From Apiotrichum sp. Y4204 (taxonomy: Eukaryota; Basidiomycota; Tremellomycetes; Trichosporonales; Trichosporonaceae): 64,000 nt of DNA. Below are positions 1 through 64,000 of this stretch, in pieces; the stretch's first letter is position 1, and every line of letters begins with the position of its first letter. The translations under genes and the position numbers were made by a program. Location: NCBI GenBank assembly GCA_025531455.1, contig JAMYHL010000088.1:62001-126000 (forward strand), given 5' to 3'. The notes under the pieces were generated by a model that saw only the letters and a program-made list of their open reading frames with translations, was not told the DNA's origin and made no database searches.

Positions 1-3000
1 GGCCTTGATGGCGGTAACCAGCGACGTGTCAGGGAGGTGCTTGAGAATCCTGAGCAAGCCTGATGGTTAGCGGGGATGCATTCTAACCACGTACGCATCA
101 TGATTGTCCTCGTCGCAAAGCCCTGGCGGACATGATCGTCGCTCTGCGCGACCTGACAGAAGAGAAGCAGCACCTCAAGCGCCCGCTTCGGGGTGTCGTC
201 GACGACCTCAGGGTCCTGGATAACGGCGAGCAAAGACGTAGCGAGGGGATCGAGAATGCCCTCGCGTGTAAACATGCGGCAAAAGTCGGGCTTAGGCGTC
301 GGACTCTGCAGGTCGAACACGCTACCAATGCCCTCGAGGGCCGAGAGAATGAGCGCCTTCTGGTTTGAATAGTCCTCGTCCAGAAGCTCCACGAGGACCT
401 TGAGTCCACGACAACTGCGGGTTAGTTCGCGATAGGGCACTCAACCCACGAAATAAACATTTGCAGCGTAAGAGCGCTGCGGGTGAGATGCTGAATGAAT
501 GTGGAGGCCTCGAGACGCGTCTCGACGGAATGCTTCTTGCTAGTGTAGGGCTGGCGGGTCAGATCATCAACTACGGTGGTTTACCCACAATGATAACAGG
601 GATGCCGCCCACAAGACAGAACGACTCTAGGTTGTCGACGTCAAATGCAACGATCTGGGCCAGTTAGAAGGGGCATCCGCAACTGGCTCACAAAATTAAC
701 AATCTTCAAAAGCCGCACCGCTACATCGCGGTTCATACGTGACTCGAGAAGCTCAAGGACACTGATAGGTTAGCCGGAATCGCACTGCCACCTACGTCAG
801 CATGCCGTGGACCTGGACAAAATGCCGCTCGAGACCCATGTCCGGGGGCGCCGTCTCGAGCATGTTCAACTGGGCGTCAGCGCAGAGGTCAAAATGATAC
901 ACTCACGAGCTCGTCACACACCACCCGCAGAGTGGTGTGGGCCGTGCCAACCTGCATCTGGTCCACAATCTTCTCGACCTGGCCCCACAGCGCGGCCTTC
1001 TTGTTGTGATGGAGATTTGCCTCGAGATCGTCGACATCAAAGTCGTCAAACTCCGCAAAGGGATCCTCCTCGTCCTCTTCCTGTTCCTGCTCCTTCCAGC
1101 TGCGGTTGGAGCGGCGTGTAAGCTGCAGCGAGCCCATGGCGTACGCGCCATCTGCTTCGAAGCCGTGACCAATGTCCGAGTAGTCCTCCTCATCGTCCTC
1201 GGTGTACTTCTGCAACTCGAGGTTCTCGGGCGCCGCCTTGCGCCCGCGCAGAGAGGAGTTGCGCGATCCTGGTGGCGTGCGGATCGAAGCAGTCGGGCTC
1301 GATGTGGACACCGCTTGAGGGGCAGGCGATGGGGCCGGAGTAGACTTCGGGGGAACAGGCGGCGGGCCCATAGTTGGAGGTGAGGGTTTTGGCGGTGGTT
1401 TCGGTGCTTCGCGCTCGCGGTGCTCTCTCGGCTGGGGCTGCAGGGTGCCAATCTTCTGTAAGTCGCTAGGGCGCATTAGGCGGATCCGGCCCTTGTCCCG
1501 GAGCTGGAGTTAGTCGCGACCACCGAACAGTCGACTCACCTTCATGTCGGACAACTTCGCGGCAAGGTCGTCCTCGCCGGCCGCGAGGTCCGAGTAGTCT
1601 TCAACGATACCTGTCATGCGTGCGGACGACGCGGAGGGCTTCGTGCGGGTAACCGCTTTGGCGCGCAGCGTCTCGGTATCTGAGTCATGACCCTCAAGAT
1701 CGGCGTCAGACGACGCGGTCGCCGAGGTCTCTGCTTTCCGCGCTGAATGTCAGTTCGCTCCGGGCAATTCAACTCACGGGTAACCTTTGCAAACCGCTCG
1801 TCAAACGCAATGTCCGCAAAGTCGTTATCCCACTCGGTCTCGCTGTTCTCGCGCGCGCGGTTGAGCACTTCGCTCACGTGCTGGTTCTTCTGCAGCAGCC
1901 CGCCGGCACCAGGAGGTGCCAGAGCTGGTGCCACGGCTGGACCAGGAGCAAGCACCGAGTCGGACCGGTTCCGCGGAGCCTCATTAGCTTTGCTGCGCGG
2001 TGTCCTCCGCATCGTGCTAAAGTTCTTTGGTGATGCTAAACGCGTCAGAAAGATAAACCGAAACAGCGATGGACAACTGATGCGCATCACTGTCATCGCC
2101 AAGGCACGCACCGTTCAGCGCCTCGTTCCACTGCTGCACCTGCTGAATCGCCTCGCCGTGCGTAATCTTCTGCTTTGAGAGGACAACCGTCGCGTCGCGG
2201 CGCGGGGACGCCTCCTCGCTTGGCGCCATCACCGCCGGAATGCTGCCCCGCATAGCATGGTGGTTGCCCGTTCTGCTGTGGTTGTTTTTGGCCTTGGGCG
2301 TCGTGTGACCTGGGTGCTCGCCGGGAGACCGCCGCGCCGTCTGCATCCACGCGTGTCGCAGCAGCTTCTTCGCGGTGACGCGCAGGTTGGGGTCCTTCTG
2401 GAAACACTGGTAGAGAAAGTCCTTGACCACCTGGGGGAGACGTTAGCAGACTGTCCGGTGACTGATCTTGGGTGGCTGAGGGGCCCGCTCCGCGTGGGAC
2501 GACGGGCCGACGCCACTCCGAGTAACACGGCATGCATGCATGCCGCATGCCGCATGCTACCATTGAGGCTGTGACTGACCGGACTTGCTCCCTCGGGTAT
2601 CCGCATCGACTCGTCCTGCACGATTCGCCACAGCGCCTGCATCGGTGCGAGGTCGCCGTATGGTGGCTTGCCCTCGAGGAGCTCGACGACGACACAGCCG
2701 ACGCTCCAAATGTCGCTCGTGGTGGTGGCGCCGCTCTGCTCGATGACCTCCGGCGCCATCCAGTACGGCGAGCCGACAACCTCATTGTCCGCTGCGTCCG
2801 TGTTGGCGACATCCGCAATGTCCGGTGTCGGCGCGCGACTGCTGACACCGAAATCCGCGAGCTTGACACTACCATCCTTGTTAGTGAGGATATTTGCGCC
2901 CTTGATATCGCGATGGATGACACCCTGTTCGTGGAGATACGCGAGGCCCTCGAGGACCTGGCTGATGTAGACGGCGACGAGGGACTCTGGAAACTTGCCA

Positions 3001-3296
3001 AACTTTTTGAGAATGGTCTGCAGCGAGCCGTTCTCGCAGTATTCGAGGATGATGAATAAGTTGTCCTTGTCCTGTGCCGAGCCCTTGTACTTTACGACGT
3101 TTGGGTGGTTGAGCTTTTTGAGGAGATCAATCTCGGACTGGATGTCGGGCAGCGACGACGCGGGCAGCGACTGCACCGAGATGGACTTGATGGCCACCGT
3201 CTCGCCCGTGCGAAAGTTGATCGCGCGATAGACGTTGCCGCTCGCGCCGCGGCCTAGCAGGTCGCCGAACTGGTAATCCAATAAGCTCGCCGCCAT
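1..3296 (-). CDS. cdc7: SIN-type septation kinase (Cdc7/SepH/Cdc15 family), 3' partial
   Basis: The ATG is at 3296 and the gene runs off the left edge, so its C-terminus is missing. Readable exons are 3296-2580, 2430-2112, 2035-1778, 1742-1540, 1503-907, 869-796, 761-692 and more toward base 1. Residues 9 to about 240 are a Ser/Thr kinase domain with glycine loop GRGASGNV, catalytic [11 protein letters not shown], and an activation-segment end WMAPEVIE. It is followed by the WNEALN motif, an acidic patch ([14 protein letters not shown]) and helical ARM-like segments ([18 protein letters not shown] and beyond). This order matches S. pombe Cdc7, Aspergillus SepH and plant MAP3K-epsilon. Family role: the spindle-pole-bound kinase downstream of the Spg1 GTPase in the septation initiation network, which triggers contractile ring closure and septum formation. 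The kinase identity is firm; assignment to Cdc7/SepH rests on the C-terminal ARM region. Confidence 0.9.
2530..2557. repeat. GCATGC repeats inside intron 1 of the kinase gene
   Basis: Within the first intron (2431-2579, 149 nt, longer than most introns here) a 28-nt stretch is made of overlapping or CC-joined copies of the palindrome GCATGC. Whether it has a role is unknown. Confidence 0.6.
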
Positions 3297-4397
3297 GGTT
3301 CATTTCCCGGTCGTGTGAGATAGGAGGACGGGGAGGGGAGTAGGGAAGAGCACGAGCTAGGATATGGGTAGTGGGGGATGGGGTAGGGGTGGCGGACGTG
3401 CTGATGGAGAGAGGGAGAGTTGGAAGAAAATGGGGTGCAAGAGAGAGAAACAAATGCCCAGGCGGCGAGGATGAAGCAAGGGGGGGCCAAAATGTCGGAG
3501 CGCGAGAGAGAACACTCGAGCAACTAGACGTCACAGTGCAGACCGAATCTCCCAAGAAGTCCAAGTCCAGATGAAGAGGTCAGGCCCGCCGGGGGGTAGG
3601 CCGAGTGTTGCCGCTGCTGCCGACGAGCCGACCGGAGAATAAGTGCGGCGGCGTGCCCTGCGGGGTGCGGGGAGCGCGGGGGACGGCGAGGGCTGAGTGG
3701 AGGTGAGAGGTGGAGTGTACGCGTGACGGGCCGGAGAGGGAGTGGAGAATGGAGAATGAGGGGGATGGATGTGGTGGTGAAAATGCAATGCCGATGCTGA
3801 TGGTGATGCAGGTAATGGTGGTGATGGTGGGTGGTGGTGGTTTGTTGTTGTTGTTATGGTTTGTCAACAGCGTGTGGGCGGCGACGACGACGACAGTCGC
3901 GATGATGCGAACTCTTGTTGTGAGCTAAGCAGTAGCGCGCAGTCGCAGTCGCAGTCTAGTACGAGTATCACATGCACAAACCCAACAACATCTATGCCTG
4001 ACCTTTGTCACTCTCTCTCTCTCTCCCCGTCCGCCTCCGCGATCGCGTCCACGTTACGGCATCTCGGAGGTTTACAACTCAACCCCCCAGGTGGTTCCTA
4101 TCACGATAAAACTCTATAGTCCTCGCTGGCCATTGCAATGTGCGGCATGTGGCTCGAGGGGACGCGCGACGCGATGTGTGCTCTGCTCTCTCTTATTGAA
4201 TCATGGATGGATGCGAAGTGACATATTGTCCAGAGCCAGCCCTTTTTCTACTGTATATATGCCCGAGAATGATGCTCTTAGCCTTTTCTTCTTCCAATCT
4301 CCTCATCACCCTCATGATCTCCTCCCTCCTCCCCTTGCACGATCACATCCCAGCTATCCCAGCCACGCACTCCCCACAACGTTGGCCACGTATATGT
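3297..4397. other. Intergenic, 5' of the kinase gene and 3' of SSU72
   Basis: No gene is visible. On the minus strand it should hold the promoter and leader of the kinase gene. It contains purine/pyrimidine-biased runs (3300-3500), imperfect GGTGGT and TTG microsatellites (about 3770-3860) and a short CT microsatellite near 4011-4024. Confidence 0.6.
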
Positions 4398-5699
4398 CTA
4401 GAAGAACGACACAGTGTGCAGCAACGCGTGCGGGTGCTTCTCCGCATGCCGTACGAGGATCCCGTCAATCTCCGCATCAAGATCGCGCGCCTTTTCTATC
4501 GTCTGGCAAAGCTCGAGGATAGACTTGCCCGCAATGTGCGCTTCTTCCGGGTTGTCCTTGATCTCAACGTTGATGACGTGAATGCTGCGGTTGAACTCTC
4601 CGCCTCGTGCGAGAAGATCTGGTGGGTTAGAGAAAAAACGGCTTCGTACCCACCTTCGCAGACCGCATCATAACATCGCTCCTCGCAAGTGATGACCACA
4701 TCGGCAAGCACAGAACGCAGGTCCTGCCACTTCTGCGGTGCAAGCTTGACTTTGCGGTTGCGGTCGAGCATCGGCAGTAGCCCGTTGGCCGTGTAAAGCT
4801 TGGGGTCCTTGGACTCGAGATCCTTGTAGATGACGTCGTAGGGCGTTCCGAAGCGGTACACATTGGGCTTGTCAATGGCGGGCCCGGGAAGACGGACGGC
4901 AGATCCCGTACCTGCCGAGATGACGCGCAGTCCCGCGTTGCTGTCTGTCAGTGGGGAAAGCGAAGCAAAGATTTCACAACGCACTTCAACACCTTATGTG
5001 CCTCCATCGAACGATTCTGAGAGTTAGCAAATTTCAGCCAAACTAACTCACATTATTACTGGCACACACGACACAGAACAGCGGGCGCTGACGAATAGCA
5101 TTCGATGTGTCGACTTCGTCTGCTGCGCCATTGGTGCGGGCGACTTCAGCACGCTGGGGCGGCGGTGCTTCCTGGGTGGGCGCGGGCGCCGCAGCGGGAG
5201 GGGGCGGTCCTCGTCCTCGTGTGCGGGGATCTTGGGGTGCAGAACGCGGGTCACGCGGGTCGCGGGGAATGGCATCGCGGGGGTCGCCGCCGTCGCGGTC
5301 GCGCGGGTCCCGTTGGTCTCGCGGGTCTCCTCGCGGATCACGGTCTCGGAGTCGCGGGTCGCCGCCGCCGCCGCCGCCTCTCCGGGGGTCACGCGGGTCG
5401 GAAGGAAACGGCGGCGTGTTCGTCCCCTGCCCACGTAGCCGCGGATCGTTCTGAAACGGCGAGTTCGAGTTGGCGGCGCGGCCGAACCGATCGCCGCGGG
5501 GGTCTCGAGGATCGCGGGGGTCGCGGCCTTCGTTGGCGCCATACGGCGGATACTGCGATGACCCGGGGTTGCCGCCGTATCCGCCCCCAGCACCACCTCC
5601 TCCTCCTCCGCCACCGCCGCCATATGCGTTCTGCCCGCCATAGTTTTGCCCGCCGCCGCCGCCCTGGCCGTACACGTTCCCGCGGCGTCGTGGGTCCAT
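4398..5699 (-). CDS. SSU72: RNA polymerase II CTD phosphatase Ssu72 with long N-terminal extension
   Basis: Exons 5699-5052, 5016-4985, 4940-4654 and 4618-4398 give 395 residues. The C-terminal ~185 residues are Ssu72: catalytic loop CASNNNRS (CX5RS, split by intron 1), [20 protein letters not shown], the [14 protein letters not shown] block and the general-acid region [16 protein letters not shown]. Family role: Ssu72 is the cysteine phosphatase that removes Ser5/Ser7 phosphates from the polymerase CTD at transcription termination, as part of the cleavage and polyadenylation factor. Usual length is about 195-210 residues with the catalytic Cys near residue 12. Here about 210 residues precede the Cys, made of a Gly/Tyr/Gln-rich segment and many DPR/RDPRG repeats. 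The extension is in frame with a good ATG and no alternative start lies close to the domain, so it is probably real. NUP120 is divergently transcribed 554 bp away. Confidence 0.92.
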
Positions 5700-6253
5700 C
5701 GTGCTGCTGTCAGTGCCAGAAGTCGCGTGGAGGAAGGCTCAAAACTTACATCCGTGAGCGTGCGTGTCGCCAAGGAGCTGGATGAGGATTTGCTCTCGGT
5801 GACCCGAGAGGGGTGGGAGATGGGGATGGAGTGGATGGGGAGGAAGAAGGGAGACAAACAGAAAAGTTGGACCTGCTCGATGTCATTTCATCCAGAAATG
5901 TGGCGGGCCGCGCGGGGGGAGGGGCATGTCATTGTGTGAGGGATGGAGATGGTGATGGAGCGACGGAATCAAAATTGGCTGAGCACACAAAACAATGACC
6001 ACCTCTTTTTGGCGTCGGTGCTCGTCGTCGCAAGTGAGAGAGAGCTACTCTTTGTCACCTCTAGGCAATAACATCAACCACATCCATCACATCCCCTTCT
6101 CCCCTCTTCCACTTCACCCGACGCCGTTGACTCTGGAGGGCGCCGCAGACGACACCTCCTTTTGTGCTTTGCCGTCTCGCGCACTCTCCCTTCTGGCGAC
6201 GCATCGAAAACCGTCGGCGGCTCCGCCCAAACACCACCGCCGACATCATCGCC
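5700..6253. promoter_or_regulatory. Divergent intergenic region SSU72 / NUP120
   Basis: This 554-bp stretch separates the two start codons and must carry both promoters. The NUP120 side is a pyrimidine-rich leader (about 6085-6200). I see no convincing TATA box. Confidence 0.5.
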
Positions 6254-9200
6254 ATGTCCGTTTACACGCCGTTCCAGCTCGTGCACGCGCACCTCCCGCT
6301 GCTCCCGACAGCACCTGGTCCAGTGGCTGAGGTGTCTGTTCCTTCGGACCGGCCCTTCTCCTACACGGACGAGGTGTATACCTCGCCATTGCATCCAGAC
6401 CACGCCGTGAGCGCTGCTTTCGACTCCCGGACAGCGACTCTCGCCCGCACGGTGTATAACGGATATGCTCTCGAGCTGCGGTCGCTCTCGCCGATTCTCA
6501 ACAAGGGAAAGAGTGTTCAGGACCCGACCATCATCCGCATCCTCTTCCCCGATCAGCTGCGGCCGCTCGAGGAAGGCTGCGTGATTCCCTCATTTGGTTC
6601 CCGCGAACTCGTCGTTATTGTCCTCTCCACGGAGAACATCATTTACCGCTTCACATTTCCGCTTGGTCTGTTTGTTGACCGCGGAGACCGTATTCAGTTT
6701 ACGCCCCGGGAGGACGAGTGGGTCGAGCAGTGGCAGATTGATGCCGACCTCATTGCCTCTGCTGGCGGCATTGGCTCGTGGGTTGTGGCGGACGAGGACA
6801 CGGTCGCGTTGGGATGTGCCGATGGCGGCATCATCCGTGTTGTCCGCGACGCAGACTCAAAGCCTGGTGAGTGTGGCTAAAGTAGTAGGAGCTGACGGGA
6901 CAGAGCTGCCGTTCTGGGTTGAGTCGCACCACCGCGGCTCCTCAAGATTGCGCTTCTTCTCGCGCGCAGCGGACGAGCTCATCACGTCGATTGCGCAGTT
7001 CAACTATGAGGACCAGCTCTCGGTGCTGTACACTTACTCGCGGGACTCGAAGCTGCGGACATGGTCGTCGATGACGGGCAACTGCCTGAAATCGGTGGAC
7101 GTCCGCATCGGCGACGGGCAGCAGCAGCTCACAAACTCGCAGCGAAGTGTGTCGTCACCGCGGACGCCCATGCTGCCGACCGACACGTCAGCTTCAGCGA
7201 TTCGCGTTGTCGCCCATCCTAATCCCTCTTCCCGGTGCTCGCATGTCGTCGTCGTCTTCGTGCCGTCTCCGTACGACCCTACGGTGCCAGGCACGTTTGT
7301 GTTCTACCGCGCGTCCAACACCCCGCATGGCGTCAACGACCTCGAGTTTGCGGGCATCCGTTCGGGATCCCTGGACATGGCCGGCAGCCAGCTGCGTGGA
7401 TTCGACATTGTCCCTCCGACGCGGACAGACGCGGTGGACGGCTGGCGTCTCTGGGCAGTGTGGGACCTCAAGGGCTCGCTTGCCGCCGAGAGCATCCAGG
7501 TGAACGACATACTCCAGTTCACGACCTACCTTGAGCCGCAGGTCCGCCCGGCGATGGTGTTTGACTGGCAGCAGGCGGTGCTGGATAACCCCACCAAGCG
7601 CTTCGACAACACCTACTTTGACAACCTCATCGACCTCGAGGCTGCCGACCCGATGAACCCGCACGACAATGAGGACATTACAATCCAGTTCATCAGCCAT
7701 CTGTTTGCCCCCGGACGCTTCTCCACTCTCACATTGACGACTGCGCTTGATGACTACATCGACCAGCTCCCGCCCGCCAACCAGGTCAAATTAGAGACGA
7801 GCGTCTACCCCTCTCTCTCAAGCCGCTTCCGCGCTGCCGTTGGCTCGGCGCTCAAGATGGAGGTCTCGACACAGACTGGTGCTCCGGAAGTGGTCAAGTT
7901 CCGCAAGGATCTCAAGCAGCAGTGGCAGGGTGTGTGGGCCCGCGTTCGTGAGCTCGACAAGCAGGCGCGGTGGCCTGTCGCTACCGCAACCGTCAACGGC
8001 CAGCTCCTCATTCTCGACCGCGACGGTGCCTCTGCTCCTGTTGAGGAAGACACCCCCGGCGTGCTGGTTCAGCTTGGCAAGTCTACGGATCAAGCGACCG
8101 AGTTCCAGAGCCTGCCCGAGGGCTCGCTTCGCGTAACCTATCCCGGTCTCGCCCCGCCCCAGTCTCGTCGCGCACTGACTGCCCTGGCTGTTGCTGGCGA
8201 GGGCCTGTCGGCAATACTTGACAGCAACGAGGTGGAGACGAGCACGGGTTCGGCTCTTGACGCGCTGATAGACACGCTTGATGGGGAGCTGGCATCCGGA
8301 TTCCAGGAGCCTGTGGAGGTTATCGGCGGCAGACTGTGGGAGGGCATTGAGCCGTTTGTGGGGGAGAACGAGCGTTCTTCTCTTGACCGCGCGCTGGCAG
8401 AGTCGTTTTCAGTTGCCAGCACATTGTCCGACGCGCTGGACATTCTCGCTTCCACTCCTGAGGCTGCCTCGGGCGATAAGATGACTGAGAATGCTGTCTT
8501 CTCCGGCTTTGGCAACGCGCTTCTCACTTCGACTATAACGGCAATCATCGCATCACGCTTCGCCTTTGCACGCGACATTCTCCTTGTCGGCCTGTACCAC
8601 CTTTCGCTCTCCGATGAGGTGGATGACGACTTTATCGAGGTACTCGCACGCACGTTCGTCTCGTACCATCGGTACCGCGTGCTGCAGTGGTTGGCCGAGC
8701 AGACGGGCGAGGACGCTATCGAGCGCACGCGTGCCCGCCGCATCGCCAAGCGTCTGCGCGGCAAGGACGACCTGTTTGCCGACTTTGACGCCTTAAAGAT
8801 GCGTGAGGGCGACGATGAGATGGCCGACGGGGACGGGTACAGCACAGCATACTCGCTTCTCCACTCGCTGCTCGCGCGCGTGCTACAGGGTGACGTGTCC
8901 GTGGGCGTCGACACCGTCGCGTGCCTCTTCGACACTGCGTGCGGGTTCCTCGCCGAGCTCGATATTCTCCAGGCTGGCCAGACCGATATCGAACCGACCG
9001 CCAACGACATCCGCCTCGCGTATGCCGTTCTCGCAGATGGACACTCCACCGCCGCTCGGGACATGACCGAGCTGTACCCTCTGTCCTCCGGCCTCGCGTT
9101 CGTGCGCGGCCGCGCTCTCCTTGAAGTCGGCGAGATCGAGGAAGGTGTGCGCCATCTGGAGCTTGCGGCTGTTGGTGTTCGAGGTGAGTTGAGATTTGAC

Positions 9201-10765
9201 CTCCAACAACTGACTTCCAGACGGATCTCTGTCGTGCATTCTGCCCACCTGCACGGGGACGAAGGGGCTGGGCGAGTATTACCGCCGCATCATGGCCGTC
9301 GTCGACGAGCACGGCCTCGAGGCGCCCGTCGCGCGCTTCGGCAACCTCGCGCTGCAGACCATCGAGAACGAAGACCCTTCCACGCGGGATATCTGGACGC
9401 GGGTGTTCCTCGCATACATCACCCTGGGGCAGTACGAGGATGCGTACGCGACACTGACCATGGCGCCATTCCATGACATGTGAGTTGTATGTTTTGCCCA
9501 TTAACTGACATCAGAAAACGCGATCTTCTCGGGCAGCTCATCTCGGCGATGTGCGAGGCGCACGAGGTGGGACGTCTTGTGTCGCTCGGGTTCATAGGCT
9601 TCCAGCGGGATGTGGAGGAGCGCCTCAACTTCAAGGCGCGCAACTCGGACCCGCTTCGCACGCCAAACTACTACAAGGTGCTGTACAGCTGGCACATTTC
9701 GCGCGGCGACTATCGGTCAGCTGGCGAGATCATGTACGCGCAGGGCCAGCGCTTCGCCGAGGCGTCTTCCGCCAAGGCGTCGCACTACGAGCTGTCGGCC
9801 ATGCGGGCGCAGAGCTATCTCGCGGCGATTAATGCGCTGTCGCTTGTGGAGAAGCGCAACGCGTGGATCTCGGTAAATGTCAACCCCGAGTCCATCAGGG
9901 TGAGTCCTTGTCTTGTCGCGTGGTGCCAACATTATACTCACACGACCAGAGCCAGAAGCGTCGCAAGGTGACGACCTACATCCCCGAGGACGAGTTCTCC
10001 CCCGACGTCCAGGCGGTAAACATCATCACGCTCCAGGACATGCGGGCAGAGTACACTGCGGTCCTCTCCCAGCTCCGCCTCTCGCAGCACATCCAGAACC
10101 TGCACGCGCACGGCGTCTCGCTGTCGCCCGACGAGGTCGTCGGCTTCTTCACCCAGCGCAGCATGTTTGACGAGGCGCAGTCCTCGGCGGCGACAATGGG
10201 CGTAGACATGACCGACCTGTTCACGGTGCTCGCAACGCGGTGCGTTGAGCTCGCACGCGCACCAGGCGTCAAGCTCGACAACCCGTCCGCCGCCTTCCTC
10301 TCCCTCTCCCCAGTTACATCCCGCCTGCGCGGCCCGCCAGCCGCCCTCGCCCTGCGGTACCTGCAGGTCGCGTTGGCGCGGCACGACTCGGCGGCCACAC
10401 ACTGGCGGTACCGCGTCGCTGTGGGCGACGCATTCCTGCGGCTCAACGACGACATGCGCTCGGGGTGGCAGGTGCCCCCGTGGCTTGTCGAGGCCGAGAT
10501 GGCGCGCGACCCCGAGGGCTGGATCTCGCGCGCCCTCGCCGCCGGCTGGGTCGCCGAGGCCCTCGGGTGGGCGGCCGACATGCTCCGCCACCAGCCGGCA
10601 CCCGACCTCGTGCCCCGCAAACCCGAGGCCGTGGACGGCGCGTACAACCTCGTCGACCGCGTGCTCGCTGCTGCCGACAGCGAGGCCGAGCTGAAAGAGG
10701 CGGCCGAGACGCTCCGTGCAGAGGTGAAGCGGCGTGTTGCCGGGCTCAAGAAGCGGGATCCCTAG
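6254..10765 (+). CDS. NUP120: Nucleoporin Nup120/Nup160 (Y-complex scaffold)
   Basis: Exons 6254-6866, 6904-9183, 9221-9479, 9515-9899 and 9950-10765 give 1450 residues. I chose the ATG at 6254 (context ATCGCCATGTCC); an in-frame start at 6164 would add 30 residues of no recognisable similarity. The N-terminal half has beta-propeller character, with Nup160-type motifs LFPDQLRPLEEGCVIPSF and a following IIYRFTFPLG. The C-terminal half is alpha-helical, with the conserved segment LGEYYRRIMAVVDEHGLE and a later NYYKVLYSWHISRGDYRSAG. Family role: Nup120/Nup160 is a vertex of the Nup84/Nup107-160 Y-complex coating the nuclear pore membrane. The internal splice sites all restore frame. The very C-terminus is weakly conserved. 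Confidence 0.88.
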
Positions 10766-11176
10766 AAAAGGAAGCCATATCCAAAACCATTGCGTTGCGC
10801 ACGCAACGCCGAACCATACGCCATACAGCATCGTATACCCGTAGTTCTTGTCTGCATGATCATTATTGACCGACTGCTGTCATTGCGAATTGCGAATTGC
10901 TTGCATCTCATCTCGGCACTACTCTTTTCTCATCTAGGACTAGAGGCTTGGAGGGAAATGGGAGGCTATCGCATTACCGGGAATTTGAGACGTGTATATG
11001 ACAGTTATGTCCATGAGGTGCGAGGCGCACGGGGGATATTGCATGTGAAGGGGACGAGTCCATGAAGATGATCGTAAGAAAGGTATATAGCGCGGAGCGC
11101 GCGAAACGGCAGTGGGCTAACCCGGCCACATCCCGCGGCGGAATCTAGTGCAGCGGGGTGCAACCTATCAAGCCGC
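10766..11176. other. Convergent intergenic region NUP120 / tetraspanin
   Basis: About 410 bp of 3'-untranslated and spacer sequence between two convergent genes. No gene or RNA recognised. Confidence 0.6.
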
Positions 11177-12872
11177 CTAGTGGCCCCAGCCTTGGTTGGT
11201 CTGCTGGTTGGTGTTGTAGATTGCCTGGTTGTCGTAGCCAGCATAGTTGTTATGGTTGCTCGCCGAGCCATAGTTGGAATGGCTGTTGGCCGAGCCGTTG
11301 TCGTCGTCGTACCGCTGGGCCATGTTGTCGCCGAACGGCGAGGCGTAGTTTGTCGTCGACGAGGACGCGAGGCGGGAAGTCGGGGACGCAGCGTTGCCGT
11401 GGCCGGCCGACGATCCGCCGACAATGGACCCGCGGCGGGAGCCGGCACGGGAGCCGGCGCGGGAGCCCGCACGCGATCCGGGGCGCGAGTCGAGGTGGAG
11501 CGATGAGCGCGAGACGGCCTCGGCTGCCACCTCCGGGCCGTACTGGGCGGCAATCTGGCTGGCGTAGTCGTTCATAATGACAGCCATCGAGTCGAGGTCC
11601 AGACGGTAGCGCTTGGGAGTGAGGCCCTTGCCGAAGCGGTACGTGACGTGGTTGGAGCAGAGAAGACCCGCGAGGATGATGAGAATGTGCGGACCGACGA
11701 GCGAAAAGGCGACAGTGTACCATTTCTGGAGGACCTTACGCTCGAGCTTCAGGTACTTGTTCTTGCAGCCATCGGCGACGGAACGCGGGTAGCAGAGGGG
11801 CGAGACGACGGCCTCAATGGTAGGGCTAAAGTAACCGCAGCAGCGGAGAGCATCCTGGATACGCAGACGTCCTATGGTGCCGAGCTGGCGCGACCACTGG
11901 AGGTTGATCTTGCCCTCGAGGTTGAACGTCTTCTTCTTGTACGCAATATAGCCGGGGGCGACAATGAACGCGAGGCATGCCCAGAGAAGCACAGTGTAGA
12001 CAGCCAAGAACGGGCGGTAGTTGAGGAGAAGACCTGAGAATCCGAGCAACGCGGTGAAGACCATGAGGGCGCCGCCGATCGTGGAGACTGGGGTTAGTGA
12101 TGTGGGACATGCCGGATGCTGCGATACCCACGAATCAGCTCCGTCCGGTTACCGACACGGATGACGTCCGACTGGTAGAAGACGTTGATCCAGACGAGGA
12201 TGCACGAGACGAGGCCGGCCATGGCATAGCAGAAGAGCTGGGGTCAATACACCACGCGACTTCTATACTCACGACAGAGTTGGCCACAAAGAGGATCCAC
12301 TTGAAGCGGTTCCATCGCAGCTTGGGCTTGTGCTTGGCCTTGAGACCGCCCTTTCCGAGCTCGAAAACGAGGCCATCGTCATCGTCGACGGTACCGGAGG
12401 CACCCATGCGCGAAGCGTTGGCGGCAAACGCATCACGGCCACCACCCTGCTTGGCGCGGCGGTGTGCCCAGTCTCCCTGGGAGTGGAGCTTTGTAAACTT
12501 TGTGGGGACGTAGTTGATGGATAGCGATGCGGGGCGGTTCTCCTTGTTCCTTGCGCGGAGGTCTGCGAGGTCCGAGTACGAGCCGGTGCGGGATCCCGAG
12601 TCGTTGGACGACTGCCCGCTGCCGGCGACGCCGTCCGAGAAGGGGAGGCTCGGGGGGAGGAGCAGGTCGTCAGTGTAGCGGACCTCCTGCATCTGGCCGG
12701 GGTTTCCGTGGTGCGACGACGACATGGCGTGGTTGTCGCTCGAGGGCGTCGAGGAGCGGTATTCCTCGTTGGAATACGACGAGTGTTGCGAGGTGCGTTC
12801 GTTGCGGTACGTAGGCTGTCCTCGCCCAGTGGCACGCTGCGCGAGATTGTAGAGCTTTCCGCCAGGGGCCAT
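11177..12872 (-). CDS. Tetraspanin-family membrane protein (Tsp2-like)
   Basis: Exons 12872-12273, 12237-12132 and 12087-11177 give 538 residues. The ATG at 12872 is the first in frame; the frame further upstream has only a TTG. There are four hydrophobic segments: about residues 190-218, just after the second splice junction (about 236-258), about 262-285, and one ending in HILIILAGLLCSN. The large loop between segments 3 and 4 carries the diagnostic CCG motif (DALRCCGYFSP, near residue 318) and further cysteines. This is tetraspanin architecture, with cytoplasmic tails much longer than the family's usual ~250 total residues: about 190 Ser/Asn-rich residues in front and about 130 behind. The C-terminal tail holds tandem PGSRAGSRAGSR units. 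Fungal tetraspanins organise plasma-membrane microdomains and affect cell wall and budding. Assignment to Tsp2 specifically is tentative. Confidence 0.8.
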
Positions 12873-14405
12873 TGGGGGGAGGTGGATGCTGGGAAGGCGA
12901 TGCGAAGCGAGGCGGAAGGTCAAGCCGGAGAGTAGTGTGGAGCTAGGCTGGGGCTATCTGAGACGGGAGCGGGCAAAGACTGCGCAGATGGACGGATGGA
13001 CGGTGCGCGGTGTAGTAGACTGGGAACAAAGGCGTGGGCTGGGCGTGTGTGCGTAAGGCGTGCGTTAAAAGGTGAGGAAGCGATGAGGGATGAAGGAGAC
13101 GGGGGTTGGTGGGGGGGCCGGGAAGAGAAAAGAGGTGGCGAGTAAAACCGGAAAGGCTCAACGAGGAAAGAAGGCACAGTTGGGGAATAAAAAGGAATGA
13201 GGGAAGAGGCGGGTCGACGGCGATGCGAAAAGCGTAGCGAACACCGAGCGGATGGGAATGAGGATGGGGATGAAGATGAGAGGGTGAGGAGAATGAGGAT
13301 GAGGATGAGAGTTGTGATGGAGTGGAAGGAGTGGAAAGCGGTCGTGGGACGTGTTTGAACAGAAAAGCAGTAGTGTGTGTAGTGTGTGCAAGCGAGCAAA
13401 AGGAGAGGAGAGAAAGGGAACGACAGGGCGGGCGTGTGTAATGTGCCTGAATCTTGCAGACCGTCCTTGCTGCTGGTGGACGAGCAATGGGACGAAGTAA
13501 CTACGGTTTGCATGCATCAATCACCCCCCTTCACTTTACATTCATCACCACAGCACGTTTGCTCGCTACCTGTCATGCTCTGAGCATCGTGCTGCATGAC
13601 CCATAGTGACCAAGGCGGTGCTTTGTGGCATGGGTCGTACTACACATCCCGGTGATTTCCTCCCATTGCTTTTCACGCTCCTTGTCAGTGCTCTCTCTCT
13701 CTCTGTGCTCTGCCCCTGAAGAGACAAGGTTCGCATTTTTTTTTTACTCTCTCTCCAGCCACTTCGAGCATCACACCACCACCACCGACATTACCCGCCA
13801 GCCTCCAGCTCTAACTGTTCTAACTGACTTTGGCTCTGCATACCCGCGTTCTAGCACCTAGAAGTGTGTGCTGACCATCACTTACAGACTTCTGAATACA
13901 TGAATGCCGGTCAGTGATGACGCCAAAGCCAGCGCCGCCATCCCCATACCACAGCTCCACGCTTGCTCGCGTCCCGTGATCGACAGAACAAGGTGCCGGC
14001 AGTCGGACCCTTTGCTCGCGGCGCAGCGGGCAGCGCATGGCCTCGGCCTTTGTGCCCTCATTGACATCTCCGTGGCTCGTGTCTCACTGGCGTCCCTATC
14101 CAGATGTCCTGACTGTCCTGCAACATGTCCTGTCCCACAGCCTCCATCCCGCTGCCTGCCAAGGTCCTACCTTCACCCAAATAGCAGCACTCAGTCTCGG
14201 CACTGCTCGTGCCAGCCGCCCTTTAGCGGACGCCACGCCCTTTGTGCGTGCTATTTGTGGGACCTCGGCCTCCGCACTTCGATCTCCCAGTCATCCATGC
14301 ACGCCGGCGACTGGTTTCCGTCAATGATACAGAAGACATTGGACACACTGCACGCTTCCATGCTTGCTAGCTACAACTTTGTATCAATACACGACCAACC
14401 ACCCT
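12873..14405. other. Gene-free interval upstream of the tetraspanin gene
   Basis: I find no supported gene in 1.5 kb. From 12950 to 13400 the plus strand is strongly purine-biased (GGAGATGAGG-like runs), consistent with a pyrimidine-rich promoter and leader for the minus-strand tetraspanin. A CT microsatellite lies near 13692-13704 and an 11-nt T run near 13736-13746. The remainder is unremarkable. Confidence 0.55.
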
Positions 14406-15548
14406 CTATGCTCTCACGGCCCTTGCCCCGCGCTCCCCGCCAGAATTGACACATGCTAGCGGGTTGAGTCCGACATAGTACACCCAGATCCAGTACACGG
14501 CGCCCCAGAAGGCAACGAGAGGCCCGGCGAATTGTGCCGGGAGGGTGAGCGGGGAGAGGGGGACGATGGGCGACGCGCGCAGTGGGGAGAGCACGCCGCG
14601 CATGAATGGCCGCCGGACGACGCGCGGGGATAGCCGCGGCGATAGCCCGAGCGTCGCGACGCCCGGTGATGACCGCCCGTGCGGGGAGTGGTGTGCCAGA
14701 TGTCGCGGGAGCGCACTCGCCTGCGGGCTTACTACTGGCGCTGGCGAGGAACAAGTATTCCAGCTGCGTTGCCGCAGCGAACGCGGGGTACACGGCCGCC
14801 CGCGCCCCAGCCCCTGCCGCGGTGCCGAGTCCGGTCGCAGCCCACCAGGTGAGCCGACGTGCCGCGGGTGCGGGTGGTCGACAAACGTAATGCTCCGCCT
14901 GCGGCGCCGCGGGCTGCGCGCGGACCCCCAAACGGGCGTGATGGGCGCATCGGCGGCGGACACCGAGACGGCGCAGTGGAAATCGGCGTCCGAGGCGGCC
15001 GTCACTGGTGTGTCGGGGTACGCGCTGAGCGGGGAGTACATGCTGACTGGCGAGTCGAGGGTGGGGAGGTGGACAGGCGAGGTGATGAGTATGCTGTTCG
15101 TCTCGCGGCGGGGGAACGGCTGGGCGACGACGGGCGGGGTATAGCGCTTCGGCACGTTGACGCGGAGGACGGGACGGTTGGGTGATGCGGGGGGAGAGGC
15201 GGTGGGTGTCGTGGAAGTGGAGGATTCCTTCTCCTTCTCCTCCTCGTCCTTGGCCATGGCCGCCGCCGCGGCGTGCGTTAGCGGCGGAAAGGTGAGCTCG
15301 GTGGGCGAGTCGAGGCAGATGTAGCTGGGATGCGGGGTGAGGGGCGTGAGGAGGTTGGGCGAGTCGAGAGAGTTGAGCGAGTCGGAAGAGTCGAGCGAGT
15401 CGAGCGAGTCGGGCGACTCGGGGGGCGTGAGGGCCGCCTCTGATGCAACGGGGGTGTTGACGCCTGGGGAGACAGGCGGGGGCACGGCACCGCCCTCGAG
15501 GAGGACCGCAGCAATACTCGGGCGCGGGGTCATGCGCGTGAATGACAT
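14406..15548 (-). CDS. Unknown protein, low-complexity with C-terminal membrane segment
   Basis: A single reading frame from ATG at 15548 gives 380 residues; longer in-frame upstream starts exist but encode low-complexity sequence. The N-terminal third is Pro/Ser-rich with a run of SLDS repeats (residues about 45-70). The middle is Ser/Arg/Pro-rich (an RSPRRRRRS stretch). The C-terminus has one clear hydrophobic span, QFAGPLVAFWGAVYWIWVYY, about 20 residues from the end, suggesting a tail-anchored or single-pass membrane protein. Between about 14720 and 14850 an alternative frame encodes a membrane-like segment (WWAATGLGTAAGAGARAAVY) that would fit such a protein better, but I find no canonical intron joining the frames. 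I recognise no family. Confidence 0.5.
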   Translation of the reverse strand: MSFTRMTPRPSIAAVLLEGGAVPPPVSPGVNTPVASEAALTPPESPDSLDSLDSSDSLNSLDSPNLLTPLTPHPSYICLDSPTELTFPPLTHAAAAAMAKDEEEKEKESSTSTTPTASPPASPNRPVLRVNVPKRYTPPVVAQPFPRRETNSILITSPVHLPTLDSPVSMYSPLSAYPDTPVTAASDADFHCAVSVSAADAPITPVWGSARSPRRRRRSITFVDHPHPRHVGSPGGLRPDSAPRQGLGRGRPCTPRSLRQRSWNTCSSPAPVVSPQASALPRHLAHHSPHGRSSPGVATLGLSPRLSPRVVRRPFMRGVLSPLRASPIVPLSPLTLPAQFAGPLVAFWGAVYWIWVYYVGLNPLACVNSGGERGARAVRA

Positions 15549-16632
15549 GGTAGCTGGGGTGAGTGTGAGTGCTGGAGAGGACTGTGAGGGAGGTGAGCGT
15601 GAGCAGGGGCGTGAGGGACCGTGAGAGGGACCGTAAGGAGTGAGCGTGTGGGGTGGGCGTAGGTGAGCGTGAGGGGACCAGCCAGTGGTCAAGGAGCGTG
15701 GGTTGGGGTCGTCGCAGACGAGACTGGCACAGCCAGATGAGAAGTGGGTGTGGGGGGGAACGTCGGGGATCGTAGATCGAAGAGTATATATCTGTTTCAC
15801 TCAAGTCCTAGCCTGGCAGCATTGAGGTCAGAGGGTCATGATCGAGGCGTACACTGTGCCCCGCCTTCGTTTGTTGGCACGGCAGTGTCGGGCGATGCGG
15901 GGAGGTGTGATCCAGGGAAAGAGTAATGAAGAACAGGAGGAGATAGGTCGGTATCAACACTCGAGAGTCGATACCGATGGCGATGCTGCACCGCGCACCG
16001 CTGTGCGCGCCCCTCGTGTGTCATGTCGCACGTCTCATGCGTCTTACTTTCCGAGTTCCCACCCAACCAAAACGGGATACATACATACATGCATACAGCG
16101 CTCATGTGCGTCTAGACTGCGCCGGTGAATGTGACGGAGAAGAGATGCAGAGCATGCAGGGCAGTTCGGTACGTGGACATGAAGTCGGATAGAAGACCTG
16201 CCTGGTGTAACATGGTATCGGCAATCTAGATTGCACTTGCTTCCCCCTTGAGTCTGTCTGTTCTATCTGTTCCACGACGGTCGGCACAATCCGCAATTCC
16301 GTTCGACAAGCTGGCCGCAGGCCCGTGGCACCTGTGGAGCATGGTTGCAAACACAGAGCAGCATGTATTGTCTCACCATTCTCTACGCCCTTGAGCAATG
16401 AATGTGCCTACATCACACAGTAGAGAATGTTCCCACAGCCTCAGCATCAGCCGCGGTAATGACACACGGGCCAAGTGTCGTCATGGACATGGCAAACGAG
16501 GTCGGAAACGTCTGCCATGCCGCAACCGAGCCAGATGGGCACACGCAACAAGCACAAGCGAGAGCTCAACTTTGCATCGCAATACAGTACATAACAGTCG
16601 AAGTCCCGACTTGCACCACTACAAACCCCACC
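15549..16632. other. Divergent intergenic region, unknown gene / SDR gene
   Basis: No gene seen in 1.08 kb. The minus-strand leader of the unknown gene is GT/CT-rich (15549-15720). A TATATAT element lies at about 15784-15790 and a short ATAC/ATGC microsatellite at about 16077-16097. Confidence 0.5.
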
Positions 16633-17509
16633 ATGCCACCCCCTATCGCAGTAATCTTCGGCGCCGGGCCCGGAACCGGCGCAGCCCTCGCGTGAGTCCT
16701 CTCAAACACTTCACAAATCACAGATCAGAGATTGCTGACCACAGGCGCGCGCTGGCCCCAACCCACCGTCTCCTCCTTCTATCGCGCTCGCTCCCCGGCT
16801 CCCTCCCGCGCCTCGGTCTAGATCTCCCCGACGACGCGGTCCTCGGTGCGGGGTACGACGCCAAGGCCAGCGCGCAGAGCTTTGCCGCCGCGCTCAGCGC
16901 CGCGAAGGACAAATGGCCCGATTCGGCCGTTAATGTCGGTATCGTGCACGCCTCAGTCGCGTTTGCCCCCGGGCCGTTTTTGGAGAGAAAGGTCGACGAG
17001 CTGCGGAACAACCTCGAGACGACGTGAGTGGAGGTCCATTTCGACGGCTCTAATGCCCAGCACGCAGGCGTTCGACTTTGCGCAGACGTTCATACCCGCG
17101 ATGCTCCCTACGGGCGGTACGCTGCTGTTTACGGGCGCGACAATGGCCGTGCGCGCGGGTGGCAACTTCTCGGCGATGGCGCCTGGGGCATTTGCGCGGC
17201 GCGCGCTCGCGCAGTCGCTCGCGCGCGAGTTTGGTCCGCGCGGGATCCACGTGTGCCATGTCATTGTGGATGGGCTGATTGCGACTGAGAACACGGCCAA
17301 GATGATGGGGCAGGCTGCCGAGGGGGAGAGGCTTGATCCGAAGGATATCGCCCAGGTGAGAGGGAGAGGAGGGGGGACGCTGATGATAGGTCTACCTCGA
17401 CGTTATCCGCCAGCCGCGCTCGGCGTGGACGCAGGAACTTGATATCCGGTAGGTCGTGGTTTCTGCGCTGGATTGTGCTGACTGAAGTCCGGCGATGGAG
17501 CAGTGGTAG
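16633..17509 (+). CDS. Short-chain dehydrogenase/reductase-like protein lacking the YxxxK dyad
   Basis: Exons 16633-16691, 16745-17023, 17061-17355, 17390-17448 and 17488-17509 give 237 residues, the normal size of a classical SDR. The Rossmann glycine motif is GAGPGTGAAL at residues 9-18. The C-terminal half has the family blocks GGTLLFTGATMAVRAGG, ALAQSLAREFGPRGIHV and a conserved end RSAWTQELDIR. At the catalytic site the usual Tyr-x3-Lys reads F149-S-A-M-A153, so both residues are missing. Phe in place of Tyr is common in the bacterial and fungal subgroup this resembles, but loss of the Lys too is unexpected. It may bind NAD(P) without classical oxidoreductase chemistry. Substrate and pathway unknown. 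Confidence 0.82.
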
Positions 17510-17856
17510 GCTCTGTGCTTGGCCGCGCTGAGCGCATGAACTGGTATCGCTAGCCTCAAACTCGAGAGGAAGCTGAGCAGAGCTGAGAGATTGGGGCCGG
17601 ATGCGTGAGAGTACCTGGTCGACGATTCAGTAAGAGCATGAGCAGAGGCGTGGGCAGAAGGCAAAGAGGCAAAGTATGCAGTTCAGTTGTGAGAACGAGA
17701 CAGAGGATGACCGTGACAATCAGTACAATCAGTGCAGTCAGTCGCAACACAGTCATCAGCAACACCAACTACTAGCATTACACCTGCATCGCGCCTAAGT
17801 GCACCACCTCTACCTTTATGATCTCCTCTTACTCGACCTCTCCCCTCATCTCCCCG
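17510..17856. other. Convergent intergenic region SDR / HUL5
   Basis: 347 bp between convergent genes. It includes a TGACNATCAGTACAATCAGT-like imperfect repeat near 17708-17745. No gene seen. Confidence 0.5.
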
Positions 17857-20800
17857 TTAAGACATATCAAACCCGGCCCCGGAGTTGATCGCCTGCAGGA
17901 GTTTCCTCCTGAGCAGCTCCTCGTCCTTATAGTCCGGGAGCTTGAGGAGATTCGCACACGAACTCGCGGTAGGGAGGCGCGCCATGTCGGACCCGGCATT
18001 GCGGATCGCGAACCCGGGGTTGAGGTACGCGAATCCCAGGAGCGGCGGGCGCGAGCAGGATGTGACAAAGCGGATGAGCGCGCGGCGCTGCTCGTCGTTA
18101 AACCCCTCGACGACGCGCCAGAAGAGCTGCGGCGTCTGCGCGTCCGGATACCCCGACACTTGGGTGTGCTTGCGCAGATCGGCAATGTCGATCGGCACCT
18201 CCTCACCGCCCAGCAGCTGGGCCAGCTCTTGTTGGTCAAACATCCGCAGCCACTTTGGGTCGATAATGTCGCTCAGGCCGGAAAAGAAGGCGCGAGACTG
18301 CTCCGCAAACTGGCGGTCTAGCTTGTACCGGCACACGAGCTGGATGTACTCGTGCCGGTTCTCGGCAGTAACCGCAATGTCGCTGCCGCCCGGGACGAGG
18401 TCGACACTGCGTGCTACCCCGAAGTCGTCCTCCGTCATGGTAAAGTTGAGTGACAGGTCCTCCAGGTTGCCGGGGTAGTTTTTCAGGCTGATAAGACCGC
18501 GGTACAGGTCGCGGTCGAGCGACGCCAGGTCGTCGAGGTATGACTGGCGCCCGAGCCATTTTGCCACTGAAGTCAGTTTTTTTCGCAATGGGAGATGATG
18601 GGTAGTGGAATACGGCATCCCCACTCGGATGCAAGCGTTCATACTCACAGAAAAAGCCCGCAAACGAGACATCCACCAGAATGTCCTCGTACAGCGCCTT
18701 ACCCAGCATGCGCCCCAGGAACGAGTACCACTGCAGCTGGTGCTCCTCCTTTGCGTAGCTGTGGGGGTTGGGGTACAGCTCGTTGTTGTAGTTGGCCAGC
18801 CAGAGGCCGTGTTCGGTGTCAAAGGCCTCCTTGGAGAGCTGCGTGAGGAACTCTTTGAACAGGCCGCCGCCGTCGATTCCGGCCTCCTCGCCGCCCCACT
18901 TGTCGATAAATTGGATCTGGATCATGCCCTTCAGACTCGGGCCCAGCCGGTTCAGCCCCCGGAACCCGTCCTCCGACAGGTGCGATCGCCGAATGTCCAT
19001 CGTGTGCCGCGTTTGCCAATTGTAAACACTGTATCCTAGGCGGTCGCGGTCGGCCTTGATAAACGCGCGGAACACCTGTACGCGCGCCTGGAAGGGAACA
19101 GTCATTGAAAGGTTGTTGAGCAGCCCCAGTCGCGGCGAGTAGTATGCAATCTGCCGACGGGTGAAGTGCCGTGCACCTCGCGCAGCAAGCACACCAGTCC
19201 CCTGCTCGAGCTCCTCCTCCTCATACTTGACTGCCTGGATGAAGCCCTGCATGTCCGTCGGCATCACCATCACCCAGTACTCGTCAGGCGCAAAACGTCG
19301 TCGTGCACTGGTGTCAGTTGAATCTTCACAACGCTCAACTACACTCACTTGCGCTGGGCAACTCGTGTGACGCCGCGGGTGAACAATGCACGCTCGTCCT
19401 CTGTCCCTGCAGTGCGCGACACTTTTTCCAGCCCGTTCTCGGACGGCGTATCCGACACGCCGCGCATGTATCCCCAGAAAGCGAGGTCGCGCCAGATGAG
19501 CGACAGCTCGAGCACCTCATCCACAAGCAGCGGGTTCGTCGCGGGCGCGAAGAATTCGTCGTCGGGCGTGAGTAGCAGGTAGTGGCAGTAAAGGTGGGAG
19601 AGCAACAGCAGCGCATGCCGGTTGGCGTCTAGTGTCAGCTCAACGAAACGACACTGAACTCACTCGTCCCGAAGGTGTCCCACACAACGCTGCCGCTCCC
19701 CCACTTGCTGCGCACTGCGTCGCGCCACAATAGCTTGACAAGCGCGCGCCCGCGCTTGCCCTCCATGATGGCGTCGAGCGTCGCCTCCCACCGCGGCGAG
19801 CCGCGGAACGCGTACAGGATCCCGATCGCAAATGCGGAAAAGCTCGACAACAGCGCCTTGTCTGCAGAGTTGACGGCGAAGCCTGTGAGCGTGGAGAGAT
19901 GAGATGTGGAGGTGAGGAGCAGGAGCTTTGATCCGACGTTGGGAGGTATCGGGGCGTGTTTCGGCTTGGCCGGTGCAAGAGTGTCGTCGTCACTATCGCT
20001 CTCCGCGGCGGCAACCGCCACCTCTGCGGGGGTCGGCTCTGTGCGCTCCGCCCGCCGCCCCCATCCCTCGCTCAGCGTGGAGAGCAGATATCCCACAACG
20101 CGGATCCACGCTTCCATCCCCTGTGCGCCATTCCGCGCAAGCATCCCGCCGGTGATGCCAAACGTCGCGAGATTTGCGAGGAAGTATAATCGTCCTGTCT
20201 CCTCGGCGAGGCGCCCCTGTGTGAGTATTTCGGGGCGGGCAGCAGCGGCGGGGAGAATCGTCTTGAAGAGAGGAAGCGTGGAGGAGAGGTACGTGAGTGA
20301 GGGAATGGGGATCGCGGAGGGGACCGACGGGACCACGAGGAGGGTGTGCACAAGCGGGGGGAGAAGCGACGACGCCGACGTGAGGGGCATGAGCACAAGA
20401 GGTGCGAGCAGCACCCGCACGACGGGCTGCATGAGCGGGTGTTTCTTCTTCGGCGGCTGCGAGTGAGTTTATGACATCCATGCAAACTCACACTGGCGGC
20501 GATGAGGCTCTCAAGGATGCGGACACTGATCTCAACCCATCCCAGCCTTCCCAACGCCTCGGTGAGCTCGGCGCGCGCCTGTGGATCCACCGACGCATAC
20601 GCCTCCGGCTTGAGCAGCGCCTCAAGCGTACGAAGTACCGACACAGACCCCTCCGTTCTAGTATCAATCAGCTGCCTGTGTACTCTACTCACCTCGGGCT
20701 GGCGCTGACAAACCGCAGCATCTTGACAAACAGCACCGCGAGCGTGGTAGCATATCCCGGCTCGGCGGTTATCGGCGCAACGAACGCCGGCACCCCATCT

Positions 20801-21169
20801 GGTAATCAGCACTTGAGCTCTGTCCACAGCGCAGCACATACCCTTCACTTCAAGAGCCGCCGCGCCCCACTGCTGCACGACCTCGGCGACGCGCGCACGC
20901 TCTCCGCCAGGAAGGACGAACACGAGCCCCGCAATGCCGGCGCGCAGGCTCCCGCCGCCAAGATGCGCAAGAACCTGTTCTTTGGCTGCTGCTGCCGCCC
21001 GGCGCCCGCGGTACACGCGCTGGACGGCCGTCGCGGCGTTTTCGACTACGCGCTGGCGCTCGCGCGCGAGACGCTCGGCGCGCACGCTGTTCAGCAGGAC
21101 GGACGAGCTGCTCGAGCTTGCTGTCGAGAGGTTTACGACGGCGTTCTGCGCGCCGTCTGGGTTCCACAT
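17857..21169 (-). CDS. HUL5: HECT E3 ubiquitin ligase Hul5/UBE3C
   Basis: Exons 21169-20842, 20798-20693, 20657-20492, 20456-19664, 19628-19349, 19307-18649 and 18566-17857 give 1013 residues in one continuous frame. Near the N-terminus is an IQ-type helix (ENAATAVQRVYRGRR), as in Hul5 and UBE3C. The C-terminal ~360 residues are a full HECT domain: IQFIDKWGGEEAGIDGGGLF, the ELYPNPHSY segment, LGRMLGKALYEDILVDVSFA, and the catalytic block SSCANLLKLP, where the Cys is the thioester residue. Family role: Hul5 is a proteasome-associated chain-extending ligase that helps degrade stalled and misfolded proteins. Chain type cannot be read from sequence. The domain order and the presence of the Cys make this a confident call. 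Confidence 0.92.
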
Positions 21170-22372
21170 TGTGAGATGGCGGATGTAGAGTCTGGGAATG
21201 CAATGATGTGTGAAGATGGGGAGATGTTGGGCAGTTTTGTAGAGAAGGAAGGCCGTATAGAGGGGGGACACGGATAGATGATGATCGAGCGGATGACGGA
21301 AGCGTGGGCGGGTGGCGGCTGTGTGTCTTCTGGCTCGGGCGAGTGGCGACTTTGGTGGGTCAGGGGGTTCATGAACCCCCCACCACCAAAAATGGAATCC
21401 CCGCTGAGATGCGATGGACGATGCACACGGCGTTGAGCAGTTGCACATGGTTGGATGCTGTAAATGACTAGATGCAGAGTAAGTATCAAGAGCCAGACAC
21501 TGTCAAAATGTCAGAGATCTTATCTCAGGAGGGCGGGTTAGGTGTGTGCTGACGAATGCAAGATCCCAATAAGTAATGCTTGAGGTTCTTGATTCCCCTA
21601 GGAGTCGTTTTCTCCTCGTCCAGTGGCACCCATCAGGTTCCCTTGTTTTGATACTCAGAAAAGCTACTCGGCAACACAGTGGACTGCTGCTGCGACAGGC
21701 AGTAGTCAGGTAGCACAATGTCGGGCTCGCAGCTCCTGTGAAAGAAGAGGCCCGGAAGAAAGTGTTTTACTCGCATTTTTTAGGAATTATTCTCCTCTCG
21801 TTACTGTCCTGTTTTATTTTCCCGGGATTGTTCCTGCCAGACGAGGGTCGTTGATGAACAGAGCAGCATGCACGACGTGCACTGTGTGCTATTGCCCTGG
21901 TTGCATCTCTTCTTTACCAGCTCTGGCCTGTCGCTCTCCAAAACAATCAGACCTCTGCCACACACATCGGCCACCCGCCACTTGGTCCAACGTTGGTAGT
22001 AGGCCGGGCTACGACGAGCCAAATATCAGTGGTATCGATGGCTATGTAATAGTAGTACACTCAGCTCAAAGACTCAGCAGAAGACTGTTCTACATTCGGA
22101 AGTAGATAGGTCAAAGACACGAGCTCACATTTCATGGTGTACCGGCCAACGCGGAGACGCCAGGCAGGACAGATGATGAACAGGCTAGCCGCACGCAAAC
22201 CTTACTGTCGGTATCAGTTCCGCCGCACATACAGTACGCGATACCGATGGGCCGCAGCGTAGTCTGCTCGTCACTGGTATAGCTTGTCTTCCAATACCCT
22301 CTGGAAAACCAAAATGTCAGATATCTCAATTCCAAACCCTCCAGACCGACGCGCCCGTGCCAAAAATCACCA
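21170..22372. other. Intergenic region between HUL5 and tRNA-Asn
   Basis: Nothing protein-coding is supported in 1.2 kb. It contains the HUL5 promoter on its left side and a perfect 18-bp palindrome at 21363-21380, listed separately. Confidence 0.55.
21363..21380. repeat. Perfect 18-bp palindrome upstream of HUL5
   Basis: GGGGGTTCATGAACCCCC is its own reverse complement. It lies 194 bp upstream of the HUL5 start codon. It could be a dimeric regulator site or a cruciform/hairpin, but function is unknown. Confidence 0.6.
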
Positions 22373-22455
22373 GACTTCGTGGCCAAGCTGGTTAAGGCGT
22401 CCGACTGTTATGCAGTCTTATCGGGAGATCGAGAGTTCAAACCTCTCCGAGGTCG
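22373..22455 (+). tRNA. tRNA-Asn (anticodon GUU) with 9-nt intron
   Basis: The 83-bp gene folds as a complete class I tRNA. The 7-bp acceptor stem GACTTCG/CGAGGTC has one G-U pair. The D arm is GCC...GGC with A-box TGGCCAAGCTGG. The anticodon stem is TCCGA/TCGGG, the anticodon GTT at 22407-22409, the variable loop AGATC, and the T arm GAGAG-TTCAAAC-CTCTC; the discriminator is G. The 9-nt intron (22411-22419, TGCAGTCTT) sits at the canonical 37/38 position. The mature sequence closely resembles yeast tRNA-Asn. Confidence 0.95.
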
Positions 22456-22457
22456 AG

Positions 22458-22462
22458 TTTTT
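22458..22462 (+). terminator. RNA polymerase III terminator of tRNA-Asn
   Basis: A run of five T on the coding strand starts 3 nt after the tRNA 3' end, the usual Pol III stop signal. Confidence 0.85.
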
Positions 22463-23309
22463 GGCCCCCCTGATGAGAGCTCAGTGCGGCGGAGTGCAGC
22501 GGGGTGAATGACGGAGAGTCCGAAGAGGCCGAAGAGGGGCCAGGGGAGGTCCGGAGATCGGAGTGGAGGAGGATAATTTGCTGGGGCCTGGGGTCCTGGG
22601 GGCATCGGACTGGGCGGCCTGAATTCAGGGGTGTGGTCTGCTTTCTTCTGCTTTCTCCTGATATCCTGCCTGCCTCAGTGTCCCAGTGCGGCCAGTGCCC
22701 CAGCCTCGTCACTGCATGTCACTGTACAATGTCACTTCTAGGCTCTGAGACGCGTCCTGTGCGCCGCAGTCTGCGCGACGCGTCACGCCCGCCGTCGGCG
22801 AAATGGTGGGGAGGGCGACGCGGCAGTGGATCTTGGGGAGTGGGGCGAGGGTGGGTTGTGACTGGAGGAGTGGGAGGGTATGTTCGTTTACCTACGGCCT
22901 GCGTGGGCTAGGGATGTCGGATTAGATCGGGGGTCTGCGTCGAGATTAGCGAGTGTCGACGAGGGTCAGTGGTTGGAGGAATGATGGGAGACTTTTTTTA
23001 ACGATTGACAAGGTCAAGTCGCGTCAACAAGCTGACTTCACGAGTGCAGCCAGTACCAAGCACAATGCAGATCTTAACACATTTCAATTCTTTCATAGCT
23101 CGTAGCGAGCAACAGTGATACAAAGAATGACTATCTAAAGATTGTTGCCTTCGAGATAGAAACTTATAATGCAGGGAGGGATGGGATGGAGAGGATTGGA
23201 TGGATGGGGGGGAGGGTGGAGATGCGGACGTGAACCCTATGAAACTCTATGCTACTCGTTACGTGTTCTTCTTCTCGCTCGTGCTCGTATACGGTCACTG
23301 CACTAAAAC
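22463..23309. other. Intergenic region between tRNA-Asn and OLE1 3' end
   Basis: No gene recognised in about 850 bp. An AT-rich stretch around 23030-23175 probably belongs to the OLE1 3' flank. Confidence 0.5.
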
Positions 23310-25269
23310 TTAGAGGACAGGAGTAGCCTGCTCAAAGCTGGTGGTGCGGGTGAGGGAGGGCGAGGGAACGTTGGACATGGACGAGAGGCGCGAGACAAGG
23401 CCCGGACGCAGCTCGGGCTTGCTCTTGGTGATGCGGAGCTTCTCCGAGGGCGGGAGGCCGAGGGTGAAGGGGTTGGACACCTGGGCAACGGGCTGGAATG
23501 CCGGGCGCTTGGCCTCGATGGCGTCGACGTCCGAGTAGATCGAGGAGACGGAGATGGACGAAGCCGAGGAGACACCAGAGACCATCGACTCCTGCGAGAG
23601 GGTGCGGTGGAGCTTGAGGGCCTCAACCTCCATGCCGCCGTCGAGGATACCGACGCGCATCATCGCAAGCAGGTTGTGTGCAGCGTTCGAGTGGTCGTAG
23701 ACACCACCGAAGAAGGCAGTGGTGGCGTCGGTGCCGATAGCGCGCTTGATGAGGTGGGCACCTCCGGGGTGGTCCTCAATGAACGAAGAGCAGTCGTGGA
23801 TGAAGCCGTGGACGGCAATGAGGGCGCGGTCCTTGGACTCGGCCTTGAAGTCCTCCCACGAGATGACAGGCAGGTCGTTGGCGTGCTTGGGCCACTCGAG
23901 CTTGTCGCCCTGCTCGGCGAGCTGCTGGAGCTTCATGGTGTACTGGCCCTTGCGGATCTCGTTCTCGGGGAACTTCTTGAGGTGCGAGGCGAGACCGAGC
24001 TTGTGCATCGTAAAGATGAACCACTTGGTGGGGTCGTACTGGTACCACTTGATGGCGTTGCGGAAGTCCATGGGGAACTGGTGGTGGAAGTTGTGGTAGC
24101 CCTCGCCGACGGTGACAAGCGCAGTGAAGAAGTGGTCCTTGGGGGTGTGCTTGTTGTCGAAGGGGGTCTCACCGAGCCAGTGGGCAAGCGAGTTGACGCA
24201 GAAGGTCGAGTGGTGGACAAAGACGAGGCGGGCGGCACCGGCGAAGAAGAGGCCACCCATCCAGTCTCCCCAGCCAAGGCCGGCGACAAGAGTGGGGACG
24301 ATAAGGGCGTTGAGCAGGAGGAGCATAACATAGTTGTTGTGCTGCCAGCGGACAACGGGGTTCTTGGTCAGGTCCGAAATGTCGGCGACGCCAATCTTGC
24401 CACGGGGCTTAACGAGCATCCATCCGACGTGAGCCCACCAGAAGCCCTCGTGGGCCGAGTAGGGGTCGAGCTTGGTGTCGGTGTAGCGGTGGTGCGCGCG
24501 GTGGCCGCGAGACCACCACTTGATCGAGCCCTGGACGGCACCAGCACCCCAGTTGGCGAGGAGGTACTGGAGAGGAAGCGAAGCGTTGTAGGAACGGTGG
24601 GCCCAGAGACGGTGGTAGCCTGCAGTGATGCCGAGACCGGTGAAGAAGTAGTAGATGACACTGAGGGGAGTTAGTACGTGATCTTCCGGATGTAGAGAGC
24701 CGGCGGCCGGAGAACAGCGTGGTGCAATGCAAAAGTTGTGCGTGTGGTAATGTCCTTATCGCAATATCTCGGCGTAATCACCTGGCGATCACTCCCGAAT
24801 GATCAAATGGGATTGATTCATCGGGGCTGATCGCCGCAAAGAAAAATTGGATTGCGATATGCGAGATGCGAGTGCCACACACAAATGACCACCATGCTGA
24901 GGAGAGGGAATTCTGCATTCCCCCTCATGCTAGCATGCATTCACGCACGCACGTGTTCGTTCCGGCCGGAGGCATAGAGCAATAAGAAACTCACCTCCAA
25001 ACAACAGTCTTGGTCTGGATCGGCACGTTGAAGAAGGCCCAGATAGCCATGGCCGGGGGGATGGTGAGAGCGAAGAACGAGATCCACTGGATGTTCTGGA
25101 GGAGCGTCGCCGGGGTGATGGGCGGGAGCCACTTCATGTTCTCGACGGTGCGGGTGACATAGTTGTCGGGGGCGACAAAGTTGTCCGACTCGGGGTCAAT
25201 GTTGAGGGTGACGGCGGGCTTGGCCTCGGGGGAGACCTGCTCGACGACAGGAGCGGCGGTGGCAGCCAT
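23310..25269 (-). CDS. OLE1: Stearoyl-CoA (delta-9) desaturase with C-terminal cytochrome b5 domain
   Basis: Exons 25269-24995 and 24660-23310 give 541 residues. The desaturase part has membrane segments and the three histidine boxes in order: HRLWAHRSY (HX4H), HRAHHRYTDT (HX2HH) and EGYHNFHHQFP. The cytochrome b5 domain follows, with the heme-binding HPGG and a second histidine in DHSNAAHN, as in fungal Ole1. A Ser-rich tail of about 90 residues ends the protein. Family role: it inserts the first double bond into palmitoyl- and stearoyl-CoA in the ER, using the fused b5 as electron donor. The single intron is 334 nt, several times the local norm. The gene sits alone, with a 4.4-kb gene-free region upstream. 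Confidence 0.96.
24661..24994 (-). other. Unusually long OLE1 intron
   Basis: Donor GTGAGT and acceptor CTAACTCCCCTCAG bracket 334 nt, whereas most introns in this window are 32-60 nt. It holds a G/C-poor core with an imperfect inverted repeat (CCCGATGAATCA paired with TGATCATTCGGG) that could form a hairpin. It may carry a regulatory element or a small RNA; I recognise neither. Confidence 0.6.
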
Positions 25270-27540
25270 TGTGGAGCTGGGAACGCTCAGTGGCGGCTGG
25301 TTGGGGATATCAGGTGTGGAGGAGTGAAGGGCCGCTGGTGGAGGTTGCGGTCGGAGAGGTAAAAAACGAGAGGCGCTGGTGGCGATCAATGTCGACTTGT
25401 TACCAGCGAGAGAGTAGTTTTCGGAGATGGACAGGCGGCGGCGGCGTCGAGTCGCTGCTGGAGCTGTGTGTTTAGGAGAGGAGGGGTGAGGAGGTGTTTT
25501 GATGAGGAGAGAAACCGAATGATGGCGACTGGGAGTGGTGCTTTTAACTGGATGTGCATCAGTTGCCCACGCAACGTCCACTGGTGGTGGTGTGGGGAGG
25601 CAGAGGCAGAGTGCCACACTCGAGTGGAATGACATCGCATGGAGTGGATGGAATCCAACTTTTTGGGGATTAAGGAGTTTATCTCCACAGCCAGCATACC
25701 TGCTACCTCTGCTACTGGCTCTTGATCGGCGAAATGCGGCCCCTATAGGAGGCACTGGTATCTAGGTAGGTCATGTTGCATTTCTTGGCTTTGCTATTAC
25801 GCCTGAAGGCCCAGGCTATGCCTCTCTGACACTCTATGTATTTCAGAGAACGATGATGCTTCTTATTTTCCACTGCAGCCCCGCAGCGCGCCCAGCCAGG
25901 CTCCACGGCCTGCCCAGGTAGCAAGGCTCTCCTTGGTGGGCGGTCCATGTTCCCACGACTATGACTGCATGATTCCACGGACACGAGCTCGGCTGTTCTT
26001 TCTGGCTCGGCTCCCAGCTTCCACCAAAAAGTCACGAGTCACAGTCACGAGCGCAAAGGCACAGAGGTACGCTCGCCGCCGGCCCCCCGCAGGCGTCATG
26101 CAAACTCTATTGTCTGCCGCTGCTGCTGCTCCGAAGCACCGATACACTTTTCTGTTTTGTTCGTGATGCCGCCACCGCCGCTCCACCTGTACCTGCGGCC
26201 GACGCCGGAGGCACGCTCGCCAGCCTCAGCCTCACGTTGCGCGACAACGCTCGACACTCCGTCATTCGGTCATTGTTGCTGGCTTGGCGGCGTCAGCGTC
26301 AGCTTCGGAGCCGAGTCCGGAGATCTGGCTCTTCTCTCCGTTCCTCGCCGTCGGAGTTGGAGTAGCGGTTTCCAGGCGCGGCCCACGGCGTCGGCGCTTG
26401 CTAAGCCCTTTGACCACTCGGAGCACAGAGTTTGAAACTCGCACTGCCGGTGACGCACCAGTTCCACCGCCAGCCCATAGCCATCTACTGTGTCCTGGGA
26501 TATCCTGGAGCCCACAGCCTATCGGGTCGAGGCCAATCCATGAGCCACCCCAGACCCGATACCAAATCGGGACCACGGAACCACGGGGCCATGGGCCGTA
26601 CCGACTCACAGACCACGCGAACAATACACTTGCAATGTTGTAACTCTGTCACTCTGCAATTGTCTGCAATACACATGGGGAAGTGGCGGGCCGTGCGCTC
26701 GCCATGCGCTGCCACTACAATGGAACACAAACACTCTGAGCTCATTGTGCGCGGACCGGGGCCGCCAGTGGGCTATTCCCCATTCGGCTGGAACCAGAGT
26801 GGGTCCCAGAGCTCGCTTCTACATGCTGCATGCTGGACACGGCTTGGACATGAGATGGGCACGTGGAGTGTTCGCGTCGCGTCGCGCGTCGAGTAGCGAG
26901 TCGACAACGGCGGCGCGTGGAACATGGCATGGCATAGTCATCGCTGTCGCCATTGGTGCGTTGACGGCCGCCGACCGCCGTGCTTGTTTGTCATCGACCT
27001 CGATCGCGACCGGGTGTTCATGACTGCGGAAACGACTTTTCTTCCCCAACGCCGTGCTCTCGACCGCGAGGGCAACAGCGTGGATAACATAGTGGATCAT
27101 GAACGACACGTAATGCCACCATTCTACGACTTCCTCCAAAGGGCTGCCACGACCCAGGTCTTCAACAGCGAATATGCCACGACAGCGAGTCGACTGCCAC
27201 GGACTCTCCAGAGCTCCAGGAATTTTCGTACTGGCCAAGGAGTGCAGGAAACGCCTACAAAGACTTTGGCGCAGGTACTGGCGGCACTGGGTTCTCTGAT
27301 AACTGCAAGGTGGCAGTCCGGCTCAGCCACACAGGTTGCGGATCACTGATCGCCGATGCCACTGATCGCCTGACCCACAGGCTCACATCATCCCCTCATC
27401 CACTCTCATGCATTCGCCACTTGTTCCTCTCAGATCCCAGATGGACCGTCGACGTCACACCCACCACCTGCCCAACCACTCTCTGATCTTGTTTCCACGG
27501 GAGGCATCCGAGACATTCCTGGCCCCACAGTGCCACACAC

Positions 27541-27560
27541 GTATCGTATCGTATCGTATC
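27541..27560. repeat. (GTATC)x4 tandem repeat
   Basis: Four exact 5-bp units inside the large gene-free interval. It is a simple microsatellite. Confidence 0.8.
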
Positions 27561-27703
27561 TGATATTCTCCGAGCTTGATAGGAACCTTGTGATCTTGTG
27601 TTCATGATCGCCGAGGCTGAAGACCCAGGCCCAGTAGTCCATGCAACAAATGCCAATCGTCATACAGTAATCCTCGCCACTTCCACTGGACATCCCCCAC
27701 ATC

Positions 27704-27869
27704 GATAATGGATGCGATAATGGAACCGATAATGGGAACACAAAGTTGTGGGGGAAAGAAGAGAAGGAGGGTGTTTCTCCGATCACCCTGAATTAGGGTT
27801 TAGCAGGGACTCACTGGAATTCGCCACACTACAGTCTACCATCTACCACCCCACGGTGTTCCCATTATC
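27704..27869. promoter_or_regulatory. Cluster of GATAATGG motifs
   Basis: Three direct copies of GATAATGG begin at 27704, 27716 and 27728 (12-bp spacing), and one inverted copy lies at 27862-27869. GATA-core sites are bound by fungal GATA factors (nitrogen, iron or light regulators). The cluster lies about 2 kb from both flanking genes, so its target is unclear. Confidence 0.4.
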
Positions 27870-29596
27870 AGTCCAGTCACCTTTCCAGAGATACCCCGCA
27901 TTCAACCCTTAACCCCGCACTCCCCAAAGAAATTATCAGCGGAACCAAACTTTGCCAGGGGCTAGATCCACGAGATCCGCTAGATCCGTACGGAGATGCC
28001 GAACTGGAGATGGAGTAAGAGGCCGAAGCCCGAAAGGGCAATGTCACGTGATAAAAAGAATGTTCCAGAATTTTACAGCTCATTTTGCCAGCTGCGTGTT
28101 TCTCGCATGGCCTTATCAACCGGCGGTCATGCGCGGTCAATGGGTCATGCGCAGTCACTGCCCGATCGGGCCGAGTCTCGTTCTTGGTAGAGCTTGGGGG
28201 CGTCTCCTCCCGGAAGCTCCCACCGGCCGGAGCGGGATGTTCAGGTGCATGCACCCACTTCACCGCCTGCAATAGAATCACATTGCCCTGCGGCGACGGC
28301 GTAGCGAGACGTGCGGAGCGTGCCACCCAACGTGCAAAGCGGGGAACGCTGTCCCCGAGGCCGTGGCTGCCCGGTGGCCTTAGATCCAACCGCACATCGC
28401 CTGTTCCTCTACAGCGTGCACAGCGGACGCGCTGATGATGCTCTGAACTCTGGGCAGCTTTGACCACTCCGGCACTCGGCTGCCGGTGACCGCCTCTCAA
28501 CCCAGCCCGCGCGCAGCATATTCTTGGACCCAGCACATCTGTGCACGCCGCACATGCCCATTGTCCCATCGGCCGTCGGTCTCAAAGTGCATATATGCAT
28601 AGCCGGACGGCGATCAAGCCGTTGCAAGTGCTTATTGTTCAGCGTTCCTCTGATCCTCTGATATCTCCCATCCCCGCGTTTCATGGCATGGCATGTGGCG
28701 ATATGTGGCATGTGGGTGGTTGTACCGACAGTCCTGACAGGTGTTGATAGATTTAGCTGCTAGTTGCATGAACTGTGTAGTTGGGTGATTGTGGATGCTG
28801 AATCACGGCCCCGCGGGCTCCTCCGCCGGGCCGGTGCGCCGGATCAGTGGAGATGAGAGATGCACTCTGTGGCTTCCACATATCCGGGGCCCTCCTGGCT
28901 CGACAGCAAAGACCAGCTGTGCGGATCCGTATGCAAGTCGGCAACTTGATGTGACTCTGAATTGATCAGCCCCGCCTCCACAGCGCGTACAGTACAGCCA
29001 CAGCGTGTACCTGCCAAGGTGTCCGGTGTGCGAGTAGCCTTGCGATTGCAGCTGATACATCCGTGCTTTGGTGCTGTTGTGATGAGAATGAAAGGGCCCC
29101 TGGGGGCGGCGCTGTTAGACGACAGACAAGACAACTGCAACTTCTGGTCGTGTGGAGATTGCGGGTGGGCCCTGGGATATCTGCCATTCGGCTGAAGCCG
29201 TCCTTGGGGGGCTGTCTGGTGGCTAATCATCTGCATTACAATATCTAGGCTCCGGCCGTTGAGAGTGCTAATCATCCTAATGGATTGTTTGTTATTGTGC
29301 GCAGGGTGGGTGGGTGGAGTATCGTTTATGAGATCCTTTGTCGGTCGCAAAATAGCCGCTAACCGGCAAACGAGGGGCACAGCGCGAGACGCGCGGCAAA
29401 CCCGCAAAACGGCGCAGAGCACAAAAGCGTAATTCCACCGCTACAACCAAAATCATGCATGCGGAGCAGTATACGAGAGGAAGTAGACGAAGGAGATGCA
29501 TAGAGAGAGACAGAGTGCTGCTCACCGTGTTCGCGGTCCGCGGTCAAAGGTGGGCTGTGGCATGTGTTTCCGTCCATCGCCGGTCGGTTGCAGCTG

Positions 29597-29603
29597 CATA
29601 TAA
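29597..29603 (+). promoter_or_regulatory. Possible TATA element of the acyl-CoA dehydrogenase gene
   Basis: CATATAA lies 88 bp upstream of the ATG, followed by a CT-rich leader. Plausible by position only. Confidence 0.35.
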
Positions 29604-29684
29604 CATCCCCCTAGCAGTATTGCTCCCTCTCTCTCCTCACACTCAACCCATTCCACCCTCCCTTCCCACACCATCCACTCTACA

Positions 29685-31222
29685 ATGTCCGACCCCCGCG
29701 TTGCCAAGTACATCGGCGAGGCCGCTTGGGCCATGGTACGTATTGTCCTTCTGGTTCCCCGAGAGCGCAGACTGACCCGCAGCTCGAGCCGCACTTCTCC
29801 CCGGCGGGCCAGAAGATGCTCACGACCGCCATCTCGTTCCTCGAGGACGACTGCCTGCCCGCCATGGCGCTCTACCAGCAGCAGATCCCCGCCTCGGGCC
29901 CCGAGCGCTGGCAGGTCATCCCCCCAGTCCTCGAGACTCTCAAGGAGCGCGCCCGCAAGGTCGGTCTCTGGAACCTCTGGCTCTCGGGCGGCGAGTTCCA
30001 GCACCTCGCCGGCGGATCCGGCGCCGGCCTCAGCAACCTCGAGTACGCTGTCATCGCCGAGATCTCGGGCCACTGCCCCATCATGCCCGAGGCCATGAAC
30101 TGCTCCGCCCCCGACACCGGAAACATGGAGGTCTTTGCCCGCTTCGGCACCCAGTCCCAGAAGGACAAGTACCTCTTCCCCCTCGTCAACGGCAAGATCC
30201 GCTCGGCCTTCTCCATGACCGAGTACGGCAGTGAGTATCCTGGGGAACTGTATCTTGGCCTTCACACTGACAGCCAGTCGCTTCCTCCGACGCCTCCAAC
30301 CTCCGCAACACTGTTGCCCGCCGCGAGGGCAACAAGCTCATCCTCAACGGCCACAAGTGGTGGATCTCGGGTGCCGGTGACCCCCGCTGCTCGGTCCACA
30401 TTGTCGTCGCTGTCACCGACCCCGGAAACCCCAGCAAGCACAAGCGCCACTCTATCCTGTTCGTCGACCCCAAGGCCCCCGGTGTTGAGATTGTCCGCCC
30501 CATGACTGTCTTTGGCTACGACGACGCCCCCGAGGGCCACTGCGAGGTCATCTACAAGGACGTCGTCCTCGACCTCGAGGAGTCGGTTGCCGGCGGCTCG
30601 GGCAACCTTGGCCGCGGCTTTGAGATGCTCCAGGCCCGTCTCGGCCCCGGACGTATCCACCACTGCATGCGCGCTATCGGTGTCGCTTCCCGCGCCCTCG
30701 ACCTCCTCCTCCTCCGCGTCACCAACCCCGCCCGTGTCACCTTTGGCAAGCCCCTCAAGGACCACGGTACCGTCCTCGTCGACATCGCCAAGTCGCGTGC
30801 CGAGATTGACCAGGCCCGTCTCCTCGTCCTCTCCGCTGCCAAGCGCATTGACCAGGTCAAGGCCAAGGGTGCCCTCAAGGAGATTGGTCTTGCCAAGGTG
30901 AGCAGCAATTGAACATACATCACGAGATACATCACGAGATACATCACTGACACGACAGTTCACCGTCCCCGACATGGCTCTCCGCGTCATCGACCGCGCG
31001 ATGCAGGTCCACGGTGCCGAGGGTATCTCGCAGGACACCCCGCTCGCCAAGATGTGGGCCGGCACCCGTACGCTCCGCTTCGCCGACGGCCCCGACGAGG
31101 TCCACCAGCAGCAGCAGGGCAAGTTCGAGCTCCGCGACCGCCTCCCGTACGTCCAGGAGCGCGCCGAGCGTGTCCTCAAGAGCCAGCGCGCTCTCGGCGT
31201 CCGCCCCAACCACAAACTCTAA
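29685..31222 (+). CDS. Acyl-CoA dehydrogenase (ACAD10/ACAD11-like)
   Basis: Exons 29685-29735, 29783-30230, 30278-30897 and 30959-31222 give 460 residues. The order is an N-terminal helical domain, the beta-barrel with flavin/substrate signature FSMTEYG-IASSDASN (interrupted by intron 2), then the C-terminal helical bundle with [20 protein letters not shown] and a final [15 protein letters not shown] block. These are the ACAD flavoprotein features. The long N-terminal part before the barrel, [17 protein letters not shown], matches the ACAD10/11 group that handles long-chain or hydroxylated acyl-CoAs. Fungal members act in peroxisomal or mitochondrial beta-oxidation. The protein ends NHKL, which is neither a standard SKL-type PTS1 nor clearly against one, so location is open. 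Intron 3 contains a small tandem repeat. Confidence 0.9.
30915..30946. repeat. 12-bp tandem repeat inside an ACAD intron
   Basis: ACATCACGAGAT occurs twice in a row plus a partial third copy inside the third intron, between the donor and the branch site. It looks like recent slippage with no obvious function. Confidence 0.7.
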
Positions 31223-32094
31223 GCTTCACACGCGTGTGAACAGGGCACACATAGACGGCGGTTCCCCGCGGAATGGTCGAGTTACGCGTCGGTTCCCAAG
31301 GCAAGAGGCAGATCTGAGCTTCGGGATGTTGTTGGATTCTTTGGTTAGCGGCAGTCTGAAATATGGAAAGAAATTATGTGCAGAGCGTGGAATGCAGCTC
31401 TCCTGTCTGAGAACGATGCGGCAACGATGCAGATACACATTCTGATCGGTGGAGAACCCAAGACGTGTAACCAGTTGATGCCGCCCAAAACCCCACATTT
31501 ACCGCAGGAACGACGGTACGACGATGACCTAGTAACATGACCAGATCATCGGCCAACGCCGAAACCCGTCCCCCGTATGCCGTCCCGATGCCAGTAAGCG
31601 CGCTAGTGGCGAGTGTGCCGAGACGAGGGCCGAGAGGCCGAGATAGGAGAGATCAACGGCACAGACATACAACTAATAAGAATCATACATCGGGCACGTT
31701 GCATGTTGGTTTAAAGCCAAATGGCCCGGTAGATGGTAAAGATGAGTTGACAATCTACAGTACGACCGGGGGGTATACAAATCTCACTGCCGGATCGTCA
31801 GTTCTCTTCAAACCTTCCGCGCCGGTACCGAAGGGCTCCCGATTGAGCTGCGACCTCCTTTTAGACCCAGAGACATTGAGCTGCATCAAGACAAAGCAAG
31901 TGCTCTTCACGAATGTGAATAAGGAGGCCCGGACTCGTCACACTGGCACAAGGGACTGTACATGTCCTGGGGGTGCGTTCTGGGGTTGAAGGTCACGTGA
32001 TCCTCCTAGGAACCATGGAATCACCACCACGAACCCATACATCCACATCCCTCAACACTCTCTCTCCCCCTTCTCTCCTCTCAATCCGACCACG
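31223..32094. other. Intergenic region between ACAD and STEEP1-like genes
   Basis: No gene recognised in 870 bp. A CT-rich stretch (32058-32085) forms the leader of the downstream gene. Confidence 0.5.
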
Positions 32095-32695
32095 ATGCCA
32101 AAAGTATACACGCGCGCAACGGTCTCGACATCAGAGGACGCGGCGCGCACGCAGTCCTCGCGCGCGGTTCTCCGCTCGTACTACTGTCTCTGCGGCGACT
32201 TCCTGCTCGTCATACAGGGCAAGCTCGACCGGCTCCCGCAGCGGAGGTGAGTGCCGGAGTGAGATAAGATACTTTCGCTCAGCTAGTTTATCGAAGCAGT
32301 TAGCTGAGACCAGAACGGACGGATCGCACATTATCCGGTCCCAAGGCTCGCGTGCCGCGCCCGCGCGGAAATTCAAGCTCAACGCCGTTCCCGGGCCGCG
32401 CGTCCTCGTCCGCCGTACGGGCAGCGAGGACCTCGAGATGCGCCAGACGTTCTGCTGCGGGCGGTGCAAGACGCCAGGTGGGTGCTTGTTGTTCCCGCCT
32501 TGCTTTGTGCTGACAGCAGTCGCGTACCAGCAACCGCCGCCGCCAGCGGGAACAGGCCCGTTTCTGTACGTCCTCCGCGGGGCGATGACCGAACTGCAGG
32601 GCCGCGTACCCCCCGATGCGTTTGCGGGCGAGCGCGAGCTCCACACCGAAATTAGGAGGCGCGAGGCCGCGGAGAGCAGCAAGCTGAAGCAGTAG
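32095..32695 (+). CDS. STEEP1: STEEP1-like (CXorf56 homolog) protein
   Basis: Exons 32095-32246, 32314-32477 and 32517-32695 give 164 residues. The N-terminus MPKVYTRATVS, the block LRSYYCLCGDFLLVIQGKLD and LPQRRTDGSHII, and a CXXC-type pair (CCGRC) followed by VAYQ match the conserved STEEP1 family (CLCG and CXXC presumably bind zinc). The human protein (about 222 residues) promotes ER exit of STING. The fungal relative must have an older role, since fungi lack STING; it may relate to membrane curvature or splicing, which remains unsettled. The C-terminal coiled coil is shorter than in animals. It is convergent with NUP82, 293 bp apart. Confidence 0.8.
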
Positions 32696-32988
32696 GGGGG
32701 GAAGGCGTCGTGCTACCAGTGTTGTATTATGTATGTTATGTGCTACGAACGAATTTGGGGCGACGACTTTGATTGCAGCGGACAACGGTGACGGATGAGA
32801 CGAACGTTCCGTGAGCGTCTGCCAAGTTGCTATACAGTACGTTGTGTTCTGGCGTTTGTCTTGATTGTATCTCCTCGTATCGCCTCGCGAGAGCGCCGCA
32901 ACTACTGCAATCGCGCGATGAGTGCACTTCACGCTACCGCATCCAGTATGTATCATGATGGTATGGCATATGGCTACGACACGATCAA

Positions 32989-35657
32989 CTACAGGGCCTC
33001 CTCCTCCTCGTCTACGCGTACGCTCAGATTCTCCATTTTGCGGAGTATGCGCGCGAGCTCGTCGCTGCGCTCGTCGAGCGCCTGGCGCAGCGGCCGCAGC
33101 TGCTTCTGCCCATACTGCCCAGACTCCTTCTGGCCGCTCTCCTTGTCCTTCTCGATGAGCGGCCGCACAACGCCCAGCTGCTCCTTGAGTACCTGCGCCT
33201 TATGCAGCACGCCCTGCGTGGGCCGCCGCCCCCCGCTGCCGTGCACGCGCGTGCGCAGCCGCTCCAGCTCGTCAAACCATTTCCTCTCCACCGTCCCAAT
33301 CTGCGGCCGGTATTCTGCAAGAAGCGCGTTCAGCACCGTGTCGAGCCGCTCGCCAAGTCGTGCCTGCTCCTCCGCCATCGCCTTTGCGCGGTCCCCGTTC
33401 GCGACGGCACCTTTGCGCACGTCACCCACACGCGTGCTCGCGTCCCGTAGCATTTTGAGCTGGCGACTGTACTCGGCCACTGCGAGGTCCGTGCGCAGCT
33501 CGACTGCTGTAGACGCGACGCGGATCGCTTCGGCCTTACGGCTGACCTGCGATGCCGCGTCGGCCAGTGCTCGCAAATGCTCTGGCCCGATCTCGCTCAG
33601 CGGCTTGTTGTAACCCGGCGCCTTGCGCACAGCTGCCATGGGGTTGAACGGTGTTTTCGGGCTGTTGATGTCGGCGAGCAGCGCATCAAGCTCGAACGGC
33701 TTGGTGAGAAGCGACTGCGAGTCCTCGTCCGGGAGAGCAGGCTCCTCAGGGATCGGAATCCCGCGATCCTGCACCCTAAAGTCCATCTCCACCGCCGCGA
33801 GCTGGCCTGTCGTTGCCAGCGCAAGCAGGCCATACCCGAGGGTAATATTGCAGAAAGTGACCGATCCCACGATAGGTTTTGATGGTCTGCATGTCAGGGG
33901 TCAAGTGCTTTGCAACTCAGCGTTTAGCACTCACGATGCTTCAACAAGACATGCCACATCGGACGGCTTCAGTGCGTCGTCGCAACCGGACAGCAGCTGT
34001 GTAACCCAGCCAGCGACAGAGATGGCGTCAATGCCAAACGCGTGCTGCACGTAGGTGACCTCGGCATGGATGGGGTCCCGCACGAATAAGGGGGCGTTGG
34101 CTGCCATTGCGTCCTCGTCAATATTCGACGGGAAGGTGACAAGGACCGACTCGATGATGGGAAGGAAGAGGTCCATGGGAGCGGGATCCCGCGACGACAT
34201 CCATCGCGGCTCGGGCGCAGCAATTTCGACGCCGAGATCGACCCGCCCGCCAGACCACGCGACAGCCAAGACATTGAGACGGCGCTCGTCAGTCTCCTTC
34301 TTGTCCTTCTCCCCAGCCTTCGTGTCCGTCTTCTCAGCGCCGGCACGCAGAATGATCAAGTCAGTAGCCATCTGCTCATCGTCGTCGCCGTTCCCAACCT
34401 CCTGTGGTGCCGGGTCCAGGAGGAATGGCCCCTGGCGCATCAGCGGGCGGTGGACTCCCGGTGCCGGTCCGCCACTGCTCGTCAGATGCGGGGGATGCAC
34501 GCGCACCATGCCCGGCGGCGGTGGTGTGCGGTCTGTCGGGGGTGGGGACGGGCTGGGCTCGCGCAGGCCATATCCACGGCGCGGGGAGGTAGTCGCCTTC
34601 TCCTCGTCCTCCTCAGTTGTTGCTTGGCGGACGATGGCGCTGACCCATGCCGACTGGAGCGCGGCACGGCCAACCAGCGCTGCGTGCTCGGCGCTCCCGT
34701 CATCCTTCTCCAGCTGTTTCTCCTTCTCCTCCATCCACGCCTGCAGCGACTGGAGATACGTAGCTGGCACCTCGGCATGCAGCGGCAGCACGGGCCCCAT
34801 AGTGTATATGTCGCCGTTGGCCATGAGCGCATAGGCCATCATTGGCCCAAAGTCCATGGTGCCCTCAGAAAACGCGAAGGATGTGGCGTATTGCGAGAGC
34901 GGGTCGATGGCGGAGAACTTGGAGGTCGAAGCAGTGGTCTTCTCGGGGAGGAAGTGGAAGGTCTGCACGGGGTCCTGCGGGTGGAGAACATCGTACTCAC
35001 TGCGTGGGTTAGCTATTGTGAAGCACGGCACACCTACAAAAGCTTGCCGTTGGCAGAGAGGGCCCAGAGCGAGTTCCCGCCCTCGCCCCACTGGTGCCAA
35101 AGGACCTTGGTGATCGCGTTTGTAGACGAGGGCGAGTGCTGATACTCGTCCACTGGGAAAGAGCTGGGGCGTCAGTTTAGATTCACAGCGATATTCCTCA
35201 CCGACACGCGACGTCACCGCCGACCGAGCTCGAGAAGCCGGCGCGGGGGAGCACGAGGACGACGAGCTGGTGGTGTCCGACAACGGCGAGCAGCCGGCCA
35301 GTGGGGTTCAGCACGAGCTGGTGGATCGTAAATGTGAGATGCGGCGACTTGAGGGTCTGCACGTCAGTTAGCGCCCCATACCGTGCAACTGACCTTGTAT
35401 CCCCCGACCGAGCCGTCGTTCACCTCCCACGCTTCGCCCGCGAGGCTCGTCATGCGGACTTCGCGGCCAAACGCGACAATGAGGTCCTTGTCGCGGACTA
35501 CCATGCGCGCGTTCTTCGGCGCCGGGAGGCCGCTCTCGACGACCGAGTCGACAAGCTCCCACCCATCGTCGGTCGAGCTCGCTGCGGGAGGGACGAAGAT
35601 GGCATGGGAGCGCAGTGTCTCCAGCGAGAAGGGCAGAGTTGCGCGTGTTGCGGGCAT
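32989..35657 (-). CDS. NUP82: Nup82/Nup88-like nucleoporin
   Basis: Exons 35657-35394, 35356-35202, 35163-35038, 34999-33935 and 33886-32989 give 835 residues. The first ~560 residues have WD-like beta-propeller character, with blades containing MVVRDKDLIVAFGREVRM, HLTFTIHQLVLNPTGRLLAV and ITKVLWHQWGEGGNSLWALS, the last typical of Nup88/Nup82. A proline-rich disordered loop interrupts it. The last ~230 residues are coiled coil (SRKAEAIRVASTAVELRTDL onward), which in yeast binds Nup159 and Nsp1. Family role: Nup82 anchors the cytoplasmic mRNA-export platform of the nuclear pore. Fungal Nup82 sequences diverge strongly, so the name rests on architecture plus the blade motifs. Confidence 0.78.
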
Positions 35658-35941
35658 CGCGGGAGCCTTTCTGTTCGTATCCCCCGATTTACCGTAGACC
35701 GCTCCGTGTGTCGCGGATGTGATGGGGCTGAGTAGATGGGAGTGATGTCGAGTGTTCCGCTCGATGCACACAAAGTCTTTGTTGGTGTGAATGGCGGCGA
35801 GCAGGCAGCGATTTGGTAACTTGTTGGCTGTGGTGCAACAATTTGCTCCCGGCAATTGCACCCCCCAAGTTCTCGACATCCACTCAACATCAACATCGTT
35901 AACATCGTTCGCTACAGATGCATCAAGTACAGATATTCTAC

Positions 35942-37137
35942 CTACGCCTTCGCTTTCTCGGTGCCCAGCTCCCCCTCAGAGAGAACCTTGCCGTCAAGCT
36001 TCTCCATGACCTCACGGCCGAGCTCCTTGATGCGCTCGACGTCGTGGCCGATAAGGCTGACGTGCACGCCCTGGTAGAGATACGGGTCTGAGCGGTCAGA
36101 GTTGGATACTATGCTACCGCTTACATGAGCCGACGCGGATGCCCTCGTTTTTTACGCGAGCCTGAAGCTCAGTGAGGTATGGAGCAATCTTTGATTCGGG
36201 CATTCTGACGGTTAGACTCGAGTAAAACTTGTAACCCACGAAGTGAAGATAAGGTGGCGGAACGGCTTTGCCGATGCAGGAGGCAGCGGGAGGTAGCGAG
36301 TCAGACCAAGGAGGAGCTGCTGGAAGAGGCTCGGAATTCCGGGGAAGACACAGAGCTGTATGTGTCAGCCCAGAATGTCTCAGATACCCACCTTCCCGGC
36401 GAGGCGAACAACCGGCACCCAGCGGTCGTCAGTGACGAAGAGGACTTCGCTCTTGGTCGCGTCTCCGCCCTTTGAAACGGGGAAGAGAGCCATGCGGTTC
36501 CGCGCCTCGCGCTCCTCTGGAGTGGCGGCCTCGAGCTCGGCAAGGCGCTTCGCCGGGGTCATGACCTTCATGCGGCGAAGCGTCTCCTCGTCGTGCTCCA
36601 TGGGGAGGCCAAAGGCCTTGCCAAGGGACTCATACGTGAGATCTAACGCGTCAGACACAAGTAAAGCACCAGCACGCACCGTCATGAGTGGGACCTATGC
36701 CGCCGGAAGTCACAACAAAGTCATAGTTTTTGCACATCCGGCGTGCAGTCTCAATGCTGACCGGTTAACGAAGGAATGCGTCTCAACCCACATCTCTTCC
36801 TCCACATCCGGAATCACCTCGATACGCTTCCTGGCCGTCAGTTCGGGCCAGATCGGAAACTCACAAGTCGATGCCAAGATCAAAACAGAACTGCGCGAAG
36901 AAGCTTCACGTTAGGATACGCGAAGCTTAGGACAACCCACTTGCTGTTCGTGTCCTTGGTCTTGCCGTTGAGCACCTCATCACCGATAACGATGCATCCC
37001 GCTGTCCTGGGGGTCAGACTGATGTCCAGTGTGCTTGAAATCGAGAGGTCCAGCACGCACCGAATGTAGTTTCCCTCGCCAAGGGGGTTCGGCACACTGG
37101 CCGGGTCCGTCGGTGGGCACTTTGCAGACGACGTCAT
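35942..37137 (-). CDS. CinA/MoCF-type molybdopterin-binding domain protein
   Basis: Nine small exons (37137-37061, 37018-36941, 36903-36865, 36830-36792, 36756-36680, 36642-36392, 36355-36240, 36204-36125, 36087-35942) give 300 residues in perfect frame. Diagnostic blocks are [60 protein letters not shown] and an [15 protein letters not shown] block, as in the MoaB/MogA/CinA N-terminal domain. Fungal stand-alone members are related to the N-terminal domain of FAD synthases and CinA; the substrate is uncertain and Moco synthesis is not implied. Introns are 33-44 nt, so nearly a quarter of the locus is intron. The gene is divergent from the Zn2Cys6-aminotransferase gene, 592 bp away. Confidence 0.85.
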
Positions 37138-37729
37138 TGTTCGTGCGCGGAGGAGAAGGCTCGACGATGGGAACACCGGAGGGAATAACTGTCTCTTTGG
37201 GACGTTTATACACAGTCTTGAGGTGGATAGGATCGTTCTGCAGAGCATCAAGACGTGTTGACCACAAGTGGTGAATGAATGAATGGGTGTTGCTGAACTC
37301 TTATCGAGAGGAGAGCTGGACGTCATCACCTGCTCCATCTTCCATCTTCGCGATGTCATCACGCGACTAACCACCAAGCCCACTTGCCGGTCATGCCTCC
37401 ACATTCCCCACCAACGCGATAGTCAGGTCATTACTTAAATCCTCCACCCTTTTATCATTCCCAGTTGAAAAAAATCACACGTCACGTTTGACAAGGAATC
37501 CGACGGATCACAACACACCGAGAGTGGCCACCTGATTCAGCTCCCTCATCCCACCATTTGGCCGCTCGGCGCCATCACAGTCCCTGTTGACAACATCTTA
37601 TCCGCATCGTACCCGACGACCGGCACGAGCAGGCCCCCCAGGGCGACTCCGCATCGTGCCGACCACGCCGAACCCTACACGCCCATACCACTCTCATCTC
37701 CCGACTAGCACTTCGGACTTTACGACACT
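37138..37729. promoter_or_regulatory. Divergent intergenic region MoCF gene / Zn2Cys6-AAT gene
   Basis: 592 bp between two start codons. No strong consensus element recognised. The right part is C-rich leader. Confidence 0.5.
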
Positions 37730-40700
37730 ATGAGCGAAAACGCCGCATCTCACGGCCAGGACGCGGCGCAGGTCCACCCTCCACTGGTCCTCGACCCACC
37801 AGATCTCGAGCCAGAGGCCCAACCCGAGCCCAATCCTCCGCCATCCGACCCACCACCCAACACTCAGACGGGTGACGCTGAGCCTGGGGACTCTACTGCA
37901 CACGCGGGGGGTGCAGCGACTGTTCCCGATGCATCCGATGCTGCTGGGGCGACCGCCGAGGAGGACGCGCCGCCACCGACAGTGGTCGAGGCCTCGAGGG
38001 AGTTGCCACCGGCAGCTGTAACCACTGAGGCTAGCGATAGCAACCAATCGGCTCCACCAGCGGCTCCTGGGTCGTCTGAAGCTATTGAAGACCTAGGGAC
38101 AGCTCCAGATGAGACGCTCGACACTGATCTCGTGGCCGCGGCGGCGGCAGCAGCAGAAGCGGCGGCCGAATTCGACAACACGGATCTCGACAACACTAAT
38201 CTTGATGATGAGTCACTCCGTCTCGCAGCCGCATTGAGTGCTATCCCACCTGAAGACGATGTCGACGTCGATGTGGATGCCGAAAACCATCTCGACCCTG
38301 ATACGCTCGCGAACCTTGCGGCACTGACTGCCATCCCGGATGATGAGGAAGGCGCCGCCGAGGGCCAGGTTGACATGGATGTCGACATGACAGTTGAGCC
38401 AGAAGCACCGGCACAAGCGGGAGACACCTCGGCTCCAGCGGAAGCGGCTCCCCCTGAGCGTCCGGAGGAGGACGATTTCGCCAGCCTGCTGCGGGATGAT
38501 GCGTTCACCAACCAGGAGGTGGACGATATAGTCGCCCGACTCCTTCCCCCCGAACAGGAAACCACCGCACAGAGGGATGCTGCCTCTAAAACAGCGACGC
38601 CGAGAGTGGAAGCGGAGGGGGAATCAGAACAGGAGGCGTCAGGAAACGATACCGGAGACACCGAGTACCGCGCACCCCGCACATATTACGAGGACGGCAA
38701 ACTGAAACGGAGACGGAATAGGACCGTCTTGAGTTGTACAGAGTGCCATCGGAGAGTGAGTGCTTTGTGGATATTATAATGCATCTGCTGACACCATAGA
38801 AACGTATGTTATCTGGGTTCTTGTGGAGTGTATGCTGACCTGCCCCCTCGTCCATCAATACAGAGCTGGTTAGTTGTCCGTCTCTGACCTCAACTGACGC
38901 CAGTGCGATCGCAATATCCCCTGTAGCCGATGTGTGAAGCGCGGCGTTCCAAGCATGTGTCGAATGGAGTCGGTGACACCGCAGCGGAAAAAGAAGAAGT
39001 GCGTGTTGCGTACCATAAACTGCTAACGTCGAAGGGGCAACGACGACATCCGCATCAACTACGAACTCGGTTTACGAGTGCAAGCTCTCGAGTCGCTTAT
39101 TCGCTCCGGATCGAACGTTGACCCGGAGGCAGCACAGACAGCGGCATTGGAAACCGTCATGCAGGCAACACGAGCGGCAAACAACGGACAACCCGAGGCT
39201 GCGAACGCTCTGATGCAGCTCACCAGCGCTGGAGCCAGTCTGGACATGGGCCTGTCACCAGATGTGCAGAACACCATGTTGTTAGATGTCCTCCAGCAGC
39301 TCTCAGCGGCTAGCATCGGGCGACCATCGGAGATCCTGAACATCGACACGAACGGTGGTGCGGCTGCTGAACCGAAGGACATGTGGTCTGCAGTTCCTGC
39401 AGTAGTAGCCGATAATGCGCCGCCAGTCGACGACGTATCCAACGACAATGATGAGACGTCGGAGACCAAGCTCAATCTGGCGGTCCCAGGATTTCGTGAG
39501 GCTAGCGGGCGGGTGTTCCTTCCCCCGACGATGCGCCACGCCGAGAAGCGGTTACGGGAGACGAATCTGTTCAACCCCGGCGTCCTGCCTGTCCAAGGGT
39601 TTGAACCGTTTCTGGAGTGCGGAACTCGCTTCGCGTATGGGGAGGAGAATATTCCCTTCAAGCACAAGCGTATCGCGGCGATCCAGACAATCAGCATCAC
39701 CGGAGGACTCCGCCTCGCGTCCACCTTCTTGTCGCGATTCCCTGCTCTTACGACGCCGACGGACACACGCTTTGTCTATGTCCCCCTACCGTCTGTCGAA
39801 GAAGATGTCGCAGCTCTGCGGGTTGGCGGTCTGAAGGTCAAATACTACCGTTTCTTGGACCGGAAGACCGGTATGGTTGACTGGGAAGGAATGCGGGATG
39901 ACCTGCAGCGCGCCCCTCCTCGCTCTGTCGTGCTTCTGCACGTCAGCGGGTCAACGCCGACCGGCCTCGAGCTCACTGCCCCGCAGTGGCGCCTGCTGAC
40001 GACTCTCCTCCAAGGCCGGCAGCTTATTCCGCTTGTGATCATGGCGTTCCAGGGCTTGGCGAGCGGGGACCCTAGCCGCGACGCGCAGCCTTTGCGATTC
40101 ATGGTGCATGAGGGGTTACCTGTGGTTTTAGTGCAGAGCTTTGACGCGGTGGGTTGCATATTGTGTGTATTCAGCTAACCCACCAGATGATGGGCTTGTA
40201 TGCCGATAGTCCATCGATCGTTTCCATCGCGACACAGAACACGGACGACCGCGACCGCGTCAACTCCCAGCTCCGCACTATTGCGCGTTCAATGTATCTA
40301 CACCCGCCGTTGTGGGGCGCCAAACTGGCGCACATGGTGCTCGACGATCCGAAGCTGTTTCCGGCCTGGCTTGCGGAGATTAAGGCCTTGTCCGAACGTC
40401 TCCGCAGCGTGCGCGACAAGCTGTGCGACATTTTTGCTGTCAAGCTCAAGACACCCGGCAGCTGGACACACCTGCGGCGCGGAGTGGGAATGTACTGCGT
40501 CCTTCTCCTGCCCGCCCCGCAGCTCGAGGCACTCACCCAGAAACGCCAGGTCCACCTGCTCCGCGAGGGGTGTATCTCCCTGGGATGTCTGGACGTGAGC
40601 AAGATCGAGTCGCTAGCGCGCTCCGTCGACTGGGTGGTGCGCGAGTCGATCCGCGAGGCCGAGGAGCAGCAGGCGCAGAGCCTGGCGATGGAGCTCGCGC

Positions 40701-40963
40701 TCCAGGCCGCGACGGAGCAGCAGGCACGCGAGGAGGCAGAGGCCGCCGAGGCCGCCGCTGCCGCCGAAGCAGCCGCCGCACAGGCCGAGGACGCGATGCT
40801 CATCGAGGCGTCGATCCAGACTGCGATGGAGGCGCAGCGCGTCGAAGAAGAAGAGGAGCGCAGGCGTGAGGAAGAGTCGCGTCTCCTCGAGGAGCAGGTG
40901 CGCAAGGCTGCCGAAAGGGCAGAGCTTGAGCGACAGGCCGAGCTTATTCTCGCGTCGATTTAG
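37730..40963 (+). CDS. Zn2Cys6 DNA-binding protein fused to a degenerate aspartate aminotransferase domain
   Basis: Exons 37730-38755, 38800-38803 (4 nt), 38864-38868 (5 nt), 38904-38998, 39035-40148 and 40187-40963 give 1006 residues. Residues 1-325 are acidic, Ala/Pro-rich and probably disordered. A canonical Zn2Cys6 cluster occupies C336-C339-C346-C352-C355-C364 (CX2CX6CX5CX2CX8C), followed by a basic KKKK stretch. Residues ~530-905 align throughout with class I aspartate aminotransferase (IQTISITGGLR, VLLHVSGSTPTG, IMAFQGLASGD, SFDAMMGLY, RSMYLHPPLWGA, GMYCVLL). The catalytic residues are replaced: PLP Lys258 by A748, Asp222 by I712, Asn194 by T684, Trp140 by V631, Tyr225 by F715, Arg266 by S756, Arg386 by C877; the Arg292 equivalent (R782) and Ser255 (S745) remain. 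Residues 906-1006 form a Glu/Ala-rich coiled coil. Likely a nuclear regulator with a pseudoenzyme sensor or dimerisation domain. Confidence 0.9.
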
Positions 40964-41457
40964 TTATCAGAGGGGTTAATGGTGTCCCGGATGGGAATTT
41001 GTTAGAGACGCCTCACCGCGGCGGGGGCTTGTATCTTTGTTGTTGTGATGTGATTGTAGTACTGGTCTGATCCGAGTTGATGAGAAGAGCATGATATGGG
41101 CACGGCACAGTGCACCAGAGACCAAAAAACCATCAGGAGCTGAGTACCATACATGTCCGAATCGCAGTTAGTCAGTTGCGATCTTCACTCTGTCGGGCAG
41201 GCACATCGTCGGGCAGGCACACATTCCGCTCCCGACCACATCCAAGTACTCAGTCACGCCCACCACATCACACTCGCCAGTCCGCATGGATACATGCGAA
41301 AATCTCTATCGTACAACGCGCGGCGGGACCAGTGTCCGCACGCTGCGCGCGAGCCGGCCGGACAGGCGCCCAGCCGCTCCGGTTTTATGATCGGCAGCCT
41401 CAAGATGAAGGAGGACAAGGTGTTTTAGACTAGAGGTGGAGAGCAGAGCGACAACGC
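40964..41457. other. Convergent intergenic region, Zn2Cys6-AAT gene / NHP2
   Basis: About 490 bp of 3' flank between convergent genes. No gene recognised. Confidence 0.55.
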
Positions 41458-42327
41458 CTAGATCTTCGGCGCGGTCTCGAGCTTCTTGACCTCCTCAAGA
41501 CACTCGTCGAGGCCCTCCTTCCACTCGGCGGTCTCCTCGGCGGAGGGCGCCTTGGCGTCCTTGCCGCGCTTGATTGGTGTAGAGCTGGCGTGAGATTATG
41601 AACAGGTAAAATACGGAAAGGCCACAGGACTTACCAGACGAGGACACACGAGGTGGCGCGCTTCGTTCCCGATGCGGCGCCGAGCTCCTCCCTGTCGTGT
41701 GAGCATTCGACCGACCAGGCAATATCATCAGTGACTCACTTGCTCACAACCCAGCAGTACTCGACACCAGCGGCGTCCTCAGCGAGGATGGGAAGGTGGG
41801 AGAGAACGTCGATCGGGGTGATGTTGGCGGCGAGGACGAGCAGGCCCTTCTCGCCCTTACGCAGCGCCTTGACGACCTCCTTGACGCCGCGCTTCAGTTG
41901 GCGTGCCTTGCTCGCGCGCTTCACCGTCTTGAACACCTTCTTTGAAAGCTTCTTGCCCGCCAGCGGCACCGCGATCGGGGTGATCGCCTCGAGGGGGACC
42001 TCGAACTCCTGCCATGTCAGTTGAAGGTCTACGGTGGGCTTGGGTGGACAAGTGTCGGTCGGATGAGAATTGTCCCTTGACATCCGAGCACACTTGCTGT
42101 CTAGGCCCAATCCAAAGCCAGACTCTAGACATCCAGCAGCCAGCGACATAGGAAGCACTCAGTCCCCCCGTCGCTGTTCCGCCAGCACTCGCGCTCACAC
42201 GCACCTTCTTGTCCTCGCCCTCGTCGGCAGCCAGGGACTTGCGCTTCTCCTTCTTGGCCTTCTTGTCCGCCGCGTCGAGCTCGGCAACGTCGCTCTTGCG
42301 CTTCTTCTTGGTCTCGTCCTTGGCCAT
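41458..42327 (-). CDS. NHP2: H/ACA ribonucleoprotein core protein Nhp2
   Basis: Exons 42327-42205, 42008-41740, 41691-41635 and 41584-41458 give 191 residues. A Lys-rich N-terminal tail (MAKDETKKKRKSD) precedes an L7Ae/Nhp2 domain: GVKEVVKALRKGEKGLLVLA, ANITPIDVLSHLPILAED, EYCWVVSKEELGAASGTKRA and TSCVLV. These are the RNA kink-turn-binding family motifs in the Nhp2 version. Family role: it binds H/ACA snoRNAs with Cbf5, Gar1 and Nop10 for pseudouridylation of rRNA, and telomerase RNA in some lineages. An acidic C-terminal tail of about 30 residues extends past the domain. The first intron is 196 nt, long for this window. Divergent from the aldehyde dehydrogenase gene, 360 bp apart. Confidence 0.93.
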
Positions 42328-42687
42328 CGTGGAGATTTGAAGTCGGTGAGGGGGGTGGGGGGGAGTGGATTGACGGTAGTGAGCTTGAAGGTAACTTGAA
42401 GTGCGTTCAGAAAGGTTGTGACCTGATCCCAAAAGTCGCAAAGTGTGCCCGCTCGAAAACGAAAAGTTAAGAAAATGACGTGGAGAAAATTGGCCACAAA
42501 TCCTCCACTGATAATCTTCAATTGCGGCGCCCCGGATTTTCACGACCTACTCCATGTGGGACGCGTCGACAGCCGCCACCAGCCGTCGCCGCCCGCAGCA
42601 ATGCGAGTTTCTTGATAAGAAACCCGGCATCGATCCCCATCCACAACCTTCCATTCTCTCCATCCTCAACCACAAGCCCCCCACACA
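42328..42687. promoter_or_regulatory. Divergent promoter region NHP2 / aldehyde dehydrogenase
   Basis: 360 bp between the two start codons. The ALDH side has a C-rich leader. No clear TATA box. Confidence 0.5.
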
Positions 42688-44294
42688 ATGCCGGTCACCG
42701 TCAACATCCAGACCACCATCAGCCCGTACACGCAGGAGCCGGTGTGCACGCGCCCGCTGCTGTCGCCGCCCGAGCTCGACAGCGTCATTGCCCAGGCCGT
42801 CAAGGCGCAGAAGGGATGGCGCAAGGTGCCCCTGGAGCAGCGCATTGCCATTGCCGAGAAGTGGATGGTGAGGGAGAAACAGCAGAGTTTGATGCTGATT
42901 CCAGACCGAGTTTGAGAGCGTCACCGACCTCTTGTGCGAGGACCTCTCGATCCAGATGGGCCGGTGAGTCATCCCGCTCGAAGACTTCTGACCACCCAGC
43001 CCGATCAGCTCGGCCAAGGGAGAGATCAATGGCACCCTCTACCGTGCCCGCCACCTCATCAAGATTGCCAAGGAGTCGCTGGCGCCTATTCCCCAGACGG
43101 TGACCGACGACGATGCGAACAAGCGCACGATTATCAAGCAGCCCCTGGGTGTCGTTGTGTGAGTAGATTCTCAGCTTGCGATCGCACACCGTTTCTGAGT
43201 GTGTCGGTCTAGCGAGTCATCCTCTATTTCCATGCTCTATTTGCGCTTACATCAGTGCCATCACGCCGTGGAACTACCCCCACCTCTGCACTGTCAACTC
43301 GGTCATCCCCGCGCTGCTCGCCGGTAACGCCGTGATCATCAAGCCCGCACCCCAGACGCCTCTTCCCGCTGAGCGTGTCCTCTCGGCGTTCATCGAGGCC
43401 GGCCTCCCCAACAACGTCCTTCAGGTCATCCATCTTTCGCAGGAGGTCACCCTCGACAACCTGTGCACGGACCCGCGCGTTGACTTTGTCGCGTTTACCG
43501 GCTCGGTGCCTGGCGGCCGTGCCGTTCAGGAGGCGGCGTCGCGCGGCCAGGGCTTCAAGGGTGTTGGCCTCGAGCTGGGCGGCAAGGACCCTGCGTACGT
43601 CCGCGAAGATGCCGACATCAAGTACACGGTGGCCAACCTTGTCGACGGCGCGTTCTTCAACTCTGGTCAGTCGTGCTGTGCCATTGAGCGCATCTACGTC
43701 CACTCGGCCGTGTACGACGAGTTTATCAAGCTCTTCGCGGAGCAGACCCGCAACGACTACAAGCTCGGCGACCCGACCAAGCCCGAGACGACCCTCGGCC
43801 CCGTTGTTTCCCTCGCGTCGGCCAACCGCATCCGCAAGCAGGTGAACGACGCCGTTGCCGCAGGCGCAAAGCTCCTTGTCTCCGAGTCCGAGTTCCCCGG
43901 GGCCAAGGAGGGCACGACCATGGTCGGCCCGCAGGTGCTCGTCAACGTCGACCACAACATGGAGATCATGACCGAGGAGACGTTCGGCCCCGCCATCGGC
44001 ATCATGAAGGTCGAGAACGATGACGAGGCCCTCGGATACATGAACGACTCGGTGTACGGCCTCACAGCGTCCATCTGGACCAACGCCGACAACGAGGCGT
44101 CCATGGCCGCGTTCAACATGTTTGTCGAGGAGCTCGAGACAGGCACAGTGTACATGAACCGCGCGGACGCACTCGACCCCGCACTTCCCTGGACTGGCGT
44201 CAAGAACTCTGGCCGCGGCATCTCGCTTTCGGCTCTTGGCTACGACCAGCTCACGCACGCTAAGGCCGTCATGATGCGCGTCAAGACCGCCTAG
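42688..44294 (+). CDS. Aldehyde dehydrogenase family protein
   Basis: Exons 42688-42867, 42905-42963, 43000-43158 and 43256-44294 give 478 residues, the usual size. NAD-binding and catalytic signatures are present: AITPWNYPHLC, VIIKPAPQTP, the Glu motif LELGGKDPAYV and the Cys motif FFNSGQSCCAIERIYV, then EETFGPAIGIMKV. The nearest functional group by motifs is the succinate-semialdehyde/betaine-aldehyde type, but the substrate cannot be decided by reading. No targeting signal is evident, so it is probably cytosolic. It ends only 121 bp from the convergent FIG4 stop codon. Confidence 0.93.
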
Positions 44295-44415
44295 GCCTGA
44301 AGTGTGTTGTGTACTAATTGTTGATAAAATACATATATAAGGAGTCGGATGCAGGTGTAGAGTCTAGACAACAGAACCGGGTGTAATGTGTATGTCTCGT
44401 TAGATAGTCTGATCG

Positions 44416-47346
44416 TTATTCGGCGTGCAGCCAGTTCTCGTAATATGTTAGGCTCTGCTTCGGCGGCTCGTACGCCTCGACCTTGATGGATTCCATGGGG
44501 ACCGAGGTGGAACGCACGCTGGGCTGTATGCCGGGGCTGAGCTCATCTGGCTCCTGTCCGCCTGCGAGCTGTGCTGCGCGGACATAGAGCTGCAGGTCCT
44601 GGGGCTCGGCGGTGGATCCCGTCGCAAGCACCTCGTCGTCCTGGTAGTGGATGTACCAGTCGTAGTCGCGCATGCGCTGGTCGAGGTCGGGCGGGTCGAG
44701 AAGATTGGCCACGAGCGTCTCGACCACATGCGGAGGAAGGTCGGGCTCGAGCGTCAAGTTAGCGGGTTCGTCATCCTCCCGCTTAGGCGAGGACGACGAT
44801 GCCCACCGCCGCGAGGTGCGGCGTGAGGAGTCCGCCGAGCGCGGTGTCGGGGATCCGTTCTCGATCGCCGAAACGGTCTCGAACGGGCTGTAAACGCCAG
44901 ACTTGTTCCGGTGGCTCGTAAACTTGAGTGTTGATGTCATCTCATACGCGTAGATTTTCTCCACTTGCGACAGCACAGCAGGCTTGTAGTAGTCACCAAA
45001 GAGGGGCGTTGGCTCGGCACACTCGTCGCCCAGCGCGCCGAGGCTCGGTGGATCGAGATGCGTGGACGTGAACCAGTGGCGGTAATTCGGACGCGGCGCT
45101 CGAGGTACGCTTGCAGAGGGGGAATTGACGCCTAGCTGATGGGTCAGTCCGGAAAATATCGCAGACCCACGAAGAAATTGATAGCAGCCTGTTTGTCCGC
45201 ATCCAGAATAGAGTTGTTAAAGTATCGTCGAATATTTTCTGATATCAGTCATGGATGCCGGAGGGACGCTCACGGGCAAGGTCGCGCGAGTGACTTGTCC
45301 ATTGGGTAGCTTTCGTAGGACGATATGTGTCGCGGTTGACGACTGCACTTCCTGTGTACTGGTAGGCCAGGACTGGGGTTAGATAGATTCTGCGCAGGGC
45401 TTACAGTCTCCGTGATCGTGGTACATCTGGTGGGTAAGCTCAATTAACCAAGGTATCACCCACCTCAGTCAACACCTCGACGGCATCGCATGCGAAAGGG
45501 AGATTCGGGCTTGCTAGAAGGCCAAGAGCATATAGCTGGTGCCCAAAGGCACGCTTGGCGATAGCAAATTGCGCAGCATTGGTGCGGTCCAGGCAGTCGA
45601 CGCAGTTGACCCGCAGAATCCCGCACTGCAGCATCGGCATGTCACGGCGGGTCTCAGAGCAGACCTCGTTGCGCGCTGCCCCGCCGTGGAAAAAGTGTGT
45701 GTACTGTATGCTCTCCTCACACACATCCTCGAGAATGCCCATGACATCCTGGTGGCGACTGAGGGTTAGATAATGAGCGGTGCTAAACCCACCTTTTGGC
45801 AGCCTGGGCCATGTCCCACGCGATGTAGCGCATCTTCTTGCCTTCGGGAAGGAACTGATTGAGATACTCGACACATTCACCATACTCCGAGAGGAGCTTG
45901 GACTCGCGGGGAACGGTTTCCTTGCTCTTGACGAGGTTGAGAATGAAGATTGGTGCGCCATAGCGGCCGAGAAGGTCATCAAAGTGCTTGGCGGCCGGGG
46001 TATAGAATGGATCCTTGATGGTGACTGCTGGTGAGCTGAGAGTAATCGAAGCGACATACTTTCAATTGGGGGTTTCGGCGTCTTAATGTCCGTCGTCTGA
46101 TGCCACATCACAGGAATACTGCCGCGCAGCTGCACAAAACTCGTGTAGCCGCCGTAGTCGGCGCCAGCCTCAGCGTTCAGGGGATATCCGAACGGTGTTG
46201 CCAGAGGTTCAGACACGATCTGTTCCGTTTCGACTTCATTTGCCACGTCGCCCTGGGGTCAGCACTGCAACATATGACCAGCTCACGTTCTCATCAGCTC
46301 CGCGAGTCAGGAAGCGTACGCCAGCATGATAGCGGGATCGCCGAGCGATGAGCGTCAGGTAGACTGTTCTGGAGAAGACGTTGATTTCTGTAGTTAGTGC
46401 TGGCGAGGAAGGCACACTCACTCGTCTGGTCAAACGAGCCATGGATCAATGGCAGGGCCCATTGACTGCGCTTGCTGGGATCCTCGAGGTCGAATGCAGG
46501 TTCAAGTAGATGGTGATTCCACATGAATCGCAGGTCAAATGGGCGCTCATCCGGTCGTCTTGTGAGATTGACCTGAAGAGTGTTCGTGATGTCGTATGAG
46601 TAGCTGCAGAGGTTAGCTAATACAGTGCACACAGCTCACGAGAAGTAGAAGTTCTTGGACAGATCGACCTGGTCAAAGAGGCTACTCAATCTGGAGTCAG
46701 GTGGCAGTCGATAGGTAAACCTACTTTGCATCCTGTGAGTGGACGGTGGCCTTTGGCGAGATGCTAATGAGCTGTTGTAAGAGATGTTCCATGATAACCG
46801 CACCTTTGTTTTGTCGCAGTGGTAAACTGGTCTGTCAGCCCAGTGCTTACACTCTATCTCGCCTAGCACTCACTGTAATGACCGCCGAGGAGACCGACAA
46901 CCGACCGGGCCGTGATAATGACCATGTGCCAGACGCTGGTGAACCGCACAAAGCCCACAATGCCATAGAAGTCGAGCACGGGGGTCAACCCCCCCTGGCT
47001 CCTGTTTCCGTCCTCAACCATGCGGAGAAGGAGCTCGAGCTGCTCGTCGTCATAGTGCATCGCATCCTCGACAACGTTTAGCTCCTCGGCGTCGGTGCGG
47101 TCGATCTTGAGCACACGATGGGTGTTCCCGGCCGAGGCAGTGATGTAGTACCGACTGTGAGTGAGTCTATGAATCCATGGAGTACATTCCGGTTGTCCGT
47201 CTGGGAGTATGCCATCGTCCATGCTTGCCTTCCTCCTCATCTATCTCACCGCCGACACTCTCTGCTCACACTTTAGTCTCGTACAGAGTGTACTGGGACA
47301 GCCCCGAGGGGTCGTCGGTGTCGTCCATCGGCCTCCGCTGCTGCAT
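44416..47346 (-). CDS. FIG4: Polyphosphoinositide phosphatase Fig4
   Basis: Fourteen exons (47346-47270, 47154-46874, 46831-46804, 46763-46725, 46690-46640, 46603-46422, 46387-46287, 46252-46060, 46024-45793, 45758-45464, 45426-45405, 45372-45274, 45238-45171, 45135-44416) give 795 residues in frame. Hallmarks are the N-terminal [12 protein letters not shown] and [10 protein letters not shown], the [15 protein letters not shown] block, the Sac catalytic P-loop [10 protein letters not shown] (CX5R-T), and the following [16 protein letters not shown] motif, which is specific to Fig4. Family role: Fig4 dephosphorylates PI(3,5)P2 at position 5 and, with Vac14 and Fab1, controls vacuole membrane identity. 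The first exon encodes only 25 residues but restores the conserved YET motif, supporting the ATG at 47346. The acidic C-terminal ~190 residues are less conserved. Confidence 0.92.
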
Positions 47347-48378
47347 TGTAGCGGAGTGTTGGAGGATGCGCGCTTATGGGTGGCGACGGCAGCGATGACG
47401 AATAGAGTGAATGATTTGTTGTTGGTTCAGTAGTGTACCTACCAACCAGTGTTGTTGCCGTCGCCTGCGTACGCCGTGGTGTGGCCGAGTCGCGCGTGGT
47501 GCTTGTGGCAACGGCGCTGGCCGCTGGTTGGCTGATGATAACGCGCCCAGAGGGACAATTGAGATCTTGCCCAAGATGGGTCGGCAATGGCGCAATGGCG
47601 CAGACGGCCCAGACCCCGTGACTGGACGTGACTGTGCTTGCTGTGCTCGCCGCTCTCAGCCGGAACCTGTGCATTAGAATGAAATGCCTTCTCTCATGGT
47701 GCCTTATGATTAGGGCATTTAATAGGAGCTGGGCACGTTGTCAGAAGGAGAATAGCCCCACGTGATGATCCAACTTTTGTCTAGTCTAGCTAGTCTAGTC
47801 TTCCTCCCTTTGCCCCTGCCGATGACTTTCTAGTCGACGGAGTCGGAGTCGGTAGGATCGGCCCGGGGAGCGCGGTACGGCAGAGGTGGTGCTCATCTCT
47901 GTCTTTTCTCGAGACCTCCTTGGACCCTTTCGTCCCTTTCCTTCCTTCTGCGCCCCCCTAGTAGGTGTCTTCCCTCCCTGCCCCTTCCCAGCTGTGGACG
48001 TGCGGTTGTCATCTTTGATTACGGTTGTCTCCATTCTCGTCCTGTTATTATTGTCCATTCCTCCTCATTCCCCCCCCCCCCTCCCCCTTCCTCCCCAACC
48101 AGCCAGGTTATCCCCGGCTGGGTCACCCACCTTCTCTCCTCCCCATCCATCCCCATCCTCTCGCCATCACCGATCCAACGCCTCTTTGGCACGACGGTCG
48201 TGTGGCACAGACACGCCCCGACACTACATGGTAATCTCGCAATCTCACCACCGACTTCGCTTAGCCCTGGCCATCGCACTCCACACATCCAGCCGCGGAT
48301 AACCTTTTTTTTTTTTTTTTTTCTTCTGCTGCGCTCCATCACCAGTACTGTCAGTGATCCATCCACATCCGGGACACA
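47347..48378. promoter_or_regulatory. Divergent intergenic region FIG4 / alpha-arrestin
   Basis: 1.03 kb between start codons. The arrestin leader is strongly pyrimidine-rich, with an 11-nt C run (48071-48081) and an 18-nt T run (48305-48322) shortly before the ATG. No gene seen. Confidence 0.55.
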
Positions 48379-51300
48379 ATGAAGAACCAGCCCCCGCTGC
48401 AGATCCGCCTCACCGAGCCGGTCATCTTCCTCCGAGGGCCGTCGACCGGAGCAGACTTTCGCGGCCGACCGCAATCAGTGCGAGATGGCCAGCCGGCCAT
48501 GGTGCGCGGGTTACTGACCCTGCGCCTCAACAAACCGACGCGTATCAGGAACATTAGCATCAACCTTGATGGCAAGAGTCGGACAGAGTGGCCTGAGGGT
48601 ATGTGGCGTGGTTTGCGGCGCCAGCGAGCGGCACGCCGTGTCTGCGGCCTTTTCTGACGCCCTTGGCAGGTATCGGCTCTCGTCGGACAGAAACATATGA
48701 GGAGCACCAGATCATCAATGAGACAACAACCTTTTTCTCTGGGACGGATTACGCTGCTGCGAAGATTGCACGCCGGACACAGTCGCTCGGGCCCGGCACG
48801 CAGGCCCAGTACGACCTGAGTTCCGACGAGGAAGAAGGCGACGACGAGGACGAGGCGTATGACCTCCGGCGTAGTCGAAAGTACCCGCGGTCCGCTAGCG
48901 TGCTTCCTTCCAACCCGGACGACTGGATGTCGTGGCACCGCGATGGTCTCTCACGGCCGGTCAGCCCAGAGCCAGAGCTGCCGTCCCATCAAGACAGTGT
49001 TGCATCACTGACGAACCTGCGCGCTGACCCCATTCGGGAGCGCGGACCTTCCCCAGCCTACACACCGTCCTATACTCCTCCCATCAGCTCTGGGAACCAG
49101 TCACTCCCAGATGTCACTTCGGGCCTCCGTTCTCACGCAGATGGTGCCGATTCTTCTAGCACAGCTGCCGAAACGCGGGGTTCGAACCATGCCCTGGCTG
49201 CTCCCGACGACGTGTGGCACCCGAGTACACCCGCTGGCAACCCCGAGAATGCAATCTTCCCGGCCGTCACTGACCCTGGTCTTCCGACAACCTCAGCCAT
49301 CAGGTTCCAGAGTCCCGAGCGTCACAAGGTGGAGCTGAATGGAGACGGTGGAGAGGCTGAGGATGTGCTCTCGCCGATGCCAACCGCCATTCACGCGTCG
49401 CCACCGATTCTCGCGAACACTTCGCCGTCTCTGGCTGCGTCCATCTCATCAATCCCACAAGGCGCTCCACTGTCTCTCCTTCCGAGCCGGGCCGAGTCTA
49501 CGCAGACGATTGATTCACGAAGCTCGGACGCAAACGAATACCACCCTGTGATGGCTGCGCATCGCACCGCAGTCAACACGCCCATGGGAACGCCGCCATC
49601 AATGTCCCCCCGGCTGGGTTCGCCCAGGCTGGGCGGCGGCGGTTTTCTTGATGAGGGTGAGCGTGAGCGGCCTGGAGCCAGCCGCCGCCGGTCGAGCGGA
49701 CTGCGTGCGGCCCAGACTCCGTCCTCAGGCGTGAGCCCTATCGCATCCAATCTCCCCAGTCCTCGTACGTCGATGGATCTGGACAGTCGTTTTGGTCGGG
49801 GGCCTGGGTCGATCTTTGGTAACGGCACTGCCGGTAGCGGTTCAGACCTGCCTTCCTCGACAGCGAGTACTTTTGCGTTCAACGATGACCTCCGCGGGCG
49901 GAAGAACCACCATCACAAGTTCAGTCTCTCAGCTGCGCTCCGTGGTCTAAGTCAGGACATTCATGATCGTGTCCGGGGCGGGCACAGCAGATCTCAGAGC
50001 CGCGCCAGCAGCCGGACTCGCGGGACGGAAACCCCACGCACACCCCACTGGCATCTCCCAGAGTCTGTGCCGTCCTCCCAGCCCATGTCCCGCAACTCGA
50101 GCGTCACCAACCTGCGGGCAGCAGTGGACGAATCCTTCAAGGGACGCCGGAGTCGGTCGCGTGATAACCGCGGCCAGAGCCCTGGGAGACGCGATGACAG
50201 CCGTGGACGCAGTCGGAATCGCAGGTTTGGAAAAGACGAGGACGAGGACGTGCACAACTGGAGAGAGTTCCGCAAGGGTATGTCAGGCGTGTTATCGTAC
50301 AAGTGCGTTTCTAACACGTCCAGGTATCTACAACTACCCGATCTCATTCACCATTCCCCTCAATGCTCCACCAACGATCCACTCCGAGTTTGGCTCTGTG
50401 GTATACAAGCTCAAGGCGACGGTTGTGCGCGTTGGTGCACTGACGTCCAACTTCGTGGAGGAGATGGAGGTCAACATGGTCGCCGGCCCGCAGGAGGACG
50501 ACATGGAGGAGACGGACAATGTCATTGTCGAGCGTCAGTGGGAGGACCAGATGCGGTACCAGATTGCTCTGAGCGGCAAGGCGTTCCCCATCGGCGGTGT
50601 CATACCCATGAGCATACGTCTCATGCCTTTGGCCAAGTGCAAGATCCACCGTTTGACCGTGGCGTTGGAGGAGAAGACGGACTATTTTGCGGTTGGGAAG
50701 AAGATTGCGCGACACGAGACGCCGCGGCGGTTCATCCTGTTTTCTGCCAAGAACACGGATCCGCACCGGAAGGAGCGCCCAGAACCGCTGCTCCCCATTC
50801 TGAGCGATACAGTGTGCTTGAAGGACTCGCCCCTCGCCGAGATGGCACGCAATGCAGCGCTCAACAATCCCCGCGAATTTGCAGAATTCTCCAACCCCGA
50901 AGACGACGTGTACGCATCACTCTGCGACCCGCTCGGGCCGTGGCATCTCGAAAAGGACCTCATCGTCCCTGACTGCCATACGCGCATCAAGTTTACGACC
51001 AAGCACGAGCAGACGAACATCTCGGTCGGGCACTGGCTGAAAGTGACGCTCCGTGTCGAGCGTGGCGACGACCACGCCGTCGACTCGAAGGGCCGCAGGA
51101 AGCAGTTTGACATTATCATGTGAGTGGAGAAGCTGTACAACAAAGATTTGCAGCTGACACGACCCAGCGAGACCCCCATCAAGATCCTCGACTGTCGTGT
51201 CAATCCGCAGTACAACTCCCTGCCGTCATACGAACGCCTCGGGGCGGAGCAGAACCAGGTCTCGAACGGCTGCACTGTCCACGCCAAGGCGGGTGGCGCC

Positions 51301-51708
51301 CAGGTGCTTCCACGCACGGTCCTGATTGGTACTTCGGCGGCAGTGCACGCTGCCTCGCATGCCGCACATGCTGTGCTGGACGCGATTGGGAGCAGCAAGG
51401 AGCACCCGCCACCGGCGGCGCATACGCACCACCCGCGCATCGAGGACCACAGCCAGGACGAGGACACTTTGCTGGAGCGCAACATTGTGTTTGACCGCCT
51501 CATGAGCGGCCAGGAGACCGAGACGGGCGAGCTGCCCCCAACGTATGGCGAGGCCGTTGCAAATGCGATCCGCAGCGCGCGCAGCGCGAGCCGCGCCGCA
51601 AGCCGCGCACCCTCTGTCATTCCCAGCGTGCCCGTTAGCCGAGTCGCGAGCCGCACGCTGAGCAGAAATGCCAGCCGAGCAAGGCTGTATATCGGGGATG
51701 ATGAATAA
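48379..51708 (+). CDS. Alpha-arrestin (Rod1/Art-like) with giant insertion
   Basis: Exons 48379-48598, 48670-50277, 50324-51119 and 51168-51708 give 1054 residues. The arrestin N-domain starts at residue 1 (IRLTEPVIFLRGP, LTLRLNKPTRIRNISINLDG, SRTEWPEG). It is then interrupted by about 540 low-complexity Ser/Pro/Arg-rich residues and resumes at GIYNYPISFTIPLNAPP and YKLKATVVRVG. The C-domain follows (FPIGGVIPMSIRLMPLAKCK and a KVTLRVERG strand). C-terminal motifs LPSYERL and PPTYGEA are PY-type docking sites for a Rsp5-class ubiquitin ligase. The tail ends in many S-R-A/V repeats. Family role: such adaptors recruit Rsp5 to membrane transporters for endocytosis. The cargo is unknown. Confidence 0.88.
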
Positions 51709-51878
51709 CCCCCCTCTTTTGATCCCGCCTGACTTCATTCTTGTCTCATACAATGGACAAGGACCTTGCATTAATATCATCACGATAGATCTAGACCCAA
51801 CACTGTCATATGTACTCTGCGGAGATGTACGAGTGGTCGAAGAAATCGTTACTGGGGTGCATACAACTTCCTTTCCTA

Positions 51879-54146
51879 TCAGTTCTTCCGGAGCTTGACG
51901 GGCTCGGGGTCTCCAAAGCTTTGCAACAGCTGAGAGGTTAAGACTTCGCTCGGATACCTCCTTACTCACGTTGGTACCATTGACAATGCCGGTGGTGGCG
52001 ACGATGAAGCGCCGCCCGCCGCGCCGGCTCATCCAGCGCAGCGCAGCAATCTCGGCGTACGTGCACCCGCCAAGGAAGAAGACTAGCGTGGTGCGCGGTG
52101 TGCTGCTGCTGGCATTGCTGGGACTCGCGCCCGCCTGGGTATCGCTCGTGCCGCCCGGCAGTGCATTGACCGTCTCCTCCATGCCTTTGAAGCCCGTCAC
52201 CGGTCTACGGCCCTCCATGCGCACGACATCTGCCTTGGCATCGGCTGCAAGTCCGCTGCGCTGCGCCGCGGCCTGTACGAGGCGGACGGAGAGCGGTGCG
52301 TAGCCCGAGTACACGAACGAAATGTCGGTGGGGTGCGCGTCGTCCATCTCGTTGGTGATGAGGCGGAGCGGCTTGCGGACCGTGACGAATGGCGTCGGCG
52401 ACGGCGACTTGACGAGCAGACCCAGCTCCTGCAGGTGGACGAGCAACGGGAGGTGGTGATAGCCGTATGTCTGCAGGAAGTCTCGCTTGAACGCCTCGAG
52501 TTGCTTTTGCTTGATGCCGCCGTTTGTGATAGACATGAGCACCGCCGAGCGCAGGATGGGCCACATGGTGCCCTGCTGGCACACCAGGTCCTCGATGAGC
52601 GCAAACTGTCCCGCCATATCGTACCCAGCCACGAGGTTCTGCTGTGCTTCGAGGTTCTTATTGAACTCCTCTGTTCGAGTGACAGGCATGAGCTTTTCGG
52701 CGAGTGCGGTATCTGAATGTCAGACATGCTCGGACATTGAGAAATAGCACGTACGCAAACGCAGAGCTTGCTGCTCAGACTGGAGCCCGCCGAGCTTGCC
52801 CACGAAGTCCTTCATCTGCGACACGCTCTTGAGGTTCTTCGCTCCGCCATAATCGTCCTCCAGTCGGCGCGCAAGCTTTGACAGCCGCACGCCCACAACG
52901 GCAAAGTTGAGATCGCGGATCTCGCCGAACAACTTGTCGGCCGACGAGAGCGGATGTTTCCGCTTCTTTGTTGCCGTGGAGCCCGGGTCGAGGACCTGCG
53001 GCTCGATCTCGATGTGCGCTGTCATTAGCTTTGCGAGATTTACGAGGGGCGAAACTATCTCGCTCACCATTGTGGATCCCCACAAATTCATCCAACATGC
53101 CCTCGTACGTGAGCTGCGTGCACATGGGCGTGACCCAGTCGACGGCGCGGTCGAGGATGATCATGCTGTCGATGTGTTCTGATGGATCGATGTCAGGCCT
53201 GAGGCGTTCAACCTGCGCCGCAAGCTTCTTGGCAGCATCACCCTTGGCAATCACGCGGGGAATCGTGCCGAACGCGCGCTGAAGAGTCGTGAGCGCCAGG
53301 CTCGAGTAGTAGATGGGTGTCTCGTCGCCGCGCTGTTCCGTCAGTCATTGCAAGCTGGTTCAACTTCTGTTTGGCAAGCTTACCAGAAACACATCACGCG
53401 CCACGTCCTCGAGCTCGAGCGAGAGCACGTCGTCCTCTATCGGGATGAGCTCGAGCTTGAACTGGATGTCAGATAGGAAGCGATCCCTGCACGCACCTCT
53501 GTGAGAGTCACATCACCTGCCACACCTTCCTCCTCCATTATCCTCCGGCACAGCTCGTTGACGCGCGGGACGAGGAGGACGGTGTACACGAGCCCCGGGG
53601 ACGCGCGCACCTGCTCGGCGATGACGCGCATGTGGTCGCGCTTGGGACGGCACAGCCATATGACGTTGCGCGTCGACACGTTTAGCGGGCCCGACTCGAG
53701 CCAGAACATCTTGTCCACGCCATGGTGCTGCAGTGTGAAAGAGACGAGTGAGTTAAGAGCAGATTGAGTGTCAGCAAGGTATCGTCTTATCTGCCTTCCC
53801 TACGTCATCGCCGATACCCACCTTCAAGCTCGCGACGTCGATAACGAGTCCCAGCGGGCCGGCTAATGCGGGGTCGAGGACGAGCGTCTTGGCACCTTGC
53901 ACCTGGGAGTGAGCAACAGCGAGGAGAATGGACAGCGCGGTGCAGATAAGATGGCATCCTCTTCCCATCTGCGCTGCGCGGACCACTCACGTCATTGAGC
54001 GCCTCGACGAGAGCCTGCTTCCCAAGTTCGCGGAGGACGCCGACGTCGGGCCCAGGAGCGCGTTCGGGGGCGGGAAGCGTGCTCTCCGAGTCGCCCGAGG
54101 TCGAGGGCGGGGGCAGGCGCGAGGGGCCGGCTGCTGGTGTGGCCAT
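51879..54146 (-). CDS. VPS33: SM-family protein Vps33 (HOPS/CORVET core)
   Basis: Exons 54146-53991, 53902-53822, 53727-53497, 53461-53384, 53332-53068, 53018-52755, 52712-51970 and 51929-51879 give 622 residues. Sec1/Munc18 motifs include GAKTLVLDPALAGPLGLVI, VIWLCRPKRDHMRVIAEQVR, the SMIILDRAVDWVTPMCTQLT block (domain 3 start) and the Vps33-typical end FFLGGCTYAEIAALRWMSRR. Family role: Vps33 is the SM subunit of HOPS and CORVET that chaperones SNARE assembly at endosomes and vacuole. The family usually has about 600-690 residues. The N-terminal ~30 residues are Pro/Ser-rich, and the first ATG of the frame is used. CKB1 diverges from a shared 374-bp region. Confidence 0.93.
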
Positions 54147-54520
54147 GGTGGTGGGTGGTGGTGGAGATGGTGATGGTGATGCAGAGGTGGATGATGCCGA
54201 ATTGGACGGGACAGCGTGGGTGGCATGTGTGCGGCAGGGGAGCGACAGGGAAGCAAGACTTTGAATCCATTTTGGCTGGGCGGGCACAGGCTGCCAGGCT
54301 GTGAGTGCCATTTCACTGTGCACATGGGTGGCTGCTGTTTTCACTGTTGCTGCCGCGGTTGCTGCTCTCACTCACACTTGTCCCACTCGTCCGCTGCTTG
54401 CAGTGCTCCCCTCCGCCTCGCCCTTTCCATTTCCGAGATTCCTTCCTTTCTTTCTCTCCTCTCTCCCATCTCATGTCTCTCACGTCGTACATTGCAGGCC
54501 AAGTCTTCAACACCACCATC
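54147..54520. promoter_or_regulatory. Divergent promoter region VPS33 / CKB1
   Basis: 374 bp between start codons. It contains GGTGGT/GATGGT repeats on the VPS33 side (54147-54185) and CT-rich sequence on the CKB1 side. Confidence 0.5.
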
Positions 54521-55836
54521 ATGGACGACCTCTCCACCGGGTCAGAGAGCGACTACTCGACCTCGTAAGTTGCGCTGCGTGCCTTGCATCCGTGTGTTCG
54601 TTACTCTTTGCTCACACAACCACAGGTGGATTGCTTGGTTCCTCTCGACCAAGGGCAATGTGAGTCCTTTGCAGCGGATAGGAATGTGTGGAGAAGGAGC
54701 GGCAATCGCTATTGCCTATGCTTTGCGCGCCTTGCTGGCGCACGACTCACGACTCGTCCTCACACCATCACCGCATCCCTCGCATCATTGTCTAACGCAA
54801 AACAGGAGTACTTCGCCGAGGTTGACGAGGACTACATCCTCGACCGCTTCAACCTCACAGGCCTGAACGGCGAGGTGGTCCAGGAGTACCAGCACGCGCT
54901 CGACCTCATCACCGACTCGCTGGGTGTGTATTGATTCATTCCGACTCTTGGCGTGTGTCTTCCTCGCCGATCGCGCTCTGGTTCTTGTCCGCTACCATTT
55001 GCTCAGAAAAGCAGATTTTGGACTCTTGAGACGCGCTGGGCTGCCTTTCCTCCCATGTTTGATGGCGTGTGCTTCTGGGGTCAAGGAGCACGTCGAGATT
55101 GCTGCAACGCATGTCTCGTGCAGGTCGCCAATGCGGGCTCGCACTGTGTAACCCACGCCCAGCGCATGCCTTCCCTTCCCCGCGCCCTTCCCGCCAGCTC
55201 CCACTGACACACACACAGATGACACAAACCTCGACGACGACACGCGCGACGCCATCGAGATGTCCGCGCGGTTCCTCTACGGTCTCATCCACGCGCGCTA
55301 CATTGTGACCTCGCGCGGCCTGCAGAAGATGGTGAGTTTTCCCTAAACATCGAAACTCACACCAGCTCGACAAGTACCGCAAGGCAGACTTTGGGCGCTG
55401 TCCGCGTGTGTTGTGCTACTCGCAGCCGCTGCTGCCCGTGGGCCTGACGGATATCCCGTACCAGAAGGCCGTCAAGCTCTACTGCCCGCGGTGCGAGGAC
55501 ATTTACTCGCCCAAGAGCAACCGCCACGGCACGATTGACGGCGCGTACTTTGGCACCACCTTCCCCCACATGCTCTTCATGGTGTACCCGCAGATGCTCC
55601 CGTCCAAGGGGCAGCCGACTGGCGAGCGCGAGTCGCGTCGCGAGCCGGCAGGTATTGGAGCGGTGTCGACGGCGGCGGCGGCGCTCAAGGCCGAGCGGTA
55701 CGAGCCCAAGATCTTTGGTTTCCGCGTGCACGAGGAGGCACGTCTGAGCCGCTGGCGCCAAGCCCGCCGCGACCAGCAGATTGCACGCCTCGAGGCACTC
55801 GAGAACACGAATGCAGCCTCCACCTCCAAGAACTAG
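54521..55836 (+). CDS. CKB1: Casein kinase 2 regulatory beta subunit
   Basis: Exons 54521-54564, 54626-54659, 54806-54923, 55219-55331 and 55366-55836 give 259 residues. The family core is intact: [52 protein letters not shown] and the zinc finger CPRVLC...LPVGLTD...YCPRCEDIY, then a [18 protein letters not shown] motif and the IFGFRVHE end. Family role: the beta dimer bridges two catalytic CK2 subunits and sets substrate choice. The third intron is 295 nt, much longer than the local norm. A 40-residue insertion between MVYPQMLP and YEPKIFGF and a charged C-terminal tail are lineage features seen in other fungi. Confidence 0.95.
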
Positions 55837-56025
55837 GTCTAGTTTCGGCGCACCCATCACACGCCGCTTGTAATATAGATACATGCCACTATGCCACTCT
55901 ACGAATCCGATCCTATGCGTGCGGGATGTGGGGGAGGTTGAGGGTGGAGTGGGTCGTTGATAGTTCACAATTTCGGGGTTGGCAATGAGAATGAGGAGCA
56001 AAAGATGGCCATGGAGTGTACAGGT

Positions 56026-58646
56026 CTACGAGCGTTCGTCGAAGGTGTCGGGTAGGGAGGAGAAGACGTCGTTGTCTTCATCTTCGTCTTCGCCCTCCTC
56101 GACAACACTGTCGTTGAAGGTGTCATTCGAGGTCGGGTCCGCTTCCCGCTGCATGAACGCAGGGATGTCCTCGTCGCCGTCACTCTCTGAGTCGGAGGCG
56201 CCAAACCAGCGTGCGATGGAGAGACGTGAGGACGTGCGAGGCATGCGAAGAGAGCTAAAGGCAGACATAGAGGAGGAACGCATGTTGCGGAACGTGTCAC
56301 CGATAGAGCTGGAGCCGCGCGTGGGAGACGGCCGCGGGGACGAGAGAGGGGGAATGTCGAGGTGGATATCGCTGGTAGCGTCCCGCGACCCACCATTGGC
56401 ACCGTTGCCGCTCCCGCCGTTGGCAGCTCGCACATCAACGCGGTCAGGGCGGCGCAGGCCCTTGCGCCGACGCATGGCGACCTCGAGGCTGATATCCCGC
56501 TTCTGGCGCGTGCGCAGCGCAATGGCCGAGTCGGCGTCACTCTCTATCGGGACAGCAGAAGTAATCGGCAGAGGCTCGGTACGGTCGTTTGTCGGGCGGT
56601 CTCGCGCAGTAGCCAGACGGCACTCTACGCGCCCACGGTAGATTGCACGTTCGATGAGCATGCGGTTGTGGACCATGCGCATCGCGGGCCAGGTGACGCG
56701 CTGTCCAACGTCGATCATACGCGCGAGCTGCGTGCGGTCGGGGTCATCCAGGAGGTGGAACCAATCGCGGACGACGCTGCGAGGTGTGAGAGTGATCACA
56801 CCGGCGAAGCGCTGTAAGAATACATTAGACCAGTCGCTCTGAAGCATCTGGGGCATGAGGTCCAGATCGCGGATGAGGCGGAAGTGCTTTGACAGGTCGA
56901 GCTTGAGCCACTGCTCGAATACTGAAAGAATGAAACCACCACGCCAGCCCTTGCCCTTCCGGTGGGCCACGGGACGGCCAACTGAGCCACGCGATGCGAA
57001 GAAGAAGAGATGGATGTGGGGGTTGGTCTGGGAAACGATGGGAAAGTTGCAGTTGAACTGGGTGTGCAGGGATCCGAGGGGAATATCCTCGCGAAGGGAG
57101 CCGTCCTTGAAACGTGATCCACCGAGGTTGTGGGGCTTGAGAGTCCCATCACGGTTCTTGGACATGAGAACCACAGGGTTGAGGATACCGGGAACGGCGG
57201 CTGACGCAATAATGGCCGACCAGATGACACAGTTTGGGGCCGTGAGGTGGTTGAGCAGAATTGTCGGCGAGTGGCGGTCAGAAGGCACGACAGAAATGTT
57301 CAGAGCGCGTCCGGTGAGGTCGTATGCTTCCTTAAAGGTGAGCGAGCCGCGGGTCAAGAACATGGCCTTGCGTGCCCACTCGAGTGCCGAGAAACGTGCG
57401 CCGGTCTCCCACCAGCGCTGGATCCACACGATAAGCGGATCCTCGCATGCAGTGATCTTGTCAGCAAGCTCGGGACGGATCAGCTGCTTGAGCTCGGCGT
57501 TCGTGTGGGTGCACACGAGCGCAGCAATCAGACCGCCAGCGGATGTTCCGGAGACGACGCGCGGGAGAAGGTCGCCGTCGAGCAGCGCCCTCACGACTCC
57601 AAAGTGGTAATACCCGAATGAGGCGCCGCCAGAGAGACACAGGGCGCTGGAACCGTAGTTGCGGTTAAGGTTGCGGAAAAAGATGCGCTTCTCTTCCAGA
57701 GTGACGTCGGTTGCTGTGCGGACATGTTCGAGGCTGGCCACAACCTCCTTAATGTTGAGTTCGACAATGGTCTTCGTTCCGTAGAATGTCTCCGAGTACA
57801 TTTTGGAGCTCTCGGTGCCGGCAAAGTTGGGGCGTATGCGCACGGAGAGAGCCTCCATCAGCCCGCGCGTGTCGTTGGCGGCACGCAGGCGGACTAGTGT
57901 ATTGCGCACACGGCGGACAAGCTGGGCATCGTAGTATGATCCGCTAGGGTTCTCCTTCCACTCGTCAAACCCGAGGTACGCGTCCATCTCCTTGGCGGCG
58001 GACACCCACTCGGAATAAGTCTTTGCGGCCCGCATCTTGCGCCGGAGGACACGTTTGTGTCCGCGCCATGCCACCAGCCATTCAAACCCGTTGACGCACT
58101 GGCGGACAAATACGTAGAAGCCGAACTCCACAGCGACAATGATGAAGAAGAATCCCTGCGGTTAGGGGATAAACAGCATGCACCCACCAGAAGAGGCCAC
58201 CGGATAAGGTGATATGTCAATCCGAGGGACTCCTGTCCTGCACGGCGTCTGCGGTCAGTTGGGCCGTTGCTCAAACGGCGACTCACTTCCTGACGCGGGT
58301 GTGGATGGGCTGCGATGGTCAGTACGTTTGGTCATCATTGCCGGATAGGCAGCACGTACCGCAAAGTCCGATGTCGCCGCCATGGCCTTGGGAGAATCCC
58401 ACTCTGGCGAGGTGTATTCCGAGGCATCCTGGGGCTTGAGGGTTGGGGAGCGGGGCGAGAGAGGCCCAAGATCGTGGTCGATGATCGTCTGATCGCTCAG
58501 CTCGAGCGCGTGTGCAAAGGCTGCGAGGTGTCTGGTGTCAGCGGGGCAACAGTGAGTCCGTACTGTTCGTTAACCAAGTCTTCGGACCAGAGTTTGGGGT
58601 CCACGCCGGGCGGAATGTCGCCTATTGGCGTCTCTGTGGTGGGCAT
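56026..58646 (-). CDS. Patatin-like phospholipase / triacylglycerol lipase (Tgl4/5 family)
   Basis: Exons 58646-58564, 58531-58360, 58309-58287, 58248-58188 and 58155-56026 give 822 residues. The first intron is only 32 nt (58532-58563) and is needed to keep the frame to the conserved part. A membrane segment (LIRWPLLGFFFIIVAVEFGF) and the charged DUF3336-type region precede the patatin domain. That domain has the oxyanion loop SGGASFGYYHFGV, nucleophile motif GTSAG and catalytic Asp in FKDGSL, all present. Fungal relatives (S. cerevisiae Tgl3/4/5) act on lipid droplets as lipases and acyltransferases. The last ~200 residues are a Ser/Asp-rich disordered tail. Which yeast Tgl it matches is not decided. 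Confidence 0.9.
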
Positions 58647-59131
58647 TTCGAGCAAAGTGTGGAGGTGTGTGGTGAGGTGAGGAAAAGACGGGGCGTCCCC
58701 GCTGGCGTGAGTGATCGATGTGGTGAGGAATAGAGAGACTGAGAAAGAGAATGTGAGCGAGAGAGAAAGAGATGTGAGAGACAGATGACCAGGGATGGTC
58801 GCGACAAGTGATTGAGATGACGGAGCAGCCAAACGCCACTGGCCCCTGGCTGGCACCACAGTCCCCTTTCTTTGGCTGAGATCCTCTGCCCGCAGTATCT
58901 CCATGACGGCATCATCGCCCCAGGTACTGCAGTGCCTCCCTTCGAGGCCCTCGATATTCCAGTGGCTCGGACACGTTCCGTATCTCTCTGATATCTCTCT
59001 CTCTCTCTCTGTGCATCATCTTTATTGTTTCCACCCTTTCCACGCATCATCCCCACACGTTCAACCCGTCTCCCCAGCTCCCCAGGCAACGCGTCCCACC
59101 AACCACATCCTCATATCCTCACCCACAAACT
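58647..59131. promoter_or_regulatory. Divergent intergenic region, lipase gene / VPS37
   Basis: 485 bp between start codons. The VPS37 leader has CT microsatellite at about 58985-59012. No other element recognised. Confidence 0.5.
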
Positions 59132-60053
59132 ATGGCCACTCCGCTGCTGCAGCGGTTCCCCTCGCTCGCATCCTATCCGCCCGACTTTCTCAAGGACCTG
59201 CTGAGTTCCCCAGAGCTCACAGAAGCCTTCCTCTTCCAGCTCCCGGAGGTGCAGCAGCTAGCCACGGAGGTGGAACAGCTTGGCCGCGAGAATGAAGAGC
59301 TGGCAAGTACGTCACATCCCCCGCAGCGATCGACCTCGACGCCGACCGCAGTCATTCCTCACCACACCACCCCCCGATCACACGACTGACCATGCAGAAA
59401 AGAACCTTGCGCTCCGCGACGAGCTGTTTGCGCTCCGCGACGCTACTGCACAGTCGTACACGCACGCCGAGGAGCTGAAGCGCCGCTGGGCCGATATCGA
59501 CAAGGCTCAGGCAAATCTCTACCAGGTGTGTATTGTCTTCCCTCTGTCGGTGGACCACAGGCCTGAGCGAGCTGGCCGCCAACGGCAACTCAGTGCACAA
59601 GAGCTGTTCAGAACACGCCGGAGGAAGGGAGTTAGGCTGGCAATCGGCAGAGGTAGAATACCGGATCTCTCGCTAATCACCCCAGCGCCAGCGCCCATCG
59701 TTCCTGCATATGCGGCTGCGACACTCGCTCACCGCGCAAGACGACGCGAGCGAGAAGCTTGCAACTGCATTCATTGAGAACGGAGGCAGCGCCGCGGGTT
59801 CGCGCGTCGACTCGCCAGCGCCAGGCACCGAGGGCGAGCGGGTGAGTGGAGGTGGTCACGAGCGTCCGAGCTCAGCACGAGGTGGCGAGCTCGGGTTGCT
59901 CACTATCTGTCTTCAACACTTCTAACACTGCAGGGACGCGATCACGCGCTCGACGACTTTATCAACGAGTTCAAGGCGGCGCGCAAGACGTACCACAAAC
60001 GCGCGCTGTGGGCCGACCGCTGGTCGCGCGGCGAAGTTGCATGGCGTGACTAG
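59132..60053 (+). CDS. VPS37: ESCRT-I subunit Vps37 (Mod_r domain)
   Basis: Exons 59132-59306, 59398-59525, 59686-59841 and 59934-60053 give 192 residues. The pattern is helical Mod_r: a coiled-coil half (FQLPEVQQLATEVEQLGREN, LALRDELFALRDATAQSYTH, RRWADIDKAQANLYQ) and the C-terminal signature DDFINEFKAARKTYHKRALW...GEVAW. The last block is the clearest Vps37 marker. Family role: Vps37 holds together Vps23 and Vps28 in ESCRT-I, which sorts ubiquitinated cargo into multivesicular bodies. The small size is normal for fungal Vps37. Confidence 0.85.
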
Positions 60054-60975
60054 ACAAGAGCGCTGCAGACAAGATCATGTACAAGTTGTAATGCTACGGC
60101 CGCGCGGCCTCTTAATGACCGGTGAGGGGTCGTGTTGTTCGTCATGGTGACAGGTATCGAGCTGCCAGGGGTGCAGCTGTTTGACACAAGTCTGGACGAG
60201 TCGCGCTTACCCACCCCTTTCTACCGCTCCAGACACCAAAGGTCTCATACGTGAACACACACACAACGAGACATCCACACATGACGTCCAAAGACATCCA
60301 CACACAACGTACAAACACATCCACACACGACGTACAGACCGTACAGACACATATACACGCCGCCTTGCCTCACTGCCCGTGCTTAACCGCCATGACTCCC
60401 AACGGCTCAAAGCTCACCCCCTCGTCTTTGTTCTCATTCCATCCATCTATCAATCTATCACATTTCTCAATCTATTCATTTCTTCCTCTCATCCACTCAC
60501 CCACAATCACGCCACTCATCCATCCACCCATGCTTTCAGCCAGTGCCACCGCTTTTGGTTGCGCATCAACGGTGCACAATCCGTCATGCCGAGTGGTTTC
60601 TATGCCCGGGCATAGCTCCGATCTCCGACAGGTCTCGGCGGTGTCGCCACCGCTGCATGCCGCGCCGCTGCGCCGCAGGCTGTGCAGTGTGGACTGACTG
60701 CGACGGATCTCCAATCTCCGCTCCCTACATAGCAGGGCGCTGACGTAACTGTCACGTGCGAATGTTCGCCGACGGGCGAGATTGTTCGGTGGGCCGGGGG
60801 CCGTAATAGGAGAAACACACACAAGGTCATGTCCGGCCTTTGTCCTGGCCGTCCTGATTCCCAGCCGTGCACCTGGACCAAATGAACCCATCAGACCCAA
60901 CATAATCAACCCACTTGGCATCCGCTCCATCTCTCCATCACCCATTTCACCTTGCCACCCACACCAGTTTCCACA
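60054..60975. other. Intergenic region between VPS37 and the WW-domain gene
   Basis: No gene supported in 920 bp. It contains a CA-rich 22-23-bp tandem repeat (60270-60337), listed separately, and pyrimidine-rich runs. Confidence 0.55.
60270..60337. repeat. CA-rich tandem repeat, unit 22-23 bp, three copies
   Basis: Three diverged copies of a unit built on ACATCCACACACGACGTAC start near 60270, 60293 and 60315. It looks like a minisatellite in 3' flank or promoter sequence. Confidence 0.65.
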
Positions 60976-61657
60976 ATGGCCTCCAATCCCGACTCACGAC
61001 CCCTTCCCGACGGCTGGATCACCCAGTTCAACGAGGGCTACAAGACATGGTTCTACGTGAACACCAAGGCACCAGGCGGACCCAAGTCGCAGTGGACCCA
61101 CCCCGCGGATGACGAGCCCCAGTCGTCGCAGCAGCAGTTTGCCGCCCCCTCCGGCCCCCCTCCCCCCGGTGGCGGTCCGTCGCACACATCGACGCCCGTC
61201 AGCAACCAGCCGGCGCAGAAGACACGCGGCGGCCTCTTCTCCAAGCTCACCGGCAAGAGCAGCAGCCACCAGCAGCAGCAATACCAGCAGTACCCCCAGC
61301 AGGGCTACCCTCAACAGGGCTACCCCCAGCAAGGCTACCCTCAGCAGGGCTATGGCGGCTACCCCCAGCAGCCAATGTACGGCGGATACCAGCAGCAGCC
61401 GATGATGATGCAGGGCCGCCCGCAGCGCCAGGGCATGGGCGCCGGTACCGGCGCCATGCTTGGTATGGGCGGTGGTCTCCTCGGTGGTATGATGCTCGGT
61501 AACATGATGGCAGACGTGAGTCTAGACTAAAGACTAAAGACCTCCGCTCACACCTCAGGGCCAGCACGACGCGTACATGGACGGCTACATGGATGGACAG
61601 GACGGCGATATGGGCGGCGGGTTTGATGGGGGGGACTTTGGAGGCGGTGATTTCTAG
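60976..61657 (+). CDS. WW-domain protein with Gln/Gly/Tyr repeats (Wwm1-like)
   Basis: Exons 60976-61515 and 61559-61657 give 212 residues. Residues ~10-43 are a WW domain with both tryptophans (LPDGWITQFN...QWTHP). Then come a Pro-rich linker, a RGGLFSKLTGK motif and about five PQQGY units (bases 61293-61350), followed by Gln/Met-rich and Gly-rich segments (GAGTGAMLGMGGGLLGGMML). The C-terminus is Asp/Gly-rich. S. cerevisiae Wwm1 has the same order of WW domain and low-complexity tail and is linked to metacaspase function. The similarity is mostly architecture, so the yeast name is tentative. Confidence 0.8.
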
Positions 61658-63578
61658 ACGAAAGGTCACGTGACCTGCCCGTAAATGCTGTTTAACGGCG
61701 CTGGGAGGCAGCTAGAGACGATGAGGAAGGGTAGGAGGATGGTGAGGAAGAGGCGGAGGTCGATGAGGGGAGTATTGCGTCGTTTTGAGCCGAAGGAACG
61801 CATTTTTCGATTGGTTTTCTATCTTTACGTCTTCGTTTAGCTCCCTAATTATTCTTAGTCCTCGATGTTCATACATGCAAAGCCTGGACTTGAGCAGAAA
61901 GCAGCGGACGACGCGCTGACGGTGCACGACATCGCAGGGAGGTGCTCGACATCGCGATGCGATGCAACGCGATCAAGCACTCGAGTACTCGAGTATCTCA
62001 TCTCGCAACATGTATGTTTCTGCTGCGCAGTTTGTGCCCACTAGCCCAGCCTTGGCCGGTCTTGGGTCCCGTCTTGGCACCTGCGCTCGCCGTTCAGGTC
62101 GGTTCTCGGCGGCAAATGGTGTCATTGGTGGACATGACATGACATCGGTAGGTCGTTAAGGTTTTATGACGTCAGTAGATCTCAGTTTGGGGTGGAGCGC
62201 GTGTGTGTGGCGAGATTCCGCGATTCCGAGTAGATTCTGGGTGGGCGTGTTTGTGTGCTTCGCGTGTGGGGCGAGCTGATACCCAGCTATACCCAGATTA
62301 GGCCAGCTATACTCAGCGCACCTGCAATAACTTGATGGTGCGAAATGTGAAGTTATGTATGTGGTTGGAGTGTACAAGGTGCAGATAGTGGCGAGACGGA
62401 TGGTTACTGATAGGTGCACAGGTGATGACATCTGACCGGAGCTCTGGAGGTGATCATCTCGGGTGGCGGTAGGTGATGACCTATGGCCTATGAGGGGCAG
62501 GTGATCATCCGATCCCAGGTGATCACCCGATGTGATCGATGTGATCCTCGAAGTGATCACCTCTTCTGTGGTAGAGTCACAAATCCACAAATCCCGCGCC
62601 ACCTGGAATCGAACCGCCAGGCTAGAGCTCGCTCCTCCACCAACCCCACCGGAGCCCCGGGTCCATCCCGCTGCCTATCCCTTGCCCCTCCCTGATCTCC
62701 CCTCCTCCCATGCATGCCGTTATGCGCATCTCCAAAAAGGCTGGAATGGCAAGAAGGTAGCGCGCTGCAGCACATTCCCCTCCCCCCTTCATTGTGGGTA
62801 ACCATCGCCTGAGCGATCACAAGTCAAGAGTACCGATGCGTGTCCCAGATCGGTTCTGTAGACACTTTGCAGCTGGCGAGCCCCGTAAATCCATTTGGCT
62901 AGCACACCGGGTGATAGACTGGATCGGGGGCTGGCAAAGACGGGGTCTGCCGCGGCTAATTCTGTGGTATGGTGTGGGTGTCTTGGGGAACTCTAGGTGG
63001 TGTATGGGCTGAAGACAGAGGAGAGTCGTTTCCATAGCATGCTGTGTCCAGCTTGTCCAGATGGGCGACAGTTGGAGCTATCTCGAGACGTGGACGATCG
63101 TAAGCATAATCCTCAAACCTCCTCTCTGACGGCAGCACACGGACATGCACTTTACGAGTGCACCCCACGCAGTCGGACGACATTGGCCAGCGTCGTGCCA
63201 GCAAGCAGTCGAGCATGTCACACAACCGCCGGAGGCGGCAGCGGTATCCTCCACAAAGCCATGCCGCCTGGGGTCGGTGGGCGGCTTCGCCGTGGCGGGC
63301 GTCGCGGGTAGTCAGAAGTTGCGGGACTCTCTTGCACACTCCGACGGGGACTGACACGCTCCGGTGATGTGGAGGTTACACCCAAGCAAACGTGACTTGC
63401 GCGCTCACAAAAGTCCCCGAGATCCAGTGCGACTTGGCTCAAGAACATCCACGTCCGCAGCGCCCAAGAACAGTATTAGCCGTCGAGACGTGACATCACA
63501 GACTTGCAGTAAACGGTGACTTGCATCAGGACCATTAACGTCAGCCACGTCGAGCTGACAGCGAGGCGTTCCCCCATC
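61658..63578. other. 1.9-kb interval between WW-domain gene and F-box-like gene
   Basis: No gene supported. It holds a cluster of AGGTGAT(C/G)A motifs (62420-62562), listed separately, and otherwise unremarkable sequence. Confidence 0.5.
62420..62562. repeat. Clustered AGGTGATSA motifs
   Basis: Five direct copies start at 62420, 62448, 62471, 62499 and 62517, and one inverted copy covers 62553-62562. The core TGATCA is palindromic. The spacing (28, 23, 28, 18 bp) is not a simple tandem repeat, which favours a set of protein-binding sites, possibly about 1 kb upstream of the F-box-like gene. Confidence 0.5.
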
Positions 63579-64000
63579 ATGCCGTTCTCAGACCTGAACA
63601 GCGACGTGCTGCGGCACATCGCCCTCTTCCTGCCGACAGGTTCCACAGACTGGCCTGTCTTCCTCAAGCCAGCCGCGTACCGCAGCCGGCGGGAGGCTAA
63701 GGATAAAGTTTCCACGGCCCCATCGTGGGATGCAGAATGCCCGGTGGCGCACTGGCGACTCCACGATCTCCCGCATGACGCGTTTGCGGACTTGCGCAAT
63801 TTTCGGCGCGTGTCGCGGTACATTCGGGCGAGCGTACCCTCACCCCCGCGGTCTCTCAACATTGAGCTGAAGGAGCTCGAGCGCCTCGTCGGGGCTGTAA
63901 TTGCGTGCCCCGAAGCCTTCACAGATGTCAAGTGGGTATTCGGTCTATGTGAGCTGCGTCTGGTGAGGAGGTTCCCCCAACTGGGTGCTCTAGTTTTCTC
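63579..64000 (+). CDS. F-box-like protein, 3' partial
   Basis: The ATG at 63579 opens a frame that stays open to the right edge (at least 140 residues). The N-terminus MPFSDLNSDVLRHIALFLP resembles an F-box helix start (L-x-x-D/E-V-L-x-x-I). After an insertion with WPVFLKPAAYRSRRE, the segment FADLRNFRRVSRYIRASV resembles the helix that follows in F-box proteins. If correct, it would be a substrate receptor of an SCF ubiquitin ligase. An intron could begin at a GTGGGT-like donor near 63933. The assignment is tentative because the gene is truncated. Confidence 0.55.
   Translation, partial: MPFSDLNSDVLRHIALFLPTGSTDWPVFLKPAAYRSRREAKDKVSTAPSWDAECPVAHWRLHDLPHDAFADLRNFRRVSRYIRASVPSPPRSLNIELKELERLVGAVIACPEAFTDVKWVFGLCELRLVRRFPQLGALVF

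Follow-up and report, generated by a model that had tools for sequence, protein, structure and literature searches.

A candidate Zn2Cys6 regulator joined to an aspartate aminotransferase pseudoenzyme in Tremellomycete fungi

The gene analyzed here lies in a window of 64,000 nucleotides from Apiotrichum sp. Y4204 (contig JAMYHL010000088.1, positions 62,001 to 126,000, the whole stretch under study). It is on the forward strand, and its spliced product joins a Zn2Cys6 cluster to a domain related to aspartate aminotransferase (AAT). Its features, numbered by position in the window, are as follows.

37730..40963, forward strand: whole gene, ATG to stop, 1006 amino acids from six exons (splice model; exon set repeated in a second genomic copy)
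37730..38755, forward strand: exon 1, encoding the acidic N-terminal region (residues 1-320), basic KRRRNR, and Cys1-Cys2 (splice model)
38291..38335, forward strand: conserved short motif LDPDTLANLAALTAI (residues 188-202), consensus FDPATLANLAALSRI in ortholog alignment A1
38504..38545, forward strand: second conserved short motif FTNQEVDDIVARLL (residues 259-272), ortholog consensus LTREQVQEFVxNL
38735..38960, forward strand: Zn2Cys6 cluster C336-C364, CX2CX6CX5CX2CX8C, cut by introns 1 to 3 (PF00172; dN = 0 between copies over residues 321-385)
38756..38799, forward strand: intron 1, 44 nt, 42 in the second copy (intron-chain script, second copy)
38800..38803, forward strand: micro-exon AAAC, 4 nt (letter-identical in the second copy; errors in ortholog models fit it)
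38804..38863, forward strand: intron 2, 60 nt, 59 in the second copy (intron-chain script, second copy)
38864..38868, forward strand: micro-exon AGCTG, 5 nt (splice model; letter-identical in the second copy)
38869..38903, forward strand: intron 3, 35 nt in both copies (intron-chain script, second copy)
38904..38998, forward strand: exon 4, encoding Cys3-Cys6 and then basic QRKKKK (splice model)
38999..39034, forward strand: intron 4, 36 nt in both copies, separating the zinc-cluster exon from the AAT exon (intron-chain script, second copy)
39035..40148, forward strand: exon 5, encoding a helical linker (NYELGLRVQALESLIR) and the N-terminal two thirds of the AAT fold (splice model, model of ortholog P0001)
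39384..40642, forward strand: AAT pseudoenzyme domain, about residues 494-900, intron 5 included (PF00155, PDB matches, residue tables)
40146..40148, forward strand: codon for A748, at the position of the PLP lysine K258 (splice model, alignment)
40149..40186, forward strand: intron 5, 38 nt, 39 in the second copy (intron-chain script, second copy)
40187..40963, forward strand: exon 6, encoding the C-terminal third of the AAT fold and then a long charged helix (splice model, model of ortholog P0001)
40595..40960, forward strand: C-terminal helix, about 120 residues long, that extends from the last AAT helix (position transferred from ortholog P0001)

A preliminary description had placed the zinc cluster and the AAT part in one continuous frame. 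A single gene is supported, but the genomic frame is interrupted by five introns of 35 to 60 nt. All five are GT...AG introns, and each has a CTGAC or CTAAC motif, which we take to be the branch point. The N-terminus of the gene product (MSE...VHPP) resembles the ortholog consensus (MSD...VHP), and exon 5 ends directly after the A748 codon. Splicing across the cluster was explored with a script that built chains of GT-AG introns between positions 38680 and 38998, 20,775 in all (223 with one intron, 4,513 with two, and 16,039 with three). Introns had to be at least 30 nt long, and inner exons of three-intron chains shorter than 60 nt. Three of the 20,775 chains yielded a six-cysteine cluster in an open frame. 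Only the three-intron chain gave the spacer KQL, with the micro-exons AAAC and AGCTG encoding K343-Q344-L345 immediately before Cys3; the other two open chains gave SWL or VKL. KQL resembles the KQH and KQQ found where an ortholog model has an intact cluster (6 of 30 models). We also considered two separate genes. This was rejected because the intron between the cluster and AAT exons is 36 nt long, because the second genomic copy has the same arrangement, and because 7 of 30 orthologs have a predicted protein that carries both Pfam domains.

The second copy, on contig C24 of the genome assembly (48.9 Mb, 182 contigs), matches the AAT part at 99% identity. All six exons are repeated there, and the micro-exons are identical letter for letter. 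The introns of the two copies differ in sequence and sometimes in length, and the 242-nt stretch around the micro-exons, introns included, is 81% identical. Other genes for which we searched also matched pairs of contigs with nearly equal scores, so that the genome seems to be a hybrid or a duplicated one. Comparing the two copies by the Nei-Gojobori method gave a dS of 0.176 and a dN of 0.013 over all 1006 codons (ratio, 0.072). The dN/dS ratio was 0.176 for the N-terminus, 0.021 for the linker, and 0.039 for the AAT part. In the zinc cluster (residues 321-385) dN was 0, and the C-terminal helix (residues 901-1006) had no amino-acid change (dN = 0). Purifying selection on the AAT domain, which had been suggested as a check, is thus strong (dN/dS, 0.04 between copies).

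The canonical Zn2Cys6 cluster proposed at C336-C364 is present in the spliced protein. PF00172 (Zn_clus) matched residues 335-365 above the Pfam cut-off (E = 4.8e-6), and the six cysteines follow the Zn2Cys6 spacing CX2CX6CX5-12CX2CX6-8C. The only other Pfam match above cut-off in the spliced protein was PF00155, so that both families anticipated in the preliminary description were found; Pfam did not detect a fungal middle homology region there. An AF2 model of the ortholog P0001 has the cluster at low confidence (pLDDT about 44 to 61), followed by a helix at residues 337-354 (pLDDT about 45 to 65), a candidate for the coil-like dimerization helix expected after such a cluster. Over most of the counterpart of the N-terminal region the pLDDT is about 30. 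Motif LDPDTLANLAALTAI corresponds to residues 140-154 of P0001, overlapping a predicted helix at 142-158, and is a candidate activation or partner motif. Motif FTNQEVDDIVARLL overlaps the helix at 195-206. The C-terminal helix spans residues 833-954 of P0001, and its pLDDT drops from above 90 to about 45 along its length. A ubiquitin-interacting-like motif in this helix was weighed by eye and dropped as unsupported.

About 375 residues had been aligned with class I AAT, and database searches bore this out. PF00155 (Aminotran_1_2) matched residues 521-875 with an E value of 6.7e-27. When the piece from residue 514 to 912 (399 residues) was compared with PDB sequences, the best match was mitochondrial AAT 1ama (E = 5.1e-69, query residues 4-385). 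In sequence terms, this similarity is far beyond chance. By eye, the domain starts at W494, where WSAVP resembles the start (WAAVP) of a cytosolic-type AAT of the same genome. In the ortholog model, the fold type I AAT architecture extends over the full length of the AAT domain; the VIA comparison covered essentially this part of the model.

The residue calls made earlier from the letters, namely, A748 (K258), I712 (D222), T684 (N194), V631 (W140), C877 (R386), R782 (R292), and S745 (S255), are all correct after splicing. We extended them to an alignment of 49 pseudoenzyme rows (47 relatives and the two copies) and 8 true AAT rows, of which two were partial and three were cut. Whether the lost residues are absent in all orthologs had been suggested as a check, and the PLP lysine was missing in 49/49 rows: the K258 position held A in 36, S in 8, and T in 5, with K in 8/8 true AATs. 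An intact Lys/Asp site in a relative had been named as a sign that this copy is decaying; it was found in none of the 47 relatives and in neither copy here. D222 was lost in 49/49 rows (I in 16, V in 15, M in 14, L in 2, and S in 2), and W140 was never W in the 48 rows scored. Among the rows covering each position, N194 was lost in 47/47, R266 in 47/47 (S in 45, N in 2), and R386 in 41/41 (C in 34, S in 5, H in 2). R386 had 8 gaps; gaps occur because several rows are fragments. A functional AAT is ruled out by the lost catalytic residues, and the protein probably neither uses PLP nor transaminates. One gene joining a Zn2Cys6 cluster to an AAT fold with catalytic and cofactor residues lost, as first described, is supported.

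The rest of the old active site is mixed. R292 was kept as R in 47/47 rows and T109 as T in 45/48. S255 was S in just 33/49 rows, and Y225 was Y in just 13/49. Some positions were replaced by new residues: N142 by E in 47 rows and D in 1 (of 48), H143 by D in 45 and E in 3 (of 48), N297 by H in 43, R in 2, and Q in 2 (of 47), and F360 by Y in 39/42. At the positions of K258, N194, D222, W140, Y70, and S296, the residue varies and is mostly small or hydrophobic. We compared 22 positions that we took to form the pocket, listed after the AAT literature and not from coordinates, with the 375 scored columns. With pseudoenzyme rows unweighted for relatedness, the mean entropy was 1.131 bits in the pocket versus 1.089 overall, and 61% of 10,000 random draws were equally low or lower (P = 0.61). 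As judged from conservation, the old PLP pocket taken together is no better preserved than the rest of the domain. This average value argues against the PLP site having a conserved ligand. However, new residues have become fixed at a few pocket positions, and these would allow for a ligand.

The relatives came from three word-based protein searches, and in two of these the scoring was confined to about 8,000 top candidates. The first gave 30 matches (E ≤ 0.001, among the best 7,994 scored candidates), the second gave 46 (E ≤ 1e-30, among the best 7,992), and the third gave 38 (E ≤ 1e-5, among 5,137 candidates). Five matches (P0046 and P0049-P0052) were rejected as pseudoenzyme relatives and left out of the counts. 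They are ordinary AATs because the lysine motif is kept; P0049-P0052 come from two plants, an agaric, and Leucosporidium. At least 47 distinct relatives remained, 34 from named fungi and 13 without an organism name. Several are fragments, and some are from one species (for example, two Kwoniella bestiolae models). The named ones are from Kwoniella, Cryptococcus, Naematelia, Saitozyma, Dioszegia, Kockovaella, Papiliotrema, Vanrija, Cutaneotrichosporon, Cryptotrichosporon, Filobasidium, Naganishia, and a Tremellales isolate. A taxonomy look-up of three species placed them in three orders of the Tremellomycetes, and the fungi behind the other named relatives presumably belong to the same class. 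No named pseudoenzyme relative from outside the Tremellomycetes was among the matches of these searches, two of which covered the best 8,000 or so candidates.

An intact cluster was found by pattern in 6 of the 47 relatives, all within the first 30, with the spacer KQH (five models) or KQQ (one). Models from Kwoniella and Cryptococcus and one protein without an organism name share the six cysteines with the KQ[LHQ] spacing. Nineteen further models of the first 30 break at the place of the micro-exons. Eight of the 30 run CHRR straight to CDRN, with three residues (9 nt) missing and the frame kept. P0002 keeps part of the cluster spacer, ten keep the basic stretch with the cluster garbled or missing, and five, including the C. 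neoformans entry P0024, begin downstream of the cluster. The cluster was not found in the 17 later relatives (P0031-P0045, P0047, and P0048), many of which are fragments or have downstream starts; Filobasidium P0036 begins at MEAPFMPNRK, just after the cluster, and P0040 and P0041, both long models from Naganishia, are without it, as are the proteins P0047 and P0048. Gene predictors often miss very short exons. Read as predictor errors, the breaks would fit micro-exons that are common to the class.

We built a tree from 24 rows, made up of 20 of the 46 pseudoenzyme rows then known and 4 true AATs, two of them partial. One branch (100/100) splits the pseudoenzymes from the true AATs, with long branches to both groups. 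Within the pseudoenzymes, the Filobasidiales (83/69) are separate from the other 17 (98/93). A single origin of the pseudoenzyme clade would be the simplest reading; it is not proof, because the root was placed by midpoint, for drawing only.

Elsewhere in the genome are two ordinary types of AAT, which by eye are cytosolic (C109/C46) and mitochondrial (C115/C127). They have the fold in common with the window protein, at 35 to 36% identity, but they keep K258, D222, N194, R266, and R386, whereas the window protein has none of these. The nearest zinc cluster outside the two copies (C113/C68) is 62% identical over 39 residues and lies in an uninterrupted exon; the frames downstream of it look, by eye, like a conventional regulator with a middle homology region. 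The simplest history would be that a Zn2Cys6 factor swapped its regulatory domain for a duplicated AAT.

With Gal4-type Zn2Cys6 factors, the window protein shares the CX2CX6CX5CX2CX8C cluster, the basic flanks, and a putative following helix with VQALESLI. However, it has an AAT pseudoenzyme instead of the middle homology region in the Pfam analysis, and its cluster is split by two micro-exons. Enzyme relatives are also part of other Zn2Cys6-based systems in fungi, and QutA itself resembles the first AROM domains. The ascomycete repressors QutR, GaaX, and TanX resemble AROM domains and are thought to be catalytically inactive, according to excerpts of PMC10512348, and excerpts of PMC12610400 describe the gene cluster. 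Like the QutA/QutR, GaaR/GaaX, and TanR/TanX systems, as they appear in those excerpts of PMC10512348, the window protein would be a case of an inactive metabolic-enzyme relative reused in Zn2Cys6-based regulation. In those systems, however, the origin is the AROM protein of the shikimate pathway and the repressor is separate, whereas here the cluster and a PLP enzyme fold are parts of one protein. No AROM-derived domain was found in the window protein, in which only PF00155 and PF00172 pass the Pfam cut-offs. In bacteria, the class I aminotransferase fold of MocR-type regulators (MocR, GabR, and PdxR) likewise follows an N-terminal DNA-binding domain. In GabR-type regulators, according to excerpts of PMC6522883, a GntR domain is joined to an aminotransferase-like domain whose dimerization enables DNA binding, and aminotransferase-like activity is not essential. 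The window protein differs from these in having a Zn2Cys6 cluster, no PLP lysine or PLP contacts, and a eukaryotic host. Membership in MocR was rejected, since the protein has no PLP lysine and no GntR domain among its Pfam hits at E values up to 10. By analogy, it may still work like MocR, and the fusion appears to be independent of MocR. No description of a Zn2Cys6-AAT fusion was found in the titles and abstract openings of the open-access papers listed, and a passage of a C. neoformans paper (PMC3990503) concerns a read-mapping setting and says nothing about this gene.

What the sequences and the ortholog model show is a zinc cluster, an AAT fold that has lost the PLP lysine and the residues that hold PLP and bind the carboxylate of the substrate, one clade of such proteins, and strong purifying selection. 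We put the probability at about 0.6 that an AAT pseudoenzyme has taken the place of the regulatory domain of a Zn2Cys6 factor and is retained as a dimer scaffold. The protein would then be a DNA-binding regulator of the Zn2Cys6 type, with a complete AAT where the middle homology region is usual. AAT, the parent enzyme, is a homodimer. The zinc cluster and the short helix after it would bind DNA as a dimer, and the AAT fold would serve as the dimerization scaffold, set the spacing of the two clusters, and offer a docking surface. An activation region might be formed by the acidic N-terminus and the conserved hydrophobic helix in it, and the long C-terminal helix might recruit a partner.

The main rival to a scaffold is a PLP-free ligand sensor, in which the vacated site would bind an amino acid, a dicarboxylic acid, or another metabolite and so alter DNA binding or activation. 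We regard this as possible, though it is not the reading we favor. In AAT, R292 binds the distal carboxylate, and its retention, that of T109, and the fixed new residues (E at N142, D at H143, S at R266, H at N297, and Y at F360) all favor a sensor. However, the set of 22 pocket positions is average in conservation, and the positions of K258, N194, D222, W140, Y70, and S296 drift. Such sensing has been proposed for the inactive AROM-derived ascomycete repressors and is reported, with PLP, for GabR; excerpts of PMC10512348 and PMC6522883 provide these precedents. A more elaborate form, which we consider doubtful, is an ancient Tremellomycete parallel to MocR in which the pseudoenzyme would sense a metabolite without PLP through R292 and the new pocket residues and DNA binding would also be gated by splicing. 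Because 4 + 5 nt make 9 nt, skipping both micro-exons would keep the frame and delete three residues from the Cys2-Cys3 interval, which should disarm the cluster and leave the rest intact.

Such skipping also bears on whether the protein is a transcription factor at all. The cluster might be vestigial or rarely included, with the AAT part acting as a scaffold or as a modulator subunit of a real AAT. An intact cluster is missing by pattern in 24 of 30 models (41 of 47 with the later searches), the eight models noted above lack just the 9 micro-exon nucleotides and stay in frame, and the Naganishia models have no cluster. Even so, this reading is unlikely: the cluster has a dN of 0 in a region where the copies, introns included, are 81% identical, its cysteines and spacer recur in Kwoniella, Cryptococcus, and the protein without an organism name, and missed short exons are a common failing of gene prediction. 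We find an enzyme with altered, lysine-independent chemistry highly improbable. The fold and R292 are intact, and lysine-free PLP-fold enzymes exist in other families. However, no row that covers these positions keeps the N1 aspartate, the stacking Trp, N194, or the phosphate-binding R266. The loss of catalytic residues could also suggest a decaying AAT gene, fused by chance or read through in one genome, but this is scarcely credible. The same state is seen in all 49 rows, dN/dS is 0.07 overall, the pseudoenzymes form a single clade across three orders, and two ordinary AAT genes are present elsewhere in the genome; the dN/dS values and the universal lysine loss rule out a decaying copy.

The favored reading, a factor with a pseudoenzyme scaffold, adds a strongly conserved regulator candidate to three orders of Tremellomycetes, including Cryptococcus species and oil yeasts. 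Much of the public annotation covered here gives the relatives an aminotransferase label or no name; the residues contradict such source labels as "aspartate transaminase aat1" and "PLP-dependent transferase." This probably comes from the two micro-exons, which would disrupt gene models at the cluster; transcription-factor catalogues may therefore lack the factor. The system allows a clear test of scaffold versus sensor. It looks as though a metabolic enzyme was turned into one component of a genetic switch. This would be an example from a eukaryote, seemingly separate from MocR in origin, of an aminotransferase fold that lost its cofactor and was taken over for gene control.

The gene predicted to join a Zn2Cys6 cluster to an aspartate-aminotransferase pseudoenzyme (37730-40963, plus strand) and its surroundings contain these features.

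36380-36694, minus strand: open frame upstream of the gene
37730-38690: N-terminal acidic region in which two short motifs are conserved
38756-38903: two tandem micro-exons (4 nt and 5 nt) within the zinc-cluster codons
41736-42158, minus strand: gene piece with a Ribosomal_L7Ae domain (PF01248, E=2.4e-15), adjoining the gene

Joint skipping of the two micro-exons would keep the frame but remove K343-L345, just before Cys3 of the zinc cluster. Public ortholog models were seemingly altered or broken at this site in 19 of 30 cases. The protein models of two relatives, P0047 and P0048, have no zinc cluster; their pseudoenzyme is close to the N-terminus and is followed by a long proline-rich tail. 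These might be partial models or a divergent lineage. In the acidic N-terminus, the conserved motifs are FDPATLANLAALSRI and LTREQVQEFVxNL, and the remaining sequence is variable.

A Pfam search of the upstream open frame found no match. By eye, the downstream piece appears to resemble NHP2. Similar downstream sequence also flanks the second copy of the zinc-cluster gene, on contig C24.

Matches in the source genome were paired across separate contigs with almost equal scores (C24/C170, C46/C109, C111/C120, C115/C127, and C68/C113), and dS between the two copies of the gene was 0.18. Together, these observations suggest that the genome is duplicated or hybrid.
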